Below the pieces are notes generated by a model that saw only the letters and a program-made list of their open reading frames with translations, did no database searches and was not told where the DNA came from. A DNA stretch of 64,000 nucleotides from Fimbriiglobus ruber (lineage in GTDB: Bacteria; Planctomycetota; Planctomycetia; Gemmatales; Gemmataceae), in assembly GCF_002197845.1 (NCBI RefSeq), contig NZ_NIDE01000001.1:1488001-1552000 (forward strand), given 5' to 3'. Position numbers and translations under genes: made by a program. Shown here one piece after another: positions 1 to 64,000 of the stretch (positions are counted from its first letter, which is position 1; each line of letters begins with the position of its first letter).

Positions 1-2548
1 CGCGCCGCAGGGCTTCGCGCGACGGACCGGTCGGGTTCTTCGCTTCGACTTTCTGGTACGCCGCGCTCAGCCGTTCCAACAATTCATCTTTGCCGTCGCC
101 ACGGTCGATCGGCTGATAAAGCGGCACGTCGGATTCCGCGACGAGACGGAACCCGCCGCTCCCGCCGGTCGCCTTCAAGAAATCTTCGTCCGGCTTGCGG
201 CGGAAGCTTTCGACCGAGACGACCAGGAAGGTCGCCACGGCGATCAGTGTCGCTGTCAGGAGGCTGCGCGAGGGATTACGTTTGGCGTTCCGCGCACCCA
301 GGATCATCAGCGCGGGCGTGCCGGTTCGGGTGTAGTTCTCTCGCGAAGACCGCCGCAAACTCCAGCGCACCAGTAGCAGTCCCGCCACGAGCAAGAGACC
401 GCCGCCGCCGAAAAAGGCCATCGAGCGCTGGTCCGGATCGCCCGCGGACCCGCCGGCCGCCAGACACGCCGCCCCAATCACTCCCGCCAAACCGGCGGCA
501 ATGATGCTCCAGCGACCGCCCTTCCCTTCTTCGGTGACACCAAGCGCCGGGCGTGTCTCCCCGCGCAGGAGCGCGGGCGGCGGAATCTTGGTGAGCCCGC
601 GCACGCTCAGCCAGATCGTCCCGGCGGCGACGAGGACCGTGGCGACAAACCCGCCCACGAGACCTTCGGGCGTCGCATGCACTTTGAGAAACTTACCGAC
701 CTCGGCATCCGGCCAGAGAGTGGTCAACACGGAAAGCATCGCCCGGGCGTACCACGCCGCGACGGCGAGCCCCAGGAGCGAGCCGACGACTGCCACAGCC
801 ACCCCTTCGATCAACAGCACCCGCAACACCCGACCCGGCGAATATCCCGCGGCGAGGAGGAGGCCGATTTCCTTCGCGCGCCGTTCCATCGCCAGACGGA
901 ACAGCAACCCGACGAGCAAGAGCGCGGCCCCGATGAGCAGCCCGCTGAACATCAGGAAGAGACCGCCGAAGTCGGTGCCGCCCTTGCTCGCTTCGAGCAA
1001 ACGGTGCCGGGTCGGCTCGAAGCGCAGGCCGGCAGCCTTCGGGCGCAAGCCTTGCATCAGTTCGAAGCGCAAGACTTCGGCGGTTTGCTGTAAGGTTCTA
1101 CCTGACGCCGGAGCCACGCGGATGGAGGTGGCGGTGCCGAACCGACTGGCGAACAACCGCTCGCCGGCCGCGAGCGAGATATAGGCCTTCGGCGCGGCTT
1201 TGTGCTGCTCCCAGTATTTCTCGTCGCGGGGTCTGATCCGCCGCATGTTCATTTCAAACGGGGATTTCCAGTCCTGAATGCTCAACTTGTCGGTGATCCC
1301 GGGGAATGCCGGCGTGAGGTCCGGGTCGTCGGCCGGGCCGGAGAAGGGGACGTAGCCTTTGAACTTGAACGTCGCGGACGTTTCCTTGAGTGCGGCTTCC
1401 ATCTCCGGCTCGAAGTAGGTCACCGTGACCGGGTCGCCGGCCTTAAGATTCTTGAGGGGCGAATCGGGCCAGGCGACGAGGGCAATTTCGTCGTCCGACC
1501 AACCGGCCGTGTTCGGCGGAAGGAACGGCCCCAGCGGCGGGGCGGCATTGACGTTGAGGGCGGCGACGACTGAGTAAGGAATGACTTTGTTCGGATCTCC
1601 CGCATCCTTCGTCAGAACCGCGTTGGGGCCCGCGGAGATGGCGTTCGCGAGATACGCGATCGTTCGCGAACTTCGGGCGCTGATTGCCCCCGTGATAATT
1701 TCGGTGACTTTCACCGTCGCCGGGTCGAGGACGAGGCTCGCACTTTCGATGGTTACGTAAGCGTTTCGTTTCGGGGCAACGTTGACACGAATGCCCCAAT
1801 CGTCCAGCGTAAGCTGGGCCGCGAAAGCGTCGTTGAGTTCGTCCGCCGTGGCCCCCTTTGCGAGAAGAGCGTTGACGCGGTCGGGTTGCCCGACTTGTTT
1901 TTGAAGGACCGCGAGAGGGACAAACACGTTCAGCGGTGCGGCCGGGTTCGGTAGCAGGTTGAAGTCGTTCATCGGGTGGTCGGCCGGAAGGATCTCGACG
2001 ACTTCGGCTGACAACGACGTGGTCACGTCGTCCGCGTCGCGTTTGCTCAGGAGCGACGAGCGGGGAATGTTCGACAACCGGGCCACGCCAAGATCGACTT
2101 TATTCCCAGATGCCACGTGGAGATGAGCGGCGACCGGAGCCGAGACAATGGCCACCGCCTTGCCTTCGTCCCAACCCCGCGCGGAAGGTAAACCGAAAAC
2201 CGCGAGGTCACTTCCAGACAGTCCGATCACGTTCACGCGGCCGAGTTGGACTGGCTCACCGGAAGGCGACTCGTAACGCGCCGACCCTTGCAGAATCAAC
2301 GCCGGCGTGACCGTTCCGGGAAGCTTTCCGGCAATCGCTCCGCGCACCAGGCGCGGGCCGACGTAAGCCGATTCGACGCCGTTGAGTTGCCGGAGCGCAC
2401 GCCCGCGGAGGCTGCCGCGCAGCGAATCGCCGACGACCAGCGCGCCCGCCAGGACGGCCGCGCCGACGGCCACGCCTAGCACGACCGGGAGGTTCGACCG
2501 CCAGTGGTACCGGGCACTGCGAAGCGGCAGGGTGCGGAGCGAGATCAT
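1..2548 (-). CDS. ABC transporter permease, MacB/FtsX type (3' part beyond window)
   Basis: The reading frame is open from an ATG at 2548 to the left edge, so about 849 residues are seen and the C-terminus is missing. The N-terminus has a membrane segment (VVLGVAVGAAVLAGALVV) followed by a large extracytoplasmic domain of roughly 400 residues. An FtsX-type block follows, with hydrophobic segments such as LLIGAALLLVGLLFRLAM and then RRAKEIGLLLAAGYS, the typical coupling region of MacB-like permeases. Another membrane pair and a second extracytoplasmic region come later. The ATPase gene lies 75 bases upstream on the same strand, so the two should form one transporter. Such systems use ATP for lipoprotein release, macrolide or peptide efflux, or envelope remodelling; the substrate cannot be told. 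Confidence 0.88.
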   Translation of the reverse strand, partial: MISLRTLPLRSARYHWRSNLPVVLGVAVGAAVLAGALVVGDSLRGSLRGRALRQLNGVESAYVGPRLVRGAIAGKLPGTVTPALILQGSARYESPSGEPVQLGRVNVIGLSGSDLAVFGLPSARGWDEGKAVAIVSAPVAAHLHVASGNKVDLGVARLSNIPRSSLLSKRDADDVTTSLSAEVVEILPADHPMNDFNLLPNPAAPLNVFVPLAVLQKQVGQPDRVNALLAKGATADELNDAFAAQLTLDDWGIRVNVAPKRNAYVTIESASLVLDPATVKVTEIITGAISARSSRTIAYLANAISAGPNAVLTKDAGDPNKVIPYSVVAALNVNAAPPLGPFLPPNTAGWSDDEIALVAWPDSPLKNLKAGDPVTVTYFEPEMEAALKETSATFKFKGYVPFSGPADDPDLTPAFPGITDKLSIQDWKSPFEMNMRRIRPRDEKYWEQHKAAPKAYISLAAGERLFASRFGTATSIRVAPASGRTLQQTAEVLRFELMQGLRPKAAGLRFEPTRHRLLEASKGGTDFGGLFLMFSGLLIGAALLLVGLLFRLAMERRAKEIGLLLAAGYSPGRVLRVLLIEGVAVAVVGSLLGLAVAAWYARAMLSVLTTLWPDAEVGKFLKVHATPEGLVGGFVATVLVAAGTIWLSVRGLTKIPPPALLRGETRPALGVTEEGKGGRWSIIAAGLAGVIGAACLAAGGSAGDPDQRSMAFFGGGGLLLVAGLLLVRWSLRRSSRENYTRTGTPALMILGARNAKRNPSRSLLTATLIAVATFLVVSVESFRRKPDEDFLKATGGSGGFRLVAESDVPLYQPIDRGDGKDELLERLSAAYQKVEAKNPTGPSREALRR

Positions 2549-2623
2549 GGGTCGTGTCTTGGCGGGGCGGCCGGTCGGACCGCCGGGGATGGGAAGAGAA
2601 GCGTAACGGGCGGCCCGAGACGA

Positions 2624-3301
2624 TCACGCCGCCGGCTGCAAGTTGCCGTCGTTCATCTCGTACCGCCTGGGGAACAACCTGGCGAGGTCCGCACTGTGGG
2701 TGACGACGACGAGTACGGTATTTTCCTGCCGCTGTAATTCGAGCAACATCTCGCCGACGGACTGGGCGTTGTGGCGATCGAGGTTGCCGGTCGGCTCGTC
2801 AGCAAGCAAGAGGGCGGGCTTCTGAATCAACGCCCGCGCGACCGCGACCCGCTGGCGTTCGCCGCCCGAGAGTTCCGCCGGGCGGTGGTCGAGGCGGGCG
2901 GCCAGGCCCACACGCTCCAGCAGTTTCCGTGCGTACTGCTCGGCTTCGGCGGGTTGCTTCGTTTTGTCCACGAGCGTGGGGATGAGGACGTTTTCCAGGA
3001 CCGAACACTGCGGCAGCAAGTGATGGTCTTGAAAAACAAAGCCGATCCGCCGATTCCGGAACGCGGCCAGGTCGGTGTCGCCCAACGTGAACGGGTTCGT
3101 TCCGTCGAGCGCCACGGTGCCGCCGGTCGGCCGGTCGAGGGTACCGAGGATGTGCAAGAGGGTACTCTTGCCCGAGCCGGACGGCCCCGTGACCGCGACC
3201 GCGTCCCCGGGCGAGAGCGACAGTGACACGCCGGTCAATACCGGCAACGGACCGGACCGGGTCGGGTAGTCTTTGCGCAGGTTCTCGACGACGAGTGCCA
3301 T
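2624..3301 (-). CDS. ABC transporter ATP-binding protein, LolD/MacB family
   Basis: A complete ABC ATPase of 225 residues. Walker A is GPSGSGKS at residues 39-46, the Q-loop lies in FVFQDHHLLP, the signature is LSGGERQ at 144-150, Walker B is LLLADEP at 164-170 followed by the D-loop GNLD, and the switch His is in VVVTHS. Length and motifs match the LolD/MacB branch, which powers FtsX-type permeases by transmitting conformational changes rather than pumping through the membrane. It precedes the permease gene at 2548 by 75 bases and very probably forms an operon with it. Assignment to the family is firm; 'LolD' in the strict lipoprotein-release sense is not. Confidence 0.95.
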   Translation of the reverse strand: MALVVENLRKDYPTRSGPLPVLTGVSLSLSPGDAVAVTGPSGSGKSTLLHILGTLDRPTGGTVALDGTNPFTLGDTDLAAFRNRRIGFVFQDHHLLPQCSVLENVLIPTLVDKTKQPAEAEQYARKLLERVGLAARLDHRPAELSGGERQRVAVARALIQKPALLLADEPTGNLDRHNAQSVGEMLLELQRQENTVLVVVTHSADLARLFPRRYEMNDGNLQPAA

Positions 3302-3325
3302 GATGAATGAGCCGCCAAGAGGGAT

Positions 3326-3736
3326 TCAGGATTCCAGGATCGCGCGGACTTCGGCGGGGATTTCCGTCGACTCCATCTTGCCCGGCAGGGATTCGCGGCA
3401 ATAAACGGCGGTCATGCGGCCCACGGCGAGCGCGTCCGCCCCGCGCGTGATGTCGAACCGGTACGAAATCGACTTACTGCCGACCCGTTCGACCAGGACG
3501 GTGAGGGTCAGGATGTCACCGAACACAGCCGGCTTGGTGTAGTCGCAGGCGACCGAAACCCGCGGCAGCCCGTACCGCTGCCCGTCCTTTTCCCACGCCA
3601 CCGTGAGCCCGCGCGAACGGAGGAAGTCCGTCTCGGCGGCTTCCATGTACCGGAAAAAGTTCGAGAAATGGACGATCCCCGCCATGTCCGTGTCCCCGAA
3701 TTCGACACGGCGGGTGGTCTGAAACGGTGTAGGCAT
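3326..3736 (-). CDS. Acyl-CoA thioesterase, YbgC/4HBT hot-dog family
   Basis: This 136-residue protein has the hot-dog thioesterase signature near its N-terminus: FGDTDMAGIVHFSNFFRYME, with the catalytic Asp at residue 16, followed by the usual short alpha/beta hot-dog fold. It should hydrolyse acyl-CoA or acyl-ACP thioesters in the cytoplasm. The ATG at 3736 was preferred to a TTG four codons upstream because it places the conserved motif at the usual distance. It ends 24 bases before the ABC ATPase start on the same strand, so co-transcription is possible. The substrate is unknown. Confidence 0.88.
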   Translation of the reverse strand: MPTPFQTTRRVEFGDTDMAGIVHFSNFFRYMEAAETDFLRSRGLTVAWEKDGQRYGLPRVSVACDYTKPAVFGDILTLTVLVERVGSKSISYRFDITRGADALAVGRMTAVYCRESLPGKMESTEIPAEVRAILES

Positions 3737-3769
3737 AATGAGCCGCAAGCGGGTTTAAAGGCATCAGAA

Positions 3770-3881
3770 GAATGGCCGCAAAAAGGCACAAAAGACGCAA
3801 AAATGAAACCAAACAAATGCCAACCGACACAATTCTTTCCCGGCTAATTTATGCGTTTTTTGCGCCTTTTTGCGGCCATTC
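3770..3881. repeat. Imperfect inverted repeat between thioesterase and glycosyltransferase genes
   Basis: Arms at 3770-3800 and 3851-3881 are complementary over about 31 bases with two mismatches (core GGCCGCAAAAAGGC). The loop is 50 bases. It lies downstream of the glycosyltransferase gene, which ends at 3894, and may act as a hairpin terminator or be a dispersed repeat. Nothing coding is seen between the arms. Confidence 0.7.
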
Positions 3882-3893
3882 CTCTGGGTCAGT

Positions 3894-5198
3894 TTATCGA
3901 GAAGCGGCGGGTACAGCGCGCTTGTACAGAACGGCGAGGGTTTCCTCGGCCATCACCCGTGCCGTGAACCGTGCGTGCAAGCCGTCGCGGCCTTTTTGCG
4001 CCAGCTCCGTGCGGAGGTCCGGTTGTTCGAGTAGGCGGCGAAGAACCGCGGCGAGGTCGGCAGGGTTTTCCGGTTCGCATAGAAGGCCGCCGCCGGTCGC
4101 GCCGATCAGTTCGGGAAATGAGCCGTGTCGCGGTTGCACGACGGGCACACCGTTCGCCCAGGCTTCGAGGACGTACAACCCCTTCGGCTCGTGATACGTG
4201 GTCGGGACCGACAGCACGTCGATCGAGTGAATGAACCGCACCTTACTGTCGTGGTCCGGGCATTCGACGTGTTCGAAATCGCCGGCGAGTCCCGCGGCCG
4301 TGAGCTTGGCAACTTGCTCGTCGTAGAACGCCCGCTGGTGTGCGCCGAGCCACCCCGAGGCTTTCAGCTTGGCCGCCGGAGCGCCGGGTGTTCGACGGAG
4401 ATGAATGAACGCGTCAACGATGTTCTGGAAGCCTTTCTCCGGGCAGATCCGCGCGAAATAGCCGATCGTCGGCGGTTCCGCGGCACGATCCGGCCGTGGT
4501 CCGCCGTGACCTTTCAGGTTGATCCCGGGATAAACGACGTCCATTTTTTCGCGGCTAACGCCCAGATAATCGGCCATGTAGTCGGCGTAGAATCGGCTCG
4601 TACAGATGTAAGCGTCAACGGCCTTGTCGTTCCGCCGAATCTCCGCGATGCACCGCTTCCGGGCGGCTGGCGGAAGCGCGTCGAGGTAAATGTCGTCTCC
4701 CTGGAGGGTGACCAGTACGGGCACGCCCAGCGCCTCCTTGACAGCAGGCACCATGCCCGAGAGGAGCGCGTTCGTGAGGACGATGACCTCGGGCTTCGCC
4801 TCCGTACCGAGCCACTCGACGAGTTTCGCCAACTCTTTCCGCTGCCGCCCTTCCTTCCCTTTTAGCATCGACACGGTGAGTTCGGCGAGACTGGCATAGC
4901 TCATGGACACCGCCCGCTTTGAGACGAATCGAAGGAGCGCGGGGCGGTTCAACAGCCAGTCAATGAATCTCGGCGTGTGGCGGAAAATCCACGACCTGTC
5001 TTGCAGGAAGACGTTGATGCCGCCGTAAAAGATCCGGCCCTGGCTGACGTCGATGTCGTCGGTGCGGATGGGGGTGTAGGTCGGGATGAGCAGCGCGTCG
5101 TGGCCGAGTTCGCGGAGCGCGGTGACGAGGGTATTATCGCGCATGCAGCTGCCGCAAAACATGCCGGCCGCACCCGCGGTAATGAATCCGATCCTCAT
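3894..5198 (-). CDS. Glycosyltransferase family 4 (GT-B fold)
   Basis: A 434-residue GT-B glycosyltransferase. The N-terminal Rossmann half opens with MRIGFITAGAAGMFCGSC and includes ALGVPVLVTLQGDDIYLD. The linker PPTIGYFARICPEKGFQNIV begins the C-terminal donor-binding half, which carries the E-x7-E type motif in EPKGLYVLEAWANGVPVV. It should transfer a sugar from a nucleotide donor to an unknown acceptor in the cytoplasm. It is transcribed divergently from the LpxH-like gene across about 210 bases, and lies far from the EPS locus at 40-53 kb, so envelope glycolipid or glycogen-type roles are as likely as EPS. Confidence 0.9.
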   Translation of the reverse strand: MRIGFITAGAAGMFCGSCMRDNTLVTALRELGHDALLIPTYTPIRTDDIDVSQGRIFYGGINVFLQDRSWIFRHTPRFIDWLLNRPALLRFVSKRAVSMSYASLAELTVSMLKGKEGRQRKELAKLVEWLGTEAKPEVIVLTNALLSGMVPAVKEALGVPVLVTLQGDDIYLDALPPAARKRCIAEIRRNDKAVDAYICTSRFYADYMADYLGVSREKMDVVYPGINLKGHGGPRPDRAAEPPTIGYFARICPEKGFQNIVDAFIHLRRTPGAPAAKLKASGWLGAHQRAFYDEQVAKLTAAGLAGDFEHVECPDHDSKVRFIHSIDVLSVPTTYHEPKGLYVLEAWANGVPVVQPRHGSFPELIGATGGGLLCEPENPADLAAVLRRLLEQPDLRTELAQKGRDGLHARFTARVMAEETLAVLYKRAVPAASR

Positions 5199-5409
5199 GG
5201 ACCACTCTCCCCATCACCCGTGACACGTCTATTCTATGGCCGTCACTTCTTCCGGGGTGTTCGACAGAGATACCGCCGGCGCGGCCGAGTCTGTCCGCAC
5301 TCTTCACGTAAATTACACGCACAACGGTCTGCCACCCTCATATGCTTCTTAATAAGGGTGTGACGCACGGGCGGGATGCCGCCGGTCGGTGGTTTCCGGA
5401 GGCGCTTTC

Positions 5410-6177
5410 GTGTTCGACGCGTTGGTGATTTCGGACACCCACCTGGGCAGCGAGAACTGCCAGGCCAAGATGTTGGTTCACTTTCTCGAAGCGATCCACG
5501 ACGGGACCATCCGCACCCGCCAACTCATTCTCAACGGCGACGTGTTCGACTCGATCGACTTCCGACGACTCAAGCGGCTGCACTGGAAAGTCTTATCACT
5601 CGTCCGCAAGCTGTCCGACCAGATCGAAATCACCTGGATCAACGGCAACCACGACGGCCCGTCCGAAATCGTGTCGCACCTGCTCGGCGTGACCGTCCGG
5701 GACGAAATCGTGGTCCACAGCGGTGGCAAGAACGTGTTGTTGCTGCACGGGCACCGGTTCGACGAATTTCTGGACCGCTACCCGTTGACGAGCAAGCTGG
5801 CGGACGGGCTCTACCGCTTCCTTCAGTGGCTGGACAAGTCGCACACGATCGCCCGTCAAGCCAAGCAGAGCAGCAAGACGTTCCTGCGGAGTACGCAAAA
5901 GGTCAAGGAATCTGCCATCGAGTACGCCCGGCGAAAAGGGTGCGACGCGGTCTGCTGCGGGCACACCCACATGCCGCTGGCCGACACGTCGGGAGCGGTC
6001 CCGTACTTCAACAGTGGCTGCTGGACCGAGCGGCCGGGTCACTACCTCGCGATTGTCGGCGGCGTCGTGGAATTGTGCAGTTATTCCGATGAGACGGCGG
6101 TCGAACCGACCGCCGCCGAACTGCCGCCAGAAGACGCGCCGATTTCAAATCAGTCGTTCGCACCCGTGGTGCCGTGA
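5410..6177 (+). CDS. Metallophosphoesterase, UDP-2,3-diacylglucosamine diphosphatase (LpxH)-like
   Basis: All calcineurin-type metal motifs are present in order: ISDTHLGS, NGDVFDS, NGNHDG, LLHGHRFD and CGHTHMP. Together they bind two metal ions for phosphate-ester or pyrophosphate hydrolysis. The layout matches LpxH-like enzymes, which cleave UDP-diacylglucosamine in lipid A synthesis, though many planctomycete relatives are untested. A GTG at 5410 is chosen because GGAGG sits seven bases upstream at 5398-5402; an in-frame GTG at 5389 lies before that site. The last 28 bases overlap the convergent MFS gene. Confidence 0.9.
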   Translation: MFDALVISDTHLGSENCQAKMLVHFLEAIHDGTIRTRQLILNGDVFDSIDFRRLKRLHWKVLSLVRKLSDQIEITWINGNHDGPSEIVSHLLGVTVRDEIVVHSGGKNVLLLHGHRFDEFLDRYPLTSKLADGLYRFLQWLDKSHTIARQAKQSSKTFLRSTQKVKESAIEYARRKGCDAVCCGHTHMPLADTSGAVPYFNSGCWTERPGHYLAIVGGVVELCSYSDETAVEPTAAELPPEDAPISNQSFAPVVP

Positions 6178-7583
6178 TCGCTCTCCGCGAGCAGTTCGTC
6201 GGGGACCACAGGTTTTGTCGGGTCGATCAAGAGCCAAATCAGAACTCCGATGCCGTATACCAGCGCGTAAATCACGAAACAGATGACGAACCCGGTCGGC
6301 TGAATTTCCTGCCCGATCGTGTGAGCCCTCAAGATCCTACCTGTCGTCAAAAGGCCCAACGTGGCTCCCAGGTTGCCGACCATGTTCATGGTCCCCGAGA
6401 CAATCGCGGCGTACTTTCGGCCGACATCCTGTGCGGTCGCCCACGACGGGGCCATGATCAAGTCGTTCGAGAAACCCATCAAAATCAGGCACCCGGCGAA
6501 GAGCCACAGGTTATCGGGGGCGTACAGTTTGGCCCCGGCGGCGCCGAGGTAGAAGAGGGCGGCCAACCCGTAACCGAGCATCCCGAACAACCGCCGGCCC
6601 CATTTTCGATCGCCCGTTTTGCGGATGTACCAGTCCGTCAGAGCCCCGCCCAACAGGCACCCGAACATCCCGACCAGCAGTGGCGCGCCACTGAGGAGAG
6701 CAAGAAGGAGTTTGCCGTCGTTCGTCGCGCTCCGGTCGGGATACTGGGCCGTAAGCGTTCCGGGCAGGTTGTACATGAGGAAGTACCAACTAAAGTTGGT
6801 GACCATGTACATGCCGCAAAGCGCCCACAGATTCCGGCTGCGGAAGATGGTCCCCCACGGCACCCCGCCGTGACCGATCGGGGGAGCCTTACCGGCGTTA
6901 ATGAGATCCGCTTCCTCGCGGCCGACCGCCGGATGTTCTTCCGGGCGATTGCGGAACCAGAACCAGAATACGACACACCACGTGACGGCCGCCCCCGCGA
7001 ACAGCCATAACGCTTCCCGCCACTCAAACCCACCGATGGTGACGAGCAGAACCCAAATCGTCGGCGTCATACCCCCCATGAATCTTGCGGACAACCACAC
7101 GGCGCCTTGGGCGAAACCGCGCTGATTATTCGGAAACCAGTTATAAACCGATTTCGAGATGTTCGGAAACGCTCCGGCCTCGCCCATCCCGAAGAGGAAT
7201 TGCATGCCGATCAGAACGAAGAACCCGATCGGCACGATCTCGGTGCCCGGGATCGTCATCCCAGCAAATGCCGTCAACGCGACAAAAACCGACCACCACA
7301 AGACAATTCGGAGGAGCGTCTTCCGGGGACCAAACGTGTCACCCATCCACCCGGTCGGGATTTCAAAGATCGCGTAAGCCACCTGAAACGCCATCAGTAC
7401 CAAGTAAAACTGCGTTTCCGTTTCTCCGACCGATTTCATGAGGTCTTTTTTCGCGCTACCGTACATGGCCCGGTCGAGATACGTAATCATCGCCAGCAGG
7501 CAAAGCAGAGCGAGAATCGAATAGCGGACCCGGGTTGGGGCTGCGCTCGGCGTGGTGGCGGGGTGGCCGTTCGGAGGTGTCAT
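6150..7583 (-). CDS. MFS transporter, anion:cation symporter-like
   Basis: A 477-residue polytopic membrane protein with about twelve hydrophobic segments in two sets of six. The loop after the second segment has the MFS signature (GWMGDTFGPRKTLL). The N-terminal half includes FFVLIGMQFLFGMGEAGAFP and NISKSVYNWFP, as in sugar-acid and phthalate/hexuronate symporters. It should import an organic anion with protons or sodium. Its 3' end overlaps that of the LpxH-like gene by 28 bases on the opposite strand. No catabolic gene is next to it, so the substrate cannot be inferred. Confidence 0.92.
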   Translation of the reverse strand: MTPPNGHPATTPSAAPTRVRYSILALLCLLAMITYLDRAMYGSAKKDLMKSVGETETQFYLVLMAFQVAYAIFEIPTGWMGDTFGPRKTLLRIVLWWSVFVALTAFAGMTIPGTEIVPIGFFVLIGMQFLFGMGEAGAFPNISKSVYNWFPNNQRGFAQGAVWLSARFMGGMTPTIWVLLVTIGGFEWREALWLFAGAAVTWCVVFWFWFRNRPEEHPAVGREEADLINAGKAPPIGHGGVPWGTIFRSRNLWALCGMYMVTNFSWYFLMYNLPGTLTAQYPDRSATNDGKLLLALLSGAPLLVGMFGCLLGGALTDWYIRKTGDRKWGRRLFGMLGYGLAALFYLGAAGAKLYAPDNLWLFAGCLILMGFSNDLIMAPSWATAQDVGRKYAAIVSGTMNMVGNLGATLGLLTTGRILRAHTIGQEIQPTGFVICFVIYALVYGIGVLIWLLIDPTKPVVPDELLAESDHGTTGAND

Positions 7584-7781
7584 TCGAGAAGCGCGTTGGG
7601 GTGGGAGAGTTCGTCGGCGCCGTCAACTGTAGCCGGACGAACGCCGGCCGGCAACCCGCCAAGGCGATTCGATTTCTTCTTCGTGAGTTCGGAGAACAGC
7701 TGGTCAGGACAGGTGACAAAGTTCAGTTGCTTGAAAATGAGTCCAACAATAGCCGAACTTGTACTACGCGCCGAACGAAAT

Positions 7782-8285
7782 CTACTTCTTGGGTGGCATC
7801 GGCAACATGGGCGAGACCGGCAACATTGGGGGGGCAGGCGGAGTTGGCGGATTGACAGTCGCGGGGGGCTGGGTGGCCGCTGGAGCCGCCGAAGAAGATC
7901 CCGTCAGCACCATCGTTGCGCCGGCCGTTTCTACTTTGACCGGGCCGAGCGTCACGGTCTTTTTGTCCGTGAAAACATGCAGGGAGACGTCAGCCGCCGG
8001 CCACGTGAGCCGGGTTTCGCAAAGTGGGGCCGTCGGGTTTGTGGCGTCGAACACCTGAACTTTTTTCTCGCCCGCACAGAGGTGAAATTCCCGATACGTT
8101 TCGCCCGGCAACAGTCGGACGACTTTGCCCCGCTTGAGCCCGGGGCCGTCTGGAACATCCTGGATGTAGACCGCGGTTTTTGTCTCGTTCTTGATGCAAA
8201 TCCATCCCGCGAAAGCATGCGCCGGAATAAGCAATACCCCGACGGCGGCGATAATCCAGAGCCGAATTCGGGACACGCGAAACAT
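7782..8285 (-). CDS. Secreted protein of unknown function with Pro-rich C-terminus
   Basis: A 167-residue protein with a clear signal peptide (hydrophobic LWIIAAVGVLLIPAHAFA, cleavage before GWICI). The mature part is a small predicted beta domain with Cys residues (ICIKNET, LCAGEKK, LCETRLTW), followed by a low-complexity tail rich in Ala, Pro and Thr ending in PMLPMPPKK. The tail looks like a flexible surface or wall-spanning linker. No family was recognised. It stands alone, about 200 bases from the MFS start. Confidence 0.72.
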   Translation of the reverse strand: MFRVSRIRLWIIAAVGVLLIPAHAFAGWICIKNETKTAVYIQDVPDGPGLKRGKVVRLLPGETYREFHLCAGEKKVQVFDATNPTAPLCETRLTWPAADVSLHVFTDKKTVTLGPVKVETAGATMVLTGSSSAAPAATQPPATVNPPTPPAPPMLPVSPMLPMPPKK

Positions 8286-8506
8286 TGTAACACCAGGTGT
8301 ATGAAGCTCTTACGCAGAAATCCCGGTGCGCATACACCCGGAAAACGGCGGAACTTCATGAAATGAACGCACGCCTAAAGCGAACTTGCGCGGCCGGCAG
8401 ATAAAAATCAGCGAATAGCTCGGGTTCCGCGAGCGTCAGTCGGGAGAAGTGACGACCAGAGAGCCTGTGAGCGGGAAACAAACCGCCGGGCGAAGCCGCC
8501 GGTTGG

Positions 8507-8890
8507 TCACTCATCACGAAAGCACAACGACGCACACGATAGTGAACAAATGAGCAAAGAAAACCCGAAAATGATTAGCGTGGTTCTTCGCAATAGACTC
8601 CGTGCGGGCGACTCGCCCGGCCAACCACCGAGCCACCGTATTAGCGCGAGCCAGAAAACCTCTCGAAACGGGACCGCCTCCTGCAAGTCGCGCGTCAGTG
8701 AAGTCGGGTCGCCGAACCGTCGACCTGCCTCCGCGAGCGCGGCCTGATCGTTCCCGAGGCGGGCGCGCTCCTCCTCGAAAATCGTCGTCAGATGGGCGAG
8801 CAATTCCTCCCGCACCCGGTTCTTGTATCCCGGGCCGGCCCGTAGAGGGCGGACGGCCCGCTCGACCAGCACCATGAGTTCCCCCCTCAT
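8507..8890 (-). CDS. Small membrane protein coupled to PadR regulator (HAAS/DUF1700-like)
   Basis: A 127-residue protein. Residues 1-80 are a charged helical region with RVREELLAHLTTIFEEERAR and RRFGDPTSLTRDLQEA, the pattern of HAAS/DUF1700-type domains that follow PadR genes. A hydrophobic segment near the C-terminus (LIIFGFSLLICSLSCASL) should anchor it in the membrane. The ATG at 8890 overlaps the PadR stop as ATGA, implying translational coupling; an alternative ATG at 8875 has a G-rich site upstream. Such pairs usually control their own membrane or envelope operon. Confidence 0.78.
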   Translation of the reverse strand: MRGELMVLVERAVRPLRAGPGYKNRVREELLAHLTTIFEEERARLGNDQAALAEAGRRFGDPTSLTRDLQEAVPFREVFWLALIRWLGGWPGESPARSLLRRTTLIIFGFSLLICSLSCASLCFRDE

Positions 8891-9231
8891 GTCAGTCCCC
8901 CCAGGATGCCGCCGACGACGTTGACGAACCGATCCCACTCGGCCCGGCTCTCGGCCAACCGGTGTGTTCCCTTCTTCGTGAGCTGGTAGACACGACGGCG
9001 AGGACCCCGCTGACCGGCGGGGGTATTCTCCCACTCGCTCGCGATAAGGCCGGCCTTCTCCAGCCGGTACAGGGCCGGGTAAAGCGACCCTTCCTTGAGA
9101 CGCAGTGATCCCCTCCCGGCTTCTTCCAGCCGGCGCCAGACTTCAAACCCGTGTACACCGCCCCGTTCCAGGGCCGCGAGTATCATGGCCTCCAGGTGGC
9201 CCCGAAGGACATCGCCGGTAATCGGTTCCAT
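8887..9231 (-). CDS. PadR family transcriptional regulator
   Basis: A 114-residue winged-helix protein. The recognition part LKEGSLYPALYRLEKAGLIA and the wing region with RRRVYQLTKKG are diagnostic of PadR. These dimeric repressors usually respond to small molecules or envelope stress and regulate a neighbouring membrane protein. It is the first gene of a two-gene unit with the HAAS-like protein (ATGA overlap). The AT-rich stretch at about 9320-9400 lies upstream and probably holds its promoter. Confidence 0.93.
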   Translation of the reverse strand: MEPITGDVLRGHLEAMILAALERGGVHGFEVWRRLEEAGRGSLRLKEGSLYPALYRLEKAGLIASEWENTPAGQRGPRRRVYQLTKKGTHRLAESRAEWDRFVNVVGGILGGLT

Positions 9232-9400
9232 GTGCTTATGCTAGACAGGCTAAATATTCGAGTCAAGGCAGGTTGCTACGGAGAGTTGTTGCGCACGATG
9301 CCAGAGTTGAAGAGACTGAAAAAGAAGGCAATCTCTAAACACGCAAAAATAACAAATAATAATTATGTAAAATTATCAATAAAATATGATAATATAATCG

Positions 9401-9466
9401 AAAATAAAAAGGCGAGGCGCTCATCACTGACTGTCGCCCATTCAGTCAGCAGCAAGCACCTCGCCT
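9401..9466 (-). terminator. Rho-independent terminator of the ddrA-like gene
   Basis: Read on the minus strand, an 8-bp GC-rich stem (9459-9466 with 9410-9417) encloses an inner 7-bp stem CTGACTG/CAGTCAG and is followed by TTTTTATTTT. It lies 85 bases after the stop of the DdrA-like gene. The adjoining 9320-9400 stretch is strongly AT-rich against the GC-rich background. Confidence 0.8.
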
Positions 9467-9550
9467 GGATAATTCATTGCACACCCCGTGCCAAAGAAGT
9501 CGGGAATTCGCTTCTTAAATTCCGAGAGGGATTCGTCTCTTCCACTAAAA

Positions 9551-10393
9551 CTATGCTGCCGTGTGATGGCTCTCGTTCTTCGCAGGGCGGAGTTGGGCCT
9601 CGAACTGCTTCACGACGTCGACGGCGAACGGGATCGCCGGTCCGCCCCACCCCGCGATGTCGTCGCCGTAACCTGCTTTCAGACCAGCTTGTACGACGTA
9701 AGTGAGCAACGCCCCCACGCCGCACAATTTCTGCGAGGAGAGTTTCGCATCGTAGTCGCGCAGGCGACGATGCAACTCTTCGCCATTCATTGGCAGGACG
9801 GCGGCGGGAAGCATTTTGGTGCCGCTGGGAGTCGAGTTGCGTTTGGGTGCCGGCGTCATAGAGGCATCGCCGTTCTCCACCTTCGGCAAACTGTTTCCTT
9901 GGACCTTGGGACGGGTGTTGGTTGGAAGTTGTGGGGTTTGCGTGAACTGCTTTTTGACTGGGTCGTAATCGGCCCACTGGGCCTGGAGGCGGTAGAGATA
10001 CCGTCCCACGCCGAACTTCACAGCGGCTCTCTTAAGAGCGTCACTAAAGGCGGCCTTGAGGCGGTCGCCGCCGTCCGGTTGTTCGCTCGGCGAGCCGACG
10101 TCCATTTTGGTGACCCACCGGTCGCCGAGCGCGAGCTGCAGTTTGCACGCGACCGACCCGTCCGGCAGCAGTTCGTACTCGTCCTGCCAGCCCTCGACAC
10201 CCAGCACTTCATCGAGTCGGTCCTGGATGACCCGGCAGTCGACATAGGCTAACGCGAGAGCCCGGTTGCCTTTTACCATTTGCGGCTTGAACTTGACCTC
10301 GCGGGCGTCAAACGGTGCCGCCAGAGCCGCGGTCAAGGTTTTAACGCCCTGGCGGCTCGACCCGGTGGCAACCTCGGTCATGGTTCCGTTCAT
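9551..10393 (-). CDS. Rad52/DdrA-like single-strand annealing protein
   Basis: A 280-residue protein whose first 165 residues match the Rad52/22-DdrA domain: ALAYVDCRVIQDRLDEVLG, then WQDEYELLPDGSVACKL, GDRWVTKMDVG and the hallmark DRLKAAFSDALKRAAVKFGV followed by GRYLYRL. Such proteins bind single-stranded DNA ends and promote annealing or protect ends after breakage. Residues 165-280 are low in conserved features and may carry partner or regulatory functions. It is a single-gene unit with its own terminator and a possible operator upstream. Rad52-type annealing proteins are common in phages but also occur as chromosomal DdrA in radiation-tolerant bacteria; no phage genes adjoin it here. Confidence 0.85.
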   Translation of the reverse strand: MNGTMTEVATGSSRQGVKTLTAALAAPFDAREVKFKPQMVKGNRALALAYVDCRVIQDRLDEVLGVEGWQDEYELLPDGSVACKLQLALGDRWVTKMDVGSPSEQPDGGDRLKAAFSDALKRAAVKFGVGRYLYRLQAQWADYDPVKKQFTQTPQLPTNTRPKVQGNSLPKVENGDASMTPAPKRNSTPSGTKMLPAAVLPMNGEELHRRLRDYDAKLSSQKLCGVGALLTYVVQAGLKAGYGDDIAGWGGPAIPFAVDVVKQFEAQLRPAKNESHHTAA

Positions 10394-10436
10394 ATCTCCC
10401 CTCCCAAGAAACAGCAGCGCAGCACCTTAAACCAGC

Positions 10437-10458
10437 ATAGTGTACATTAATTCACTAT
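10437..10458. promoter_or_regulatory. Possible operator upstream of ddrA-like gene
   Basis: An inverted repeat ATAGTG-N10-CACTAT sits 44 bases upstream of the DdrA-like start in an AT-rich pocket, a position fitting a repressor site. It does not match the Deinococcus damage-response palindrome that I know. Purely sequence-based; no regulator is identified. Confidence 0.35.
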
Positions 10459-10508
10459 AACTGATAAGTCGGTTGTTTCGCTGTGAAGCGGGGGCGTAAA
10501 AACGTCCG

Positions 10509-10752
10509 CTCATGAGGCGGCCGAGGTGCTTCGGCCCGACCGTAGGTCTCCCGTCCCGACCCGCCCACCGGCGCTCGGCGCGGGTCTCCGACCCCGCCGC
10601 TCTTCGCGACCGCAGGTCTCCCACGCCAGCCTGGCGCAGGCGGCGGTGTCCGAGGGGGTGAGCGTCGGGAGACCTGCGGTCGCGAAGAGCGGCGGGGTCG
10701 GAGACCCGCGCCGAGCGCCGGTGGGCGGCGATGGCGGCAAGATGTTACGCCC
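10509..10752. repeat. Dispersed GC-rich repeat, copy 1 (one terminal repeat kept)
   Basis: This copy starts with CTCATGAGGCGGCCGAGGTG, the same terminus as the element at 39660-40029. Inside, a GC-rich block (10572-10623) recurs inverted at about 10669-10722, giving a large hairpin. The right terminus is eroded (only the GATGTTACGCCC-like end remains), so it looks like an older copy. The stretch between the ddrA-like start and 10784 holds no gene. Confidence 0.75.
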
Positions 10753-10783
10753 GTAAGCCAGACGGGGCTGAACGCGAATCCAT

Positions 10784-11683
10784 TTACCGCTGGAACTGGA
10801 CCTTCGGTGGCGGCGCCCTGAAGTCGTTGTTGTTATTCGCCCGCATGACGCCACCGCCCAGGACGATCGTGACTCCCAGAATGCCGACGGCGCCCAGTTG
10901 CAAGAAGAAGGGGCGTTTGCACTCCTCGAAGTGGGACAGCACATAGAAGAGCCCGTAAAACGGGACGAACATGCACAGCAACCCCTGCGCGGCACTGTCC
11001 TGGAACGGCACGATCAACAACCAAATTGCACCGACAAATATGAGCAAATAGCAAATGCCGCCTGCCGCAAGGATGATCGGCGGCCATACGAATGAGAGCG
11101 CGACGCACACAAGACTCAAGATTGACGCGACACCCAGGGCGAGTGCGATCGGATTCGACATCAAGAACGAAAGCGGGGCACCGGAGTTGGCTTTCTTCTT
11201 GCGCTTCTTTTTGACACGCCGACGAGGACGGTCGTCGTCCTCCTCCTCGTCCCGCCGTTTGCGGGGGCGGTTATCCTCGTCCTCGTCGTCGTCCCGCCGC
11301 CTACTGCGGGGGCGGTTATCCTCGTCCTCGTCGTCGTCCCGCCGCCTACTGCGGGGGCGGTTATCCTCGTCTTCGTCGTCGTCCCGCCGCCTACTGCGAG
11401 GGCGGTCGTCGTCCTCTTCTCGGCGCCGACCGCGAGGATTGTCGTCATCGTCCTCGGTGTTGCGTCTTTTTTGAGGGTAATCCCGGTCCTGGTGGATTGA
11501 GGGGGCTAAAGTTACGCGACGGGAAGGAGCGACTGGCGTCTCCGCAGGAGGTTCTTCGGGGGCGTTTTCTGGATGTGGCACCTGAAAGCGAGTTTTGCAC
11601 TGGGGGCACGTCGCGATGCGCCCCGCCAGAGTATCGTTGACTTGAAGGACTTTCTCGCATCCGGGGCAAATCAAGCGAAGCAC
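10784..11683 (-). CDS. Zinc-ribbon membrane protein with Arg/Asp repeat linker
   Basis: A 299-residue protein. Residues 5-33 form a CxxC...CxxC zinc ribbon (CPGCEKVL, CPQCKTRF) of the MJ0042 type common in planctomycetes. Residues 70-165 are a highly charged linker with three exact 15-residue repeats (RPRSRRRDDDEDEDN, 94-138) ending in a Lys/Arg cluster (VKKKRKKK). The C-terminal 120 residues hold three or four membrane segments, for example IALALGVASILSLVCVALSF and IILAAGGICYLLIFVGAIWL. It is probably anchored with a cytoplasmic charged region. The function is unknown. Confidence 0.75.
   Translation of the reverse strand: MLRLICPGCEKVLQVNDTLAGRIATCPQCKTRFQVPHPENAPEEPPAETPVAPSRRVTLAPSIHQDRDYPQKRRNTEDDDDNPRGRRREEDDDRPRSRRRDDDEDEDNRPRSRRRDDDEDEDNRPRSRRRDDDEDEDNRPRKRRDEEEDDDRPRRRVKKKRKKKANSGAPLSFLMSNPIALALGVASILSLVCVALSFVWPPIILAAGGICYLLIFVGAIWLLIVPFQDSAAQGLLCMFVPFYGLFYVLSHFEECKRPFFLQLGAVGILGVTIVLGGGVMRANNNNDFRAPPPKVQFQR
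11270..11404 (-). repeat. In-frame tandem repeat, 3 x 45 bp
   Basis: Three near-identical 45-base units encode RPRSRRRDDDEDEDN three times, and a degenerate fourth follows. The near-identity at the DNA level suggests recent expansion by slippage or unequal exchange. Confidence 0.9.
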
Positions 11684-11835
11684 TAATCACCGGGGGGCTA
11701 CGGCAATAAGAGAGTTGGTAAGAGAGTGCAAATTTATCACGCTCCTGCCACACCAGCAAGGGACGTACAGCTGAGCGGCAAGTGACCAGATCAAGGATCT
11801 GTAAGACTGGCGTGACACTCCGCCGTAACCGAAAA

Positions 11836-11894
11836 GTGCGGGGTTCTGCCTGTGGTCGAAGTCTATAACAGCGACCACAGGTAGAGCTCCGCAC
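11836..11894. repeat. 23-bp hairpin whose mismatches are all wobble pairs on the + strand
   Basis: Arms 11836-11858 and 11872-11894 enclose a 13-base loop. The three non-Watson-Crick positions are all G.U or U.G when transcribed from the plus strand, but A.C mismatches on the minus strand. It lies just downstream of the phosphoglucomutase stop (minus strand), so a terminator role is possible, yet the base pattern favours a plus-strand RNA. No gene is seen at 11684-11918. Confidence 0.55.
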
Positions 11895-11918
11895 GCGAAT
11901 GTGTTTCGCGTTGATGTG

Positions 11919-13892
11919 TTACCGACTCAGCTTGTCGGCTCCCGGCTGCGGGGTGGCACCGACGGTGGCCAGCGCGCGGGTGAGGAAGTCGGTGGCCACG
12001 CGCTGCACCGTGGTGTCGATGAGTTTTTGGGTGGCCGCCCAGTCCGCCTCCGGCGTGCCGGCCGTCATCGGGAGCGAACTCACTTCGATGTAGGCCTTCG
12101 CCTTGGGCTCGGTCCCGCTCGGCCGCAGACAGACCTTCGCGCTCACCGATTTGCCGTCGTCGAGGCGGAAGATCAGGAAGTTCCGCGCGGCCTTGTCGGT
12201 CTCACCCTTGTACGACCCCATGCGGCCGTTCTCGTCGCGCAAGTCTTCAAAACCGACGACGGGTAGTCCGCCGATTTCCTTGGGCGGAGTGGCCCGGAGC
12301 GTGTCGAGCATCTTCGCCATGTCGCGCTTGCCTTCCACGCCGGTCATGACAATGTTCAACAACTCATTGCGGTAATAACCGAACTGCCGGGCGAGGTCGA
12401 CGAGCAGTTCGGGAATGGTCCTCCCCTGCCGCTTCAAGTGGAGCGACAGTTCGGCCAGGAGCAGCGCGGCACACGCGGAATCCTTGTCGCGGATCTGGTC
12501 CGTGGCGAGAATCCCGTGGCTCTCCTCGGTCGCGATCACGAAGTCGGCCGGTGTTCCCTTCACGTCGCCGTACTGGCCGGTCGATTCGAGCTGCCACAAG
12601 ACTTCCGCGATGTACTTGAAACCGACGAGCAAGTCGTTCACGATCTGGGCACCGAAATGCCGCGAGATGCGGGTGATCTGCCCCGTGGTGACTTCCGTCG
12701 TCGCGATGATCGGCGACGCCGGCAGGTCGCCGGCGCTCGCCCGGCGGGACAGTTTGAAATGCGTGAGGAGGGCGGCGATTTCCTGTCCGGTCAGGAAGCG
12801 GAACGCCCCCTTCCCGTCCGTCGTCGTGCAGGCGAGACCGCCGAGCCGGTCGGCGTCCGGGTCGGTGGAAATCACCAGGTCCGCCTGCTTCTCCTTGGCC
12901 AGTTTTTCCGCCCGGTCCATGCACTCCGGGACTTCCGGGTTCGGCGTCTTGGTCACGTTCGGGAACTGGCCGTTCGGCTCGGACTGTTCGGGCACGAAGA
13001 TCGGCTTGAACCCCTGGGCTTCCAACACTTCTCCCACGCACATCCCGCCGACGCCGTGCAACGGGGTGTAGACCACGCGGATCTCGCCGGTCTTGGGCGC
13101 CGGAACGAGACTCTGCTTGCGGCAAACCTCGATGTAGGCTTCGTGCGGCGCGTTGTCGAGGAAGAGGGCTTTGCCGCTCTTGACCACGTCCGCCCACGGC
13201 ATCTGCCGGATCACCGTGACCTGGTCGACGAAGTCGCTCATGATCTGGTCGTCGGGCGGGACCGGCTGGGCACCGCGCTCGTCGTAAAACTTGCTGCCGT
13301 TGTCGTCCGGCGGGTTGTGGCTGGCGGTCATGTTCAGCCCGCCATGAGCGCCCAGGAACCGGATCGTATACGAGAGTTCGGGCGTCGAGAGGTATCGCTT
13401 GCTGTCGCCCGGCAGGATGTGCGACTGGATCCCGTTGGCCGCGTACACGCCGGCCGCGAACTGGCAGAAATCCCGGCTCGACAGGTTCATGACCGGGTTC
13501 GGCAGATCCTTGTTGTAGACCCCACGCTTGTCCCGATACTCCCGCACGTCGTAGGCGAGGACGACGCGGAGCGGGTTCGTGCCCGGGAACCGCTGCCGCA
13601 GGTATTCGCAATGCCCCTGGACGCTCGCGCCGAGGGTCCAAAGGTTCATCCGGTTCGGCCCGATGCCGACCGCCCCGCGGCGACCGCCGGTCCCGAACGG
13701 GAGAACCTGATAGAAGGAGTCGAGCAGTCCCGACCATTTCTCGGACTGAATCATCCACTCGATTTGCGGTCGGTATGCGGCGAAATCCGCGTGGTTGAGC
13801 CAGGTTTCGAGGAACTGTGCCGCTTTCTCCTTGAGCGCCGGGTCGGCGTCGATGGTCTGAAACCCTTGGCGAACGGCGGCGAGCAAGTCCAT
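11919..13892 (-). CDS. Phosphoglucomutase / alpha-D-phosphohexomutase
   Basis: A 657-residue phosphohexomutase interconverting hexose 1- and 6-phosphates. Key motifs are the phosphoserine loop TASHNPPDD (Ser at residue 191), the Mg-binding loop DPDADR (344-349) and the C-terminal phosphate-binding RPSGTEPK. The length is nearer the long PGM2-type enzymes than the 450-residue PMM/GlmM class. It should supply glucose 1-phosphate for the nucleotide-sugar pathways used by the polysaccharide genes elsewhere in the window. It is transcribed divergently from the RNA-ligase-like gene across about 100 bases. Confidence 0.93.
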   Translation of the reverse strand: MDLLAAVRQGFQTIDADPALKEKAAQFLETWLNHADFAAYRPQIEWMIQSEKWSGLLDSFYQVLPFGTGGRRGAVGIGPNRMNLWTLGASVQGHCEYLRQRFPGTNPLRVVLAYDVREYRDKRGVYNKDLPNPVMNLSSRDFCQFAAGVYAANGIQSHILPGDSKRYLSTPELSYTIRFLGAHGGLNMTASHNPPDDNGSKFYDERGAQPVPPDDQIMSDFVDQVTVIRQMPWADVVKSGKALFLDNAPHEAYIEVCRKQSLVPAPKTGEIRVVYTPLHGVGGMCVGEVLEAQGFKPIFVPEQSEPNGQFPNVTKTPNPEVPECMDRAEKLAKEKQADLVISTDPDADRLGGLACTTTDGKGAFRFLTGQEIAALLTHFKLSRRASAGDLPASPIIATTEVTTGQITRISRHFGAQIVNDLLVGFKYIAEVLWQLESTGQYGDVKGTPADFVIATEESHGILATDQIRDKDSACAALLLAELSLHLKRQGRTIPELLVDLARQFGYYRNELLNIVMTGVEGKRDMAKMLDTLRATPPKEIGGLPVVGFEDLRDENGRMGSYKGETDKAARNFLIFRLDDGKSVSAKVCLRPSGTEPKAKAYIEVSSLPMTAGTPEADWAATQKLIDTTVQRVATDFLTRALATVGATPQPGADKLSR

Positions 13893-13994
13893 CGCGAGAA
13901 CCTCCGGGCTGACGGGAGTGTCTGGCCTTACGAATCAAATACCTACGGCTACTGTAAGTGCCCGCCCGCCGCGGGGCAATTCGGGGAATCGACC

Positions 13995-14639
13995 ATGTTC
14001 CGCTATCCCAAAATGCCGGGCTCGGGCGCCGCGCCGCTCGGACCGTGCGTGGCGTTCGAGAAGTACGACGGAACGAACCTGCACTGGGAATGGGATCGCC
14101 ACCACGGCTGGTTCGCGTTCGGCACCCGTTCCGCGAGTTACCCGCTCGCGCCCGAAGGCGAGACGGATTTCGCCGCGAACCACACGCAACTTCACGAAGC
14201 CCCGGCTTGTTTCCGGGCTACGCACGCCGAAGAGCTGGCCGCGATTCTCGCCCGGCTCGCAGACGCAGAAGACTTCGACCACGCCGTCGTCTTCACGGAG
14301 TTCTTTGGTCCCCAATCCTTCGCCGGCCTTCACAAGGACGCGGACCCGAAACAGCTCGTGCTATTCGACGTATGGGCCAGTGGTTTCGGCTTCTTCGGCC
14401 CCCGCCGGTTTGTGAATGAGTTCGCGGACGTCCCGATCGCGCGGGTGGTTTACGAAGGGAAGTTCACGGGAAAGTTTGCCGAGGACGTCAGAAAGGGCAA
14501 ATACCCGGTCGCGGAAGGAGTCGTCTGCAAAGGCGGCAATGGGGGTGACGACGTGTGGATGGTGAAGATCAAGACCTACGCTTATCAGGCGCGGCTCAAG
14601 CAGGCGTTCGCGGGCAAGTGGGAGGACTATTGGGAATAG
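13995..14639 (+). CDS. RNA ligase-like nucleotidyltransferase
   Basis: A 214-residue protein carrying the full motif set of covalent nucleotidyltransferases. Motif I is EKYDGTN with the likely adenylated Lys at residue 23; a motif Ia-like FGTRSAS, motif III VVFTEFFG, motif IIIa VLFDVWA, motif IV EGVVCKGG and motif V WMVKIKT follow. The spacing fits T4 Rnl2-type RNA ligases, which seal nicked RNA using ATP. There is little beyond the catalytic domain, so end recognition may need a partner. The ATG at 13995 was chosen because motif I then lies at the usual distance; the open frame continues far upstream antisense to the mutase. No kinase-phosphatase or RtcB partner is adjacent, so the RNA target is unknown. 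Confidence 0.82.
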   Translation: MFRYPKMPGSGAAPLGPCVAFEKYDGTNLHWEWDRHHGWFAFGTRSASYPLAPEGETDFAANHTQLHEAPACFRATHAEELAAILARLADAEDFDHAVVFTEFFGPQSFAGLHKDADPKQLVLFDVWASGFGFFGPRRFVNEFADVPIARVVYEGKFTGKFAEDVRKGKYPVAEGVVCKGGNGGDDVWMVKIKTYAYQARLKQAFAGKWEDYWE

Positions 14640-14938
14640 CGAACTTCGCGGGTCGCCAGGGGAGGTGGTACTCGTTACATGAAAAACGAGTTAGGGAAAT
14701 CGGTTTTTTTCGCGTCCGTTTCGAGACTCCCAGCGCATATCAGTCATGGACAAGCATTCCGCGCGACCTCTCTGCGTCTTATCGTGCGAAATTCTAACGG
14801 ACAGTATAGAGTCGTGTTCCATTAGCACCCTATGGGTGATGGCCTTTGAGGTCGACGCTGAAAAAGCAGACCCAGATTCATTCGTTTTTCAGCACGATCA
14901 CCTCTGCCCGTTTTTTTGTTTTTTCTGGGGGTTCTAAC
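14640..14938. other. Intergenic stretch upstream of DUF1559 gene
   Basis: No gene is seen. The stretch is less GC-rich than the surroundings, has T-runs at about 14704-14710 and 14911-14924, and must contain the DUF1559 promoter and the end of the RNA ligase transcript. No convincing consensus promoter was found. Confidence 0.4.
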
Positions 14939-15907
14939 GTGGTCCACAGATCGTTCAGACGGTCGGCATTTACCCTGATTGAATTGTTGGTCGTCATCGC
15001 AATCATCGCAATTCTGATCGGCTTACTCCTCCCCGCCGTCCAGAAGGTGCGCGAGGCCGCCGCACGGGCGCAGTGTTCAAACAATCTGAAACAGTGGGGC
15101 TTGGCCATCCATAACTACCACGATGCCTACAACGAACTGCCGTATGCACGTGCCGGATACTGGTATCAGGGTACGTTTTACGTATCCGGTCCGGATTCCT
15201 ACGACTACTTTTACCCAATGGTGGGCGGCACGCCTTCCATTTTCCCGGTCACACCGGAAAACGTGGGCGGCTGGATGTGTCGTCTCTTGCCCTACGTCGA
15301 GGACGGGAACCGATTCAATCCGATCGCACAAGCCACAACCTCGGCCCAATATTCCACCGCTTTCTGGAACGTACTTGATCCCACCAGAAACAAATTAATG
15401 GCCTGCCCGTCGGATTATCTGGTCTCGGGAGCAAATGGCATTGGCACCGCGGATTATGTCGGCATGACCGGGAATAATGAAGTGAATGGGAATGACGCAT
15501 CTAACGGTGCGTTCCCGGTCTACTCGGGAAGTGCTTACACCGGAAAAAAGTCGGTGCGTCTCACTTCCATCACGGACGGTACCAGTAATACCGTACTCGT
15601 GGGCGAACGGCCGCCGCCGGCTGATAACGGTTGGGGTTGGTGGGTTGCCAGTGATGGTGACAGCGTCCTGGCCCACCCGAACCGCACAACTGGCTGGATT
15701 GGTAATTGCAACGGCAACGAGATTTTCCGTCCGGATACGCCGAATCCAAATAGCGAAGAATCGGCATGTCACTACTGGAGTTTCCATACGGGTGGAGCAA
15801 ACTGGCTCCTTGGAGACGGCTCGATTCGGTTCATAACCTATAGCGCGGCGGCCACGATCACGCAAATGGCCAGCATCAATGGTGGCGAAATTATCACTCT
15901 GCCGTAA
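14939..15907 (+). CDS. DUF1559 protein with prepilin-type N-terminus
   Basis: The N-terminus has the type IV prepilin cleavage and methylation motif ([20 protein letters not shown], cleavage before Phe), followed by the planctomycete signature [14 protein letters not shown]-like helix and the [20 protein letters not shown] block. Near the end is an exact H-x9-DG motif ([12 protein letters not shown]). DUF1559 families are hugely expanded in planctomycetes and are thought to be surface pseudopilins, but their function is unproven. GTG at 14939 is taken as the start because GGGGG lies seven bases upstream and it gives the usual short leader; an upstream start at 14846 would add 31 atypical residues. 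Confidence 0.9.
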
Positions 15908-15997
15908 TTCCCACTGCGGCCGCTTGACTTGTTCTTGGGAGCCGAACGGAACCCGTTCGGCTCCCGAGTTTCGGACACTTTATTTTTGAAACTTTCC

Positions 15998-16465
15998 ATG
16001 AAGACTATTCAAGTACGACTTTGGCATATCGCCCGCGTGCCCCTTAGCGCGTCACTGCTCACTTTGGTCGTCGGATGTGGGTCCGGCAAAACCGATGTCT
16101 CGGGCAGCGTTTCTTACGGTAACAAACCGGTGGTTTGGGGGACCGTAATTTTGGAAGATGAAACCGGAATGGTCCACAACGGAGATATCGATCTCCAAGG
16201 CAACTTCAAGGTTTTAGGTGTTGCCCCCGGGTCGGTGAAGATTGGCGTGACCAGCCCGAGCCCTGTCCAGAACAAGCCGCCGATTAAACGGGCACCTGAA
16301 GACCCGCGCTCCAAGATTGTGGCCCCCGTTGATACTCGTCCCAAACCGCCGAGCGGGGCCTGGTTCGCGCTTCCGCGAGAGGTCGGCGACCCCGGCACGT
16401 CCAAGCTCACCGGCGTGGTCGAACCCGGGAAGCCGTTGAATATCTCGATCGGCGGCGCGAAGTAA
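15998..16465 (+). CDS. Small lipoprotein paired with DUF1559 protein
   Basis: A 155-residue lipoprotein. The signal peptide ends in a lipobox (LTLVVGC, Cys at residue 26 or nearby). The mature part reads like a short transthyretin/carboxypeptidase-regulatory beta fold (VSGSVSYGNKPVVWGTVIL, GNFKVLGVAPGSVKIGV) with a Pro-rich insert. Planctomycete DUF1559 genes are often followed by such a protein, which suggests joint function at the cell surface. The ATG at 15998 was preferred to an upstream start at 15929 because it gives a standard signal peptide. Confidence 0.82.
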   Translation: MKTIQVRLWHIARVPLSASLLTLVVGCGSGKTDVSGSVSYGNKPVVWGTVILEDETGMVHNGDIDLQGNFKVLGVAPGSVKIGVTSPSPVQNKPPIKRAPEDPRSKIVAPVDTRPKPPSGAWFALPREVGDPGTSKLTGVVEPGKPLNISIGGAK

Positions 16466-16500
16466 ACGAGAGTCGTCCTCGCCCGGCGGGCGACGGGGCA

Positions 16501-17618
16501 TCATTTCTTGGCCGCGATCACCCGGTCTTCCGAGGCGAACGGGTAATTCTGGCTCAGTAGTGGGCCGAGACCGAGCATCGGGTCGTCGAGGTCGGCGTGT
16601 AGAACCTCCTTGAACAGCCACGACTTGATGTCATTCGGTTTAACCGGATTTGAATTCACAAGGAACGTGTGGACCTGGCGCCGCCGAATCGTTTCGTTCA
16701 CGCCCGTGTCGAGAACCAGTCCCGGGTGCTTCGCGAGAGGCGTTCCAGGTGCGACCGGCCCGAACGCAGCCGACCCGGCCACGATGGCACTCGTGGGGCC
16801 TTCGATTCCCGTGTACGGCCCACCGCCCTGAAGTCCGCCGATCATGGGTCCTTGAATTCCACCGAACCCAGCTTGGAATCCGCCTGCCCCGTTTCCATTC
16901 GGTACAAGCGACCCGCCCTTGAATCCGCCGCCCATCTTGGCGACAGCTTGCTGCCCTGGTGTCACGAGACTTTTATCAATCGCCGCGACGGCCTGCGTGT
17001 GGTATTTCTTCAGTCGATTAGCCGCCGTGGGTGAGGAACCGGGCGAACGCATGGCAAATGCTGCGATTTTCTCTAACGCCATGGCGTAAGTGCTTGGGTG
17101 TAGATTCCGGGCAAAACGTCGTACACGACCCCTTCGGCACTGCAAACGTAAGTGGCAATGTTGCCCTGAAGGGTCCGTTTCACGGTCAGCCCGTTTCCGA
17201 AGTCGATGGTCACGAGCGGAGCCGGTCGCAGGCTTTCCCACGCCGGCTCGAACGTCTGGTTGATGAACCAGGCCACCTCGCGTGATGAGAACAACACGGT
17301 CCTCGCGAGGCGAGCATTGGTTCAACAGAATTGCCGGTCGAGTTGCCCCATCATGTGAAAAAGCAGAACAGGCTTGCCCGACTTTTTCGATGCCACCTTC
17401 GCGTCGTCAAAAGACTTGTGCCATTTGACGAGCCCGGCGGGAACAACCGGGTTCTCGTCATCGGTCTGAGATTGAATCGTCGCGTGGGCGGCCGCCGGCG
17501 CCGAAACGGGCTTGGCGGCCGCGACGGAGCGCGGGCGGTCGATCGCAGCGACCGACAACGCAAAAGCTCCCAAGGCTGCCGTTCCCCAGCAGAAAACGCG
17601 AACCGAAAAGGCGCGCAT
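16501..17618 (-). pseudogene. Thioredoxin-like secreted protein, interrupted by in-frame UGA and a -1 frameshift
   Basis: One protein can be followed through three segments. From an ATG at 17618, a signal peptide and then a thioredoxin-like start (FDDAKVASKKSGKPVLLFHM) run to LDRQFC, where a TGA (17322-17324) occurs in frame. The same frame continues with TNARLARTVLFSSREVAWFI and VTIDFGNGLTVKRTL to about 17097. There one base is missing in a CCC run, and the sequence resumes in the -1 frame with STYAMALEKIAAFA and a Gly-rich, then conserved-looking C-terminus to 16501. Without repair it is a pseudogene. If the UGA is selenocysteine and the frameshift a sequence error, it is an intact selenoprotein. 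Neither case is proven. Confidence 0.65.
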
Positions 17619-17635
17619 AATCTCTCCCGATGTGG

Positions 17636-17731
17636 TCGAATGTGGAGTGCGGCGCTTGACCGCCGCTTTTGCTTTAAAAAAACTTAAAAACCAAAGCAAA
17701 GCGGCGGTCAAGCGCCGCACTCCACATTCGA
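17636..17731. repeat. Long near-perfect inverted repeat
   Basis: Arms at about 17636-17675 and 17693-17731 are complementary over some 39 bases with a single extra T; the core reads GCGGCGCTTGACCGCCGC. It sits just upstream of the thioredoxin-like start. It could be a terminator for a transcript from either side or a dispersed hairpin element. The rest of 17732-18054, up to mnmG, shows no gene. Confidence 0.85.
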
Positions 17732-18054
17732 CTGGGTGTCGCGGATGCGAACCTGCAAAGCCGTTCTGCTTGACCAGAAACAACAACACGGCTCAGGGTG
17801 ACCGCGTTTGTGGTCGTGTCGAGGAATGGGATAAAAACCTGGCGAACAAAAGTGTCGGCGAAATGAATTCAGGCGCCTTACCGCGGTCGGTGCAGGGAAA
17901 GTCCCCTACCCCGCCACCATCGGCGGAAACCACCAGTGAATGACCTGCTCTGACCTCAGGCAACTTCAAATTCCAGTTCACGCATGTCCGCCGGATTCGG
18001 ATACAGTAAATATTGAAGGCGCGCAGCCCTCTTTCCCGAACACCGATTCGATTC

Positions 18055-19890
18055 ATGAGCCACCTGACTTTCCACTTCGATGTCGTCGTCGTCGGCGCCG
18101 GGCATGCGGGTACGGAGGCCGCGATGGCCGCCGCCCGGCTCGGGCTGAAAACGTGCCTGCTGACCATGAACGCCGACGCCGTCGGCCAGATGAGTTGCAA
18201 CCCGGCGATCGGCGGCGTGGCCAAGGGGCAGATCGTCCGCGAAATCGACGCTCTCGGCGGCGTGATGGGCAAGTGTACGGACGCCAGCGGCATCATGTTC
18301 AAGATGCTGAACGCGTCCAAAGGCCCCGCCATGCACTCGCCCCGCGCGCAGGCCGACAAGAAGCTCTACCAGTTCACCATGAAGCGGTGGGTCGAGGACC
18401 AGGAAAACCTCACCCTCCGACAAGAACTCGTCGAAGGGCTCCTCCTCGAACCGCTCTCCGACTCGGCGACCGACGCTCAGAAGCGGGCGGTCGGAGTGGT
18501 GGCCCGCGGCGACACCCGGTACCTCGCGAAGGCCGTCATTCTGACGACCGGAACATTTCTCAAAGCGATCATGCACACCGGCGAGGCCAAGACCACCGGC
18601 GGCCGGGCCGGGGATAATTCGGCCGAGGGTATGAGCGACAGCCTGGCCGGGTGCGGTTTTGAACTCGCTCGCTTCAAGACGGGCACCCCCTGCCGGCTGA
18701 ACGGCCGGACCATCGATTTCAGCAAGCTCGCCGTCTCAGCCGGCGACGACCCGCCCCGTCCGTTTAGCTTCGCCACGGATAAGATCACCGTCCCCCAGAT
18801 GATCTGTCACCTGACGGAAACGAACCAACAAGTCCACGACCTGATCCGGGCGAACCTCGACCGCGCCCCCATGTATTCGGGCCAGATCCGTTCGAGCGGC
18901 CCGCGATACTGCCCGTCCATTGAAGACAAGGTGGTCCGGTTTGCCGAAAAGGACAGCCACCAGATCTTTCTCGAACCAGAAGGGCTCAATACCCGCGAAT
19001 ACTACTGCAACGGAATCAGCACCAGCCTGCCCAAAGATGTTCAGCAGGCGATGCTCAAACTCATCCCGGGCCTGGAAAACGCGGAAGTGATGCGGTGGGG
19101 CTACGCGGTCGAATACGACTACGCCCCGCCGACCCAACTTGACGCGACGCTCGAAACCAAGCGGGTCGCCGGCCTCTACTTCGCGGGCCAGATCAACGGA
19201 ACCACGGGATACGAGGAGGCGGCCGCCCAGGGGCTCATGGCCGGCCTGAACGCCGCACTCAAACTCAAGGGCGAGCCACCACTCGTCCTCGACCGCGGGC
19301 AGGCGTACATCGGCGTACTGATCGACGACCTCGTTACTAAGGGGGTCGACGAGCCGTACAGAATGTTTACGTCCCGTGCCGAATATCGCCTGGTCTTAAG
19401 GCACGACAACGCGGACCGCCGGCTCATGCCGCTCGGTCATCGAATTGGCTCGGTCGACGCGGCCGCGTGGGACCGGTTGCAGGAGAAAGAGCGGGGAATC
19501 GCGGAACTTCAGGCGTATTTGCGCTCTACGAAAACCGAGGGGGATAACCTCGGCACCTGGCTTCGGCGGACCGGCACGGAGTGGGCCGACCTCTGTTCGA
19601 AGCACCCGCCACTCTCGGCCTGGGACAACCGGCCGGACGTGATCGAACAGGTGGTCCTTGAAGCCAAGTACAGCGGGTACATCGACCGGCAGGCCGGGGA
19701 GGTCGAGCGGTTCCGACGGATGGAGAACCGGCGAATCCCCGCACAGTTCGATTTCGCCGCGGTCCCCCAACTACGGCAAGAAGCCAAAGACAAACTGACG
19801 CGGGTACGGCCGACTAGCCTGGGGCAGGCGAGTCGGGTGAGTGGCATCACCCCGGCTGACCTGGCAGTGCTGTTGTTTTATTTGGAATGA
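18055..19890 (+). CDS. mnmG: tRNA uridine-5-carboxymethylaminomethyl(34) synthesis enzyme MnmG
   Basis: A 611-residue FAD enzyme that, with MnmE, installs the cmnm5 group on U34 of several tRNAs. The FAD-binding motif is [20 protein letters not shown] at the N-terminus. GidA signatures follow: [31 protein letters not shown] and [16 protein letters not shown], and a C-terminal helical domain for MnmE/tRNA binding. The ATG at 18055 gives the standard N-terminus; a TTG at 18013 would add 14 residues. mnmE and rsmG are not adjacent. Confidence 0.98.
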
Positions 19891-20158
19891 GTGGTTATAC
19901 GCGTCCCGCCCGACCCGGAATCTCGGGGCGCTGACCCTTCTGGGGGATTCGGCGTCCCCGCTGGGACCGGGTCGGACCCGAACCGACGGATCGCTCGTCG
20001 TGAGCACTCCGGGGTAAAGATGTGGTCTGGTGAATTTCGAGAAGGTGGGGTAAATTGCCGGCCTGGATGGCATACGGGGTCTACGAAAGGGATTCCGTAT
20101 GTGTGAGGAAAAGTGTTTCCTGGGAACAAGTTAAGCCACGAAGAGTGTGGTGGATCGC

Positions 20159-20186
20159 GTTGACAGGAGACAAGTGCGGGTTATAA
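20159..20186 (+). promoter_or_regulatory. Perfect consensus sigma-70-type promoter
   Basis: TTGACA (20159-20164) and TATAAT (20181-20186) are separated by 16 bases. Both hexamers match the consensus exactly, which is unusual in this GC-rich sequence. It points toward the response-regulator gene, whose start is about 240 bases downstream, implying a long 5' leader. The rest of 19891-20158 shows no gene. Confidence 0.75.
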
Positions 20187-20283
20187 TCCTCACGTGGTTT
20201 GATTAACGAGTTTCGCCATCTTGCTTCGCTTCTTCAAACCCCAGGCACGGACCATCTAACCATCTTCCCCATTCCCGCGCCGC

Positions 20284-20413
20284 CGCGGCGACTCCGTGTG
20301 TCGCCGCGCGAGGCTGGGAGCGTGGTTGCGATTCTTCCAAGGATGGGTCCCGGTCCGGTCCCGACACTGGTGTCGGGCGCGGGCCTCCTTCATGCGAGCC
20401 GGCTGGAGCCGGC
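20284..20413 (+). promoter_or_regulatory. Structured 5' leader of the two-component operon
   Basis: Three GC-rich hairpins lie between the promoter and the start at 20429: GCGGCGA/TCGCCGC (20285-20307), CCCGACA/TGTCGGG with a four-base loop (20360-20377) and GCCGGC/GCCGGC with loop TGGA (20398-20413). The last ends 15 bases before the start codon, close enough to hinder ribosome binding. No known riboswitch was recognised. Confidence 0.45.
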
Positions 20414-20428
20414 AGGGTGGATGAGCGT

Positions 20429-21010
20429 ATGAAGACTGTGTTCACGACCGGCGAAGCCGCCAAAGTCTGCAAGGTCAGCCAACAGACCATTATCCGTTGT
20501 TTCGACAACGGGCAGCTGAAGGGGTTTCGGGTGCCGGGCTCCAAGTTCCGCCGCATCCCGCGGGAGGCGTTGTACCGATTCATGCGGGACAACGGCATCC
20601 CGACCGACGCCCTGGAAAGCGGGAAGCGGAAGGTGTTGTTGGTGGACGACGACATCGACCTCGTCGAGTTGATCCACAAAGTCCTCGAAGAGGACGGCCG
20701 GTTCGAGGTCCGCATCGCGGCCAACGGGTTCGACGCCGGGATGATGGTCAAGGAATACCGCCCGGAACTGATCATCCTGGACGTCATGCTCCCGGACATC
20801 AACGGCAAGGAAGTCTGCCACCGGGTCCGCTCGGACGCGAGTTTGGAAGAAGTTCGGATCATCTGCATGAGCGGGATGGTCGAAGAAGACAAGATTCAAG
20901 AACTGCGGTTGGCCGGCGCCGACGACTTCCTGCGGAAGCCGTTCGACCTCGACGTTCTCATCGAAATGATGTGCCACCAACTTGAGATGGAATCGGCGGC
21001 GGCCGCGTAA
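20429..21010 (+). CDS. Response regulator with N-terminal excisionase-type HTH
   Basis: A 193-residue protein with reversed domain order. Residues 1-55 form a MerR/AlpA-like helix-turn-helix (FTTGEAAKVCKVSQQTIIRC, then GSKFRRIPREALYRFM). Residues 67-190 are a receiver domain with acidic pocket VDDD (72-75), phosphoacceptor Asp118 in LIILDVMLP and the conserved Lys in RKPFD. Phosphorylation presumably alters DNA binding by the N-terminal domain. The ATG at 20429 was chosen over a GTG four codons upstream. The histidine kinase gene follows after 81 bases, so this is a two-component pair. Confidence 0.9.
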   Translation: MKTVFTTGEAAKVCKVSQQTIIRCFDNGQLKGFRVPGSKFRRIPREALYRFMRDNGIPTDALESGKRKVLLVDDDIDLVELIHKVLEEDGRFEVRIAANGFDAGMMVKEYRPELIILDVMLPDINGKEVCHRVRSDASLEEVRIICMSGMVEEDKIQELRLAGADDFLRKPFDLDVLIEMMCHQLEMESAAAA

Positions 21011-21091
21011 CGACGCAGACTCCCGCCAAACCACCGGGCGTTCGGCCCGGTGGCGGCGGGGTGGATTCACGCGGCGGAAGGAGTGTGAGCG

Positions 21092-22770
21092 GTGAACGGG
21101 GTTCCGGTGGGCCAGCGAGCGATCGAGTTATCGTGGCTGTGCCCGGCGACCGAGGCCCTTGTAGCCCTCACGTCGGACCCGCCCGACCCAGACGTTCTCG
21201 CGGCCGACCCGGCCGCGGTCGCCCACGTTCTCAGATTTTCCCGCCCGACCCCCGACCCGTTCGGGGGCGTCTTTATACCGTCCGTATTAGGCCAGGGTGC
21301 GCTCTGCACCGCCGCGGCCTCACTCTCGAAAACGAAATCTTCGACCCGCCCGTCCGGGCCACCGATCGACCGGCGACCGAACCGGTGCGCGAGACCATCG
21401 CTCTCGCGGCGCGGGTGGCCGGGGAACTGGCGGCGGTCATCGGACTCTGCCACCCCGACGCGGCCGCCGCCGTGACCCGGCTCGCCGGGCTCGGTTGGGA
21501 AGCCGTCGCCGCGATCAGCCCCCGCGCGGTCCGCGAGTGTCTGGCCGACCCGGTTTACGCAACCGACCCAGTCGCCGTCCAACAGCGCTATTGGGGAACG
21601 ACGGCCGCGGTCGTCGCGAGACGGCTCAGTGCCCGTTGGCGGCTGCCGGCGTGGGTCACGGGTACGATCGGATTTCTCCGCCTCCCGTCGGAAGACGCTG
21701 CCCGGGTAGGCGCTCCGGACGGCCTGTTTCGCGTCGTGCGTGCCGCTGTAGCAGCAGCAGAACTTCGGACCGGCAAACACGCCCTGACCGACCCTCGAAG
21801 CGGCTTCGAGCGTGACGCCGTCTACGCCCGGGCGGGGGAAATTGCCGACCGCCTCTCGGTCGTGGCCGACGTGGTGGCGGCACCGACCGCGCCGCAAACG
21901 CTTCCGCCCGCTCCCCGTTGGGCCTTGATCCGCTTGCTCCGGGCGAGCGCCCAGGCGCGACGGGCGACGGGGTCGGTGTGGCTCGCCGAGGCCGAGGGCC
22001 GAATCGATCACCTGACGGCCGCACTCGCCGATCTACGATCCGAGTTCGACACGGAATTGCGCGACGCGAAACTGGCGAGCGTGGCCGAATTCGCGGCCGG
22101 TGCGAGCCACGAAATCAACAACCCGCTGGCGGTCATCTCCGGGCACGCCCAGATGCTCCTCCACCGCGAGACGGATTCCGACCGGCGGCACCAATTAGCC
22201 GCCATCGTGCGGCAGACCAAGCGCGTCCACGAACTTCTGCAGGGCACGCTCCAGTTCGCCCGCCCGCCGCGACCTCGCACTGCGACCGTGAGCCTGCCCG
22301 AGTGGTTGGCGGACGCGGTGGCCGCCCACCGACCGGACGCGGAAGCCAAGGGCGTGAGTCTGGAACTCGTTGGAACGCCCGGGCCGGTCGACTTCCTCCG
22401 GTTCGACCCGAGTCAGCTCCGGACAGCGCTGGCCCAACTCGTCCGCAACGCCCTTGAAGCCGTATCCCAAGGGGGATGGGTTCGGGTGACTGCGTCGTCG
22501 CGTCGAGACGGGGCATTCGTCAGCGTCGAAGACAGCGGCCCGGGGCCGGCTGCCGACCACCTGGAACACTTGTTCGACCCGTTTTTCTCCGGCCGGTCCG
22601 CGGGTCGCGGACGCGGACTCGGGCTACCGATCGCCTGGCGTCTCGCCCAAATCAACGGCGGGGACGTACGGTATGAGCCGCTTCCCGGAACTCCGGCCCG
22701 GTTTATTCTCGTGCTGCCCCGAGTGGTCGAAGACGAGCCACTGCCCTTCCCCGACCGTTTGTCGGCGTAA
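21092..22770 (+). CDS. Sensor histidine kinase (apparent -1 frameshift near 21317)
   Basis: The C-terminal two-thirds is a soluble histidine kinase: H-box AGASHEINNPLAVISGHAQM, N-box QLVRNALEAV, G1 VEDSGPGP, F-box LFDPFFSG and G2 GRGRGLGLPIAW. The N-terminal region is Ala/Leu-rich helical and has no membrane segment, suggesting a cytoplasmic sensor. A good start is the GTG at 21092 (GGAAGGAG eight to nine bases upstream), but that frame ends at 21475. The sensible protein changes frame at about 21317-21320, in a GCGGCC stretch, and continues with TLENEIFDPPVRA. One missing base explains it. Reading the kinase frame upstream instead gives an Arg/Gly-rich, implausible N-terminus. It pairs with the upstream response regulator. 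Confidence 0.82.
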
Positions 22771-22810
22771 AACGTTCGTTTTTGCCCACCCGCCCACGAT
22801 CTTTAGGAGT

Positions 22811-22884
22811 AGTTAAAAATTAAAAGTTAAAAAAGAATCAAGTCCGATGTGTGGACTTCGTTTTTTAACTTTTAATTTTTAACT
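22811..22884. repeat. Perfect 24-bp AT-rich inverted repeat
   Basis: Arms 22811-22834 and 22861-22884 are exact complements of A/T-rich sequence, with an inner AAGTCC/GGACTT stem. It lies between the histidine kinase and comF genes; the A/T arms could give bidirectional termination. It differs sharply in composition from its surroundings. Confidence 0.85.
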
Positions 22885-23643
22885 TTGGTTCGGGTGTCGA
22901 TACCTCCGGTCCCGAATTCGTTCCGAACCCTGTTCTCCGGCCTCCTTGATCTGGTCTGGCCGCGGTCGTGCTATTTGTGCGACCAACGAATCGATACGGC
23001 GACCCGCAGCGGCTGCGTTTGTTCGACTTGCCGAGGCGAGTTGACCAGCGATTCGGCGGCGACCTGCCCGCGGTGCGCGGAAACCGTGGGGCCGCATACC
23101 GATACCACTGCCGGTTGCATGAACTGCCGCTCAAGGCGGTTCTCGTTCGCCGGCGCCGTCCGACTCGGGGCTTACCAAGGGAAGTTGCGGGACGCGGTGT
23201 TACTCGCTAAACACGAGGGCGGCGAACCGCTCGCCGAGGAACTCGGTGCCCTGCTGGGGACCACCCGCACCGCCCCCCTCAACGCGGTCGCTGCCGAAGC
23301 CGTGGTGCCCGTCCCGTTGCACTGGCAACGGCGGTGGGCACGTGGGTACAACCAGTCGGAGGCTGTCGCCCGCGGGTTGGCCCATGTCCTGGGGCTGCCC
23401 TGCCGACCACGGTGGCTGATTCGAACGCGGCCGACGGCGCAGCAACGGCTCGTTTCTGCGGCCGCCCGGTGGGAAAACGTCCGCGGGGCGTTCCGGACCG
23501 GATTCGGAGTCCGGGTGCGCGGCGTGCGGATTCTGCTGGTCGACGACGTGCTAACGACTGGGGCGACGGTGGATGCCGCCGCAGCCGCGTTAATGAGTGC
23601 CGGGGCCGCGCAAGTGAGTGTGGCCGTCATCGCTCACAGGTAA
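22885..23643 (+). CDS. comF: ComF family phosphoribosyltransferase-like protein
   Basis: A 252-residue ComF protein. The N-terminus is a four-site zinc ribbon (CYLC, CSTC, CPRC, CMNC) within the first 90 residues. A type I phosphoribosyltransferase domain follows, with the PRPP loop VRILLVDDVLTTGATVD near residue 220 and the ComF-typical WARGYNQSEAVARGLA. ComFC proteins are needed for DNA uptake in competent bacteria, but many carriers are not known to be competent. The start is uncertain: TTG 22885 or GTG 22894, both directly after the inverted repeat. No other competence gene is in the window. Confidence 0.9.
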   Translation: MVRVSIPPVPNSFRTLFSGLLDLVWPRSCYLCDQRIDTATRSGCVCSTCRGELTSDSAATCPRCAETVGPHTDTTAGCMNCRSRRFSFAGAVRLGAYQGKLRDAVLLAKHEGGEPLAEELGALLGTTRTAPLNAVAAEAVVPVPLHWQRRWARGYNQSEAVARGLAHVLGLPCRPRWLIRTRPTAQQRLVSAAARWENVRGAFRTGFGVRVRGVRILLVDDVLTTGATVDAAAAALMSAGAAQVSVAVIAHR

Positions 23644-23859
23644 CTTCAGGAAAGGAAACCAAAGCCGGTCGTCTCGGGTCTATTGGGCTGTCCGACGAGT
23701 CGGGCAGAATAGAACGAAAATGCCGGCACGAAGATTCTCGGGAACTGGCACGGGCGCACCAATTGCTAGTGTATTCCGGCCAGCCTAACTGTTATTCTCA
23801 GGATTGCGCAGCACCGGGCGGGCGCGAGAGACCGCCGGGGGCGCGAGGGAGTGGGTAAG

Positions 23860-24852
23860 ATGCACCGTGTTCTACTCGCCGGTTTGGTCGTGTTCGCGTC
23901 GGTCGGGGGTGCCCGGGCCGGCGCGGAACAGTATTTCTCCGAGACGTCCAAAGATTTCGGGACTACCCCGCGTGGGCCGATCCTGATCCACTACTTCACC
24001 GTCAAAAACACGTCTCAGCAGACGCTGAACCTGGGCCCGGCCCGCGTTTCGTGCGGCTGTGTTACGCCTACGGTCATGAAGAGTCAGCTCGCCCCGGGTG
24101 AAACGACCGCCGTCGTCGCGCACATGGACTCGCGGCGAATTCCCCAGGCGAACGTCCTCAAGACGGTGATCGTTTACGTTCCCGTTCAGAACAGCGGGAC
24201 CGGGATTTTCGAGGAAGTCCAACTCCGCGTCTCGGCGATCGCCCGGGACGACCTCGTGATGTCCCCGGAAACGTTCGCGTTCGGAACGGTTCGCAAGGGT
24301 CAAGGCGGCAAGTCGACGACCAAGATTACGTTTTACAGCGACCCGAACTGGAAAATCAGCGATGTCATGAGTACCGGCGTCTACGTGAAAGCCGAAGCCA
24401 AGCCGGTCGCTCACCAGGGAAGCGAAGCGGTGTACGAAATCACCGCCACGCTCGACCCGAAGTGCCCGGTCGGGAACTGGACCGCGGACATCTGGCTGAA
24501 ATCGACCGCCCCGGGCATCGAGCGGCTGCGAATTCCGGTGACCGTCAACGTGGTCGCCCCGATCGTCGCCAACCCGGAAGCCGTCAAGTTCGGCGACGTG
24601 AAGGTCGGTGAAACGGCCGACCAGAAGGTGATCCTCCAGGGCAACCAGGCCTTCAAGATTCTCAAAATCAAGGGAGCCAAGGACGACCTGGAAGTGAAGG
24701 CCGTCGGCGAAGGATCGCGGCCGGTTCACATCCTGAAACTCGCTCTCAAGGCCAGCGAATCGGGCGACGTGACCGAGTCCATCGAAGTCGAAACCGACCA
24801 CCCCGATCAACCGACCGTCGTCATCCCGGTGACCGCGAAAGCCGCGAAATAA
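23860..24852 (+). CDS. Exported DUF1573 protein
   Basis: A 330-residue secreted protein: signal peptide HRVLLAGLVVFASVGGARA, then two or three Ig-like/ASPM-SPD-2-Hydin-type beta domains of the DUF1573 class (KDFGTTPRGPILIHYFTVKN, SCGCVTP near residue 60, and later AVKFGDVKVGETADQKVIL). The Cys-Gly-Cys motif is typical and may bind metal or form a disulfide. The exact role is unknown; many planctomycetes carry several. The ATG at 23860 is used; a GTG three codons upstream is also open. Confidence 0.9.
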   Translation: MHRVLLAGLVVFASVGGARAGAEQYFSETSKDFGTTPRGPILIHYFTVKNTSQQTLNLGPARVSCGCVTPTVMKSQLAPGETTAVVAHMDSRRIPQANVLKTVIVYVPVQNSGTGIFEEVQLRVSAIARDDLVMSPETFAFGTVRKGQGGKSTTKITFYSDPNWKISDVMSTGVYVKAEAKPVAHQGSEAVYEITATLDPKCPVGNWTADIWLKSTAPGIERLRIPVTVNVVAPIVANPEAVKFGDVKVGETADQKVILQGNQAFKILKIKGAKDDLEVKAVGEGSRPVHILKLALKASESGDVTESIEVETDHPDQPTVVIPVTAKAAK

Positions 24853-24861
24853 GCAGCATTC

Positions 24862-24970
24862 TTTTGGCCGCGGATGAGCGCAGACGAACGCGGATCGGAA
24901 GAAGAGATCAGATTTTCTGACTCCTCTCTTCTTCCGATCCGCGTTCGTCTGCGCTCATCCGCGGCCAAAA
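24862..24970. repeat. Perfect 46-bp inverted repeat
   Basis: Arms 24862-24907 and 24925-24970 are exact complements over 46 bases with a 17-base loop. It starts nine bases after the DUF1573 stop and would make a very stable hairpin at the end of that transcript. Core of the arm: CGCGGATGAGCGCAGACGAA. Confidence 0.95.
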
Positions 24971-24972
24971 AC

Positions 24973-25330
24973 GTTTTCCCAACTTATCCATTCTCGTTGA
25001 CCGGATCAGGCGCTCGGCGCGGGTCTCCGACCCCGCCGTTCGGCCCGACCGAAGGTCTCCCGTACCCCCCGGCACGCGTGCTCATCCGGTCGGTGTCTCG
25101 TGCGGCAGTGTCGGGATCGGCGAGCGGACGTCCCTTCTCGTGCGGCTCGAAGATGCTGTGTCGATCCGTGTAAACCGCCAGCGGTCGGCCGTATTTCCGC
25201 AGGCCGAACGGCGGGGTCGGAGACCCGCGCCGAGCGCGATCAGAATTTCTCCCTTCATCTGGTCCGCGTTCTTCTGCGTTCATCTGCGGCGAGAAAAGTT
25301 TTCCCAACTTATCCATTCTCGTTGACCGGA
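24973..25330. repeat. 33-bp direct repeats flanking a dispersed repeat
   Basis: A 33-base sequence beginning GTTTTCCCAACTTATCCATT occurs at 24973-25005 and again at 25298-25330. Before each copy lies a related stretch (GCGTTCGTCTGCGCTCATCC-like, more diverged before the second), so a segment was probably duplicated. Between the copies sits the inverted-repeat element at 25011-25236. No gene is seen in 24853-25457. Confidence 0.85.
25011..25236. repeat. Dispersed GC-rich repeat, copy lacking terminal repeats
   Basis: Exact 35-base inverted arms (25011-25045 and 25202-25236) share the core CGCTCGGCGCGGGTCTCCGA with the elements at 10509 and 39660. The interior is unrelated to those copies and the CTCATGAG termini are absent. 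Confidence 0.8.
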
Positions 25331-25457
25331 ACACTTCCCGCAGTCTCGTGGTGTATGCGGCCTGATAATTTAGACCGCTTGTAGCAGTTCGCAGGATTCT
25401 GCCGATCCCAACTGTCAGAACAGTTCTCGGGGTTCTGACAACTGGGCGAGGCGGGCC

Positions 25458-26264
25458 ATGACTGCGAAACTTTGGGTGGCCGGGTTAGCCGCGGGTCTTT
25501 TGGTCGGCGGGGTGGGTTGCGTCAGTTGCAACAACAAAGGGTTTTCCGAATCGCTGCACCCGACCGCGACCTGCGAGTACCCGCCGTACGTCCGCCAAAA
25601 AGTCTACCTGTTCATGATGAACGGCCTGGACGTCCTCGAATTCGCCGGGATGCTCGACCTCCGCGACAAACTCAGCAAGACCGGCTACCCCAAGGTCTAC
25701 TACGCCCAGCGCGAAGACAAGGAATGGTATTACCGCGAGTTGCGCCGCGTGGTTCGCGACGACCCGTCCGCGCGGGTGCTGCTCCTCGGATACGGAGCCT
25801 GCACCGACCGAGTTCTGGCTCTCGCCCGGGATTCTATCCGCGACCAGCTGCCGCTCGACGGTGTGATTTTCATCGACCCGGTCGGTGTCGACTGTGACTT
25901 ACAAACGACACTCCCGACGCACACGATGATCATCCGGTCACCCCTCTGGGTGGGGGGAACTGGCTTGTCCGGGACCGAGAACATTACAGTCTCGCACACT
26001 CATCACTACTCGGTCCCGAACCACCCGTCCACGGTCGAGTTTATCCACCGGTTGATGTCGGAATCCGCCTCGCGGGTCCGCATCGAATCGACCGACAACA
26101 TCCCCCGGTTGCCGCTGTACGACAAACCGCTCCCGACGCCGCGACCGATCGACCCGGCCACACTGCTGCCCCCGCCGCCCGAGTGGACTTTCCTGAAGCC
26201 GCCGTGCCGATACCCGTCGATGGTGATCGAGCCGATCGTGATCCCGATCGCCACGCCGCAATAA
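25458..26264 (+). CDS. Lipoprotein of unknown function, alpha/beta-hydrolase-like
   Basis: A 268-residue protein with a lipoprotein signal (GLLVGGVGC, Cys21). The core has a Rossmann/hydrolase-like rhythm: VYLFMMNGLDVLEFAGML, then ARVLLLGYGAC where a nucleophile elbow would be, though the Ser is replaced (GYGAC), and DGVIFIDPVGVDC. A His-rich segment THTMIIR and SHTHHYSVPNH occurs at 155-185. The C-terminal 60 residues are Pro-rich. It may be a non-catalytic hydrolase relative; no named family was recognised. Confidence 0.7.
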   Translation: MTAKLWVAGLAAGLLVGGVGCVSCNNKGFSESLHPTATCEYPPYVRQKVYLFMMNGLDVLEFAGMLDLRDKLSKTGYPKVYYAQREDKEWYYRELRRVVRDDPSARVLLLGYGACTDRVLALARDSIRDQLPLDGVIFIDPVGVDCDLQTTLPTHTMIIRSPLWVGGTGLSGTENITVSHTHHYSVPNHPSTVEFIHRLMSESASRVRIESTDNIPRLPLYDKPLPTPRPIDPATLLPPPPEWTFLKPPCRYPSMVIEPIVIPIATPQ

Positions 26265-26429
26265 GCGACAGACGCGATCGACGGGGGGATACAGTCGTTT
26301 CCCCCGCTGTCGACCGCCATACGCGACCCAAGATGACAGTCAGAAAATACGGCCCGGACGAATGCTCAAATGAAATGTGCAAAAAATGAAAACCGTGATT
26401 GCTTTCCATTTTCCGCGGGCGTAGTGTTG

Positions 26430-26532
26430 AGTGAAGACGGTTCACACCGTCTCACTATGAGGCCGAGAGTGTACGAAAGCTGAACTGTTGGGCGACAGTT
26501 TCCAGCCAAGTCGCTCTCGGCCTCACCTTTTT
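26430..26532 (+). ncRNA. Candidate structured RNA or leader: two stacked hairpins plus U-tract
   Basis: Hairpin 1 (26430-26456): AGTG and AGACGGT pair with ACCGTCT and CACT around loop TCAC, with one bulged A. Directly after it, hairpin 2 has a 12-bp perfect outer stem (26458-26469 with 26514-26525, extendable by a wobble), an inner GCTG/CAGC helix and an AACTGT/ACAGTT helix. A TTTTT run (26528-26532) follows, as in an intrinsic terminator. The next start (truD) is 86 bases further on. Hairpin 2 could simply terminate the upstream lipoprotein transcript; the extra folded parts argue for more. No known RNA family was recognised. The rest of 26265-26617 holds no gene. Confidence 0.45.
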
Positions 26533-26617
26533 CGGCCGCGTTTTTCCCCTCGCATAGCATCTCGCTTTTCCGGCAGACCGTCTCGACATCTCCGTGCCAT
26601 GCCGGTTGAATGAGCCC

Positions 26618-27790
26618 ATGAAGATCAAGCAGCGGGCGAGTGATTTCCGCGTCGAGGAATTGACCGACGTCAGCGCAGTCTCCGTAGGAGAATTCGCGCT
26701 CTATCGCCTCGAAAAAACCGGATGGACCACGCCGGACGCGCTGGCGATCGTTCGCAAACGTTGGGACATCGACGCCCGCCGGCTGAGCAGCGGCGGTCTG
26801 AAAGACCGTCACGCCGAGACGAGCCAATACTTCACCATCTACCGCGGTCCCACGAGGAATCTCGCGCACGAGCGCATCAACGTGACCTACCTCGGCCGCG
26901 CGACCGAGCCGTTCACGTCGCAAAACATCATCGCGAATCGGTTCGCCGTCACGCTGCGCGACCTGAATGCGGCTGCCGAAACAGCCGCTCTCGCCGCCGC
27001 GGACAGCATCGCATCGGTGGGTTTGCCGAACTATTTCGACGACCAGCGGTTCGGCTCGGTGGGGGAAGATCACGCCTTCATCGCGCGGGAAATGGTGTTC
27101 GGTCGCTTTGAAGAAGCACTGAAACTCGCGCTAACCGCCCCCTACGAGTTCGACCGGGCCGAGCAGAAACGCGAGAAGGACATACTCCGCCGGCATTGGG
27201 GGCGGTGGGCCGAATGCGCCGCCCAACTTCCCTACGGCCACGTGCGGGGTTTAATCTTGCACCTGTCCACGAACCCGGGCGATTTCCGCAACGCGGTGGC
27301 CCGCCTGCATCCTGAGTTACAGGGTCTTTACCTCTCGGTTTACCAAAGCGCGCTCTGGAACCGGATTCTAGACCGCTGGCTACGCGACACATTCCCGACC
27401 GCCGACCTCGGGGCAATCGAGTTGCGACTCGGGACGTTTGCAGCACCGCTTCAGGTGCCGGAAAATCTGTTACCACCGTGGACCAGTTATACCCTTCCGT
27501 TGCCTTCGGCGCGGATCAAGCCGGAGCCCGGTGCCTGGTGGGCCACGGTTGCCGAAGCGGTGCTGGCCGAAGACGGTTTGACGCTCGGAGAGCTAAAAAT
27601 TCCGGGGCTCCGCAAGCCGTTCTTTTCCAAGGGCGATCGCCTGATTTGCGTCCGTCCCACCGGCGTCCGCACCGAGCCGGATAACGACGATTTACACCAG
27701 GGGCGGCGCAAGATCACCTTTCTTTTTGATCTGCCCCGCGCGAGCTACGCGACAATGTTCGTGAAAAGGCTGTTCGCCACGAATACATGA
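26618..27790 (+). CDS. truD: tRNA pseudouridine(13) synthase TruD
   Basis: A 390-residue TruD-family enzyme that isomerises U13 of tRNA. The catalytic motif GGLKDRHA has the essential Asp at residue 63, followed by NYFDDQRFGS and YQSALWNRILDRWL, both characteristic. A TRUD insertion domain occupies the middle (AEC...LPYGHVRGLIL). The ATG at 26618 starts the conserved KQRASDFRVEE; a GTG at 26594 is less likely. It converges with the ceramidase-like gene, with eight bases between stops. Confidence 0.95.
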   Translation: MKIKQRASDFRVEELTDVSAVSVGEFALYRLEKTGWTTPDALAIVRKRWDIDARRLSSGGLKDRHAETSQYFTIYRGPTRNLAHERINVTYLGRATEPFTSQNIIANRFAVTLRDLNAAAETAALAAADSIASVGLPNYFDDQRFGSVGEDHAFIAREMVFGRFEEALKLALTAPYEFDRAEQKREKDILRRHWGRWAECAAQLPYGHVRGLILHLSTNPGDFRNAVARLHPELQGLYLSVYQSALWNRILDRWLRDTFPTADLGAIELRLGTFAAPLQVPENLLPPWTSYTLPLPSARIKPEPGAWWATVAEAVLAEDGLTLGELKIPGLRKPFFSKGDRLICVRPTGVRTEPDNDDLHQGRRKITFLFDLPRASYATMFVKRLFATNT

Positions 27791-27798
27791 ATCGCGGC

Positions 27799-29193
27799 TT
27801 ACTTCCCGGCGACCAGATCCCGAAACGTGTTGCAAATGATCGGCGCGGCCTCGGGGCCGACGCTGTTGATCTCGCCGTATTGGGCGCTCTTCAAGCCGTA
27901 GCAGAAGGGGGCTTTTTCGTCCCACTGGCGTTTGGGGATGAAGTACCCGAGTTGGTCGTTCCCGAGGCCGATCAGCATTTTGTGCTTGCTCTTGAGTTGG
28001 GCGTAAATCGCGGGCTCGATCGGCGCGGTCGGGAAGTCGGCGTTCGGGTCGGCCGGGTCTTGCACTTTGCCGAGTACGAGTTCGGGGTAGATCTCGCCGG
28101 GAATCACCGCGACGTCGAGGGCGCCGAGTTTGAGGTAACTGATCTCGGTCCGGACCGCGACCGGCTTGGTCGTGTCCTTCGTTTCGACCGGGTCCATCAC
28201 GGCGGGGTCGCCATCCCACGCGTACATCTTGCGGTTCAACACGCCGCTCGATCCCGCGAGCTTGTAGATCACGTTGTCCACCGGGACCAGGATTCGCTTC
28301 GTCCGCACGGAAAGGGGTGTCAACGTGATCGGCGTGGCGGACCCAAGCGCCTTGTCGGCGAGTTGCCCCACGAGGCGGCCGTATTGTTCGGACTTCTCAA
28401 AGGTGCCGTCTTTCAAGACTTTTCCCGCCGCGTCGCGGACTTCCACGCCGAGCGAGGTCATGAGACCGCCGACGGTTCCGGTGAAATAGGCCACCGGGCA
28501 CTGGTGCGTCTCGGCGAGATGCTTGACCGTGTAGTGGACGTAGTCCGCGGTGATCTCAGTGTTCTTACTTGAGAGCAATTCCGGGTGGCAGTTCCATTGC
28601 ACCAGAATTCCCAGCGGCTTCCCGCCATCCGGCGAATCGAACCGGAGGGCCACGAGTTCGTCGTGCTTGACGATCGGCAGGCGGCCGTCGCGGAGCAGGT
28701 CGTCGCCGGAAGTGGAACCGATCACGGCCCGCGCCGGCTTCCGCGCCGCGTCGGCCGCCTTGATCGCCGCCGCCGCCCCGTCGACGACCTTCTTCAAGTA
28801 TTCGGGATCGACACCACTCTGAAACGGGCTCCGCCCCCAGAGCCCGAGGGTGTCCGGTCCTTCGTGGTTATGTGTACTCGACACCAGGACGAACTTGAAC
28901 CCCGTTAATTGCTCGCGTACTCGCTCGACGCTCGGCAGAAAGAGCCCGACCACGTCGATCGACACGAGTGCGATTTTGTCCTCGCCGTCGGCGAGAACGA
29001 CCGCGCGGGCTGAGATCGGGTCGTGAATCTTGGTCGCGACGCGGTTTTGCCCGAACCCGGCCATGAAGACCGGCTTCTCCCCGAGCGTGGGGCTGACGTC
29101 CACCGAGGCGAACCCGACCGACAGCCCTGGCTCGGCGGCATAGCTCGGCAGAGCCGACAGCAACAAGGTCACGGCTGTGGGGAGAGTGCGCAT
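27799..29193 (-). CDS. Secreted neutral/alkaline ceramidase-like protein
   Basis: A 464-residue exported protein with signal peptide TAVTLLLSALPSYA. It matches the N-terminal domain of neutral/alkaline non-lysosomal ceramidases: VGFASVDVSPTLGEKPVFMA-like start, ARAVVLADGEDKIALVSIDV, STHNHEGPDTLG (zinc-type His motif), VQWNCHPELL and FTGTVGG. True ceramidases are longer and cleave the amide of ceramide; planctomycete homologues of this length are uncharacterised and may act on other lipids or amides. ATG 29193 is preceded by GGAAGG at a good distance. Confidence 0.88.
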   Translation of the reverse strand: MRTLPTAVTLLLSALPSYAAEPGLSVGFASVDVSPTLGEKPVFMAGFGQNRVATKIHDPISARAVVLADGEDKIALVSIDVVGLFLPSVERVREQLTGFKFVLVSSTHNHEGPDTLGLWGRSPFQSGVDPEYLKKVVDGAAAAIKAADAARKPARAVIGSTSGDDLLRDGRLPIVKHDELVALRFDSPDGGKPLGILVQWNCHPELLSSKNTEITADYVHYTVKHLAETHQCPVAYFTGTVGGLMTSLGVEVRDAAGKVLKDGTFEKSEQYGRLVGQLADKALGSATPITLTPLSVRTKRILVPVDNVIYKLAGSSGVLNRKMYAWDGDPAVMDPVETKDTTKPVAVRTEISYLKLGALDVAVIPGEIYPELVLGKVQDPADPNADFPTAPIEPAIYAQLKSKHKMLIGLGNDQLGYFIPKRQWDEKAPFCYGLKSAQYGEINSVGPEAAPIICNTFRDLVAGK

Positions 29194-29257
29194 GGAAGAA
29201 CCTTCCTGAAGCAGGGAGCGATGCCGTAGTGTACGCAAACTGTCGGTCAGTGAATAC

Positions 29258-30859
29258 TTACTTTTGTTCGAGGCGATAGACGTGATAGGCCGCGTCCGCA
29301 TAAGTTTCCGTCAGCCATTTCGACGTCACATGAACCCCGGCCGGAACCACGACGTGCGTGACGTCGTCCGCGCGAACTTCGTCCATCACGCCCGTTTCGT
29401 CCCACCGTTCCGTGGCATACCACCGCTCGCACGCGGTCACCCGGCGGCGCCATTCCAGCACCTCGGCGTCCTGGTAGGGTACCGATTTGAAGTCCACGAA
29501 CGTCGCGGCGCCGGTCGCGAGCCGGAAGCGCTGCAGTTCAAACACCGCGGGCCGACCGGTCTGCGGGACCGGGACGAACGTGGCTGCCGCCGAGCCGCGG
29601 GCCGCGGGCGGCTTGGGGAAGCCGCAGGGTAACAGGTAGACATCACCGGGCTGCCGCGTTTGGGCAACGTGCCGTTGCAACCCGTCTTCGGCCGCGCTGC
29701 CTTGATAACCGAGATGCTCCGCGTACACCCAGGCCGCGCCACCGACCGCTGCCACAGCCGTCAAACCAATGCTCGCCGCGATGACTCGACCCGCGGGGAT
29801 ACGCTCGACGAAGCACGCCAGGCCCGTGAGTGCGGCAGCCGTGGCGAGCGGGACAAGGAGAGCCGAGATTCGCCACGGGAACATCAACGCGAACGTGGCG
29901 TTTCCGGACCAGACCTGGGCGACGCTCAAGAGCAAGGCCACGACGGCCGCCACGGCCAGCGGAAAGAAAAGCGGCGTCCGCCGGAACGCGATCAAGCCAG
30001 CCCCGGCCCACACGATCTGAACCCAGGCGACGCCATCGAGCCAACGATGCACGTCGGTGTGGTGCGGGATGCGGACCCACGCCAGCACTTTCTGGGCTTC
30101 GGTAAACTGCTCGGGGCTCGATGGCGCGAAGGTGCTCAATGTGTAAGCGATAACCGGCAACACGCCGACCAGTGCGACAGTACCGACCCGCATCGCCCCG
30201 CCGATCTGACTGGACAGCAATAATCCCAGACACATGCCCGCGACGAGTAGCCCGGCCGGGAGCAGATAAGTCGAGTGAAACACGCACGCGGCCGCACAGA
30301 ACGCGCCGGCGGCGACGTATCGTTTGCCAGCAAACGCGGCCAGAGCCACGAGCAGCAACACACCGAACACGGACGGCTGCAACCCCGCCCCAAGAAGGTA
30401 CTGGTTGGCCACGCCGGCCTGGGCGTACCACGGGTAATCGACCCCAACGAGCTTGACGGACAGGACGCGCACGGCCGCCGAGTGAACCACGATCAGCCCG
30501 CCGGCCAACGCCACGCGACCGGCCGTCGTAATCGGCCGAAACGGGAGCACGGCCGCCACGGACCAGAGGCCGAGGAAGTAAACCACGAGGAGGGCGAAGA
30601 AGGCCGCGTGAAATGCCCATTCGCCACACGCTCGGTCGGCGAGCGCGATGCCGGCGCTAAACACGGGTGTCGGGTCGCGGGTGTTAGCCAGCCAGTCGGT
30701 TCGCAGGTCCCCGTACCCCGCCGCCGCGAGGCCGTGGAGGAAGTATTGATTCTGGTTTGAATAGTAAAGCGGCGGCTGCGTGTGTGTGACCGCGAACAGC
30801 ACGGCGGCAACGATCGGGAGCCAAGGGAAAACTCGGCCCGGCGGATGAGCAGGTGGCAT
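29258..30859 (-). CDS. Polytopic membrane protein, GT-C-like
   Basis: A 533-residue protein with about ten to twelve membrane helices over residues 10-395, for example FPWLPIVAAVLFAVTH, GVLLLVALAAFAGK, LLPAGLLVAGMCLGLLLSS and VIAASIGLTAVAAVGGAAWV, and a soluble C-terminal domain of about 130 residues (PGDVYLLPCGFPKP; RRRVTACERWYATERWDE). The layout resembles GT-C-fold glycosyltransferases or related membrane enzymes, but the N-terminal acidic catalytic motif is not clear. It precedes the ceramidase-like gene by 64 bases, so they may be one operon. Confidence 0.8.
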   Translation of the reverse strand: MPPAHPPGRVFPWLPIVAAVLFAVTHTQPPLYYSNQNQYFLHGLAAAGYGDLRTDWLANTRDPTPVFSAGIALADRACGEWAFHAAFFALLVVYFLGLWSVAAVLPFRPITTAGRVALAGGLIVVHSAAVRVLSVKLVGVDYPWYAQAGVANQYLLGAGLQPSVFGVLLLVALAAFAGKRYVAAGAFCAAACVFHSTYLLPAGLLVAGMCLGLLLSSQIGGAMRVGTVALVGVLPVIAYTLSTFAPSSPEQFTEAQKVLAWVRIPHHTDVHRWLDGVAWVQIVWAGAGLIAFRRTPLFFPLAVAAVVALLLSVAQVWSGNATFALMFPWRISALLVPLATAAALTGLACFVERIPAGRVIAASIGLTAVAAVGGAAWVYAEHLGYQGSAAEDGLQRHVAQTRQPGDVYLLPCGFPKPPAARGSAAATFVPVPQTGRPAVFELQRFRLATGAATFVDFKSVPYQDAEVLEWRRRVTACERWYATERWDETGVMDEVRADDVTHVVVPAGVHVTSKWLTETYADAAYHVYRLEQK

Positions 30860-31021
30860 GACCGACTATTTCACGAACTTGTGCCCGCAGGGACAACCCG
30901 TGTCGCGGAATCTCTCGGCACGGCGGATTCACGTTCCTTTCCAAAGGGAATATCGGACACGTCCCATCTGAACCACAAGTGTTCAAGAACCGGGTTTTGT
31001 TCGACCCGACGTAGAGCTTGT

Positions 31022-31071
31022 TTCGTCCGCCGGTCGGGGGTTCATCTAGTGTCCCCCGACCGGCGGACGAA
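31022..31071. repeat. Perfect 19-bp inverted repeat
   Basis: Arms 31022-31040 and 31053-31071 (core CGTCCGCCGGTCGGGGG) enclose a 12-base loop. It lies downstream of the zinc-ribbon gene (minus strand) and is a likely hairpin terminator without a U-tract. Confidence 0.85.
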
Positions 31072-31127
31072 TCATGCGTTTTCGCTCCTTGACAACACGC
31101 TATCTGGTACTGCGCTGGGGCCACCCG

Positions 31128-31649
31128 CTATTTGACTTTACGGTAGCGGATGGCTATGCCTGCCCCGGCGTCCGGGGTAAGGGTCAACTCATCACCACTG
31201 ATGTCGTAGCGGGCGGTCGCATCGTTGGTTCCCCACAGCACGCCCTCGATCTTGAGTTCCATCTTCCGGTTCGGGAGTAGCTTATATGTGCCCTTGCCGT
31301 TGTTGAGTAGTCGCTCCTCAAGGAGCGTGCCATCGGAGAAGAACTCCAGCGACAGTGAACCATCCTGCTGCTTCCATTTGCCGAGGATGCGCTGCGAGTC
31401 GGCGATCTGTTGACCCTGGTTGAATAGCTGCTTACCGATGTCTGTTTGGAACAACACGAAGGCACCCCCGCCCAGAAGCAGGAGCAGCAGGAGCCAACCG
31501 AAGCCACGCGAGCCGCCCGAGCTTGGTTGCTCGACGACGATTTTCTGGGGCGGTGCAGCAGTTGCTGCAATCGGCTGGCCGCACTGCGGGCAGGTCGGAG
31601 CCTGTTCCGAGACCTGCTTACCACACGCCGGACAAGAGATAAGTGCCAT
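31128..31649 (-). CDS. Zinc-ribbon single-pass membrane protein
   Basis: A 173-residue protein. The N-terminus is a double CxxC zinc ribbon (CPACGKQVSEQAPTCPQCGQ), followed by a Gly/Ser linker and one membrane helix (FGWLLLLLLLGGGAFVLF). The extracytoplasmic C-terminal domain of about 90 residues (ILGKWKQQDGSLSLEFFSDG, MELKIEGVLWG) resembles lipocalin-like or DUF-type 'GxWxxxDG' beta barrels. ATG 31649 gives the ribbon at the extreme N-terminus. Function unknown. Confidence 0.82.
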   Translation of the reverse strand: MALISCPACGKQVSEQAPTCPQCGQPIAATAAPPQKIVVEQPSSGGSRGFGWLLLLLLLGGGAFVLFQTDIGKQLFNQGQQIADSQRILGKWKQQDGSLSLEFFSDGTLLEERLLNNGKGTYKLLPNRKMELKIEGVLWGTNDATARYDISGDELTLTPDAGAGIAIRYRKVK

Positions 31650-31849
31650 CGAACCAACCCCCTTCTGCCTCACGGACTTGTTATTAGATTGCGCACAATC
31701 TATTCCAACTGATGCCGACCCGCGGTAACTCGGGATTACATGAACGACTTTGAAGCAAAGGACACGACATTTATACAACTAACGGACATCACACAAAACT
31801 CGAATTGCAATTAAATTACAAATTATATAATCATTGAGGCTCATGAGGC

Positions 31850-32275
31850 TCACGAGGCGACCGAGGTGGAAGGGCGTAACATCCCGCCGCAATCGCCCTC
31901 CGCGCCGGCGCTCGGCTCACACGTGCAATCGGTGATGCACTTCGGCTGGATGAACGAGGCGTAGCCCTCGCCCTTGGAAATCCCTATCGCCTCGGTGATA
32001 TCCGACACTTTGATAGAATCCCCCAGAAAACGAAGCTCCTTGTCGGAGCCCGGGTTCTTCGAGGGGCGGTGTTCAAGAATCACCAGCGACAAACTCTTAC
32101 TCTTGACGACATCCGGCCGCGGATCTTTCAATAGCGCCTGGAAATCGGCGTTGCTGATACCGGCAGCCGCGGGGAGCAGTTTCTTGGCGAGATCGACGGT
32201 GAGTTTCGCGTCCTGGGCGCGGCCGGCCGACGACATCGCCATGAGAACGACGGCCGAGAAAAGATACTGCTTCAT
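31850..32275 (-). CDS. Small secreted protein; C-terminus overlaps a dispersed-repeat end
   Basis: A 141-residue protein with signal peptide LFSAVVLMAMSSAGRAQ. The middle is a helical region (ADFQALLKDPRP, KSLSLVILEHRP) and a Cys cluster KCITDCTCEP near residue 115. From about residue 120 the coding DNA (31857-31925) matches the terminus of the dispersed repeat found at 39660-40029, so the last 20 or so residues are repeat-derived. The stop codon lies within that part. Function unknown. Confidence 0.65.
   Translation of the reverse strand: MKQYLFSAVVLMAMSSAGRAQDAKLTVDLAKKLLPAAAGISNADFQALLKDPRPDVVKSKSLSLVILEHRPSKNPGSDKELRFLGDSIKVSDITEAIGISKGEGYASFIQPKCITDCTCEPSAGAEGDCGGMLRPSTSVAS
31857..31925. 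repeat. Terminal fragment of the dispersed GC-rich repeat inside a gene
   Basis: Sequence from CTCACGAGGCGACCGAGGTG through GCGCCGGCGCTCGG aligns, with few mismatches and short gaps, to the reverse complement of 39967-40026, the right end of the MITE-like element. It forms the 3' end of the small secreted-protein gene. A second CTCATGAGGC-like motif lies just left at 31849. Confidence 0.7.
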
Positions 32276-32379
32276 CGTGTTTGCCCTGAAACGTTGATTT
32301 TGGCCGAACGATCGCTTTGCATGCCCGACCCGGCTTTGAGGAGCGGGTCAGGTGCAATGTTCTGTCCGGCTGTGCCGCC

Positions 32380-33063
32380 TTAATTCATCAGCAGCATTTC
32401 AAACTCCACAACCTTACCGTTGCGGACGATCGCGTAGCCCATCTCGCCGCACAAGTGCGCCCAGGACTCGCCCCCGGTGTTGTACTCCCACAGTTCGTCG
32501 CCCGGCTTCAGGTTCGCCTCCACCCATTCCCGCATGCCCCGCACGTGCGGGCCTTCTGGCTGCGAAACTGGCGTGGGATTCCTCTGGAACAGACCACGGA
32601 CTCGCTGCCACAAGCCGCGAGATGCTTTCGCTGGTTGGTCCCATTCGGCCATCCGGGCGAACAGTTCGGCGGGTGTCATTCGCCGCCGAAGCCAGGCTTG
32701 AATCCCCCGGATGCGGGCGTTGATCTCTTCGACAGGCACCCGGCTCACTGCCGTCATCCAGTCATCGTCGAGACCTCGTGTCGTACACCGGAGCATTGCT
32801 ACGAGATTTCCTCGCCGCCAGTGGTAAGTGTCCATGGTGTCCGGCGGTGCCGAATCGATCCCGCCCGCCTCGTGAAACTCGACTCGCTCCTGCTCTCTCC
32901 GCTCGAACTCGGCCGGGTCAAGGTCTGCGATCTCACATTCAACCCGCAAGAACTCGCCGCCAGGTCGCCCCTGCTCGTCCAGCCAATCAGCGTATACGAG
33001 CCGCGCCATGTTGTCATTCGGGGCAGATCGTATCGCCGCCAGAAACGCGGCATCGTCGCTCAC
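32380..33063 (-). CDS. TIGR02996 domain protein
   Basis: The N-terminal 50 residues match the planctomycete-specific TIGR02996 'repeat-companion' domain: DDAAFLAAIRSAPNDNMARL, then VYADWLDEQGRPGGEFLRVE. These proteins are highly expanded in Gemmata and often accompany leucine-rich-repeat-like modules. The rest (about 175 residues) is unrecognised, with a Trp-rich region near ELWEYNTGGESWAHLCGEMG. GTG 33063 is taken as the start because GGAGG lies five bases upstream. Function unknown. Confidence 0.85.
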   Translation of the reverse strand: MSDDAAFLAAIRSAPNDNMARLVYADWLDEQGRPGGEFLRVECEIADLDPAEFERREQERVEFHEAGGIDSAPPDTMDTYHWRRGNLVAMLRCTTRGLDDDWMTAVSRVPVEEINARIRGIQAWLRRRMTPAELFARMAEWDQPAKASRGLWQRVRGLFQRNPTPVSQPEGPHVRGMREWVEANLKPGDELWEYNTGGESWAHLCGEMGYAIVRNGKVVEFEMLLMN

Positions 33064-33277
33064 ACGCGCCTCCGGTGGCCGCACTTGTTAATGAACACCA
33101 CGCCAGATTATCAATTGTGTGCAATTTTGATGGTTGTTATCAAGACAATTTCTACTCGCGACTCTTCATAATTTGCGCCGCCAGACACCTCGGGCCGCCG
33201 ATGTCCGTGACCACACTCCGAAACCCGCTAAAATTGTTTTCGCGACGCGATTCCGCTCACCGAAAGGGCCGTGTGCC

Positions 33278-34204
33278 ATGCCCGCGCTGATCGACGACAC
33301 CTACGCCGAGGCGTTCCGCAGTATTTACACCTCCGTCCTCATCACCGCACGGGACCGCTACTGGCTCGACCGCGCGATCGACGCCTGCACCGGAAACGCG
33401 AGCAGTTCTATCCTCTGCGACTGCGAAGCCGGCCTCGACCGCTACGTCGGCCCGGGCGGTGACGCGGACACCACGACGCCCGACGGCCGGCTCGGGGCAG
33501 TCGTGCAATTTCACGTCCCGCGGTTCTGGAAGGAGCGCGCCCAGAAGTTGGAGCGGGCGGCACTCGTCCGGGTGAGCCAGAACGTCCTCACCTGCCCGAC
33601 GACGGCCTGCTTCAACGTGCTGCCCGCCGACGGCGAGAACTGGTTCCCGCTCGGCCGCAAGATCGCGTACTTCGGGGATGGCCACCAGTACAAAGATGAG
33701 CGGTTCGGCCGCCGCGTGCGCGTGGTCCCGATTCTGAGCGGGGAGTTCGTGATCGAGCGGCGGTTCGGCTGGGCGGACGGGTTGATGGGCGGCAACCTCT
33801 GGTTCTTCGGCGAAACGGCCGACGGGGCGCTCGACGCGGCCACCCGCGCGGCGGCCGCGGCCGCGACGGTCGCCGGCGTTTGCCTCCCCTTCCCCGGCGG
33901 CGTGGCATCGAGCGGGTCGAAGGCCGGGAGCAAGTACAAGTTCGCGATCGCCAGCACATTCGCCGAATACTGCCCGACGCTCCGCGGCAAGGAAGGCATT
34001 CAGTCGCGGTTGCCGGAAGGCGTCACGAGCGTGCAGGAAATCATCATCAACGGCCCCGACCTGCCGACGATCGCCCGGGCGACCCAGGCCGCGATCGCCG
34101 CTTCGCGCGACACGCCGGAGTTGGCCCGCATCTCGGCGGGGAATTATGGCGGGCGGTTGGGGAAAAGTTTTGTGTACTTGCACCCGGAAAAGCAGCCGGG
34201 ATGA
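33278..34204 (+). CDS. fhcD: Formylmethanofuran:tetrahydromethanopterin formyltransferase
   Basis: A 308-residue Ftr/FhcD homologue. The N-terminus (IDDTYAEAFRSIYTSVLITA) and GNASSSILCDCEAGLDRYVG, FHVPRFWKERAQKLERAALV, VLTCPTTACFNVLP and GRKIAYFGDGHQ match the family along its whole length. The enzyme moves a formyl group between tetrahydromethanopterin and methanofuran-type carriers; in bacteria it is a subunit of the Fhc formyltransferase/hydrolase complex used to oxidise formaldehyde. The other fhc genes, mch, fae and mtdB are not in this window, so here it is a single gene. The ATG at 33278 is preferred to an upstream in-frame start at 33134. Confidence 0.93.
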   Translation: MPALIDDTYAEAFRSIYTSVLITARDRYWLDRAIDACTGNASSSILCDCEAGLDRYVGPGGDADTTTPDGRLGAVVQFHVPRFWKERAQKLERAALVRVSQNVLTCPTTACFNVLPADGENWFPLGRKIAYFGDGHQYKDERFGRRVRVVPILSGEFVIERRFGWADGLMGGNLWFFGETADGALDAATRAAAAAATVAGVCLPFPGGVASSGSKAGSKYKFAIASTFAEYCPTLRGKEGIQSRLPEGVTSVQEIIINGPDLPTIARATQAAIAASRDTPELARISAGNYGGRLGKSFVYLHPEKQPG

Positions 34205-34214
34205 TGTCGGCAAA

Positions 34215-34330
34215 AATCGGTGGTAGCCCTGTTATATATAATGATTTTTCAAACGTCAAATTTTATAAGATAGAATATTATCGCCTTCTATATTTGCATC
34301 GTTGTTCATATTCGTTCAAAAAACACCGCG
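34215..34330. other. AT-rich intergenic stretch
   Basis: This stretch is strongly AT-rich (for example GTTATATATAATGATTTTTC) in a GC-rich genome and lies between fhcD and a phage-type HTH gene. It may be a promoter region or the edge of acquired DNA. No gene is seen between 34205 and 34547. Confidence 0.5.
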
Positions 34331-34372
34331 ATAGGCGCGAAAAGCGAAAAAACTCCACCCTCAGAAATCGTT

Positions 34373-34468
34373 CAGACGGGCGAGCGGGGGACGTGAGTCG
34401 CCTGATTCTGGTGGTGGGAATGATTCCAACCAGAATCAGGCGACTCACGTCCCCCGCTCGCCCGTCTG
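34373..34468. repeat. Perfect 40-bp inverted repeat
   Basis: Arms 34373-34412 and 34429-34468 are exact complements (core GAGTCGCCTGATTCTGGT). The 16-base loop itself contains a short GGAAT/ATTCC pair. It lies 80 bases before the HTH protein gene. Confidence 0.95.
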
Positions 34469-34547
34469 CGCAATTCGCTGGTTAATCTGATGTGTAGAGT
34501 CGATCTTTTCGGGACTTCATTGTCTCGTCCGTTCTGGTTGATCTGCG

Positions 34548-34994
34548 ATGACAAATGATGCTATCGGGCGGCCCACCAAGTTGACGCCCGAAGTTCAAAA
34601 CGCGATCGTGAGAGTCATTCTGGCGGGCATGCCCCGTAGTGTTGCCGCGGCGTACGTAAACGTGCAGCCGCGCACGCTCCAGATCTGGCTCTCGCGCGGC
34701 AAAGAGGAGAACAGCGAGCCGTGCTATCGCGAATTGCGCGAAGCGGTTTTGCAGGCTGAAGCGAGTGCCGTCGTTCGCAACGTCGCGCACATTCAGCAGG
34801 CCGCCGCGGGCGACTGGCGGGCGGCGGCATGGTGGCTGGAACGACGGAGTGCGCATTTCTTCCGCGAGAGGATCCCGCTGGCCGAGTTTGAGCGACGCAT
34901 CCACAAAATCGAGGAGCACGACAGACTCAAGGAGTTGTCAAACAAAGTAGAAACCGGCGAACAGCGAAGTTTACCTGATACTACCAGAATGTGA
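34548..34994 (+). CDS. Phage-type HTH protein, terminase small subunit-like
   Basis: A 148-residue protein. The N-terminus (GRPTKLTPEVQNAIVRVILA, then AAAYVNVQPRTLQIWLSRGK) is the homeodomain-like HTH seen in phage terminase small subunits and related DNA-binding proteins. The rest is charged and helical (LREAVLQAEASAVVRNVAHI, RRIHKIEEHDRLKELSNK). No terminase large subunit is adjacent, and the AT-rich stretch and perfect 40-bp hairpin just upstream suggest a mobile-element remnant. It could also be a simple domesticated regulator. Confidence 0.7.
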   Translation: MTNDAIGRPTKLTPEVQNAIVRVILAGMPRSVAAAYVNVQPRTLQIWLSRGKEENSEPCYRELREAVLQAEASAVVRNVAHIQQAAAGDWRAAAWWLERRSAHFFRERIPLAEFERRIHKIEEHDRLKELSNKVETGEQRSLPDTTRM

Positions 34995-35049
34995 TGCGTA
35001 CTTTTTTACCGTGAACCGCTCACGAGCGGTTCACGATAGAGGCTCCGAA

Positions 35050-36882
35050 TCACTCCACCGTCACGCTCTTGGCCAGGTTCCGCGGCTTATCCACGTCGCA
35101 CCCGCGGAGCAGCGCGATTTCGTAGGCGAGCAGTTGAAGTGGGATCGCAGCGATGATCGGTTGCAGGTACTCGGGCACGTCCGGGATCGGGATGATGTCG
35201 TCGGCGATCGAGGCGACTTCCTCGTCGTCGGGGCTACACACGGCAATCACCGGTCCGCCGCGGGCCTTGATCTCCTGCATGTTGCTCATCACCTTGTCGA
35301 ACACGCTCCCGCGCGGGACCAGGAAGACGCTCGGCGTGTCCGCGTCCACCAGCGCGATCGGGCCGTGCTTCATCTCGGCGGCCGGGTAGCCCTCGGCGTG
35401 GATGTAGCTGATTTCCTTGAGCTTCAACGCCCCTTCGAGGGCAGCTGGGTAAAGGTACTGGCGACCGAGGTAGAGCACGTTGCGAACGTGGGCGTACTTG
35501 GCCGCGATCCCCTTCACCCGCTCGTGGCAGCCGAGCGTCTGGCGGACCTTCTCCGGGAGTTGGCGGAGGTTGTCGATGATGGCCTGGCCCTGAACGCTCG
35601 ACAGGTGCCGGGTCCGGCCCAGGTAGAGGGCGAGCATGGTGAGGACGCACGACTGCGACGTGAACGCCTTCGTACTCGCGACGCCAATTTCCGGGCCGGC
35701 GTGCAGGTAAACGCCGCCGTCCGCCTCCCGCGCGATGCTGCTGCCCACGGTGTTGCAGATCGCCAGCGTCGTGTGGCCCATCCGCTTCGATTCGCGGAGG
35801 GCAGCCAGCGTGTCTGCCGTTTCGCCGGACTGCGTGATCGCGAACATGACCGTGCTCCGGTCGATCGGCGGGTTGCGATATCGCAGTTCGCTCGCGTACT
35901 CGACCTCGACGGGGATACGGGCGAGTTCCTCGAACAGGTATTCGCCGACCATGCCGGCGTGGTAGCTCGTCCCGCACGCCGTCATGATGACGCGGTCGAT
36001 CTGGCGGAGCTGTTGCGAGGTCAGGTTCAGGCCGCCGAAGTGGGCCGTGCTGTCCGAGTCGTCGAGCCGTCCGCGCATCGCGTTCGCGAGCGTTTCGGGC
36101 TGCTCGTAAATCTCCTTCAGCATGTAGTGCGGGAAGCCGTTCAGCTCGGCGTCGCCACCGCCCAGGAAATGCTCGATGTCCTGAAGCGGCGCGTCGACGG
36201 TGTCGAGATCCTGGTTGCGAATCACCCAGCTATCCTGGTCAAGCTGGAAGATCTGCCGGTCGTTCAGGTAGACGACCTGGGTGGCGTAACCGGCCAGAGC
36301 GTTGGCGTCGGACGCGAGGTAGTGGCCGTCCGGGCCGATGCCGATGACGAGCGGGCTGCCGAGACGGGCCCCGACGATCACGCCAGGATCGTGTCGGCAA
36401 ACGACGGCACACCCGTATGTTCCTTTCACCAGTGCCAGCGCGTGCTTCACGGCAGCCAGTAGGTCGCCTTCGTAATAGTGGGAGATTAGATGGGCCAGGA
36501 CTTCGGTGTCCGTCTCGGACCGGAACTCAACCCCGTCCGCCTGGAGTTGGTTGCGGAGCGTGTGGTGGTTCTCGATCACGCCGTTGTGGACGACCGCGAT
36601 GTCGCCGGCGGTGTCGAAGTGCGGGTGGGCGTTCCGGTCGGTCGCGCCGCCGTGGGTGGCCCAGCGGGTGTGGCTGATGCCGAAGGTTCCCGGGGCGGGG
36701 CGGGCGGCGACTTCCTTGGCCAGTTCCGCGATCCGCCCGGCCTTCTTCCGCAAGTGCAACGACCCGCCGGTGCCGGTCACCAAGCCGGAGCTATCGTACC
36801 CGCGGTATTCCAGCCGCTTGAGCCCGTCGATGAGAATCGGCGCGGCTTCGCGCCGGCCCGAGAAGCCAATGATCCCACACAT
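35050..36882 (-). CDS. glmS: Glutamine--fructose-6-phosphate aminotransferase (isomerizing)
   Basis: A 610-residue GlmS, making glucosamine 6-phosphate from fructose 6-phosphate and glutamine. The start ATG at 36882 is fixed by the essential N-terminal Cys (MCGIIGFSG), which is the glutaminase nucleophile after Met removal; GGAGG lies nine bases upstream. The glutaminase domain is followed by two SIS domains (ACGTSYHAGMVGEYLFE, ITQSGETADTLAALRESKRM) and the C-terminal KSVTVE. It provides hexosamine precursor for peptidoglycan-like polymers, lipid A and the EPS locus nearby. No glmS ribozyme-like structure was recognised in the short leader. Confidence 0.97.
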   Translation of the reverse strand: MCGIIGFSGRREAAPILIDGLKRLEYRGYDSSGLVTGTGGSLHLRKKAGRIAELAKEVAARPAPGTFGISHTRWATHGGATDRNAHPHFDTAGDIAVVHNGVIENHHTLRNQLQADGVEFRSETDTEVLAHLISHYYEGDLLAAVKHALALVKGTYGCAVVCRHDPGVIVGARLGSPLVIGIGPDGHYLASDANALAGYATQVVYLNDRQIFQLDQDSWVIRNQDLDTVDAPLQDIEHFLGGGDAELNGFPHYMLKEIYEQPETLANAMRGRLDDSDSTAHFGGLNLTSQQLRQIDRVIMTACGTSYHAGMVGEYLFEELARIPVEVEYASELRYRNPPIDRSTVMFAITQSGETADTLAALRESKRMGHTTLAICNTVGSSIAREADGGVYLHAGPEIGVASTKAFTSQSCVLTMLALYLGRTRHLSSVQGQAIIDNLRQLPEKVRQTLGCHERVKGIAAKYAHVRNVLYLGRQYLYPAALEGALKLKEISYIHAEGYPAAEMKHGPIALVDADTPSVFLVPRGSVFDKVMSNMQEIKARGGPVIAVCSPDDEEVASIADDIIPIPDVPEYLQPIIAAIPLQLLAYEIALLRGCDVDKPRNLAKSVTVE

Positions 36883-36944
36883 CTTCAACTACCTCCGTGC
36901 CACTCGGATGGAACTCTCGTTGAACGTCACTTCCCATCCACGAA

Positions 36945-37397
36945 TCAGACCCGACAACCGCCCCCGCGCACCACCTCGAACCCGCACGACTCGTATAGCG
37001 GCCGCAGCGATTCTTTGCTCGTCAACATGACGTAGGGAGCTTTGTGCAAGTACGCCTGATTGATCGTCGTTTTCACCAGCGCGGCCGCGATCCCCTGGCC
37101 CCGGCTGTCCGGATGCACGACGACGTAATCGATCTGCCAGTTGACCGGCGTGGTGACGAGGAGCAAACCGTCCACCGTGCCGTCGCCGGTTCGGTGGACG
37201 GCGAGATATTTCACACCCTGCCAGATGGTCAGGAACTTACTCCGCGTGCGGAACTGAGTGGCCACGAAACTCCACAGCGCCTGGCACGACGATTCGTCCG
37301 CGAGAAATTCCTGGGCGGTCAGGAACTCGACCGGCAAGCCCGTGGGTTGGATCTCGGTCGGCTTGCAAAAGTAATAAAGCTCCGGCTCCGCGGACAT
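36945..37397 (-). CDS. GNAT family N-acetyltransferase
   Basis: A 150-residue GNAT acetyltransferase. The acetyl-CoA-binding motif A is IDYVVVHPDSRGQGIAAALV with the Q/RxxGxA pyrophosphate loop; the C-terminal motif B ends LRPLYESCGFEVV. It transfers acetyl from acetyl-CoA to an unknown amine. ATG 37397 has AGGAG upstream; an earlier start would add eight residues. It precedes glmS by 62 bases on the same strand, and the two may be co-transcribed, although the protein is not the known GNA1 enzyme by sequence. Confidence 0.88.
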   Translation of the reverse strand: MSAEPELYYFCKPTEIQPTGLPVEFLTAQEFLADESSCQALWSFVATQFRTRSKFLTIWQGVKYLAVHRTGDGTVDGLLLVTTPVNWQIDYVVVHPDSRGQGIAAALVKTTINQAYLHKAPYVMLTSKESLRPLYESCGFEVVRGGGCRV

Positions 37398-37649
37398 AAA
37401 TCCTTCTCCTGCTTCACGCACGGTTCAAGCCGACAAACTGCCCGCGGGTCCGTGCGGCCGCGACGGGCTTCGGGAACAATGAACGGATCACCCTACGGGG
37501 TGACGGCTGCGTGGGCAGGTAGAGATGATGCCCCGCGCCGAATACATCTGATCGCACGCCCGGCGCGTTGGGGCACGTCGGACGGATACCAACCCTTCAC
37601 GAAAGGACCATCAGGCGTGCGGCAGACGGAGCGTCTTGAGACACCGCAC

Positions 37650-39080
37650 TTAATCCTTGAGGCGATTCGCGACGTAATCGAGCGTACCCGGTGCCAAGCC
37701 GTTTGGCTTCGACAGTAGGCCGTATTTCTTCATCTTCTTGTACAGAGTCACCCGGCTCACCCCGAGTACCTGGGCCGCACGGGTACGGCTGAACCCGACT
37801 TTCTCCAGCGCCCGGATGATGACCGCCCGTTCGGTCGTTTCGCGATTCTGGGCCAGCGAACTCGGCACCCCGGTCGCCGCTTCCACCGGGCGGCCGTCCG
37901 CCCGGGTGTGAATCATGGGCGGCAGGTGGGATAATGTGAGGGAATCCCCCGTGCAGGTCAACACCGATTGCTGGATCACGTTTTCCAGTTGTCGGATGTT
38001 TCCGGGCCACGCGAATTCTTCGAGGGCCCGCATCGCGTCCGGGTGAACGGCGTAAATCTTCTTCCCGAATCGGGTTCCGTAGCGGGCGATCATCCCGCGG
38101 ACCAGCGGGCCGACGTCTTGCGGCCTGGCCCGAAGGGGCGGCAGGTGGAACGTAATGACGTGAAGCCGGTAGTACAGGTCGCGGCGGAACGTCCCGCGGT
38201 CGACGGCTTCGAGCAAGTTCCAGTTCGTCGCCGCGATGATCCGCGCCTGACAGACTTGCGTCTCGTTCCCGCCCACCGGTTCGTACTCGCCGGTCTCGAT
38301 CACGCGGAGCAAATTCGCCTGGTGTTCGAGGCCGAGGGTGTCGATCTCGTCGAGCAGGATGGTCCCCTGCCCCGCCGCGGCGAACTTCCCGACCTTGTTC
38401 GAGTCCGCGCCGGTGAATGCGCCTTTGACGTGACCGAAGAACTCGCTGGCGATCAGATTGCCGGACAGGGTGCCGCAAGCCAGGACGAGAAACCGGTGCG
38501 GCGCCCGGGCGGAACACTCGTGGATGAGCCGGGCGAGGTGCGTTTTCCCGGTCCCGGTTTCGCCCTCGATGAGTACCGTCACGTCGTGTGACGCGGCGAT
38601 GTCGAGCTGATCGATCATGTGGGCGAGCGACGGCGTGTGGGCCAGCAACCGCCGCCGGAGCCGTTCCGAAACGGATTCCGTACTCGGGTCCACGAACCCG
38701 ACGCCGGGTGTGATCGCCTTCCGCGCCCAGGAGTTCAAATCCCGCAATTGGGCCGGCCACAGGAATCGCCCGTCCAAGTGCTGGACAATGTGTTCGAGCC
38801 GCCGGCCCGTCGCGAAATCCTCGCTCTCCAGAACGGCGAGTTTCGCGGGCGTCGACTGGAGCCGGAGTTCGCGGATCGTGGTTTCGATCCGGTCCGCGTC
38901 CTGTGGGTCCGCGGCCAGGAATAACAGCACCCCGTCGGTCTCGCGGGTGACAACGCCGGGAATGTCTTCGGCGCGGATGACGGGGGCGGTGAGCAGGAAC
39001 GTCTTGTGCAGATGGGTTTGGACCATCTGGCTGAAACGGTGATCCGTGCCGACCAGTAAGATGCGGCGAGCGAACGTCAT
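37650..39080 (-). CDS. Sigma-54-dependent transcriptional activator with degenerate receiver-like domain
   Basis: A 476-residue NtrC-class protein. The N-terminal 120 residues have receiver-like rhythm (RILLVGTDHRFSQMV, DGVLLFLAADPQDA) but lack the acidic pair and the usual phosphoacceptor context. The AAA+ domain is complete: Walker A GETGTGKT (173-180), sigma-54 contact loop GAFTGA (220-225), Walker B ILLDEID and the sensor/arginine region FRRDLYYRLHVI. The C-terminus is a Fis-type HTH (AAQVLGVSRVTLYKKMKKYG). It opens RNA polymerase-sigma-54 promoters with ATP. It lies next to the EPS locus, where sigma-54 regulators often occur in exosortase-type systems. Confidence 0.92.
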   Translation of the reverse strand: MTFARRILLVGTDHRFSQMVQTHLHKTFLLTAPVIRAEDIPGVVTRETDGVLLFLAADPQDADRIETTIRELRLQSTPAKLAVLESEDFATGRRLEHIVQHLDGRFLWPAQLRDLNSWARKAITPGVGFVDPSTESVSERLRRRLLAHTPSLAHMIDQLDIAASHDVTVLIEGETGTGKTHLARLIHECSARAPHRFLVLACGTLSGNLIASEFFGHVKGAFTGADSNKVGKFAAAGQGTILLDEIDTLGLEHQANLLRVIETGEYEPVGGNETQVCQARIIAATNWNLLEAVDRGTFRRDLYYRLHVITFHLPPLRARPQDVGPLVRGMIARYGTRFGKKIYAVHPDAMRALEEFAWPGNIRQLENVIQQSVLTCTGDSLTLSHLPPMIHTRADGRPVEAATGVPSSLAQNRETTERAVIIRALEKVGFSRTRAAQVLGVSRVTLYKKMKKYGLLSKPNGLAPGTLDYVANRLKD

Positions 39081-39659
39081 GAGCGAACTCTCCAGAGCAC
39101 GGGCACGGCGGGGCCGCGGCGCGGTAAAGCGCCGGCTCAGAACCGCGTGCCGGGCGGCCGAGATCCGTTAGCACGCCGCGCACGGCACCATTCGACCGGT
39201 GCCCAGGGGCGAGCCACTCGTGACGGGATTCAACATCGTCCGCCGCGCTACGTCGTGGTGCGGCGGGCAGCTACCGGCCGGCGGTGGGGGAACCGCTGAG
39301 GGGGAGACCGGTCGCGCTCATAAACGGGTAGGAATCGATCCGTTCGTTAACACTTTATTTCGCGGAGTTTGGAAGCACAACAAAGAGGAGCGAAATTCAT
39401 CAAATCCATCACAGTCAATACAATCGTGAAAAGTCGCGATAACTTGTGGACGCGCAGTGATATTCAACAGCTGCGATATTATGGCAAGGGGAGAATACTC
39501 TAAGCAGCCAGGAAATTCATTTGGGGCAGAATACAGCACGGATCAATAACAGTATGCGGTGATCGAACAAGTGCGACCGGTGCGACCCATTTCGCCATTG
39601 AGCAGGCGATTACGAACCATTGTGCCACGGGCAAAAATGGTAGTTCATGAAACATTCTG
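39081..39659. other. Intergenic stretch without recognised features
   Basis: This region lies upstream of the sigma-54 activator and left of the MITE-like element. No gene, hairpin or convincing promoter was found; composition falls toward A/T around 39345-39540, which is the likeliest promoter zone. Confidence 0.4.
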
Positions 39660-40029
39660 ACTCATGAGGCGGCCGAGGTGCTTCGGCCCGACCGCAGGTC
39701 TTTCGTCCCACGGCGCTCGGCGCACGGCGCTCGGCGCGGGTCTCCGACCCCGCCGCTCTTCGCGACCGCAGGTCTCCCATACCAGCCTGACGCAGGCGGC
39801 GGTGTCCGAGGGGGTGAGCGGCGGAGACTTGCGGTCCGAAGAGCGGCGGGGTCGGAGACCCGCACCGAGCGCCGTGGGACGCAGGCGGCGGGTGTCCGAG
39901 GGGTGGAGCGGAGGGAGACCTGCGGTCCGAAGAGCGGCGGGGTCGGAGACCCGCGCCGAGCGCCGGTGCGGGGGGCGATTGCGACCGGATGGTTATGCCC
40001 TTTTCCCACCTCGGCCGCCTCATGAGCCG
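39660..40029. mobile_element. MITE-like element with 20-bp terminal inverted repeats and 8-bp target duplication
   Basis: The ends are perfect 20-bp inverted repeats: CTCATGAGGCGGCCGAGGTG at 39661-39680 and its complement at 40007-40026. The direct repeat ACATTCTG flanks the element at 39652-39659 and 40030-40037, as expected for a target-site duplication. The interior is GC-rich and built of repeated, partly inverted copies of a GCTCGGCGCGGGTCTCCGAC-containing block. It encodes no transposase, so mobility would need one in trans. It lies 17 bases downstream of the FemAB-like stop. Relatives occur at 10509-10752, 25011-25236 and 31857-31925. Confidence 0.78.
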
Positions 40030-40046
40030 ACATTCTGTCAACAATA

Positions 40047-41114
40047 TCACGGAATTCCGCGCACGATAGGCGGCCCGATGAACCGCGTGAGCCGGACCGG
40101 GAGCCGTTGCCACAGGCGAATAATGCGTTGATACCGCGGGTTATCCGGCCGCATTTCGTCCATTACCCCGCGGCGGACGTAATATTGCCAGGTCGCCGGT
40201 TGTGGTTCGGCGCCCCACTGCTTCTTGAATTTGAATGTCGGCCCGTCGGCCGTCGACCGCCCGAAATCGAAGACCGTTTGCCCGCGCTCGACCGCCCGAT
40301 CGACGAGATGGCGGTACATCAGCATGTTCGCACAGGTCGGGTTAAACTCCCGGAGGGACGACGCGGTCGGCACCTCGGTCGTTCCCTCGCCGTGCAGCAA
40401 GAGGGCGGCCGCAACGGGTTGGGTGCCGGACCGCACCACACAAAGTTCAGCGTGCTTCGGGAACGTCCGCAGGATCGCGCGGAATAACTTGCGGCCGTAG
40501 ACCGGGGTGCCCAGGTCGCGCATGTTTCGGCTCAACACGTCGTAAAACGGGTCGAGCTGATCTTCGACGCCCCACGACACGGTCAGGTCGTGCTTCTCGC
40601 CCTTGCGGACTTGATTACGCACCTTCGCGTCGTAGCCCTTCCACAATTTCTCCGTGGATTGCGGGAGGGCCAGGCGCATGTGAACTTTGCTGGTCAGGGT
40701 CGCGTTGAGGGCAGGGTGGTCGGACGCGAATTCCTGCCGGAGTTCCAGATATTTGACGTTCAGTTCGTCAGCCAACTCAACGGCCCGCGAAATCAGAAGG
40801 GACTGGACTTCGGGGGACGCGGCCAAGACGCCGTTGCTGTTGAGATACGGCAGGCTCACCAGGAACCGGCCGAAGAGCACACTGCTGACGTAAGCGAGTG
40901 GGAGATACCCACACGTCTGACCGGCGACGGTCGCTTCGAGTGCGTAAACGCGGTGGCCCAAGCCCTCGCGCAGAACCGTCAGCCAGGCCGGGTGTAACCC
41001 GAGTGGGGCCGGCCGGTCCGCCAGGGCGAACTCGGTCAAAGCGGGGAGCCGGTCGGCCAACCGCCCGGTCGTGTGGACCGAAACGGCAATACTCGGAGAC
41101 GCGGTAGGCGACAT
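40047..41114 (-). CDS. FemAB-like acyltransferase of the PEP-CTERM/XrtA-associated type
   Basis: A 355-residue GNAT/FemAB-fold protein. Conserved stretches are LPLAYVSSVLFGRFLVSLPY followed by LNSNGVLA, then KGYDAKVRNQVRKGEKHDL, RNMRDLGTPVYGRKLFRAIL and DFGRSTADGPTFKFKKQWGA. This is the pattern of FemAB proteins that accompany exosortase/EPS loci. FemAB enzymes add amino acids via aminoacyl-tRNA, but the substrate of this group is unproven. ATG 41114 was chosen; further starts lie at 41126 and 41135. It is the last gene of the minus-strand EPS set. Confidence 0.87.
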   Translation of the reverse strand: MSPTASPSIAVSVHTTGRLADRLPALTEFALADRPAPLGLHPAWLTVLREGLGHRVYALEATVAGQTCGYLPLAYVSSVLFGRFLVSLPYLNSNGVLAASPEVQSLLISRAVELADELNVKYLELRQEFASDHPALNATLTSKVHMRLALPQSTEKLWKGYDAKVRNQVRKGEKHDLTVSWGVEDQLDPFYDVLSRNMRDLGTPVYGRKLFRAILRTFPKHAELCVVRSGTQPVAAALLLHGEGTTEVPTASSLREFNPTCANMLMYRHLVDRAVERGQTVFDFGRSTADGPTFKFKKQWGAEPQPATWQYYVRRGVMDEMRPDNPRYQRIIRLWQRLPVRLTRFIGPPIVRGIP

Positions 41115-41154
41115 AGACCGTATCATACGAGGCAACTCGGGGGTCTGGCCGTGT

Positions 41155-42159
41155 CTAACGCGCGGCTATTAACTTCGCGGAGGTCGTCCGGGTACTGGGG
41201 CCAGTAACCGACCGGTTCCCGCCGTCCGTTCCCGGTGCCGCCTGCGAGTGCCACTGGCGCTCCAACCCGTCGTCCAGTCGGACGAGTGGCACCCAGCCCA
41301 CGTGGTTCCGAAACTTTGTAGATTCGGCGTGGGCGTGCCGTTGGTCGCCGGGGCGGGCCGGCTCGAAGACGATCTCGGCGCGGCGCCCGCTGATCGATTC
41401 TAGCTTCCGAATCGCGTCCAGGAGCGAAACCGCTTCCCCACCGCCTACGTTATACACCTCGCCGACCGGGGCCTCCGCGGCCGCGACCGTCGCGGCCACA
41501 CAATCGCCCACGAACGTACTCCCGCGGACCTGTCGGCCGTCCCCGAAGACACGAACCGGGCGGTCCTGGAGTAGAGCCTCGATTATGCTGTGGTAGGCCA
41601 TGTCGGGTCGCTGGCGAGGGCCGTAAACGTTGAAATAGCGGAGAATGACCACGGGCAAGGCGAATTCGTCCGCGTGCGCGCGGCACAACTGCTCGGCCGC
41701 CAGTTTGCTGACCCCGTATGGTGACACCGGCTGGGCGGGGGCCGCTTCGCCGCCGACCGCCAGCGTCCCGTAAACGGACGAGGCGGAGGCGTAGACGAAC
41801 CGCTTCAACCGGCTGGCAGAAACCCGGACCGCTTCGAGCAACCGGTGTGTACCCGAGACGTTGCACGAGAGATAATCGTCGAACGCGGACCAGCTCTTCG
41901 CGCTGCCGGACACCGCGGCGAGGTGGAAAACGACGTCCGCGTCCGCGACCGCCGACTCCAGGAGATCGGACCGCAGATCGAGGGCGTGGAAGTGGTAATG
42001 GGGGTGGGCGAGTACGACCGCCTGATTCCGGGCTTTGAACTCGGGCGGGTAGTTGGGCACGAACGCGTCGATGCCGACAACGATGTGGCCCCGGCGGAGC
42101 AACTCCTCGCACAAATGCGACCCGATAAAACCGGCCGCCCCGGTGACGACGCAACGCAT
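41155..42159 (-). CDS. NAD-dependent sugar epimerase/dehydratase (UDP-glucose 4-epimerase-like)
   Basis: A 334-residue extended short-chain dehydrogenase. The NAD motif TGAAGFIGSHLCEELL is at the N-terminus; the catalytic set is SSVYG (with Thr/Ser upstream) and YGVSKLAAEQ (Tyr-x3-Lys). The stretch VVILRYFNVYGPRQRPDMAY is typical of GalE/WbpP-like enzymes acting on UDP-hexose or UDP-N-acetylhexosamine. The ATG at 42159 starts exactly at the NAD-binding strand. It presumably makes an activated sugar for the EPS glycosyltransferases. Confidence 0.93.
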   Translation of the reverse strand: MRCVVTGAAGFIGSHLCEELLRRGHIVVGIDAFVPNYPPEFKARNQAVVLAHPHYHFHALDLRSDLLESAVADADVVFHLAAVSGSAKSWSAFDDYLSCNVSGTHRLLEAVRVSASRLKRFVYASASSVYGTLAVGGEAAPAQPVSPYGVSKLAAEQLCRAHADEFALPVVILRYFNVYGPRQRPDMAYHSIIEALLQDRPVRVFGDGRQVRGSTFVGDCVAATVAAAEAPVGEVYNVGGGEAVSLLDAIRKLESISGRRAEIVFEPARPGDQRHAHAESTKFRNHVGWVPLVRLDDGLERQWHSQAAPGTDGGNRSVTGPSTRTTSAKLIAAR

Positions 42160-42306
42160 GGTGAACGTTCCAGGATGTGCGGGCGAGCGGAATGGGCGCC
42201 AGTAAAAACGGGCGATCGTACCCGCGCGAGCCATCCTGGCAAGAAAACTAAGGTAGTCGCGGGCCGCTGGTATGCGACCCGCCCATTCCACCCAACGGTA
42301 TCGGGG

Positions 42307-43524
42307 TTATCCCCCGGAGGTCAGCAGTTCGTCATAAATTCGCTTGAGACGCTGCATCCGCACCGGAAAACTGTACCGGGAATCGATCGTCCGACGGGCC
42401 GCCTGCCGGAACAGGTCACGAAGGTCCGGGTTGGTCAGCAGGCCGTAAAGCGACCGCGTGAGCGCCGGCAGGTCGCCCGCGTCGACCAGGAAGCCGTTGC
42501 GCCCGTCTTGAATCAGCCGTGGGATACCGGCGATTCGGGAGGCCACGACTGGTACTTCGAGCGCCATCGCTTCGAGGAGAACGTTGGGCAGCCCTTCGCG
42601 GAGGCTGCTGAGGGCGAACACGTCCATCGCCTCGAAATACGTCCGCACGTCCGACTGCCACCCGGCCAGGATCACCCGGTCGCTCACGCCCAGGTCGCGC
42701 GCCAGGGCCTCCAAACGCGGCCGGTCGTCCCCTTCGCCCACGACGACGAGGCGGACGTTCACCCCGCGCCCGTTCAGGTCGTGGATCGCACGGATCAGCA
42801 GGTCGAAGGCTTTTTCGGGGGCCAGACGCCCGACCGCACCAATGAGCATCCCGTCGGTCGGAAACCCGAGGGCGGCCTTGGCCGCGGCCGTCGCCCGCCG
42901 GCGGCGGTAGTCGTCCGTATCGATCGCGTTTTCCAGCAACACGCAGGCCGAGGCTGGCACGCCACAGGCCATGCACGCTTCGAACAGGTCTTCGGAAACG
43001 CAGATCACCTTCTCGTACTTCGGCAGGCAAATCTGGTCGAGCCGGTAGTAGAGCGGGGTCCGGCTCGTGTGGTGAACCCACCCGTGGACGGTGGTCACGA
43101 GACGCATCGGCCAGAACTGCTTGAGTAACAGACCGAGGGCGTTCGTTTTGTAATCGTGGCCGTGCCAGATCGCGACTTTTTCCCGGCGGCAGACGGCAAT
43201 CAGTTCGGTGATGACCCGCCAATCCCAGGGACCGCGGTCCGGGATCGAGACGAGCGGCGCGCCGTAGCGGTCGGCCTTTTTGACGATGTCCTGGTAGCCC
43301 GGGTCGCCCGGCGGGTGGAGATACCCGCAGATCATCTTGTACCCGACCTGGCTCAGAAACCGCGGCGAGTTCAGGATCGTCTTGTCCGGCCCGCCGCCGG
43401 AACCCGTGACGACCCGGGTATCGAACACCACCGGCGCGACGGCGGGGCGAACGGCGACGGGCGCCGCCGATAGATACTGAGAGGCCGTTATTCGGCGCGG
43501 GGGCTGTTCCGCCAACGTGTTCAT
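42307..43524 (-). CDS. Glycosyltransferase family 4
   Basis: A 405-residue GT-B glycosyltransferase. The donor half holds MLIGAVGRLAPEKAFDLLIR, VRLVVVGEGDDRPRLEALAR and the E-x7-E region FALSSLREGLPNVLLEAMAL. The acceptor half begins VVFDTRVVTGSGGGPDKTIL, a form seen in EPS glycosyltransferases. ATG 43524 was chosen because upstream sequence in frame is Arg-rich and overlaps the preceding gene. It sits in the minus-strand EPS gene set and should extend the lipid-linked repeat unit in the cytoplasm. Confidence 0.92.
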   Translation of the reverse strand: MNTLAEQPPRRITASQYLSAAPVAVRPAVAPVVFDTRVVTGSGGGPDKTILNSPRFLSQVGYKMICGYLHPPGDPGYQDIVKKADRYGAPLVSIPDRGPWDWRVITELIAVCRREKVAIWHGHDYKTNALGLLLKQFWPMRLVTTVHGWVHHTSRTPLYYRLDQICLPKYEKVICVSEDLFEACMACGVPASACVLLENAIDTDDYRRRRATAAAKAALGFPTDGMLIGAVGRLAPEKAFDLLIRAIHDLNGRGVNVRLVVVGEGDDRPRLEALARDLGVSDRVILAGWQSDVRTYFEAMDVFALSSLREGLPNVLLEAMALEVPVVASRIAGIPRLIQDGRNGFLVDAGDLPALTRSLYGLLTNPDLRDLFRQAARRTIDSRYSFPVRMQRLKRIYDELLTSGG

Positions 43525-43613
43525 GACCTCACTCGGATCGTGTTCGATTTCATCCGGCTCAATCGGGTATCTGGTCGACGGTAGCAACGGGCCGAACCCG
43601 AGGTCGCGCTTTC

Positions 43614-44882
43614 TCACCCGCAGGCCGCGGATTCGAGGATCTTTGCGTCGACTTTCGACGATTCGCGGCCGCCACACACACGGTCTAACAGGGGTCGCAG
43701 ACACCGGTCCCAGTGGTGGTGTTCTTCGACGAACTGCCGGCCGGCCGCCCCGAGTTCCCGGCGGCGGTCGGGCGAGTCGAACAAGCGGCCCACGACCGAT
43801 GCCCACTCGTCCGGGGTCGTGGCCGAGAGCAGGTGTGTGCCAACCTCGGTCCGGAGGGCTGCCAGCGCGGGCGGAGCGGCGACTACCGCCTTGCTCATCG
43901 CCAGGGCTTCAAGTACCTTGTTTTGAAGTCCGCGCGATAGCCGCATCGGCGTAACGCAAACGGCCGCCTTGGCCACGTGCGGGCGAACGTCCGGCACCTG
44001 GCCCACGACCACGACCCCGGGTACCGCGGACAACCGTTGAACCGCCGGCACCGGCTTCCGCCCGATGATCCAAAACTCGGCGGCCGGGTGGTGGGCTCGA
44101 ATCAGCGGCCAAACGTTGGCCACAAACCACGCCGCCGCGTCCACGTTCGGGAGGTAATCCATCGCCCCGACGAACGCACACGCGGGCACCTCCGGCACGT
44201 CGGGTGTCGGGCGGAAGTAATCGAGATCGACGCCGTTCGTGGCCACCAGGGCAGTCCCCGAACCGGCGAACGATTCGTACACTGCCGCCTCAGCCGCGCT
44301 TACCAGCCCGACGCCGCTCGTCCACCGCGGCAGACCGCGCTCCAGAGCCCGAACCCGCCGCCCCTCGAATCGATAGAGCCGGCGTTTCGGCCCGTTCGTC
44401 GCGGCCGCGTAATCGAACCATTTCTGGCTGTCGACGTCAACGAGGTCGACGAAGCCGGGCACGCGGTCGAGACCGGACCGGCGGAGGTACGGCGCGAGAC
44501 CCGAGGTGGAAACGACCGCGGCCCGAAACGCCACCTCGCCGACCCACTCGCGGAGAATGCGGTCCGCGGCCGGAACGCGGAACGCTCCTTCGGTCAGACT
44601 GCCGCCGCCCAAAACCGAAAGCCCGGCGCGGGCGAGCTTGGCGAATCGCCCGACCGGCACGATCGCGACCCGCTCGCACATCTCGCCCAAAACGCCCCGC
44701 GTCTCGGCGGGAACCGGCTCGTCCGCCAGCGCCAGCAGGCGGACGGGCACCCGCGCGGCTAACTGCCGGAGCACGTGGTAATTCCGAATCCGGTCCCCCT
44801 TGTCCGGGGGGAACGGAACGCGGTGCGTGATGTACAACACGCGGTCGGTAGTTGGAACGTGGGCTACGTCACCGAGCGACAT
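43614..44882 (-). CDS. Glycosyltransferase, TIGR03087-like (PEP-CTERM/XrtA-associated)
   Basis: A 422-residue GT-B glycosyltransferase. It begins VLYITHRVPFPPDKGDRIRN, the hallmark of the TIGR03087 group tied to exosortase-type EPS loci. The later motifs ACAFVGAMDYLPNVDAAAWF, VVVVGQVPDVRPHVAKAAVC, and GLQNKVLEALAMSKAVVAAP (with the E-x7-E-like donor site) fit. The ATG at 44882 lies about 20 residues before this motif. It follows the sugar transferase gene by 29 bases. Confidence 0.92.
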   Translation of the reverse strand: MSLGDVAHVPTTDRVLYITHRVPFPPDKGDRIRNYHVLRQLAARVPVRLLALADEPVPAETRGVLGEMCERVAIVPVGRFAKLARAGLSVLGGGSLTEGAFRVPAADRILREWVGEVAFRAAVVSTSGLAPYLRRSGLDRVPGFVDLVDVDSQKWFDYAAATNGPKRRLYRFEGRRVRALERGLPRWTSGVGLVSAAEAAVYESFAGSGTALVATNGVDLDYFRPTPDVPEVPACAFVGAMDYLPNVDAAAWFVANVWPLIRAHHPAAEFWIIGRKPVPAVQRLSAVPGVVVVGQVPDVRPHVAKAAVCVTPMRLSRGLQNKVLEALAMSKAVVAAPPALAALRTEVGTHLLSATTPDEWASVVGRLFDSPDRRRELGAAGRQFVEEHHHWDRCLRPLLDRVCGGRESSKVDAKILESAACG

Positions 44883-44911
44883 TGGCGTAAGTCCGTGTGG
44901 CGAAGGCGACG

Positions 44912-45703
44912 TTACACGGGCTGAAGGCCCGCCGAGCTGTCCGGAACCGGCGGCGGCGGGGGGGTCAACCTGTTGCGGAAGACAAGCGCGACTTGATTGC
45001 GGGATGGTAGGAAGAATAACCGCCGGAGCCATACGGGACCACCGCCGGCGGCTTTCACAACCGTGGCGGCAAGTAATCGCAAGTCCAGCCACACGTTCTG
45101 CTTGGTGATGTAATAGAGATCGTATACGACTTTGTGCCGGACACTCTTCAGGTCGCTATCGGCCGGGAGCTGGATCTGAGCCAGGCCCGTCACGCCGGGC
45201 CTCACGCTCAGCCGGTAATCGTACCCGGGAACGTGTTGCCCCAAACCTTTGGCACGAATGACTTCGGGCCGCTCGGGCCGCGGTCCGACGAGGCTCATCT
45301 CACCCCGAAGGACGTTGAACAACTGCGGGAGTTCGTCCAGGTGCGTGGTGCGGAGAAAATTCCCGACCTTCGTCACCCGGCAATCGCCTTTTTGAGACCA
45401 GAGAATCCCGGACGTCAGTTCCGCGTTGTGGCTCATCGTCCGAAGTTTGATGATTTTGTACGGCCTCCCCCGCAGCCCGGACCGAACCTGAACGTAAAAC
45501 CCGGGACCGGAGGAGGTGAGACGGACCAGCAGCCAGCACGCGGCGATTACGGGGAGGGCCGGTATCGTGATCAACGCGGCCATCAAGAAATCGATCGACG
45601 GCTTCATCGCGACGTACCACCCGTCGGACGGGGTCAGGTCGACTTTGACGTCGGGCGATAGCCAGTCGATTTCCGGCCAGGATGTCTGATTATGGGCGGT
45701 CAT
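44912..45703 (-). CDS. Undecaprenyl-phosphate sugar phosphotransferase (initiating transferase)
   Basis: A 263-residue bacterial sugar transferase. One membrane helix ([20 protein letters not shown]) precedes the conserved catalytic domain: [45 protein letters not shown] and [10 protein letters not shown], then [12 protein letters not shown]. It moves a sugar 1-phosphate from a nucleotide sugar to undecaprenyl phosphate at the inner membrane, the first step in building the EPS repeat. It lacks the extra N-terminal helices of WbaP/WcaJ, so it is the short PglC-like form. The C-terminal 30 residues are Pro-rich. Confidence 0.93.
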
Positions 45704-45758
45704 GTTGCGGGTCTTGGGTGTCGCAGATCGTCAGTAAAAATTACGCGAATGAAACCGA

Positions 45759-46427
45759 CTACTTCTCCGAAGAACCGGCCGGCGGCGGGTGCCCCGGTGA
45801 ACTCACGGCGGTCTGCAGTTCTTTCGCGAACAGGGCTAAGAATCCGCCCGTCGGATCTTTGTCGCGCTCGACCGCGGCTCCGGGCTGCACGTCGCGGGAG
45901 AGATAGAGCTTGAAAATGCGGGCGTGGCCGGCGAAATCGAGTCGCGGGCTTTCGGCCGCCTTCCAGACGACGCCGTCCGTACTCCACCCCCACATCACCT
46001 GGACGACCGCCGGCGGGTACCCCCCCGTCTCGAACCGCGTCGTCCAGAATTCGGAAGGATCGTTGGCGGGAGAGTACTTATACGGCGATCCCAGTCCGCG
46101 GAACCCGGCCCCTTCGTAACACACTTCGGGCGTGTGTGCGCCGAGCGGCCCGGGCTCTCCGTACAGCACGAGGACGCCGACCGACGCGCGGTTGTCGGAC
46201 CGGAGGTACGACCGGCTCAAATGGGCCTGCGCCTCGGCAATGCGAAGTTGCTTCTCCGGCACAACTACTGGAGTGCCGGTCCACGGCCCGACCGCGAGCG
46301 GGATCTGATCCAACCGGGTCTGAATCGATACGGCGGCTTCGGCCTTTCCGGCCTGCGGCTTCAGGGAATAAACCCCGACGGCCGCAAAAACGACGACCAC
46401 CACTGCCACCGGCCAGACCCGGCCCAT
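45759..46427 (-). CDS. EpsI-type exosortase-associated protein
   Basis: A 222-residue protein with an N-terminal signal anchor (WPVAVVVVVFAAVGVYSL) and the EpsI (DUF3485) pattern: LDQIPLAVGPWTG, then RSYLRSDNRASVGVLVLYGE and HTPEVCYEGAGF with its conserved His and Cys. Such proteins are normally fused to, or encoded beside, an exosortase of the EpsH/XrtA type, and are needed for EPS in methylotrophs. No exosortase is seen here. ATG 46427 is the natural signal-anchor start. Confidence 0.85.
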   Translation of the reverse strand: MGRVWPVAVVVVVFAAVGVYSLKPQAGKAEAAVSIQTRLDQIPLAVGPWTGTPVVVPEKQLRIAEAQAHLSRSYLRSDNRASVGVLVLYGEPGPLGAHTPEVCYEGAGFRGLGSPYKYSPANDPSEFWTTRFETGGYPPAVVQVMWGWSTDGVVWKAAESPRLDFAGHARIFKLYLSRDVQPGAAVERDKDPTGGFLALFAKELQTAVSSPGHPPPAGSSEK

Positions 46428-46498
46428 CAGCGTCCCCCTCCTGTTTGTTGTCGATCCACAACCCACGCCCGTCCGGGCGTCGGATCCCGCTTGGTCGA

Positions 46499-48730
46499 TC
46501 ATGCCGGCAACTGCTTGACGTAGTTGTACCCGTAAGCGTGGATGTCCGGCTTGATGCCGTTGACCACCGCGCCGAGGAGCGGAATGTTCAGTTGGGTCAG
46601 TTTTTCGGAAGCCGTCAACACCTTTGGGAGCTGACTGATGTCTTGCAGGATCGAGATGACGACTCCGTCCACGTGCTGCCCGACGAGCAGGGCGTCGGCC
46701 ACGGGGAGCACGGGGCACGAGTCAACCACGATGAAGTCGAACTGCCCGCGGAGGCGGTTGAACAGCGTTTCCAATGGGTGCCCCTGAGCCAAGGCCGCGA
46801 TCACGCGGTTCGAACACTGGCCGGCCGGGATCAGCCACAAATTGGGGACGGTGGTCGGTTGAACGGCGTCACTTACGTCCACTTCTTGAAGAAGCACTTC
46901 CGCACACCCGGGGGTGAGCGGCGAGTCGAACAGCTTGTGCAGGGACGGATTCCGGAGGTCGCAGTCGAGGACCAGCGTCCGCAAGCCGGCGGTCGCCATA
47001 CTGGTCGCGAGCTGGCTCGCCAGCGAGGTCTTCCCTTCCCCCTGCATCGCGCTCGTGACCATCAGAACTTGCATGTTCTGGGTTTTGGCGGTGTGCAAGA
47101 GCATTGTCCGGGCGGAGTTGACCGATTCGTTCAAGACGAACCGCCAGTTCTGGGCCTGCCCCGCGTCGCCGGACCGGAGGCTCGATTTGCTCGGGAACGC
47201 CGGAATCGTTCCGATCACCCGCAGCCCGAGTTCGTTCACCACCTGATCGACCGAGTCGACCCGGCGGGACCGCCATTCCAGGAACGCCACCGCCAGCGCG
47301 ATTAGTAGGAATCCGGCGAAGAACGCCGCGATCCCGCAAAGGATCTTTTTCTGGATGTTCAAAAGCTGACTTACCACGGCCGGTTGCCGCAATTGAATGC
47401 GCGAGTCGGACCGGTCGAGCAGATCGAGGTCGAGTCGTTCCTTCTCCATTGCGGCCCGTTGTTCTTTAAGAGGCCCCAAATCCCCGAGGTCGATAATCCC
47501 TTGAACGTTAGCCCCCCGGGCTAATTCCAGCTCTTTTTCCAGCCGCTTAATCTCTTCACCAAGTTTTTTGGTCAGGGTCGTTTTGTAGGTCACAAACTGT
47601 TTCTCACGCTCTATGTCGGACTTGATTTCTCGTTTCAAAGCCGCACGAATATCCGCTTCGACCTTGGACCGGAATTCTTCCAAAGTTGTTCGCAGATCTT
47701 CTTCGAGTTTGGCCAGGTGGTCTTTTTCTCGCGCGTAGAGTGGCGAATCCTCTTTAACGGCCGTTTTCAGTTTTTCGAACTGTGCTATCGCAATGTTCCT
47801 GGCTTCGACCTTGGGAGCGACTTTTTCGTTTTTGGCAACGGCCTTTTCGAGTTCGTCCAGGCTGACTTCCTGCATGTCGATGACGCTTTGTTTGTGCTGC
47901 AGCGTGATCAAATTCGTTTCATGACTGACAATTTCCAGTGAGAGCGAGGAAACAGTGCTGTTAAACTTCGATACTTCATCCGTCAACAATTTCATCTTGA
48001 GTACGCTCGCTTGCTCACCGGGTGCCTGACCGAGCTTCACCCAATCTTTTAGACGGTCTTCGCGACTCTTGATCAACCGGTTCAGCGTTTCGAGGTGGGC
48101 TTCGATGATCTTCCGGCGACGCTGCCGCCCCTGCCGCTCGTCCGAATCGGCGTCCTTGATGTACTCGTCGACCATCGTGTTTACGATCAGCAGGATCTGT
48201 TTCGGATCGTCCCCGTTCATGGAAACTTCGAGGATTTCGGGCGAACCCCATCGGAGCTTGATACGGTCTTCGAGGAACGTTACGGGGTCGTCGGTCCCCT
48301 TGATGTCGGGTAGTCGGCTGACGTTCGGGTTGGAGACAACCCGGTCGAGTAACATCCGTGTTTTCAGAAGCCGCATCTGCGTCTGCTTGAACGACTCGAA
48401 ATCTTCGCCCATCGATTGCTTGCCGGCAGAAACGATCGGCTTGAGTTGAATTAAGGCCATCGCGGTGTGCTTGCCGGACGGCAGCGCGAGCCAAACCGCC
48501 GCCGCCGCCGCCATGCCCACGAGCATGCCGAGGAACGTCGCCAGAACGAGGCGACGCTTTAACGCGTTGACGAGTTCGGGCAGCGTCGGCCAGGCGCGGG
48601 CAGCCGCGGTCGGAGCCAGTGTTTGGCCGGGGACGGAAGGCTGGAAGCCGGAGGCGTATTGTTGGCCCGACGGCTGAGCCGGGGTCAACGGTATAGGCAT
48701 CTGGGCTTCGCTGGCGGAAGAGCGTTGCAT
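46499..48730 (-). CDS. Wzc-type chain-length determinant / tyrosine autokinase
   Basis: A 743-residue fused Wzz-BY-kinase protein. After a Pro/Gln-rich start, a membrane helix (LATFLGMLVGMAAAAAVWLA) opens the periplasmic chain-length domain, which contains a long coiled coil (about residues 200-440). A second helix (ILCGIAAFFAGFLLIALAVA) leads to the cytoplasmic kinase: Walker A SAMQGEGKTSLA (570-581), Walker A' LVLDCDLRNP and Walker B FIVVDSCPVLP. The C-terminal tail has three Tyr (YGYNYVK), a small version of the usual autophosphorylation cluster. It controls EPS polymer length and export with the Wza-type protein encoded divergently. It is the first gene of the minus-strand set. Confidence 0.95.
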   Translation of the reverse strand: MQRSSASEAQMPIPLTPAQPSGQQYASGFQPSVPGQTLAPTAAARAWPTLPELVNALKRRLVLATFLGMLVGMAAAAAVWLALPSGKHTAMALIQLKPIVSAGKQSMGEDFESFKQTQMRLLKTRMLLDRVVSNPNVSRLPDIKGTDDPVTFLEDRIKLRWGSPEILEVSMNGDDPKQILLIVNTMVDEYIKDADSDERQGRQRRRKIIEAHLETLNRLIKSREDRLKDWVKLGQAPGEQASVLKMKLLTDEVSKFNSTVSSLSLEIVSHETNLITLQHKQSVIDMQEVSLDELEKAVAKNEKVAPKVEARNIAIAQFEKLKTAVKEDSPLYAREKDHLAKLEEDLRTTLEEFRSKVEADIRAALKREIKSDIEREKQFVTYKTTLTKKLGEEIKRLEKELELARGANVQGIIDLGDLGPLKEQRAAMEKERLDLDLLDRSDSRIQLRQPAVVSQLLNIQKKILCGIAAFFAGFLLIALAVAFLEWRSRRVDSVDQVVNELGLRVIGTIPAFPSKSSLRSGDAGQAQNWRFVLNESVNSARTMLLHTAKTQNMQVLMVTSAMQGEGKTSLASQLATSMATAGLRTLVLDCDLRNPSLHKLFDSPLTPGCAEVLLQEVDVSDAVQPTTVPNLWLIPAGQCSNRVIAALAQGHPLETLFNRLRGQFDFIVVDSCPVLPVADALLVGQHVDGVVISILQDISQLPKVLTASEKLTQLNIPLLGAVVNGIKPDIHAYGYNYVKQLPA

Positions 48731-49286
48731 CTTTCGTCTCCGGGGCTGACAACCGAGTCCGAGGCCGGGCTGCAGACCCGCCGGACAAGACCGTGTAAAC
48801 AAATAGAACGCCAACGGCTCGCCCGTTCCGTCCCGTCACGAAATTTCCCCATTATGATTGCATGCCGTGTGCCGTCGTCTTCGACATCGAGCAATCGCAA
48901 CGTAAGAATGGGAAAAAATCATAGATGGTGAGGAACGCAACTTGCGCAGGAACAAGAGCTTCGGAACTTATTATTGCAGTACATCAAACGCATAAGGTCG
49001 ATTCCTGCGACTTTTGTCGTGTCTGCAAAAGTTAACACCTGTAAACCCACCGCAATAAGCACACATCGGCGTAGCATCTTAAATTAACTTTTTCCCGAGA
49101 GGGAAAATAGTCCGGTCCTGTCAGTTTTCGGATTTTGCCCGAACCCTCATGCCTTTCTGAATCCCCGGATTTTGCTACTGTTCCCATACTGCGAATGACG
49201 ATCCAACGGGCTAGCGCGACTATTCCGAACGCGGCGGTTCTTTGTCCCGCTCCGGGTGCGGGTCGCAAGCTTCAGAGGATCGGGCT
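48731..49286. promoter_or_regulatory. Divergent promoter region of the EPS locus with possible operator
   Basis: This 556-base gap separates the divergent wzc- and wza-type genes and is AT-richer at 48840-49100. An inverted repeat ACTTTTG-N9-CAAAAGT (49010-49032) is a plausible operator placed about halfway. No exact sigma-70 consensus or sigma-54 -24/-12 site was identified with confidence. No gene is seen. Confidence 0.45.
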
Positions 49287-50528
49287 ATGTTCCGGCGTTT
49301 TCGAAGAATGCGGCTACTCGTGTTGGTAGCCTGGGCAGCGGGCACGGCGGCCGGGTGTCAGTCCGCCGGCGGCCCGCCCCGCCCCTTGTTCGGCGGCGGA
49401 GGCGGCGGCGGTATGGTCGCCCCTGGTGGGCCGGTGGCAGTCAACAGCCCGGTCACACAGACCGCGGCCGTCGACGAAAGGGCCGCGGATCATGATCCCG
49501 GCTTCGGAGTCGTTCCCGCGGCGGGCGTCGGGACGATCATTCCTCCGGGCACGCAGCCCCACTTCAACCCGGCGCAAAAGGCGGAGCCGGTCGACTCCCA
49601 AGTCCTGCCGAAAGAATTAAACAAAGTCACGATGCCGCCTTACGTCGTGGAGGCTCCGGACATTCTCGTCCTCAACGCCCAGCGACTCGTCCCGCTCCCG
49701 CCGTATTTCGTGCAGCCGCTCGACGTACTCTACTTGTTCGCCCCGGACGCCCCGGAAAAAGCGCCGATCAACCGGCTCTATCAGGTCGATCCGGACGGAA
49801 CTCTCGACCTCGGGCCGAATTACGGCGGGGCGCTCCGGGTGATGGACCTGAACACCCAGGACATCGAAAAGCTCTTGTCCGCCCGCTTGAAGAGCTTCCT
49901 GAAGAATCCGACGATCAGCGTATCGCTGGCCCAATCGAAGGGGATTCAAACGATCCAGGGGCAGCACATCGTCCGGCCGGACGGGACCGTGTCCCTCGGC
50001 TTCTACGGGAGTGTGTACGTCGCCGGGATGACGCTCCCGCAGATCAAGGCCGCGATCGAGTTGCACCTGAGCCGGTTCCTGTACAAACCGGAAATCAGCG
50101 TCGACATGTTCGCTTACAACAGCAAGTATTACTACGTCATCACCGACTTCGCCGGGAGTGGCGAGCAGGTCGTCCGCATCCCGTCGACGGGGAACGAGAC
50201 GGTACTCGACGCGATTTCCTTCATCGGCGGCCTGTCGGCGGTGTCCACCAAGCGGCTCTGGATCGCCCGCCCGGCTCCGGCCGGCGTCGGGGATCAGATC
50301 CTCCCGGTCGACTGGAAGGGCATCACCCGGCGGGCGAGTACGGGCACGAACTACCAGCTCTTGCCGGGCGACCGCCTGTTTGTGATGGGTTCGCCGGCAG
50401 CTAAGGTGGACAACGCGATGGCCCGCACCCTCGCGCCGGTCAACCGGGCCTTCGGGGCTATATTGCTCGGCACGACAACTGTGCAGACCATCCAAAATCC
50501 GAGTATTTTGTCCGGCGTCGGCCGGTAA
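49287..50528 (+). CDS. Wza-type polysaccharide export lipoprotein
   Basis: A 413-residue outer-membrane export protein. The lipoprotein signal is LLVLVAWAAGTAAGC; a Gly-rich linker of about 20 residues follows. The PES domain is IQPLDVLYLF-like (VQPLDVLYLFAPDAPEK), with YQVDPDGTLDLGPNYGGALR; SLBB-type domains follow (HIVRPDGTVSLGFYGSVYVA; YYYVITDFAGSGEQVVRIPS), then the C-terminal region LPGDRLFV. Planctomycete versions like this carry an additional N-terminal segment. It should form the export channel for the EPS whose length is set by the Wzc-type protein encoded divergently. Confidence 0.93.
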   Translation: MFRRFRRMRLLVLVAWAAGTAAGCQSAGGPPRPLFGGGGGGGMVAPGGPVAVNSPVTQTAAVDERAADHDPGFGVVPAAGVGTIIPPGTQPHFNPAQKAEPVDSQVLPKELNKVTMPPYVVEAPDILVLNAQRLVPLPPYFVQPLDVLYLFAPDAPEKAPINRLYQVDPDGTLDLGPNYGGALRVMDLNTQDIEKLLSARLKSFLKNPTISVSLAQSKGIQTIQGQHIVRPDGTVSLGFYGSVYVAGMTLPQIKAAIELHLSRFLYKPEISVDMFAYNSKYYYVITDFAGSGEQVVRIPSTGNETVLDAISFIGGLSAVSTKRLWIARPAPAGVGDQILPVDWKGITRRASTGTNYQLLPGDRLFVMGSPAAKVDNAMARTLAPVNRAFGAILLGTTTVQTIQNPSILSGVGR

Positions 50529-50560
50529 CGGTCTGACGGCGTAGTCCGAATACCGCGGGT

Positions 50561-50643
50561 GTGCCGGTCGTAGTCACCGGCACGCGGTCTGAAAATCGCA
50601 TCGACGGCGTGCGGGGTTCACAAGACCCCCGCCCGCCGTCGAT
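50561..50643 (+). terminator. Two hairpins after the wza-type gene
   Basis: An 8-bp hairpin GTGCCGGT/ACCGGCAC (50561-50583) is followed by a longer hairpin with ATCGACGGCG paired to CGCCGTCGAT (50600-50643) and an inner GGGGT/ACCCC stem. Neither has a U-tract. They lie 32 bases after the stop and probably end or attenuate the transcript. Confidence 0.6.
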
Positions 50644-50670
50644 CCGTTTCGTACCCGACTACCGGTCTGG

Positions 50671-50700
50671 TTGACACCCCGCAGACGACCGCCTTAATCT
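50671..50700 (+). promoter_or_regulatory. Probable promoter of the Gly-rich protein gene
   Basis: TTGACA (50671-50676) is followed after 18 bases by TAATCT (50695-50700). The start codon is at 50754. The -35 box is perfect and the -10 weaker. Confidence 0.5.
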
Positions 50701-50753
50701 GGACCGGTGGCACATGCGACGGATCACCGCACCATCTGGGTAAGGATTTGATT

Positions 50754-51290
50754 ATGAAACGCTTGATCCCTTTCGCCGCGGCCGTCATCGTCGCGGCCGT
50801 CTATTCCGCCCCCGCCCTCGCGCAGCCGCAAGTTCCGGGCGGCGGCGCCGGGGCGTCGTCACCCTTTCCGGGGTACTTGAACTTGTTCCGCGGCAATAAT
50901 CCCGCATTCAACTACTTCGGGATTGTGCAGCCGCAGATGCAATTGCAACAGCAGTACGGCCAGCTCCAGCAACAGGTCCAGTCCAACAACCAGAACATCC
51001 AGCAGCTGGGCAACGCCGTCACGGGCCAGGGTGATCCCCGCCTCGCCCTCACCGGGCACCCCGCCATCTTCAACAACACGTTGGGTTACTTCAACAGTAA
51101 CCCGGCGTTCGGTGGCGGGTCGGGGGGGATGGGGTTTGCGAGAACGCCGTTCGGTTCGAATTTCGGAGGCGGCGGCCTGAATGCCGGAGGGGGCATCCCA
51201 CGTGCGCCTTCGGGCGGCGGCGGAGGAGGAGGCTTCGGCGGTGGGGGATTCAGCGGTGGTGGATTTGGAGGCGGTTACGGCGGCCGCTAA
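50754..51290 (+). CDS. Secreted Gln/Gly-rich protein
   Basis: A 178-residue exported protein with signal peptide LIPFAAAVIVAAVYSAPALA. The centre is Gln/Asn-rich and probably coiled-coil (LQQQYGQLQQQVQSNNQNIQ), and the C-terminal 60 residues are Gly/Phe-rich, ending in GGGFGGGYGGR. This composition suits a matrix-binding or adhesive surface protein. Lying between the export gene and an epimerase gene, it may be part of the extracellular polymer layer. No family was recognised. Confidence 0.78.
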   Translation: MKRLIPFAAAVIVAAVYSAPALAQPQVPGGGAGASSPFPGYLNLFRGNNPAFNYFGIVQPQMQLQQQYGQLQQQVQSNNQNIQQLGNAVTGQGDPRLALTGHPAIFNNTLGYFNSNPAFGGGSGGMGFARTPFGSNFGGGGLNAGGGIPRAPSGGGGGGGFGGGGFSGGGFGGGYGGR

Positions 51291-51405
51291 CCGACCATGA
51301 CTTCGGCCGGCGTCCCGGGAAGGAACCGTGGGCCGGCGACTCATTCCGACCTTGCTTCACGACCGGGTTCCCCGACTGGCCCCGGTCATCGAAAGGATTC
51401 GATCT

Positions 51406-52134
51406 ATGCGCGCGTTCAACCCGATCAGGGTCGGCCTGTGGGCCGCCGTCGTGAGCGGGGTCGGCTTGTGGGCGACCGCGGGGCATGCCGCGGCCCAGTC
51501 TTGTTCGACCTGCGGGCCTCGACTCGGTAACTCGTACCGAAGCGCCTCTAACTGTAATTTCTTCGGCCTGCGGCTCAACCCGCGGTTCGAGAGCCGGTAC
51601 ATCCGCCAGTTCTGTCAGCCCACGATCTGCCCGAGTTCGTGCTTCGGGCACTTCCGGACCCAGTGGACCCGGTGGCCGCAGGCGTGCCCGAACTGGCAAG
51701 ATGCCGACACCGTCGGGACCGACTATACGCCCCCGTCGCCACCGCAACCCGCCACGACGCCGCTTCAAGAGCCCCGGTCACTCGACCAGTCGACGCCGCC
51801 GGCCGCGAAGCCGAAGACCGACGCGCCGGCCGCACCGGCAACGCCTCCAACTGTCCCCGATATCACTCCTCCGGCCAAACCATTGGGCGCCCCCCAGGCG
51901 CCGGCCCCGGCTGCGCCGCCGGCGATCAAGATTCCGGATACGGTTCCGCCGCCGAAGGTGCTGAAGCAGCAGCTCAACCTGCCGGTTGCCCCGAACCCGG
52001 TTGGGGGTGGCGTCACGCAGGTGACGCCGGCCGCTAACTCGTCGGATAACAAACTGCCGCTGGTCCTTCCGCCCGTTCCCGAAACGCCCGCGACGGAACC
52101 GGTCAAAGTCCCCGTCGCGCCGACCAAATTTTGA
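51406..52134 (+). CDS. Secreted Cys-containing, Pro/Ala-rich planctomycete protein
   Basis: A 242-residue exported protein: signal peptide LWAAVVSGVGLWATAGHAAA, then a Cys-rich part (SCSTCGPRLG, SNCNFFG) and the planctomycete-type block CFGHFRTQWTRWPQACPNW. The rest is a long disordered Pro/Ala/Thr-rich tail (about residues 105-242). The block containing FRTQWTRWP recurs in many planctomycete secreted proteins of unknown role. The start at 51406 gives a standard signal peptide. Confidence 0.82.
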   Translation: MRAFNPIRVGLWAAVVSGVGLWATAGHAAAQSCSTCGPRLGNSYRSASNCNFFGLRLNPRFESRYIRQFCQPTICPSSCFGHFRTQWTRWPQACPNWQDADTVGTDYTPPSPPQPATTPLQEPRSLDQSTPPAAKPKTDAPAAPATPPTVPDITPPAKPLGAPQAPAPAAPPAIKIPDTVPPPKVLKQQLNLPVAPNPVGGGVTQVTPAANSSDNKLPLVLPPVPETPATEPVKVPVAPTKF

Positions 52135-52146
52135 CGTCAGCACAAT

Positions 52147-52185
52147 CTCTTTTCTCGTCCACCCAATGGGCGACGAGAAAGAGAG
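52147..52185 (+). terminator. Hairpin after the Pro-rich protein gene
   Basis: TTTCTCGTC pairs with GACGAGAAA, with further CTCT/AGAG pairing, around a loop at about 52160-52171. It begins 13 bases after the stop codon. No U-tract. Confidence 0.5.
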
Positions 52186-52326
52186 TTGGTGCTAGTCTGA
52201 CAACACCGGAATCGACTTTGCCCGCGCCGGCCGATCTCGACAACGATGTCGAGACTGCCGGCGCGGTTTGCATTGGATAATGGAGAAGATTCCGGGCGCC
52301 TCGATACGTGGTCAAAGGTTCTGATC

Positions 52327-53271
52327 ATGCGCGAACTGTGTTTGGTCACCGGCGGCGCCGGGTTTATTGGGTCGCACCTCGTCGAAGCGCTGCTGGCGGC
52401 CGGTCACCCGGTTCGCGTGCTGGACGACCTGAGTACGGGCCGCGCGAGTAATCTAGCTCACATGTCCCCGGCCCCCGAGCTGATTCGCGGGTCCGTGACC
52501 GATCCAGTCGTCGTGGAACGTGCCGTGAAGGGCGTGGGAGTCGTGTTCCACCTCGCGGCGGTGGCGTCGGTCGCCAGGAGTTTGGAAGACCCGCTTCACT
52601 GCCACGGAGTCTGTGCGACCGGAACCCTGAACGTCCTCGACGCGGCCAGAAAACACGGCGTCCGCCGAATCGTGTACGCGGCGAGTTCCAGCGCGTACGG
52701 TCCCGCGTCCGACCCCGCCGGCCAGGACGAAGACACGCCCCTCCAGCCGCTTTCCCCTTACGCGGCGGCGAAACTGGCCGGGGAACACTACCTGGCGTCG
52801 TTCGCAGCCAGTTACGGCACCGAGACGGTCCGGTTGCGGTTCTTCAACATCTTCGGCCCGCGGCAACGGGCGGACAGCCCGTACTCGGGCGTGATCGCGA
52901 TCTTCACGGGCATGATGTCCGAGGGTCGCGCCCCAGCCATTCATGGCGACGGCCTTCAAACCCGTGACTTTGTCTACGTGACGAACGCGGTTCAGGCGCT
53001 GATCAAGGCGGCTCACGCAAAAGGCGTATCCGGGCAGGTCTACAACGTGGGGACTGGGAAAAGCGTAACCCTTCTCGATCTGGTCGCGGCTCTGAACAAA
53101 ACTCTCGGAACCCATTTGACACCCACCCACGGCCCCGCGCGGGTCGGCGACGTGCGCTACTCACTCGCGAAGATCGCGCGCATCCGCACGGCACTCGGGT
53201 ACGAACCGACGGTGTCATTTGAAGAAGGCATTAGCCGAACGGTCGAATGGTATCGCTCGGGGATTCGTTGA
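52327..53271 (+). CDS. NAD-dependent sugar epimerase (UDP-hexose 4-epimerase-like)
   Basis: A 314-residue extended short-chain dehydrogenase. The NAD motif TGGAGFIGSHLVEALL is at residues 8-23, the catalytic set AASSSAYGPASDP and YAAAKLAGEHYLASF (Tyr-x3-Lys), then FFNIFGPRQRADSPYSGVIA. It probably epimerises a UDP-sugar for EPS. It is related to, but distinct from, the minus-strand epimerase at 41155-42159. The ATG at 52327 starts at the NAD-binding strand. Confidence 0.93.
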   Translation: MRELCLVTGGAGFIGSHLVEALLAAGHPVRVLDDLSTGRASNLAHMSPAPELIRGSVTDPVVVERAVKGVGVVFHLAAVASVARSLEDPLHCHGVCATGTLNVLDAARKHGVRRIVYAASSSAYGPASDPAGQDEDTPLQPLSPYAAAKLAGEHYLASFAASYGTETVRLRFFNIFGPRQRADSPYSGVIAIFTGMMSEGRAPAIHGDGLQTRDFVYVTNAVQALIKAAHAKGVSGQVYNVGTGKSVTLLDLVAALNKTLGTHLTPTHGPARVGDVRYSLAKIARIRTALGYEPTVSFEEGISRTVEWYRSGIR

Positions 53272-53591
53272 GCCGCATTCACCGGGACCGATCAGCAACA
53301 GTATTGGTGTCGCGTCTCGTTGATTCGCATCTCCCACATCACCACCCATCACCACCCAAAGAATGTTCACGGCGTTCTTCGCTCTTCGACATGCCGGAAG
53401 GTCGATCTCCCTCTTCCTCCGCGGGGCATACGATAACGTGGTCCGTGAGTGTGTGGTAAAGTCACCACTCCGACGGCGCCCCATTTGACCTCCCTCGCCA
53501 CAAACAGGGATGGGAATAGGAGGGGGCCGGCGACGAATTTCAAAGCTATGGCGTTCGCGGGCGGGCGGCTCACGAGGGAGAGGACATCCGC
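53272..53591. other. Intergenic stretch upstream of kinase gene
   Basis: No gene or clear hairpin was found. A G-rich GGAGGGGG at about 53520-53527 is too far from the ATG at 53592 to be its ribosome site. Confidence 0.4.
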
Positions 53592-55469
53592 ATGAGCGAC
53601 CCTCTGGCCACTAACGAATGGCCCACGCCCACCAATGCAATGCCGGCCGTTTGGCCCCTCATTGACGGGTACGAAATTCTCGCCGAAATCGGTCGCGGCG
53701 GAATGGGCGTCGTTTACAAAGCCCGGCAAGCGCACCCGGAACGGTTGGTCGCGCTGAAGGTGATTCGCGACGGGCCGTTGGCGAGTCCGCAGGTCGAGGC
53801 CCGTTTCCGCATCGAAGCCGAAGCCGCGGCCAGGATGCGCCACCCCAACATCGTGTCGATCTACGAGGTCGGTCAGTCCGCGGGCCGGGCCTTTTTCACA
53901 ATGGAGTTGGTCGAAGGGGGAACCCTCGCCCAACACCTCGGCGGTCGACCACAACCCGCGACGAAGGCGGCCACATTGGCTCGCTTCCTGGCCCTCGCCG
54001 TGGCGCACGCCCATGAACAGAACATCGTCCACCGGGACCTCAAGCCATCGAACATCCTGTTATCCCATGCTGGCGTCGACAGCTCGCGGATTGGACGCGA
54101 AACTGGCGAGTATTCGGCCGGCACCGCCAATCATTCGGAAGCCACATTTTCGCTGAAAATTACGGACTTCGGCCTCGCCAAGCGACTCGACACTGACAGC
54201 ACGGGTTGGACCCTGGACGGCGCGATCCTCGGCACGCCTGGCTATATGGCTCCCGAACAGGCGGCGGGACGGGTTCAGGAAATCGGTCCGCGGACCGACA
54301 TCTACGCCCTCGGGGCGGTGCTGTACGAAATGCTCACCGGCCGACCGCCGTTCGAGGCCGATACCCGCGAACAGATGGTTCGGCAAATCCTCCACGACGA
54401 GCCGACACCACCGACCCGAATTCTGGCAGATTTACCGCGCGATCTGGAGACCGTCTGTCTCAAGTGTCTGGAGAAGGAACCCGCCCGGCGGTATCCCACG
54501 GCCGGCGACCTGGCGCACGACCTGGACCGATTCCTCGACGGCCGGGCGGTGGTCGCCTTGCCACCAAGCGCGAGGGAGCGACTGGCACGACAAGCCGAGC
54601 GGGACGGATACCAGATCATCAGTGAGATCGGGCGTGGTCCGCGGAGCATCGTTTACCACGCCCGGTATACCCCGCTCAAGCAGATGGTCGCCGTGAAGGT
54701 CTTCCCGGAAGGGACTGTTACGCAAGACGAGTGGGACACCCGCCTCGGCCGCAGTTCCGACTTGTGGTCTGCCCTCACGCATCCCCAGATCGTCCCCGTC
54801 CATCGGGCCGGTTGGTGGGCAGGGTCCGCGTATCAAATTCTGGAGTATTTCCCAGGTGGGAGCCTGACCGACCGTCTGCGTAGCCACCGGTTCACGGTTC
54901 CCGAAGCGCTACTTCTCACGAGTCAACTCGCCGAGATTGTGGGCTATCTTCACCGGCAAGGTGTCGTCCACGGCAACCTGAAACCGAGCAACATCCTGCT
55001 GGCCGCAAGCGATATCCCCCGGATCACCGACTTCTGGCTGACCGGCGGCCTGTTTCACGGCTCGCACAAGGTGGAAAACGGGCCACTCGCGGGTCTCGGT
55101 TACCTCGCCCCCGAAATGGTCTCGGACCCCGCGAACGACCCGCGACCACACACCGACGTCTATGGTTTGGGAATCATCCTGTACGAACTGCTGATGGGTC
55201 GGCCTCCGTTCATTGAATCATCCCCGGAAGCCATTATGGAGCAAGTCCGGTCCCAGGACGCGCCCCTGCTCTCGCACGTTAACCCCGACGTGACCCCGGC
55301 ACTGGAAGCCGTCTGCATGCGGTGTTTGAGAAAAGACCCCTGGCGGCGGTTCACCCGCGCTTACGACTTGTTGATTCGGTTGAGGCGACTTCTGGAAGAC
55401 CCCACGGACCGAACCACACGCGACAGGAATCGGCGCGGGCGGCCGCCGGGAACGGGCGATACGACTTGA
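53592..55469 (+). CDS. Ser/Thr protein kinase fused to a pseudokinase domain
   Basis: A 625-residue cytosolic protein with two kinase domains. Domain 1 (about 27-318) is an active Hanks-type kinase: GRGGMG, ALKVI (Lys56), HRDLKPSN (147-154), DFGLAK (192-197) and GTPGYMAPEQ. Domain 2 (about 340-610) has the kinase fold (VAVKVF with Lys369, GLGYLAPE), but HRD is HGN (460-462) and DFG is DFW (480-482), and its Gly-rich loop is altered. It is therefore probably a catalytically weak or dead pseudokinase. No membrane helix follows. Such a pair could act as a regulated kinase with a scaffolding module. Confidence 0.92.
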   Translation: MSDPLATNEWPTPTNAMPAVWPLIDGYEILAEIGRGGMGVVYKARQAHPERLVALKVIRDGPLASPQVEARFRIEAEAAARMRHPNIVSIYEVGQSAGRAFFTMELVEGGTLAQHLGGRPQPATKAATLARFLALAVAHAHEQNIVHRDLKPSNILLSHAGVDSSRIGRETGEYSAGTANHSEATFSLKITDFGLAKRLDTDSTGWTLDGAILGTPGYMAPEQAAGRVQEIGPRTDIYALGAVLYEMLTGRPPFEADTREQMVRQILHDEPTPPTRILADLPRDLETVCLKCLEKEPARRYPTAGDLAHDLDRFLDGRAVVALPPSARERLARQAERDGYQIISEIGRGPRSIVYHARYTPLKQMVAVKVFPEGTVTQDEWDTRLGRSSDLWSALTHPQIVPVHRAGWWAGSAYQILEYFPGGSLTDRLRSHRFTVPEALLLTSQLAEIVGYLHRQGVVHGNLKPSNILLAASDIPRITDFWLTGGLFHGSHKVENGPLAGLGYLAPEMVSDPANDPRPHTDVYGLGIILYELLMGRPPFIESSPEAIMEQVRSQDAPLLSHVNPDVTPALEAVCMRCLRKDPWRRFTRAYDLLIRLRRLLEDPTDRTTRDRNRRGRPPGTGDTT

Positions 55470-55479
55470 GCGTGCCCGG

Positions 55480-56232
55480 TCACATCAACCGGCGCGACTC
55501 TTTCGCCAGGGCGTCCACCAGGAATTGAAAAGCCGGCCGAGCCATCGCGTCGAAATAGGCCCAGGTGTGACCGCCCCGCGACGTGTCGAGGTCGGCCGTG
55601 TGTGGGACGCCAATAGCGGAAAGCTTCTCGTTGAGTCGGTCGTTGCCCCGATACCACTGGGCGTCGGCCGGGTCGCAGGCGAACCAGACGTGGGGCGGAA
55701 GGTGTGGCGGGTTAACGTGATGGATCGCCGTGTCCTGGCGGCACCGTTCCCGGCTATCGTACATCGTGTCGATCGGCGTCCCGCGACCGTACCACTCGTG
55801 GTAGTCGAAGGCACTCGCCACTCCAGCCACGACCGGGAACTGACCGGGGTATTTGAAGCCGAGGCGGATCGCCCCCTGGCCGCCCATACTGATCCCGAAG
55901 GCGGCCAGCGCGCGGGGACCAAGGTTCCATCTGTCGCGGGTCCAGGGTACGACGGATTCCAGGAGATATCGTTCGGCCGTCAAGTGGGCATCGAACTCCG
56001 GGCAAATGCGGTTCGCCCACCACGACCGGGCACCCAACGGTGCCACGCACGCGAGACCGTGGCGGGCGAGTTCGGCCGTGTAAGCCTCATTCCCGGCGAG
56101 CATTTCCTGACCGACCGGGTGAAGGTAGAGAACGGCAGCCCGCGAAGGTATGGACCCTGGCGGCGTGAACACGTCCGCCGGCTTATCGCCGATCGTGATC
56201 CTGGCCCAACCGGGAAGGACGATTTCACTCAT
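55480..56232 (-). CDS. Alpha/beta hydrolase, esterase-like
   Basis: A 250-residue serine hydrolase. The nucleophile elbow is GISMGGQG, with LYLHPVGQEM as the oxyanion-region start and a C-terminal RGGHTWAYFD supplying the catalytic His. The motif set resembles esterase D/S-formylglutathione-type and polyhydroxybutyrate-esterase-like enzymes. It converges on the kinase gene, with 10 bases between stops. The substrate is unknown. The start at 56232 is likely but lacks a clear ribosome site. Confidence 0.87.
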   Translation of the reverse strand: MSEIVLPGWARITIGDKPADVFTPPGSIPSRAAVLYLHPVGQEMLAGNEAYTAELARHGLACVAPLGARSWWANRICPEFDAHLTAERYLLESVVPWTRDRWNLGPRALAAFGISMGGQGAIRLGFKYPGQFPVVAGVASAFDYHEWYGRGTPIDTMYDSRERCRQDTAIHHVNPPHLPPHVWFACDPADAQWYRGNDRLNEKLSAIGVPHTADLDTSRGGHTWAYFDAMARPAFQFLVDALAKESRRLM

Positions 56233-56272
56233 CGACTCGCGCGGCGTTGTACCGCTCTCCAACTGATCCGAG

Positions 56273-56311
56273 AAAAAAACGATCCCCTCGATTTTTAAAG
56301 CGAGGGGATCG
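56273..56311 (-). terminator. Strong intrinsic terminator of the TPR gene
   Basis: On the minus strand CGATCCCCTCG pairs with CGAGGGGATCG around a 10-base loop and is followed by seven T. It lies 31 bases after the TPR protein stop, between it and the hydrolase gene on the same strand. Confidence 0.93.
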
Positions 56312-56341
56312 AGACTGATCGCGATCAGACCGCAGACCTGA

Positions 56342-57628
56342 TTACTTCAGATCGGCTTTGACCTTCTTCATCTTCTCCGTGACTTTCTTCCGGCGCTCGG
56401 CGTCGCGCTTGGAAACGTCCTCGAATTTCAGCGACTTCTGCCAAATATCTACGGCTTCTTTCTTTTTCCCGAGGGCCACGAGGCAATCGGCGAGGTGGTC
56501 CCAAATCTCGATGTGTTTGCCCTCGTCGTCGTCCTTCGTCGCCAGTTCGAGGTACTTTTTGGCCTCGTCGTACTTCTTGTTTTTGAACAGCACCCACCCG
56601 AGGCTGTCGAGGTACGCCGCGTTATCTTTCTTGGCGGTGTCCGCGTCGATCTTGCCTTCTTCGAGCAATTTCTTCCGCTGGACGGTGTCCAGTTCGAGTG
56701 CCTTGCGGATGAGTTTCTCGGATTCGTCCATTTTCAAGTCGTTGTCGGCCCAGATGAAGCCGAGGTCGTTGTAAAACGTCGGGTTGTCGGGGTCTTCCTT
56801 GATCAGTTGCTGGAGAATCTTGGCGGCCTTGTCGACGTCCTTGTTGTCGACGTACAGTCCGGTCATGATGTACTGGATCGACTTCTTGAGCTTGGGCTTG
56901 GCTTCCTCTTTCAGATCCTTGCTGCCTTCGATTTTGTCCAGCACTTCCTCGTAAGTCCCGATCGCGTCGTCGGTCTTCCCGGCCTCGCGCTGGACCCACC
57001 CCTTGATTTGCAGGAAGAACCAGTAGCCCTTGCTTTTGGCGAGCGGCCCTTCGAGCATGCGGAGCGCCCCGTCTGTATCGCCCTGTTTAGCCTTGGCTTG
57101 GACCATCTTTTCGAAAATGAACATCCGGGCGTTTTCGGCTTCCTTCCCGTCGACTTCGAGCAACTTGTTCGCGACGTCTTCGACCGCCTGGAACTTCTTT
57201 TGTTCCCAGTACACGTCCATGAGTCCTTCGTAGGCCTGCAGCATCATTTTGCCGCTCTGGAGCTTGGTCGCCTGGTCCGCGCACGAGTCGTAAAACGCCT
57301 CGGCCGCGTCGTAATCCTTGGTATTGTGGGCGATTTTCGCCAGGACGAGGGCGGCGTGATACTTGAACGCCGGCTCTTTATCCTTGGTGTTCTTCTGGAC
57401 CTTGAACGCCACCGCGACCAACCGCTTGGCCGTGTCCTTGTCCTTCAGCAGTTCCGTGAGGCGGGCCTGGGCAGCTTCGAGACTGGTCAATTCGTTGAGT
57501 TTGAGGGCCTTTTCCTTGAGTTGCTCTTCGGACGGCCCGGCGGGAACCGGGGCGGCTTGCGCAGCACCGGCCACGAAACCGAGGCCGAGAACTGCCGCCG
57601 CAAGTAAAACACGCAGTCGCGCTGCCAT
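56342..57628 (-). CDS. Secreted tetratricopeptide-repeat protein
   Basis: A 428-residue protein with signal peptide LRVLLAAAVLGLGFVAGAAQA, followed by about eight TPR-like units, for example YDAAEAFYDSCADQATKL, DKAAKILQQLIKEDPDNPTF and YNDLGFIWADNDLKMDESEK. It should be a periplasmic or exported scaffold. It is a single-gene unit with a strong terminator. ATG 57628 with AGGAGAGG upstream is the start. Confidence 0.88.
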   Translation of the reverse strand: MAARLRVLLAAAVLGLGFVAGAAQAAPVPAGPSEEQLKEKALKLNELTSLEAAQARLTELLKDKDTAKRLVAVAFKVQKNTKDKEPAFKYHAALVLAKIAHNTKDYDAAEAFYDSCADQATKLQSGKMMLQAYEGLMDVYWEQKKFQAVEDVANKLLEVDGKEAENARMFIFEKMVQAKAKQGDTDGALRMLEGPLAKSKGYWFFLQIKGWVQREAGKTDDAIGTYEEVLDKIEGSKDLKEEAKPKLKKSIQYIMTGLYVDNKDVDKAAKILQQLIKEDPDNPTFYNDLGFIWADNDLKMDESEKLIRKALELDTVQRKKLLEEGKIDADTAKKDNAAYLDSLGWVLFKNKKYDEAKKYLELATKDDDEGKHIEIWDHLADCLVALGKKKEAVDIWQKSLKFEDVSKRDAERRKKVTEKMKKVKADLK

Positions 57629-57881
57629 GAGTGAAACCTCTCCTGGGTTGTCGGAGAATCCGTCACAACGCGCCCATCTTAACCGTCTTCGCGGGAGCGT
57701 GCCATCCGGATTGAGCGAGTCACATACCAAAGGCGGAAGCCAATTTCCACACACGTCTGCGGCTGTACTGCGCGAACCCACCACGTGAGTTTCCGGTCCA
57801 TCGTCCAAAACACGGAATTTATGAATGTTTGAGAAGCCTGACCTGACGATTGTTTAACCTGTGACCTTTTTGGTGACACCC

Positions 57882-58649
57882 ATGTCGAGCGATAACGTGT
57901 TGCTGATCGGCCTGGACGCGCCGGAAGTCGCTGAAATACGCGACCGCGTCACGAGACCATTGATCGTTTCGGAAACGCTGCCGAAGCTTCAGATGCACGA
58001 CGGCGATCTGTTCGTTTACGACTGGGCCAGGTCGGGACGGTTCGTGCCGGTGTCCAAGGTGGTGTTCCACGCGATCTTCGAGAACGACCTGCCGATCTTG
58101 GCCGCGCTCGCCTTATGGGGCGGCCCGTGCTTGCCGGGGGCTCACGGCATGCTCGACTGTCGGCCGCGCATCCCGAACCTCGCGCGGGTCCGCAAGGTGT
58201 CGCGGTTCGCGGCCGTCCCGCGCGGCTACGCGGACCGCGGAACGACGTTCACGGCGGACCGCCCCACGATCGCGAAATGGGGCGAGTGGCACTGTGGCGA
58301 GGGGAAAGAGAAGTTCGTCGGGGAGTGGAATTGTACGGAACCGACCCTGTTCGAGCCGTTCCTCGAAGGTGAAGCCGTGCGCGTGCAACTGATCGGCACG
58401 ATCCCCTTTCAGATCCGACTCGGCGGAGACGACTGGAAGAAGTCTCTCCATCACAAAACGGCCGCCGTCACGGCCATCGACCCCGACCTGCTCGCCGATA
58501 CCTTCGCGCTCCAGGCCCACTTCGGATTAGAAGTTTGCGCCGTCGATTACATCGTCGCGCCCGACGGGACCAAACATTTGCTCGAACTCAACCACATCCC
58601 GAATGTTCTAGGCCAGTTTGAAATTTTCCCTAAGATTCTGGCTGTATAA
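57882..58649 (+). CDS. ATP-grasp domain protein
   Basis: A 255-residue protein with the C-terminal half of an ATP-grasp fold: LFEPFLEGEAVRVQLIG, then VCAVDYIVAPDGTKHLLELN with the metal-binding acidic and Asn residues in LELNHIPNV. The N-terminal half is short (residues 1-120), lacking a clear pre-ATP-grasp domain. Such enzymes ligate a carboxylate to an amine or other nucleophile via acyl phosphate (RimK-like). The substrate is unknown. It is the last chromosomal gene before the prophage-like region. Confidence 0.75.
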   Translation: MSSDNVLLIGLDAPEVAEIRDRVTRPLIVSETLPKLQMHDGDLFVYDWARSGRFVPVSKVVFHAIFENDLPILAALALWGGPCLPGAHGMLDCRPRIPNLARVRKVSRFAAVPRGYADRGTTFTADRPTIAKWGEWHCGEGKEKFVGEWNCTEPTLFEPFLEGEAVRVQLIGTIPFQIRLGGDDWKKSLHHKTAAVTAIDPDLLADTFALQAHFGLEVCAVDYIVAPDGTKHLLELNHIPNVLGQFEIFPKILAV

Positions 58650-58668
58650 CACTTTATGGCTTTCCATA

Positions 58669-58735
58669 TTTGTCACGGTAAGCATGTTTTTGCACGGTTT
58701 CCACGCTTTACCGTGACAAATACCGTGACAGTTAT
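58669..58735. repeat. Three TGTCACGGT motifs, possible attachment or binding site
   Basis: An inverted pair (58669-58684 and 58706-58722, core TTTGTCACGGTAA) is followed at once by a third copy CCGTGACA (58724-58731). This sits 19 bases after the ATP-grasp stop, where chromosomal genes give way to phage genes, so it could be an integrase arm/attachment site, a regulator site, or a terminator. Confidence 0.5.
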
Positions 58736-58827
58736 GGGGTCGATCCCGAGGCGATATTTAGTTCTTTTTCACCCCCCCCTGCCCTTCTCTTTATTTTCCT
58801 TGCTAGTGGTCAGTTAAAACGACAAAG

Positions 58828-58858
58828 AGCCCCAACCGGCTCTCGCGCGGTTGGGGCT
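58828..58858. terminator. Terminator hairpin at the end of the prophage late operon
   Basis: AGCCCCAACCG pairs with CGGTTGGGGCT around a nine-base loop. It follows the last minus-strand phage gene after about 275 bases. The sequence TCTGCTTTT to its right would also suit the plus strand. No gene is seen between 58859 and 59132. Confidence 0.7.
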
Positions 58859-59132
58859 TCTGCTTTTCGATCCTGTCTTTCCCTACGTCATTTCTCGCCC
58901 TGTCGGTCTTCCCGTCGTCGTCGCCTCGCCGTCGGAGTGGGGTATAAGGGCCGCAATCGCGATAGCGATAAAATGCGGTCCGACCCCCGCTTCGAGGGCG
59001 AGGCAGAGACGGCGGTGCAGCAAATGCCTTTTCAGGCGTCATCCTTGAGTCTGAGCGGAGCCGGAGGAGTTGGGGGTATGCCCCGAATTAGCTTTCGCGG
59101 GCGGTTAAGGTGGTTTTCGGTGCGATTGGTTG

Positions 59133-59315
59133 CTACTGTCCCAAGCCCATGACAGTCGCGACTGCCGCAAGGCCCAAGGCTCCCATCGCAGTTCCCGCCA
59201 CGGTGAGAAACACGATCTGACGCACGGCCTCCTCGCCTGGCAATTTATCATTCCCGCTGAGCAATTCGCGCTGAATCCGTCGCCCGTTGATGTCCATCCG
59301 CCGGCGGTAGCTCAT
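59133..59315 (-). CDS. Small phage membrane protein
   Basis: A 60-residue protein with a charged N-terminus (SYRRRMDINGRRIQRELLSG) and one C-terminal membrane helix (FLTVAGTAMGALGLAAVATV). It starts four bases after the stop of the spanin-like lipoprotein and is the last gene of the cassette. It may be a holin/antiholin-like accessory. ATG 59315 or 59297 are possible starts. Confidence 0.55.
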   Translation of the reverse strand: MSYRRRMDINGRRIQRELLSGNDKLPGEEAVRQIVFLTVAGTAMGALGLAAVATVMGLGQ

Positions 59316-59319
59316 GCCG

Positions 59320-59526
59320 CTACTGCGCGGCTTCGAGCCGGAGACGCTCGTAGTCCTCGATCGCGGGGATCAGGATGGAGTTTGCGGGGAGTTGATCAAG
59401 GGCGGTGCGGATTTGATCCTGCTCGCGAGACGACCACTGCTTGACGGCGATTCGGGGGCAACTCGGCTGGGCGCAAGCGGACAGCAGTAGGAGTAGGCTA
59501 AAACTGATGGTCTTTGAGACGGGCAT
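59320..59526 (-). CDS. Phage lipoprotein, Rz1/o-spanin-like
   Basis: A 68-residue lipoprotein. The signal peptide SFSLLLLLSAC has a lipobox Cys at about residue 18, followed by a short mature part (PRIAVKQWSSREQDQIRTAL) with no further membrane segment. Small lipoproteins at the end of a lysis cassette are typically o-spanins, which help breach the outer membrane. GGGAGG six bases before the ATG gives a good ribosome site. It begins within the preceding small gene. Confidence 0.7.
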   Translation of the reverse strand: MPVSKTISFSLLLLLSACAQPSCPRIAVKQWSSREQDQIRTALDQLPANSILIPAIEDYERLRLEAAQ

Positions 59527-59659
59527 CGAGTTCCTCCCTGGTGGTTGGGGCGTCGGCGACGGCCTGTTGCTGCTTACGCATATCTCGCGCTCCTTTCCAA
59601 CTTTTGAACCACTCGGCGAGGCCGATCAGTTTGCAGGCGATCTCAAGTAGCGTGAGCAT
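59498..59659 (-). CDS. Very small phage protein (53 residues)
   Basis: ATG 59659 to TAG 59498. It begins LTLLEIACKLIGLAEWFKSW (amphipathic or weakly hydrophobic) and then has a charged coiled-coil-like part (RDMRKQQQAVADAPTTREEL). Its start is immediately adjacent to the stop of the upstream gene and its end overlaps the next start by 29 bases, as in other phage lysis cassettes. It could be an i-spanin-like or holin-like protein. Confidence 0.6.
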   Translation of the reverse strand: MLTLLEIACKLIGLAEWFKSWKGARDMRKQQQAVADAPTTREELDARLKDHQF

Positions 59660-59839
59660 TCAGCCCTCCAGGGATTCGGTCAGGATGATTTGTTTGGCGA
59701 GTTCGAGCAGGTAAACGGCGGTCGAGACGCTCAGGGGCTCGCCATTCCGGGTTCGGATGTCAACGTATCCATCTGCGAACGAAAACGGAAACTGCGAGAA
59801 ATCGCGGTCCATGTCTGGGTGCGGAAGAACTTCGGCCAT
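59660..59839 (-). CDS. Small phage protein of unknown function
   Basis: A 59-residue protein (FSFADGYVDIRTRNGEPLSV, then LLELAKQIILTESLEG). A GGGG site lies just upstream of ATG 59839. Its stop touches the next start. No membrane segment; unrecognised. Confidence 0.6.
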   Translation of the reverse strand: MAEVLPHPDMDRDFSQFPFSFADGYVDIRTRNGEPLSVSTAVYLLELAKQIILTESLEG

Positions 59840-59894
59840 TCGCCCCTCGTGAAATTGGCGGCCGCGGCGGTCGCTAAAGCACCGCGGCCAGAGA

Positions 59895-60266
59895 TTAAGC
59901 AGCGGGAGTCGGTGCCGGGGTGGGAGCCGCAGGTTCGGCTGCGGGCAGCGATGCCACGGTCGCCGCGAGTACGCCATAAACCGCATTTTTTGCATCGGCT
60001 TTGGCGTCGGTCTCGATCTGGCCGAGGGCCTGGGTCGCGGCGGCGGTGATGCCCGCGGCGATGTTGCCGCCGGTCGCGGCGGTCGTCAGCAGGCCGGTCG
60101 CGGCGTCGTCGACGATCTGAAGGCCCTGGGTGCCCAGCGCGCTCTCGATCTGTTGGAAGAGGGGGTGGAACTTCTGCAGGAGACTATGCTCGAAGGGTGT
60201 CAGCACGTCCTCGATTTTGGTTTCGGTGCTGCTGAAGAAGGATTCCAGGCTGGAGAGTATGCTCAT
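59895..60266 (-). CDS. Small phage protein with Ala-rich tail
   Basis: A 123-residue protein. Residues 1-60 are helical (LSSLESFFSSTETKIEDVLT), 60-105 form an Ala/Gly/Thr-rich helix (GNIAAGITAAATQALGQIET), and the end is Pro/Ala-rich (PAAEPAAPTPAPTPAA). It follows the lysozyme after about 70 bases. It could be a chaperone-like or lysis accessory; no family was recognised. Confidence 0.6.
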   Translation of the reverse strand: MSILSSLESFFSSTETKIEDVLTPFEHSLLQKFHPLFQQIESALGTQGLQIVDDAATGLLTTAATGGNIAAGITAAATQALGQIETDAKADAKNAVYGVLAATVASLPAAEPAAPTPAPTPAA

Positions 60267-60337
60267 AAGTACCCCTTGGTTGGTTGGTGGTCTCGCGCAG
60301 TATGCTCCTGCCCGGTGGTTCGCGCAAGCGTTTCGTG

Positions 60338-60787
60338 TCAGGTATGATTCGTGTAGACCCCGTCTTCAAAAATGACCTTTTCGGCGACGCGGCGACCCCA
60401 GAGTCCGGGCGACTCCTTCCCCCCGGCGAAGTCCCAGCGGAGGAACTGTTGGGCGGCGAGGGCGGTGTTCCCGCTGTTCAGCAATTTGACCAGCGTACTG
60501 CGGGCGAAGTTGCCGGCGCCGACGTTGTACGCAAGGCTCGCACATGCGTCGTATTCGTTCTGGGAGAGGAGGACTTCGACGGCCTGGTTGATGGCCCGTT
60601 CAGCTACCGACAGGTCTTGGAGGAAGATGGCCCCGGCCTGCTCGGGGGAAATCAGCTGGTAGTCTTCGCCGGGCACGATCAGATGGCCCCAGCCGATCGA
60701 AGGGCGTCCTGCGGAATCGAGGTAGCGTTGCAGACGCAGTTGCTCGAAGCTCTGGATAAAGGTGATTCCGGCGGGGCTGGTTTTCAT
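60338..60787 (-). CDS. Phage lysozyme (endolysin, GH24)
   Basis: A 149-residue T4-lysozyme-family muramidase. The catalytic region reads FIQSFEQLRLQRYLDS with Glu15 and Asp24, then GRPSIGWGH with Ser30 in place of the usual Thr. The C-terminal lobe has YDACASLAYNVGAGNFARST and the LRWDFAGGKESPGLWGRRVA block. No signal peptide is present, so release would need a holin. Its ATG overlaps the stop of the upstream gene by ATGA. Confidence 0.93.
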   Translation of the reverse strand: MKTSPAGITFIQSFEQLRLQRYLDSAGRPSIGWGHLIVPGEDYQLISPEQAGAIFLQDLSVAERAINQAVEVLLSQNEYDACASLAYNVGAGNFARSTLVKLLNSGNTALAAQQFLRWDFAGGKESPGLWGRRVAEKVIFEDGVYTNHT

Positions 60788-60984
60788 GTCAAAATCCTTT
60801 TCAACCGCTGTTCGGCGTAGCAGAAGGCGAAGAGCAGGATTTGATCCTGCTGCTCTTCGGTGAGTCGCCCGATCCACGGCAGCGCGAAGTACGCCTGCTC
60901 GCACAACTCGTCGGCCTCGTGTTCCAAAGCCGCTTCGGGCCTCCAGGTGACATCCCGCATCATCTCGATGAGGAGGTCGGTCAT
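60784..60984 (-). CDS. Small phage protein upstream of lysozyme
   Basis: A 66-residue acidic, helical protein (LLIEMMRDVTWRPEAALEHE, RLTEEQQDQILLFAFCYAEQ). It overlaps both neighbours by ATGA, indicating translational coupling. Its place before the lysozyme suggests a lysis regulator, but nothing in its sequence proves this. Confidence 0.6.
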   Translation of the reverse strand: MTDLLIEMMRDVTWRPEAALEHEADELCEQAYFALPWIGRLTEEQQDQILLFAFCYAEQRLKRILT

Positions 60985-61154
60985 ATCGTCACCTCGCTGA
61001 GCGCCCGCGGGGAGAGCTGGAGGAGAACCGCGGCCGTCGCGGACGCCTCGGCCTGGCGGCACTTGTAGTGGATGAGCAGGGTGATCGCGGCCCCGCTCAC
61101 GAGCCCGTAGAAGAGAAACATGGACAGTTGCGCGTACATGAGTTTTCGGATCAT
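60981..61154 (-). CDS. Small phage membrane protein, holin-like
   Basis: A 57-residue protein with one membrane helix (LSMFLFYGLVSGAAITLLIH) near the N-terminus and a Cys/Ala-rich remainder. Start ATG 61154 overlaps the upstream stop (ATGA), so it was chosen over a start six residues earlier. It could be a holin; the topology is compatible but not diagnostic. Confidence 0.6.
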   Translation of the reverse strand: MIRKLMYAQLSMFLFYGLVSGAAITLLIHYKCRQAEASATAAVLLQLSPRALSEVTI

Positions 61155-61363
61155 TGGAAGAACGCCCATAATTTTTCACAGATCTTGTCGAAATGGCCGC
61201 TGATGATGGCCCCCAAGGCGACCGCCCCCATGCACGCTCCGCCCCACTTGAGGGCCAGCCGGTCGTAGTATTCCAGCTTCTCCTCCAGGACCTTGACCTC
61301 GGCCTTGGTGTCTTCGAGGAGGATTTCCACGCGGGTGAGGCGCTCAGCGGTTTCTCGATCCAT
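61151..61363 (-). CDS. Phage coiled-coil membrane protein, holin-like
   Basis: A 70-residue protein: a charged coiled coil (RVEILLEDTKAEVKVLEEKL) followed by one membrane helix (WGGACMGAVALGAIISG). This arrangement is seen in phage XhlA-type haemolysins/holins. It is the first of four coupled small genes that lead to the lysozyme. ATG 61363. Confidence 0.7.
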   Translation of the reverse strand: MDRETAERLTRVEILLEDTKAEVKVLEEKLEYYDRLALKWGGACMGAVALGAIISGHFDKICEKLWAFFQ

Positions 61364-61440
61364 CAGCTCGGACCGGATGTCGCGGGTTGATCGTGCTCGG
61401 GTAAATCATGCGGGTTCGGCATACGCAAGCCTTTTATGGT

Positions 61441-61737
61441 TCAGATGAATCGCTGGGGGACGCAGTTGATGACGAACGTTTCCTGCATCTCGCGGCCGCC
61501 GGCGGTGGTGATGGTGTTGGTAACGGCGTAGTAGGTTCCTGCGGTCCCTTCGGAGAGCCACACGGTCGTCGTCGTGCCTGTGAACGACGGAGCGGGGGAC
61601 GCGGCGCTCATGTCGGTCGGGAAGACGGTCCAGACACTGGTGGCGATGGTGTCCGTGCCCAGGCCGCGGGTCGTCCAGTCGATGGTGTAATCGAGGATCT
61701 CGGCGGGAGTTTGCTGCAAGACGACATCGGGGTTCAT
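61441..61737 (-). CDS. Phage structural-type protein
   Basis: A 98-residue all-beta protein (AEILDYTIDWTTRGLGTDTI, TTTTVWLSEGTAGTYYAVTN, GREMQETFVINCVPQRFI). Such small proteins, with DYTIDW and a final beta pair, are common near phage tail genes. Its ATG overlaps the repetitive tail-type gene by ATGA, so they are translated in series. Structure only; no family name is claimed. Confidence 0.65.
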   Translation of the reverse strand: MNPDVVLQQTPAEILDYTIDWTTRGLGTDTIATSVWTVFPTDMSAASPAPSFTGTTTTVWLSEGTAGTYYAVTNTITTAGGREMQETFVINCVPQRFI

Positions 61738-64000
61738 AAGGTGCGGCCGTTCGTGTTGGGTTTCAAGATGCGAAGTATGCCGCGGGCGGTGAGGGTGCGG
61801 TTATTCAGGCTCGGGTCGAGGATGCGGCGGCACGGCGTCGGCGGGAACAGCCGGGCGAATGCGATCGTGGCACGGGCCAGGATCTGGACGGCACCCAAGA
61901 AGCGAGACCCTCCGGCGGCGGTAAGGGACGTGGCGGCGTGGACCGTGACGGCGGCGGTTTTCCGTGCGGCCCCGTCTGCCACGAGAGTGGCTTCGGGGAT
62001 GAAGGAGGCCGTTCCGGTTCTGGTCGCGGCACTGTCGGCGGCGAGCGTCGAGGACGCGGTCCACGTCGCCGCGCGCGTCACCCGCGCCCCGCCGCGTGGG
62101 GCGAACGTCGAAGAGGCGGTGATCGACAGGACGGTGTTGCGGAGCGATGCGCCGATGGCCGCGAGAGACCCGATCGCGCTGATCGTGGCCGTACCGGTCT
62201 CTTTTTTCGCCCCCGTCGCGGCCAGGGTCGCGTGCGGGGTGATAACGGCCGTCCCGACCGCGTGGCTTTGCCCCACCGCACTCAGGTGTGCGGAGGCGGT
62301 CCACGTCGCGGCGGAGACCTTGAGGGCCTGACCCGCGGCCGAGAAGGTGGTGCTGCCGGCGAACGTCGCCTTGTGGGTTCCCGCGGGGTGGACGGAGAGA
62401 GCGCTGACGGCGCTGATCGTAAAATGGGTGATTCGCACCGCGAGACCGGATGCCGCCAGGGAGGCGTGCGAGGCCAACTGGCAATCGCGCTCGCGACGGG
62501 CCGTCCGACCGCATTGAGAACCGCGCCCGGAGACACGGAATAGGCGGTCTTCGCCAGCGATCGTCCGACCACAGCGAACGCGGCATGCGGCGACCAGGTG
62601 CCGATGGCCGTGGCGGTGGATCTCCCGGCAAAGCTGGCCGTACTTGCCGCAACCCACGTCGCGACCCCGCTGGTCGCCCGCCGGCCGACGGCCGAGAAGA
62701 CTCCCTGCCGGTCCAGGTGGCGGTCGCTTTTGCGAGTGGTCGCCCGACCGCCGCGAATGATGCGGCCGAGGCCCACGTGACGGTCGATTTCTTGGTCGAC
62801 CTTCCCACGGCGGCGAATGCGGCACTGGCAGCCCAGGTGACGATGCCCTTCGCGAGTGGCACGCCCTTGGGCGTAAAACTCCCGACCCCGTTCCAGGTCG
62901 CGGTCGCCTTCTTGACTGCCACGCCCGTGGGTGAGAACACCCCGGCCGAAGCGATGCTGACGGAACTTTTGGCCAGACTTCCGCCCTTGGGGCTGAACGA
63001 TGCGGCGCCGTGATGGTGAGGGTCGACTTGACCAGCTTGGAGCCCGATGCGGCCAGGAGGGCGGACGCAGACCACGTCGCGGCGGGACTGGCGTTGGAGA
63101 ATTCGACGACCTCGTACCCGACGGTGCAGGTAATGCTGCTGCCGTGGCTTGGACGGTTGCGGTGACGGTGGTCGCGTTCGTCAGGGCGACACCGGGAAAT
63201 GTCTCCGCCGGGTCGCCGGCCGCCAAGGAGCTGGAAAAGTTGTTCAGGTTCGCGACGGCGTGGGACGTGCTGACGGACGTGATGGTGGCGGTGTTACTGG
63301 TGACGTTGTGCAGGGCGATGGTGCCGCGCTGCACGCTGTTCAGGACCCCGCTGGCGAACTCGACCACCGTGTAATTCATGGTGCGCGAAGTCGTGCTTGT
63401 GCCGCCGCGTGTCAGAGTGACCGTGGTGCTGCCCGTGAGCTGCGGCACGTAGAAGAACGTGCTTGGGGCGTTGTTGGCGCCCACTTGGCAACCGGCGTAC
63501 ACCACCATCGCATTGGCGGTCACGACGCTGGTGATGGTGTCCGTGTCGCTGGTATTCGCGGTGGTCAGCGTGACGGATCGCGGCTGGACGGAGTTGATAA
63601 GCCCACTCGCAAAATTCACCACCGCATAGCCGATGGTCACCGCCTGGCCGTTCGAGTTCTTTGCCGCCGTCACCGTGGTGCTGTTGGTGAGCGCCAACGT
63701 GGTCCAGATATCCGCCTGGGTCGAGCTGGTGCCGGACGTCGTAAGCCCCAGGTAAAACACGGACGAATCCGCAGTCGTGACGCTGCTAATCGTCGCGGTG
63801 CCGCTGGTCACCGACGAACTCATGGTAATGGTGCCCGTCTGGACCGATGTTGCCATCGCGGCGGAGGTGAATTCGACGACAGTCCCGTAGACGGTGCAGG
63901 CGTTCCCGCTGCTGTTGATCGTCGCGGTGACGGTGGTGGAGTTGGTGAGCGCCACCCGGGCCAGGGCGAATTCGGCCAGCGAACTGGCGTAGGCGGTAGT
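61734..64000 (-). CDS. Repetitive phage tail-type protein, incomplete at window edge, with four apparent -1 frameshifts
   Basis: The gene enters from the right edge and ends at 61734. Part 1 (64000 to about 63135) has three and a half units of about 85 residues, each starting ALTNSTTVTA-like with VVEFASG, SVQxGTI and TATITSV blocks. Part 2 (about 63110 to 61830) has some twenty units of 20 residues, such as FAAVGRSTKKSTVTWASAAS. The protein only makes sense if the frame changes at about 63135, 63008, 62704 and 62475, each time as if one base had been lost in a G/C-rich stretch. The beta-rich repeats resemble phage tail fibre or tip modules. It may be intact and mis-sequenced, or decayed. Confidence 0.7.

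Follow-up and report, generated by a model that had tools for sequence, protein, structure and literature searches.

The window, by which we mean the whole analysed stretch of 64,000 nucleotides from Fimbriiglobus ruber, carries on its minus strand a gene for a thioredoxin-like protein that is interrupted by an in-frame TGA. The features of the locus are listed below.

17073..17618, minus strand: 5' part of the probable selenoprotein gene, with ATG at 17618, a signal-peptide-like N-terminus, a thioredoxin-fold domain and the probable selenocysteine (Sec) codon; the frame ends with TAG at 17073
17322..17324, minus strand: TGA, the probable Sec codon, with the Cys codon TGT at 17325-17327 directly before it
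17274..17312, minus strand: outer stem (17304-17312 with 17274-17282), which forms in the window copy
17287..17304, minus strand: apical hairpin of a probable bacterial SECIS, with arms 17304-17299 and 17292-17287 and loop CGUGUU at 17298-17293
17090..17112, minus strand: stretch of the frame change, where homology shifts from the first frame to another in a single change
16501..17094, minus strand: 3' part of the gene in a different frame, with a Gly-rich linker and the conserved C-terminal block NExxRR...VLHADLDDPxLGLGP
17622..17628, minus strand: candidate RBS-like GGGAGAG before the ATG, read from the sequence

A TGT-TGA pair inside a thioredoxin-like frame that continues beyond it had been described in the first-pass annotation, and this was confirmed at 17327-17322 of the minus strand. 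When the UGA is read through, the frame is open to the TAG ending at 17073, that is for about 82 codons; about 74 of these show homology to relatives. The identity of the 5' part to 12 close homologues is 49–72%. The 3' part lies within the open reading frame 16501-17325 and shows 48–57% identity to four relatives. A promoter scan of 16300-18000 gave no promoter-like site, and a terminator scan of the same range gave three terminator-like sites against 2.3 expected. The open reading frame lists of four related loci were compared by eye, and no common neighbour was seen. A perfect 35-base inverted repeat (17635-17669 / 17698-17732, with a 28-base centre) ends 16 bases before the ATG. Its 20-base core has 47 copies in the genome, 23 forward and 24 reverse, most of them in opposed pairs that lie close together; the reversed control has none. 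The repeat is a REP- or MITE-like element.

The TGA was compared across relatives. A search of 95 Gemmataceae genomes, the window's own genome included, gave 21 matches in 18 genomes. All 21 contain exactly one in-frame stop, which is TGA and falls in the same aligned column, and this is more than chance would give. The two other genomes of the window's genus had no family match. The Sec column was read in 106 loci from Planctomycetota and Melainabacteria/Obscuribacterales. It holds TGA in 96, TGC in nine, TAA in one and TAG in none. Some of these loci are the same contig from two collections, and the 96 TGA loci comprise 76 that are distinct over 150 bases. When 392 genomes of the phylum were searched with a family profile, 130 had matches at E ≤ 1e-4; the weak end of this list may contain ordinary thioredoxins. 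The list has 77 matches at E ≤ 1e-20, and of these 66 contain a single TGA and 11 are stop-free. Nine of the 11 were read, the other two being G243 and G272, and all nine have TGC at the Sec column within the motif S-C-A-N-S-R; the stop-free matches weaker than E 1e-20 are likewise outside this reading. A scan of named genomes gave 56 loci. They belong to Planctomycetota and to Melainabacteria/Obscuribacterales, in part under the label Cyanobacteria; one record bears the label Actinobacteria, and two are named just uncultured bacterium. TGA stands at the Sec column in 55 of them. The exception, L122 (record Candidatus Kuenenia stuttgartiensis), has TAA at this column and TAG upstream, with the hairpin described below still largely present. 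Decayed copies therefore exist, and L122 was excluded from the Sec set. Another locus, L118, has an additional TAA ahead of its TGA; it was omitted from one row set of relatives, together with L030 and some near-duplicate rows.

The machinery for Sec decoding was searched for in the genome (12.36 Mb, 20 contigs), as had been advised, and every part of it was found. SelA is encoded at C1:625369-626463 (471.8 bits), SelB at C1:1183716-1185608 (362.6 bits joined) and SelD at C5:62285-63208 (361.8 bits). The tRNA-Sec lies at C11:63579-63672, with 70.7 bits against a gathering score of 47, and ARAGORN reports it as tRNA-SeC with anticodon TCA. The tRNA-Sec model exceeds its cut-off at two more places in the genome (52 and 48.2 bits) and also in five of 14 control genomes, so the model alone proves little. 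SelA was matched in 87 of the 95 Gemmataceae genomes, a few of them weakly, and Sec decoding is thus normal in this family of bacteria. The presence of SelA was tried as a separator of Sec and Cys genomes and was rejected for want of a clean split: it was present in 38 of 43 genomes picked for a TGA match and in eight of 11 picked for a stop-free match, a comparison that covers 54 of the 130 matching genomes, many of them incomplete, and one genome (G349) has both a TGA match and a stop-free match. The homologues had been named as another check of the codon, and they carry either TGA or Cys (TGC) at it, barring the TAA of the decayed L122. Both a lack of sel genes and an ordinary non-Cys sense codon in homologues were looked for and not found.

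A hairpin follows the UGA. Its 6-bp stem, GAGGAC/GTTCTC, extends from +18 to +35 counted from the UGA. The 13 closest members, the window included, have GCGAG-RR-CCGTGTTGTTCTC in common after the UGA. All 13 keep AGA/AGG and TTG codons at the hairpin, and such codons would be unusual for DNA so rich in GC. Conservation was assessed over 68 Sec sequences, which are the 76 distinct Sec loci minus eight off-register ones (L032, L034-L037, L050, L052 and L063, mostly of the NNA branch). The stem is paired in 98.0% of 402 cells, and four of the six pairs show a compensatory, double-sided change. Cells with a double-sided change number 24, against 3.8 in shuffles, and the covariation score is 0.304 against 0.134 in shuffles. 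None of 500 shuffles reached the pairing, the changed cells or the covariation score, and all slid versions were lower. The weaker measures were the number of pairs with a double-sided change, reached by 27 of 500 shuffles, and the count of pair types, reached by 24 of 500 shuffles and one slid version. With all 76 Sec loci included, 419 of 456 cells are paired; the folds of L034 and L037 have a hairpin with a CGUGU loop that is closer to the UGA by a few bases. The loop starts with CGUG in 64 of the 68 Sec sequences, and RNAalifold recovers the same hairpin unaided. In the nine Cys relatives, 28 of 54 cells are paired and none has more than four of the six pairs. The 6-bp hairpin is likely a bacterial SECIS. 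No Rfam match above the gathering score was obtained at the UGA site, and two sub-threshold miRNA matches there were taken as chance.

The first-pass annotation had placed the SECIS stem elsewhere, in nine pairs between 17304-17312 and 17274-17282 with the core CCTCGCG/CGCGAGG. These pairs can form in the window copy, but they are not conserved. Over the 68 sequences the outer stem is 45.0% paired, against 31.1–45.3% for slid versions, and its covariation score was reached by 104 of 500 shuffles. Both values are at the level of controls, so the outer stem was rejected as a conserved element and is a local feature of the window copy. The conserved element is the inner hairpin (17304-17299/17292-17287), which that annotation did not name. 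The single-sequence fold of the window (z -2.55; four of 200 shuffles equally stable) uses most of the nine outer pairs round the inner hairpin. Single-sequence folds of several relatives are no stabler than shuffles.

From these data the in-frame stop of the window gene is very probably decoded as selenocysteine. This sequence-based reading rests on the Sec machinery in the genome, the conservation of TGA or Cys at one column, and the covarying hairpin that the Cys relatives lack. The suggestion of a selenocysteine candidate has thus been supported. The UGA would be decoded as Sec by SelB with tRNA-Sec, and the short bSECIS hairpin within the coding sequence, 18–35 bases downstream, would direct the decoding.

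For the understanding of the protein, a domain model of the relative L020 (145 residues, 79-row alignment) was obtained with a mean pLDDT of 95.6 and a pTM of 0.88. In this model Sec is residue 45, directly ahead of helix 46-55. VIA-align superposed it on 3f9u_B, which is the C-terminal domain of an exported protein related to cytochrome c biogenesis, with Z 14.4 and an rmsd of 2.4 over 107 residues. The Z values were 12.2 to the DsbH-domain protein 7tkv, 11.8 to DsbH 2ju5 and 8.9 to E. coli thioredoxin 2trx. The domain is therefore predicted to have a thioredoxin fold, with its reactive residue where the first active-site helix begins. In the profile alignment, the Sec column falls on the first Cys of CHWC (3ira) and of CPHS (AGR2), and we infer that Sec replaces the attacking Cys of thioredoxin-like CxxC/CxxS sites. 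Over the 76 distinct loci, the third residue after Sec is Ala in 65, Gly in 10 and Ser in one. The same position is Ser in all nine Cys forms, which makes the site UxxA/G or CxxS. The classical CxxC pair of redox residues is absent at the family site. A Cys-UGA pair had been regarded as a classic setting for selenocysteine; it is present in the window copy, but the Cys is not fixed. The residue before Sec is Cys in 50 of the 76 distinct loci, Thr in 21, Leu in three and Ala in two. With another residue in 26 loci, the preceding Cys is not essential across the whole family. The motifs at the Sec site include FC-U-TNAR, T-U-NNA and L-U-SAGH. From its place at the head of the first active-site helix, Sec would most likely act outside the cytoplasm as a redox nucleophile, with thiols, disulfides or peroxides as its targets. 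Where Cys precedes, the neighbouring Cys and Sec may form a selenenylsulfide. The N-termini of members resemble signal peptides, and four members (L025-L027 and L029) carry RRRFLQTS there, which we take to resemble a twin-arginine signal. Judged from these N-termini, export of the family proteins is likely. Close members also conserve the C-terminal block.

A second lesion near 17097 had been held against the Sec reading, and it is real. Near 17,100 the homology to relatives shifts into a different frame, which it follows down to 16501. The 12 close relatives have no frame change, and programmed frameshifting as a conserved feature was rejected for this reason. The dN/dS ratio (Nei-Gojobori) against four relatives is 0.23–0.28 before the frame change and 0.21–0.36 after it, and these values are no higher than those obtained when the intact relatives are compared with one another. 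A selection that was lost recently would escape dN/dS, since dS to the window gene is greater than 1. Both parts of the gene still appear to be under selection, and the frame change is therefore recent or is a sequencing or assembly error. It appears to be located at a short C run, a kind of place where assembly errors are common. As assembled, the window copy would give a thioredoxin domain with a short tail, lacking the conserved C-terminal block. The frameshift and the palindromic repeat 16 bases before the ATG may reflect decay of the window copy.

Taken as a whole, the data are best explained by a probably exported thioredoxin-fold selenoprotein, with Sec inserted under direction of the hairpin and acting as redox nucleophile, and with one recent or erroneous frame change. 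We put the probability of this reading at about 0.94. The same UGA could be a nonsense mutation in a pseudogene, with the frame change as the second lesion. A pseudogene would fit the frame change near 17,100 with the repeat just upstream of the gene, the matches in just 18 of the 95 Gemmataceae genomes, and the clear decay of L122 with TAA at the column and another stop. It is nonetheless highly improbable. TGA stands at the column in 96 of 106 loci against one TAA and no TAG, many members are otherwise open, and the nine stop-free relatives read have Cys. The covarying hairpin after the UGA and the dN/dS of 0.21–0.36 on the two sides also argue against it. A narrower proposal is that the window UGA once encoded Sec and that this copy is now dead through the frame change, the relatives still being working selenoproteins. 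We consider this possible but doubtful. The single frame change after the Sec domain and the palindromic repeat upstream of the ATG speak for it. However, the UGA, the hairpin and both halves are like those of intact relatives, the thioredoxin domain is nearly complete ahead of the change, and the change seems to sit at the short C run, where an assembly error would be no surprise.

UGA recoding to other residues exists in other lineages, and the UGA here could likewise be decoded as, for example, Trp or Cys with no selenium involved. This is even less probable than a simple pseudogene. The genome has a dedicated tRNA-Sec with SelA, SelB and SelD, and UGA is the gene end in several relatives, e.g. 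L019 and L022. The substitute residue at the column is Cys, and a covarying hairpin follows the UGA.

The family is widespread in planctomycetes and in some non-photosynthetic cyanobacterial relatives, and its members are probably exported and would act as redox proteins. Thirteen loci from Melainabacteria/Obscuribacterales/Cyanobacteria (L087-L089, L091, L092, L095, L097, L098, L102-L104, L110 and L123) are Sec forms with 56–64% identity to the window core, and they take several places in the tree amid planctomycete rows. Either inter-phylum transfer or shared old inheritance may account for this. The window's genome has three such genes with TGA at the site, and three weaker matches in it are stop-free with an ordinary CxxC. 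The second member, L128 (C1:355339-355713, UGA at 2092-2094 of the minus strand), lies within an open NNA-type gene and has the motif FTUNNAEALRV. The third and distant one, L137 (C14:444176-444496, E 4.0e-4), has TGA at the homologous site with the motif ERCUGYAAGLR and possibly represents a separate selenoprotein family. Five genomes of the phylum (G374, G138, G383, G209 and G327) have at least seven matches each, and G374 at least 11, weak matches counted, which suggests lineage-specific expansion. Plasmids gave no family match by tblastn.

A tree of 79 rows (70 Sec and nine Cys) requires a minimum of one Sec/Cys change, against a mean of 8.7 after shuffling, and 71% of the bootstrap trees also have one change; the tree has an arbitrary root and few columns, and its rows come from strong matches, which favour Sec forms. 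The nine Cys rows form a 13-row group with four Sec rows at a support of 100/99. Sec may be ancestral within the family. Ordinary CxxC thioredoxins are the deeper relatives, so Cys is presumably older at that level. In a broader picture, Planctomycetota and Melainabacteria would have an ancient family of exported thioredoxin-fold proteins with several branches, where Sec prevails and is ancestral and Cys marks one late branch; the odds on this picture are about even. If it is true, these bacteria would have a selenium-based redox system outside the cytoplasm. A genome would often contain several paralogues of its genes, which standard annotation would split at the UGA. Bacterial selenoprotein genes are regularly misannotated because the UGA is taken as a stop. 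The family would give Planctomycetota a directly testable set of probably exported selenoproteins, and it is a possible case of Sec being older than Cys inside one family.

The family was compared with known systems. No Pfam model matched the window protein at E ≤ 0.1, and NCBIfam gave sub-threshold matches only, the best at 16.5 bits against a cut-off of 275. Over 31 members, two NCBIfam families appeared at E ≤ 0.01, in two members and in one. Among the known families, the VPGUxxT thioredoxin-like (seleno)proteins (NF041383/NF041382) are likewise thioredoxin-like and contain Sec. Their models score 16.5 and 14.3 bits with the window protein (P0001), against cut-offs of 275 and 350, and over the 31 members the best E is 0.0021. 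The weak match covers residues 62-87 and 42-87, a GKPVLL-type N-terminal region, and stops short of Sec, and the window family has no VPGU motif. This known family corresponds to the hypothetical protein OS_HP5 in Table 1 of PMC13188914. The Trx7/PDZ domain-containing (seleno)protein (NF041199), by its name, also has a Thioredoxin_7-like domain and Sec; it matches one of the 31 members (E 0.0081), and its motif in the same table is CxxU, whereas in the window family Sec comes first in the site. The Pfam families Thioredoxin_7 (PF13899) and Thioredox_DsbH (PF03190) have the general fold in common with it and match 12 and two of the 31 members, respectively, at E ≤ 0.01, but the window protein matches neither. 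In comparison with their CxxC, the second Cys is Ala or Gly in 75 of the 76 Sec loci and Ser in the Cys forms, and the window family has extra residues ahead of Sec. AGR2 and AGR3 are animal secretory-pathway proteins. The single nucleophile of their CPHS site aligns with the Sec column and the VIA-align Z is 10.8–11.5, but they have Cys instead of Sec and the identity is 14–16%. A curated model specific to the window family was not found in Pfam or NCBIfam. No family that could be equated with it was found in Table 1 of PMC13188914, a 2026 inventory of 119 families by its own count. For planctomycetes, PMC4807772 reports that Gemmata obscuriglobus and Isosphaera pallida have Sec genes, and it gives selenoprotein candidates for two further planctomycetes. 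By the open PMC literature searched, the window family is apparently an uncatalogued family of a known kind, the bacterial selenoproteins.
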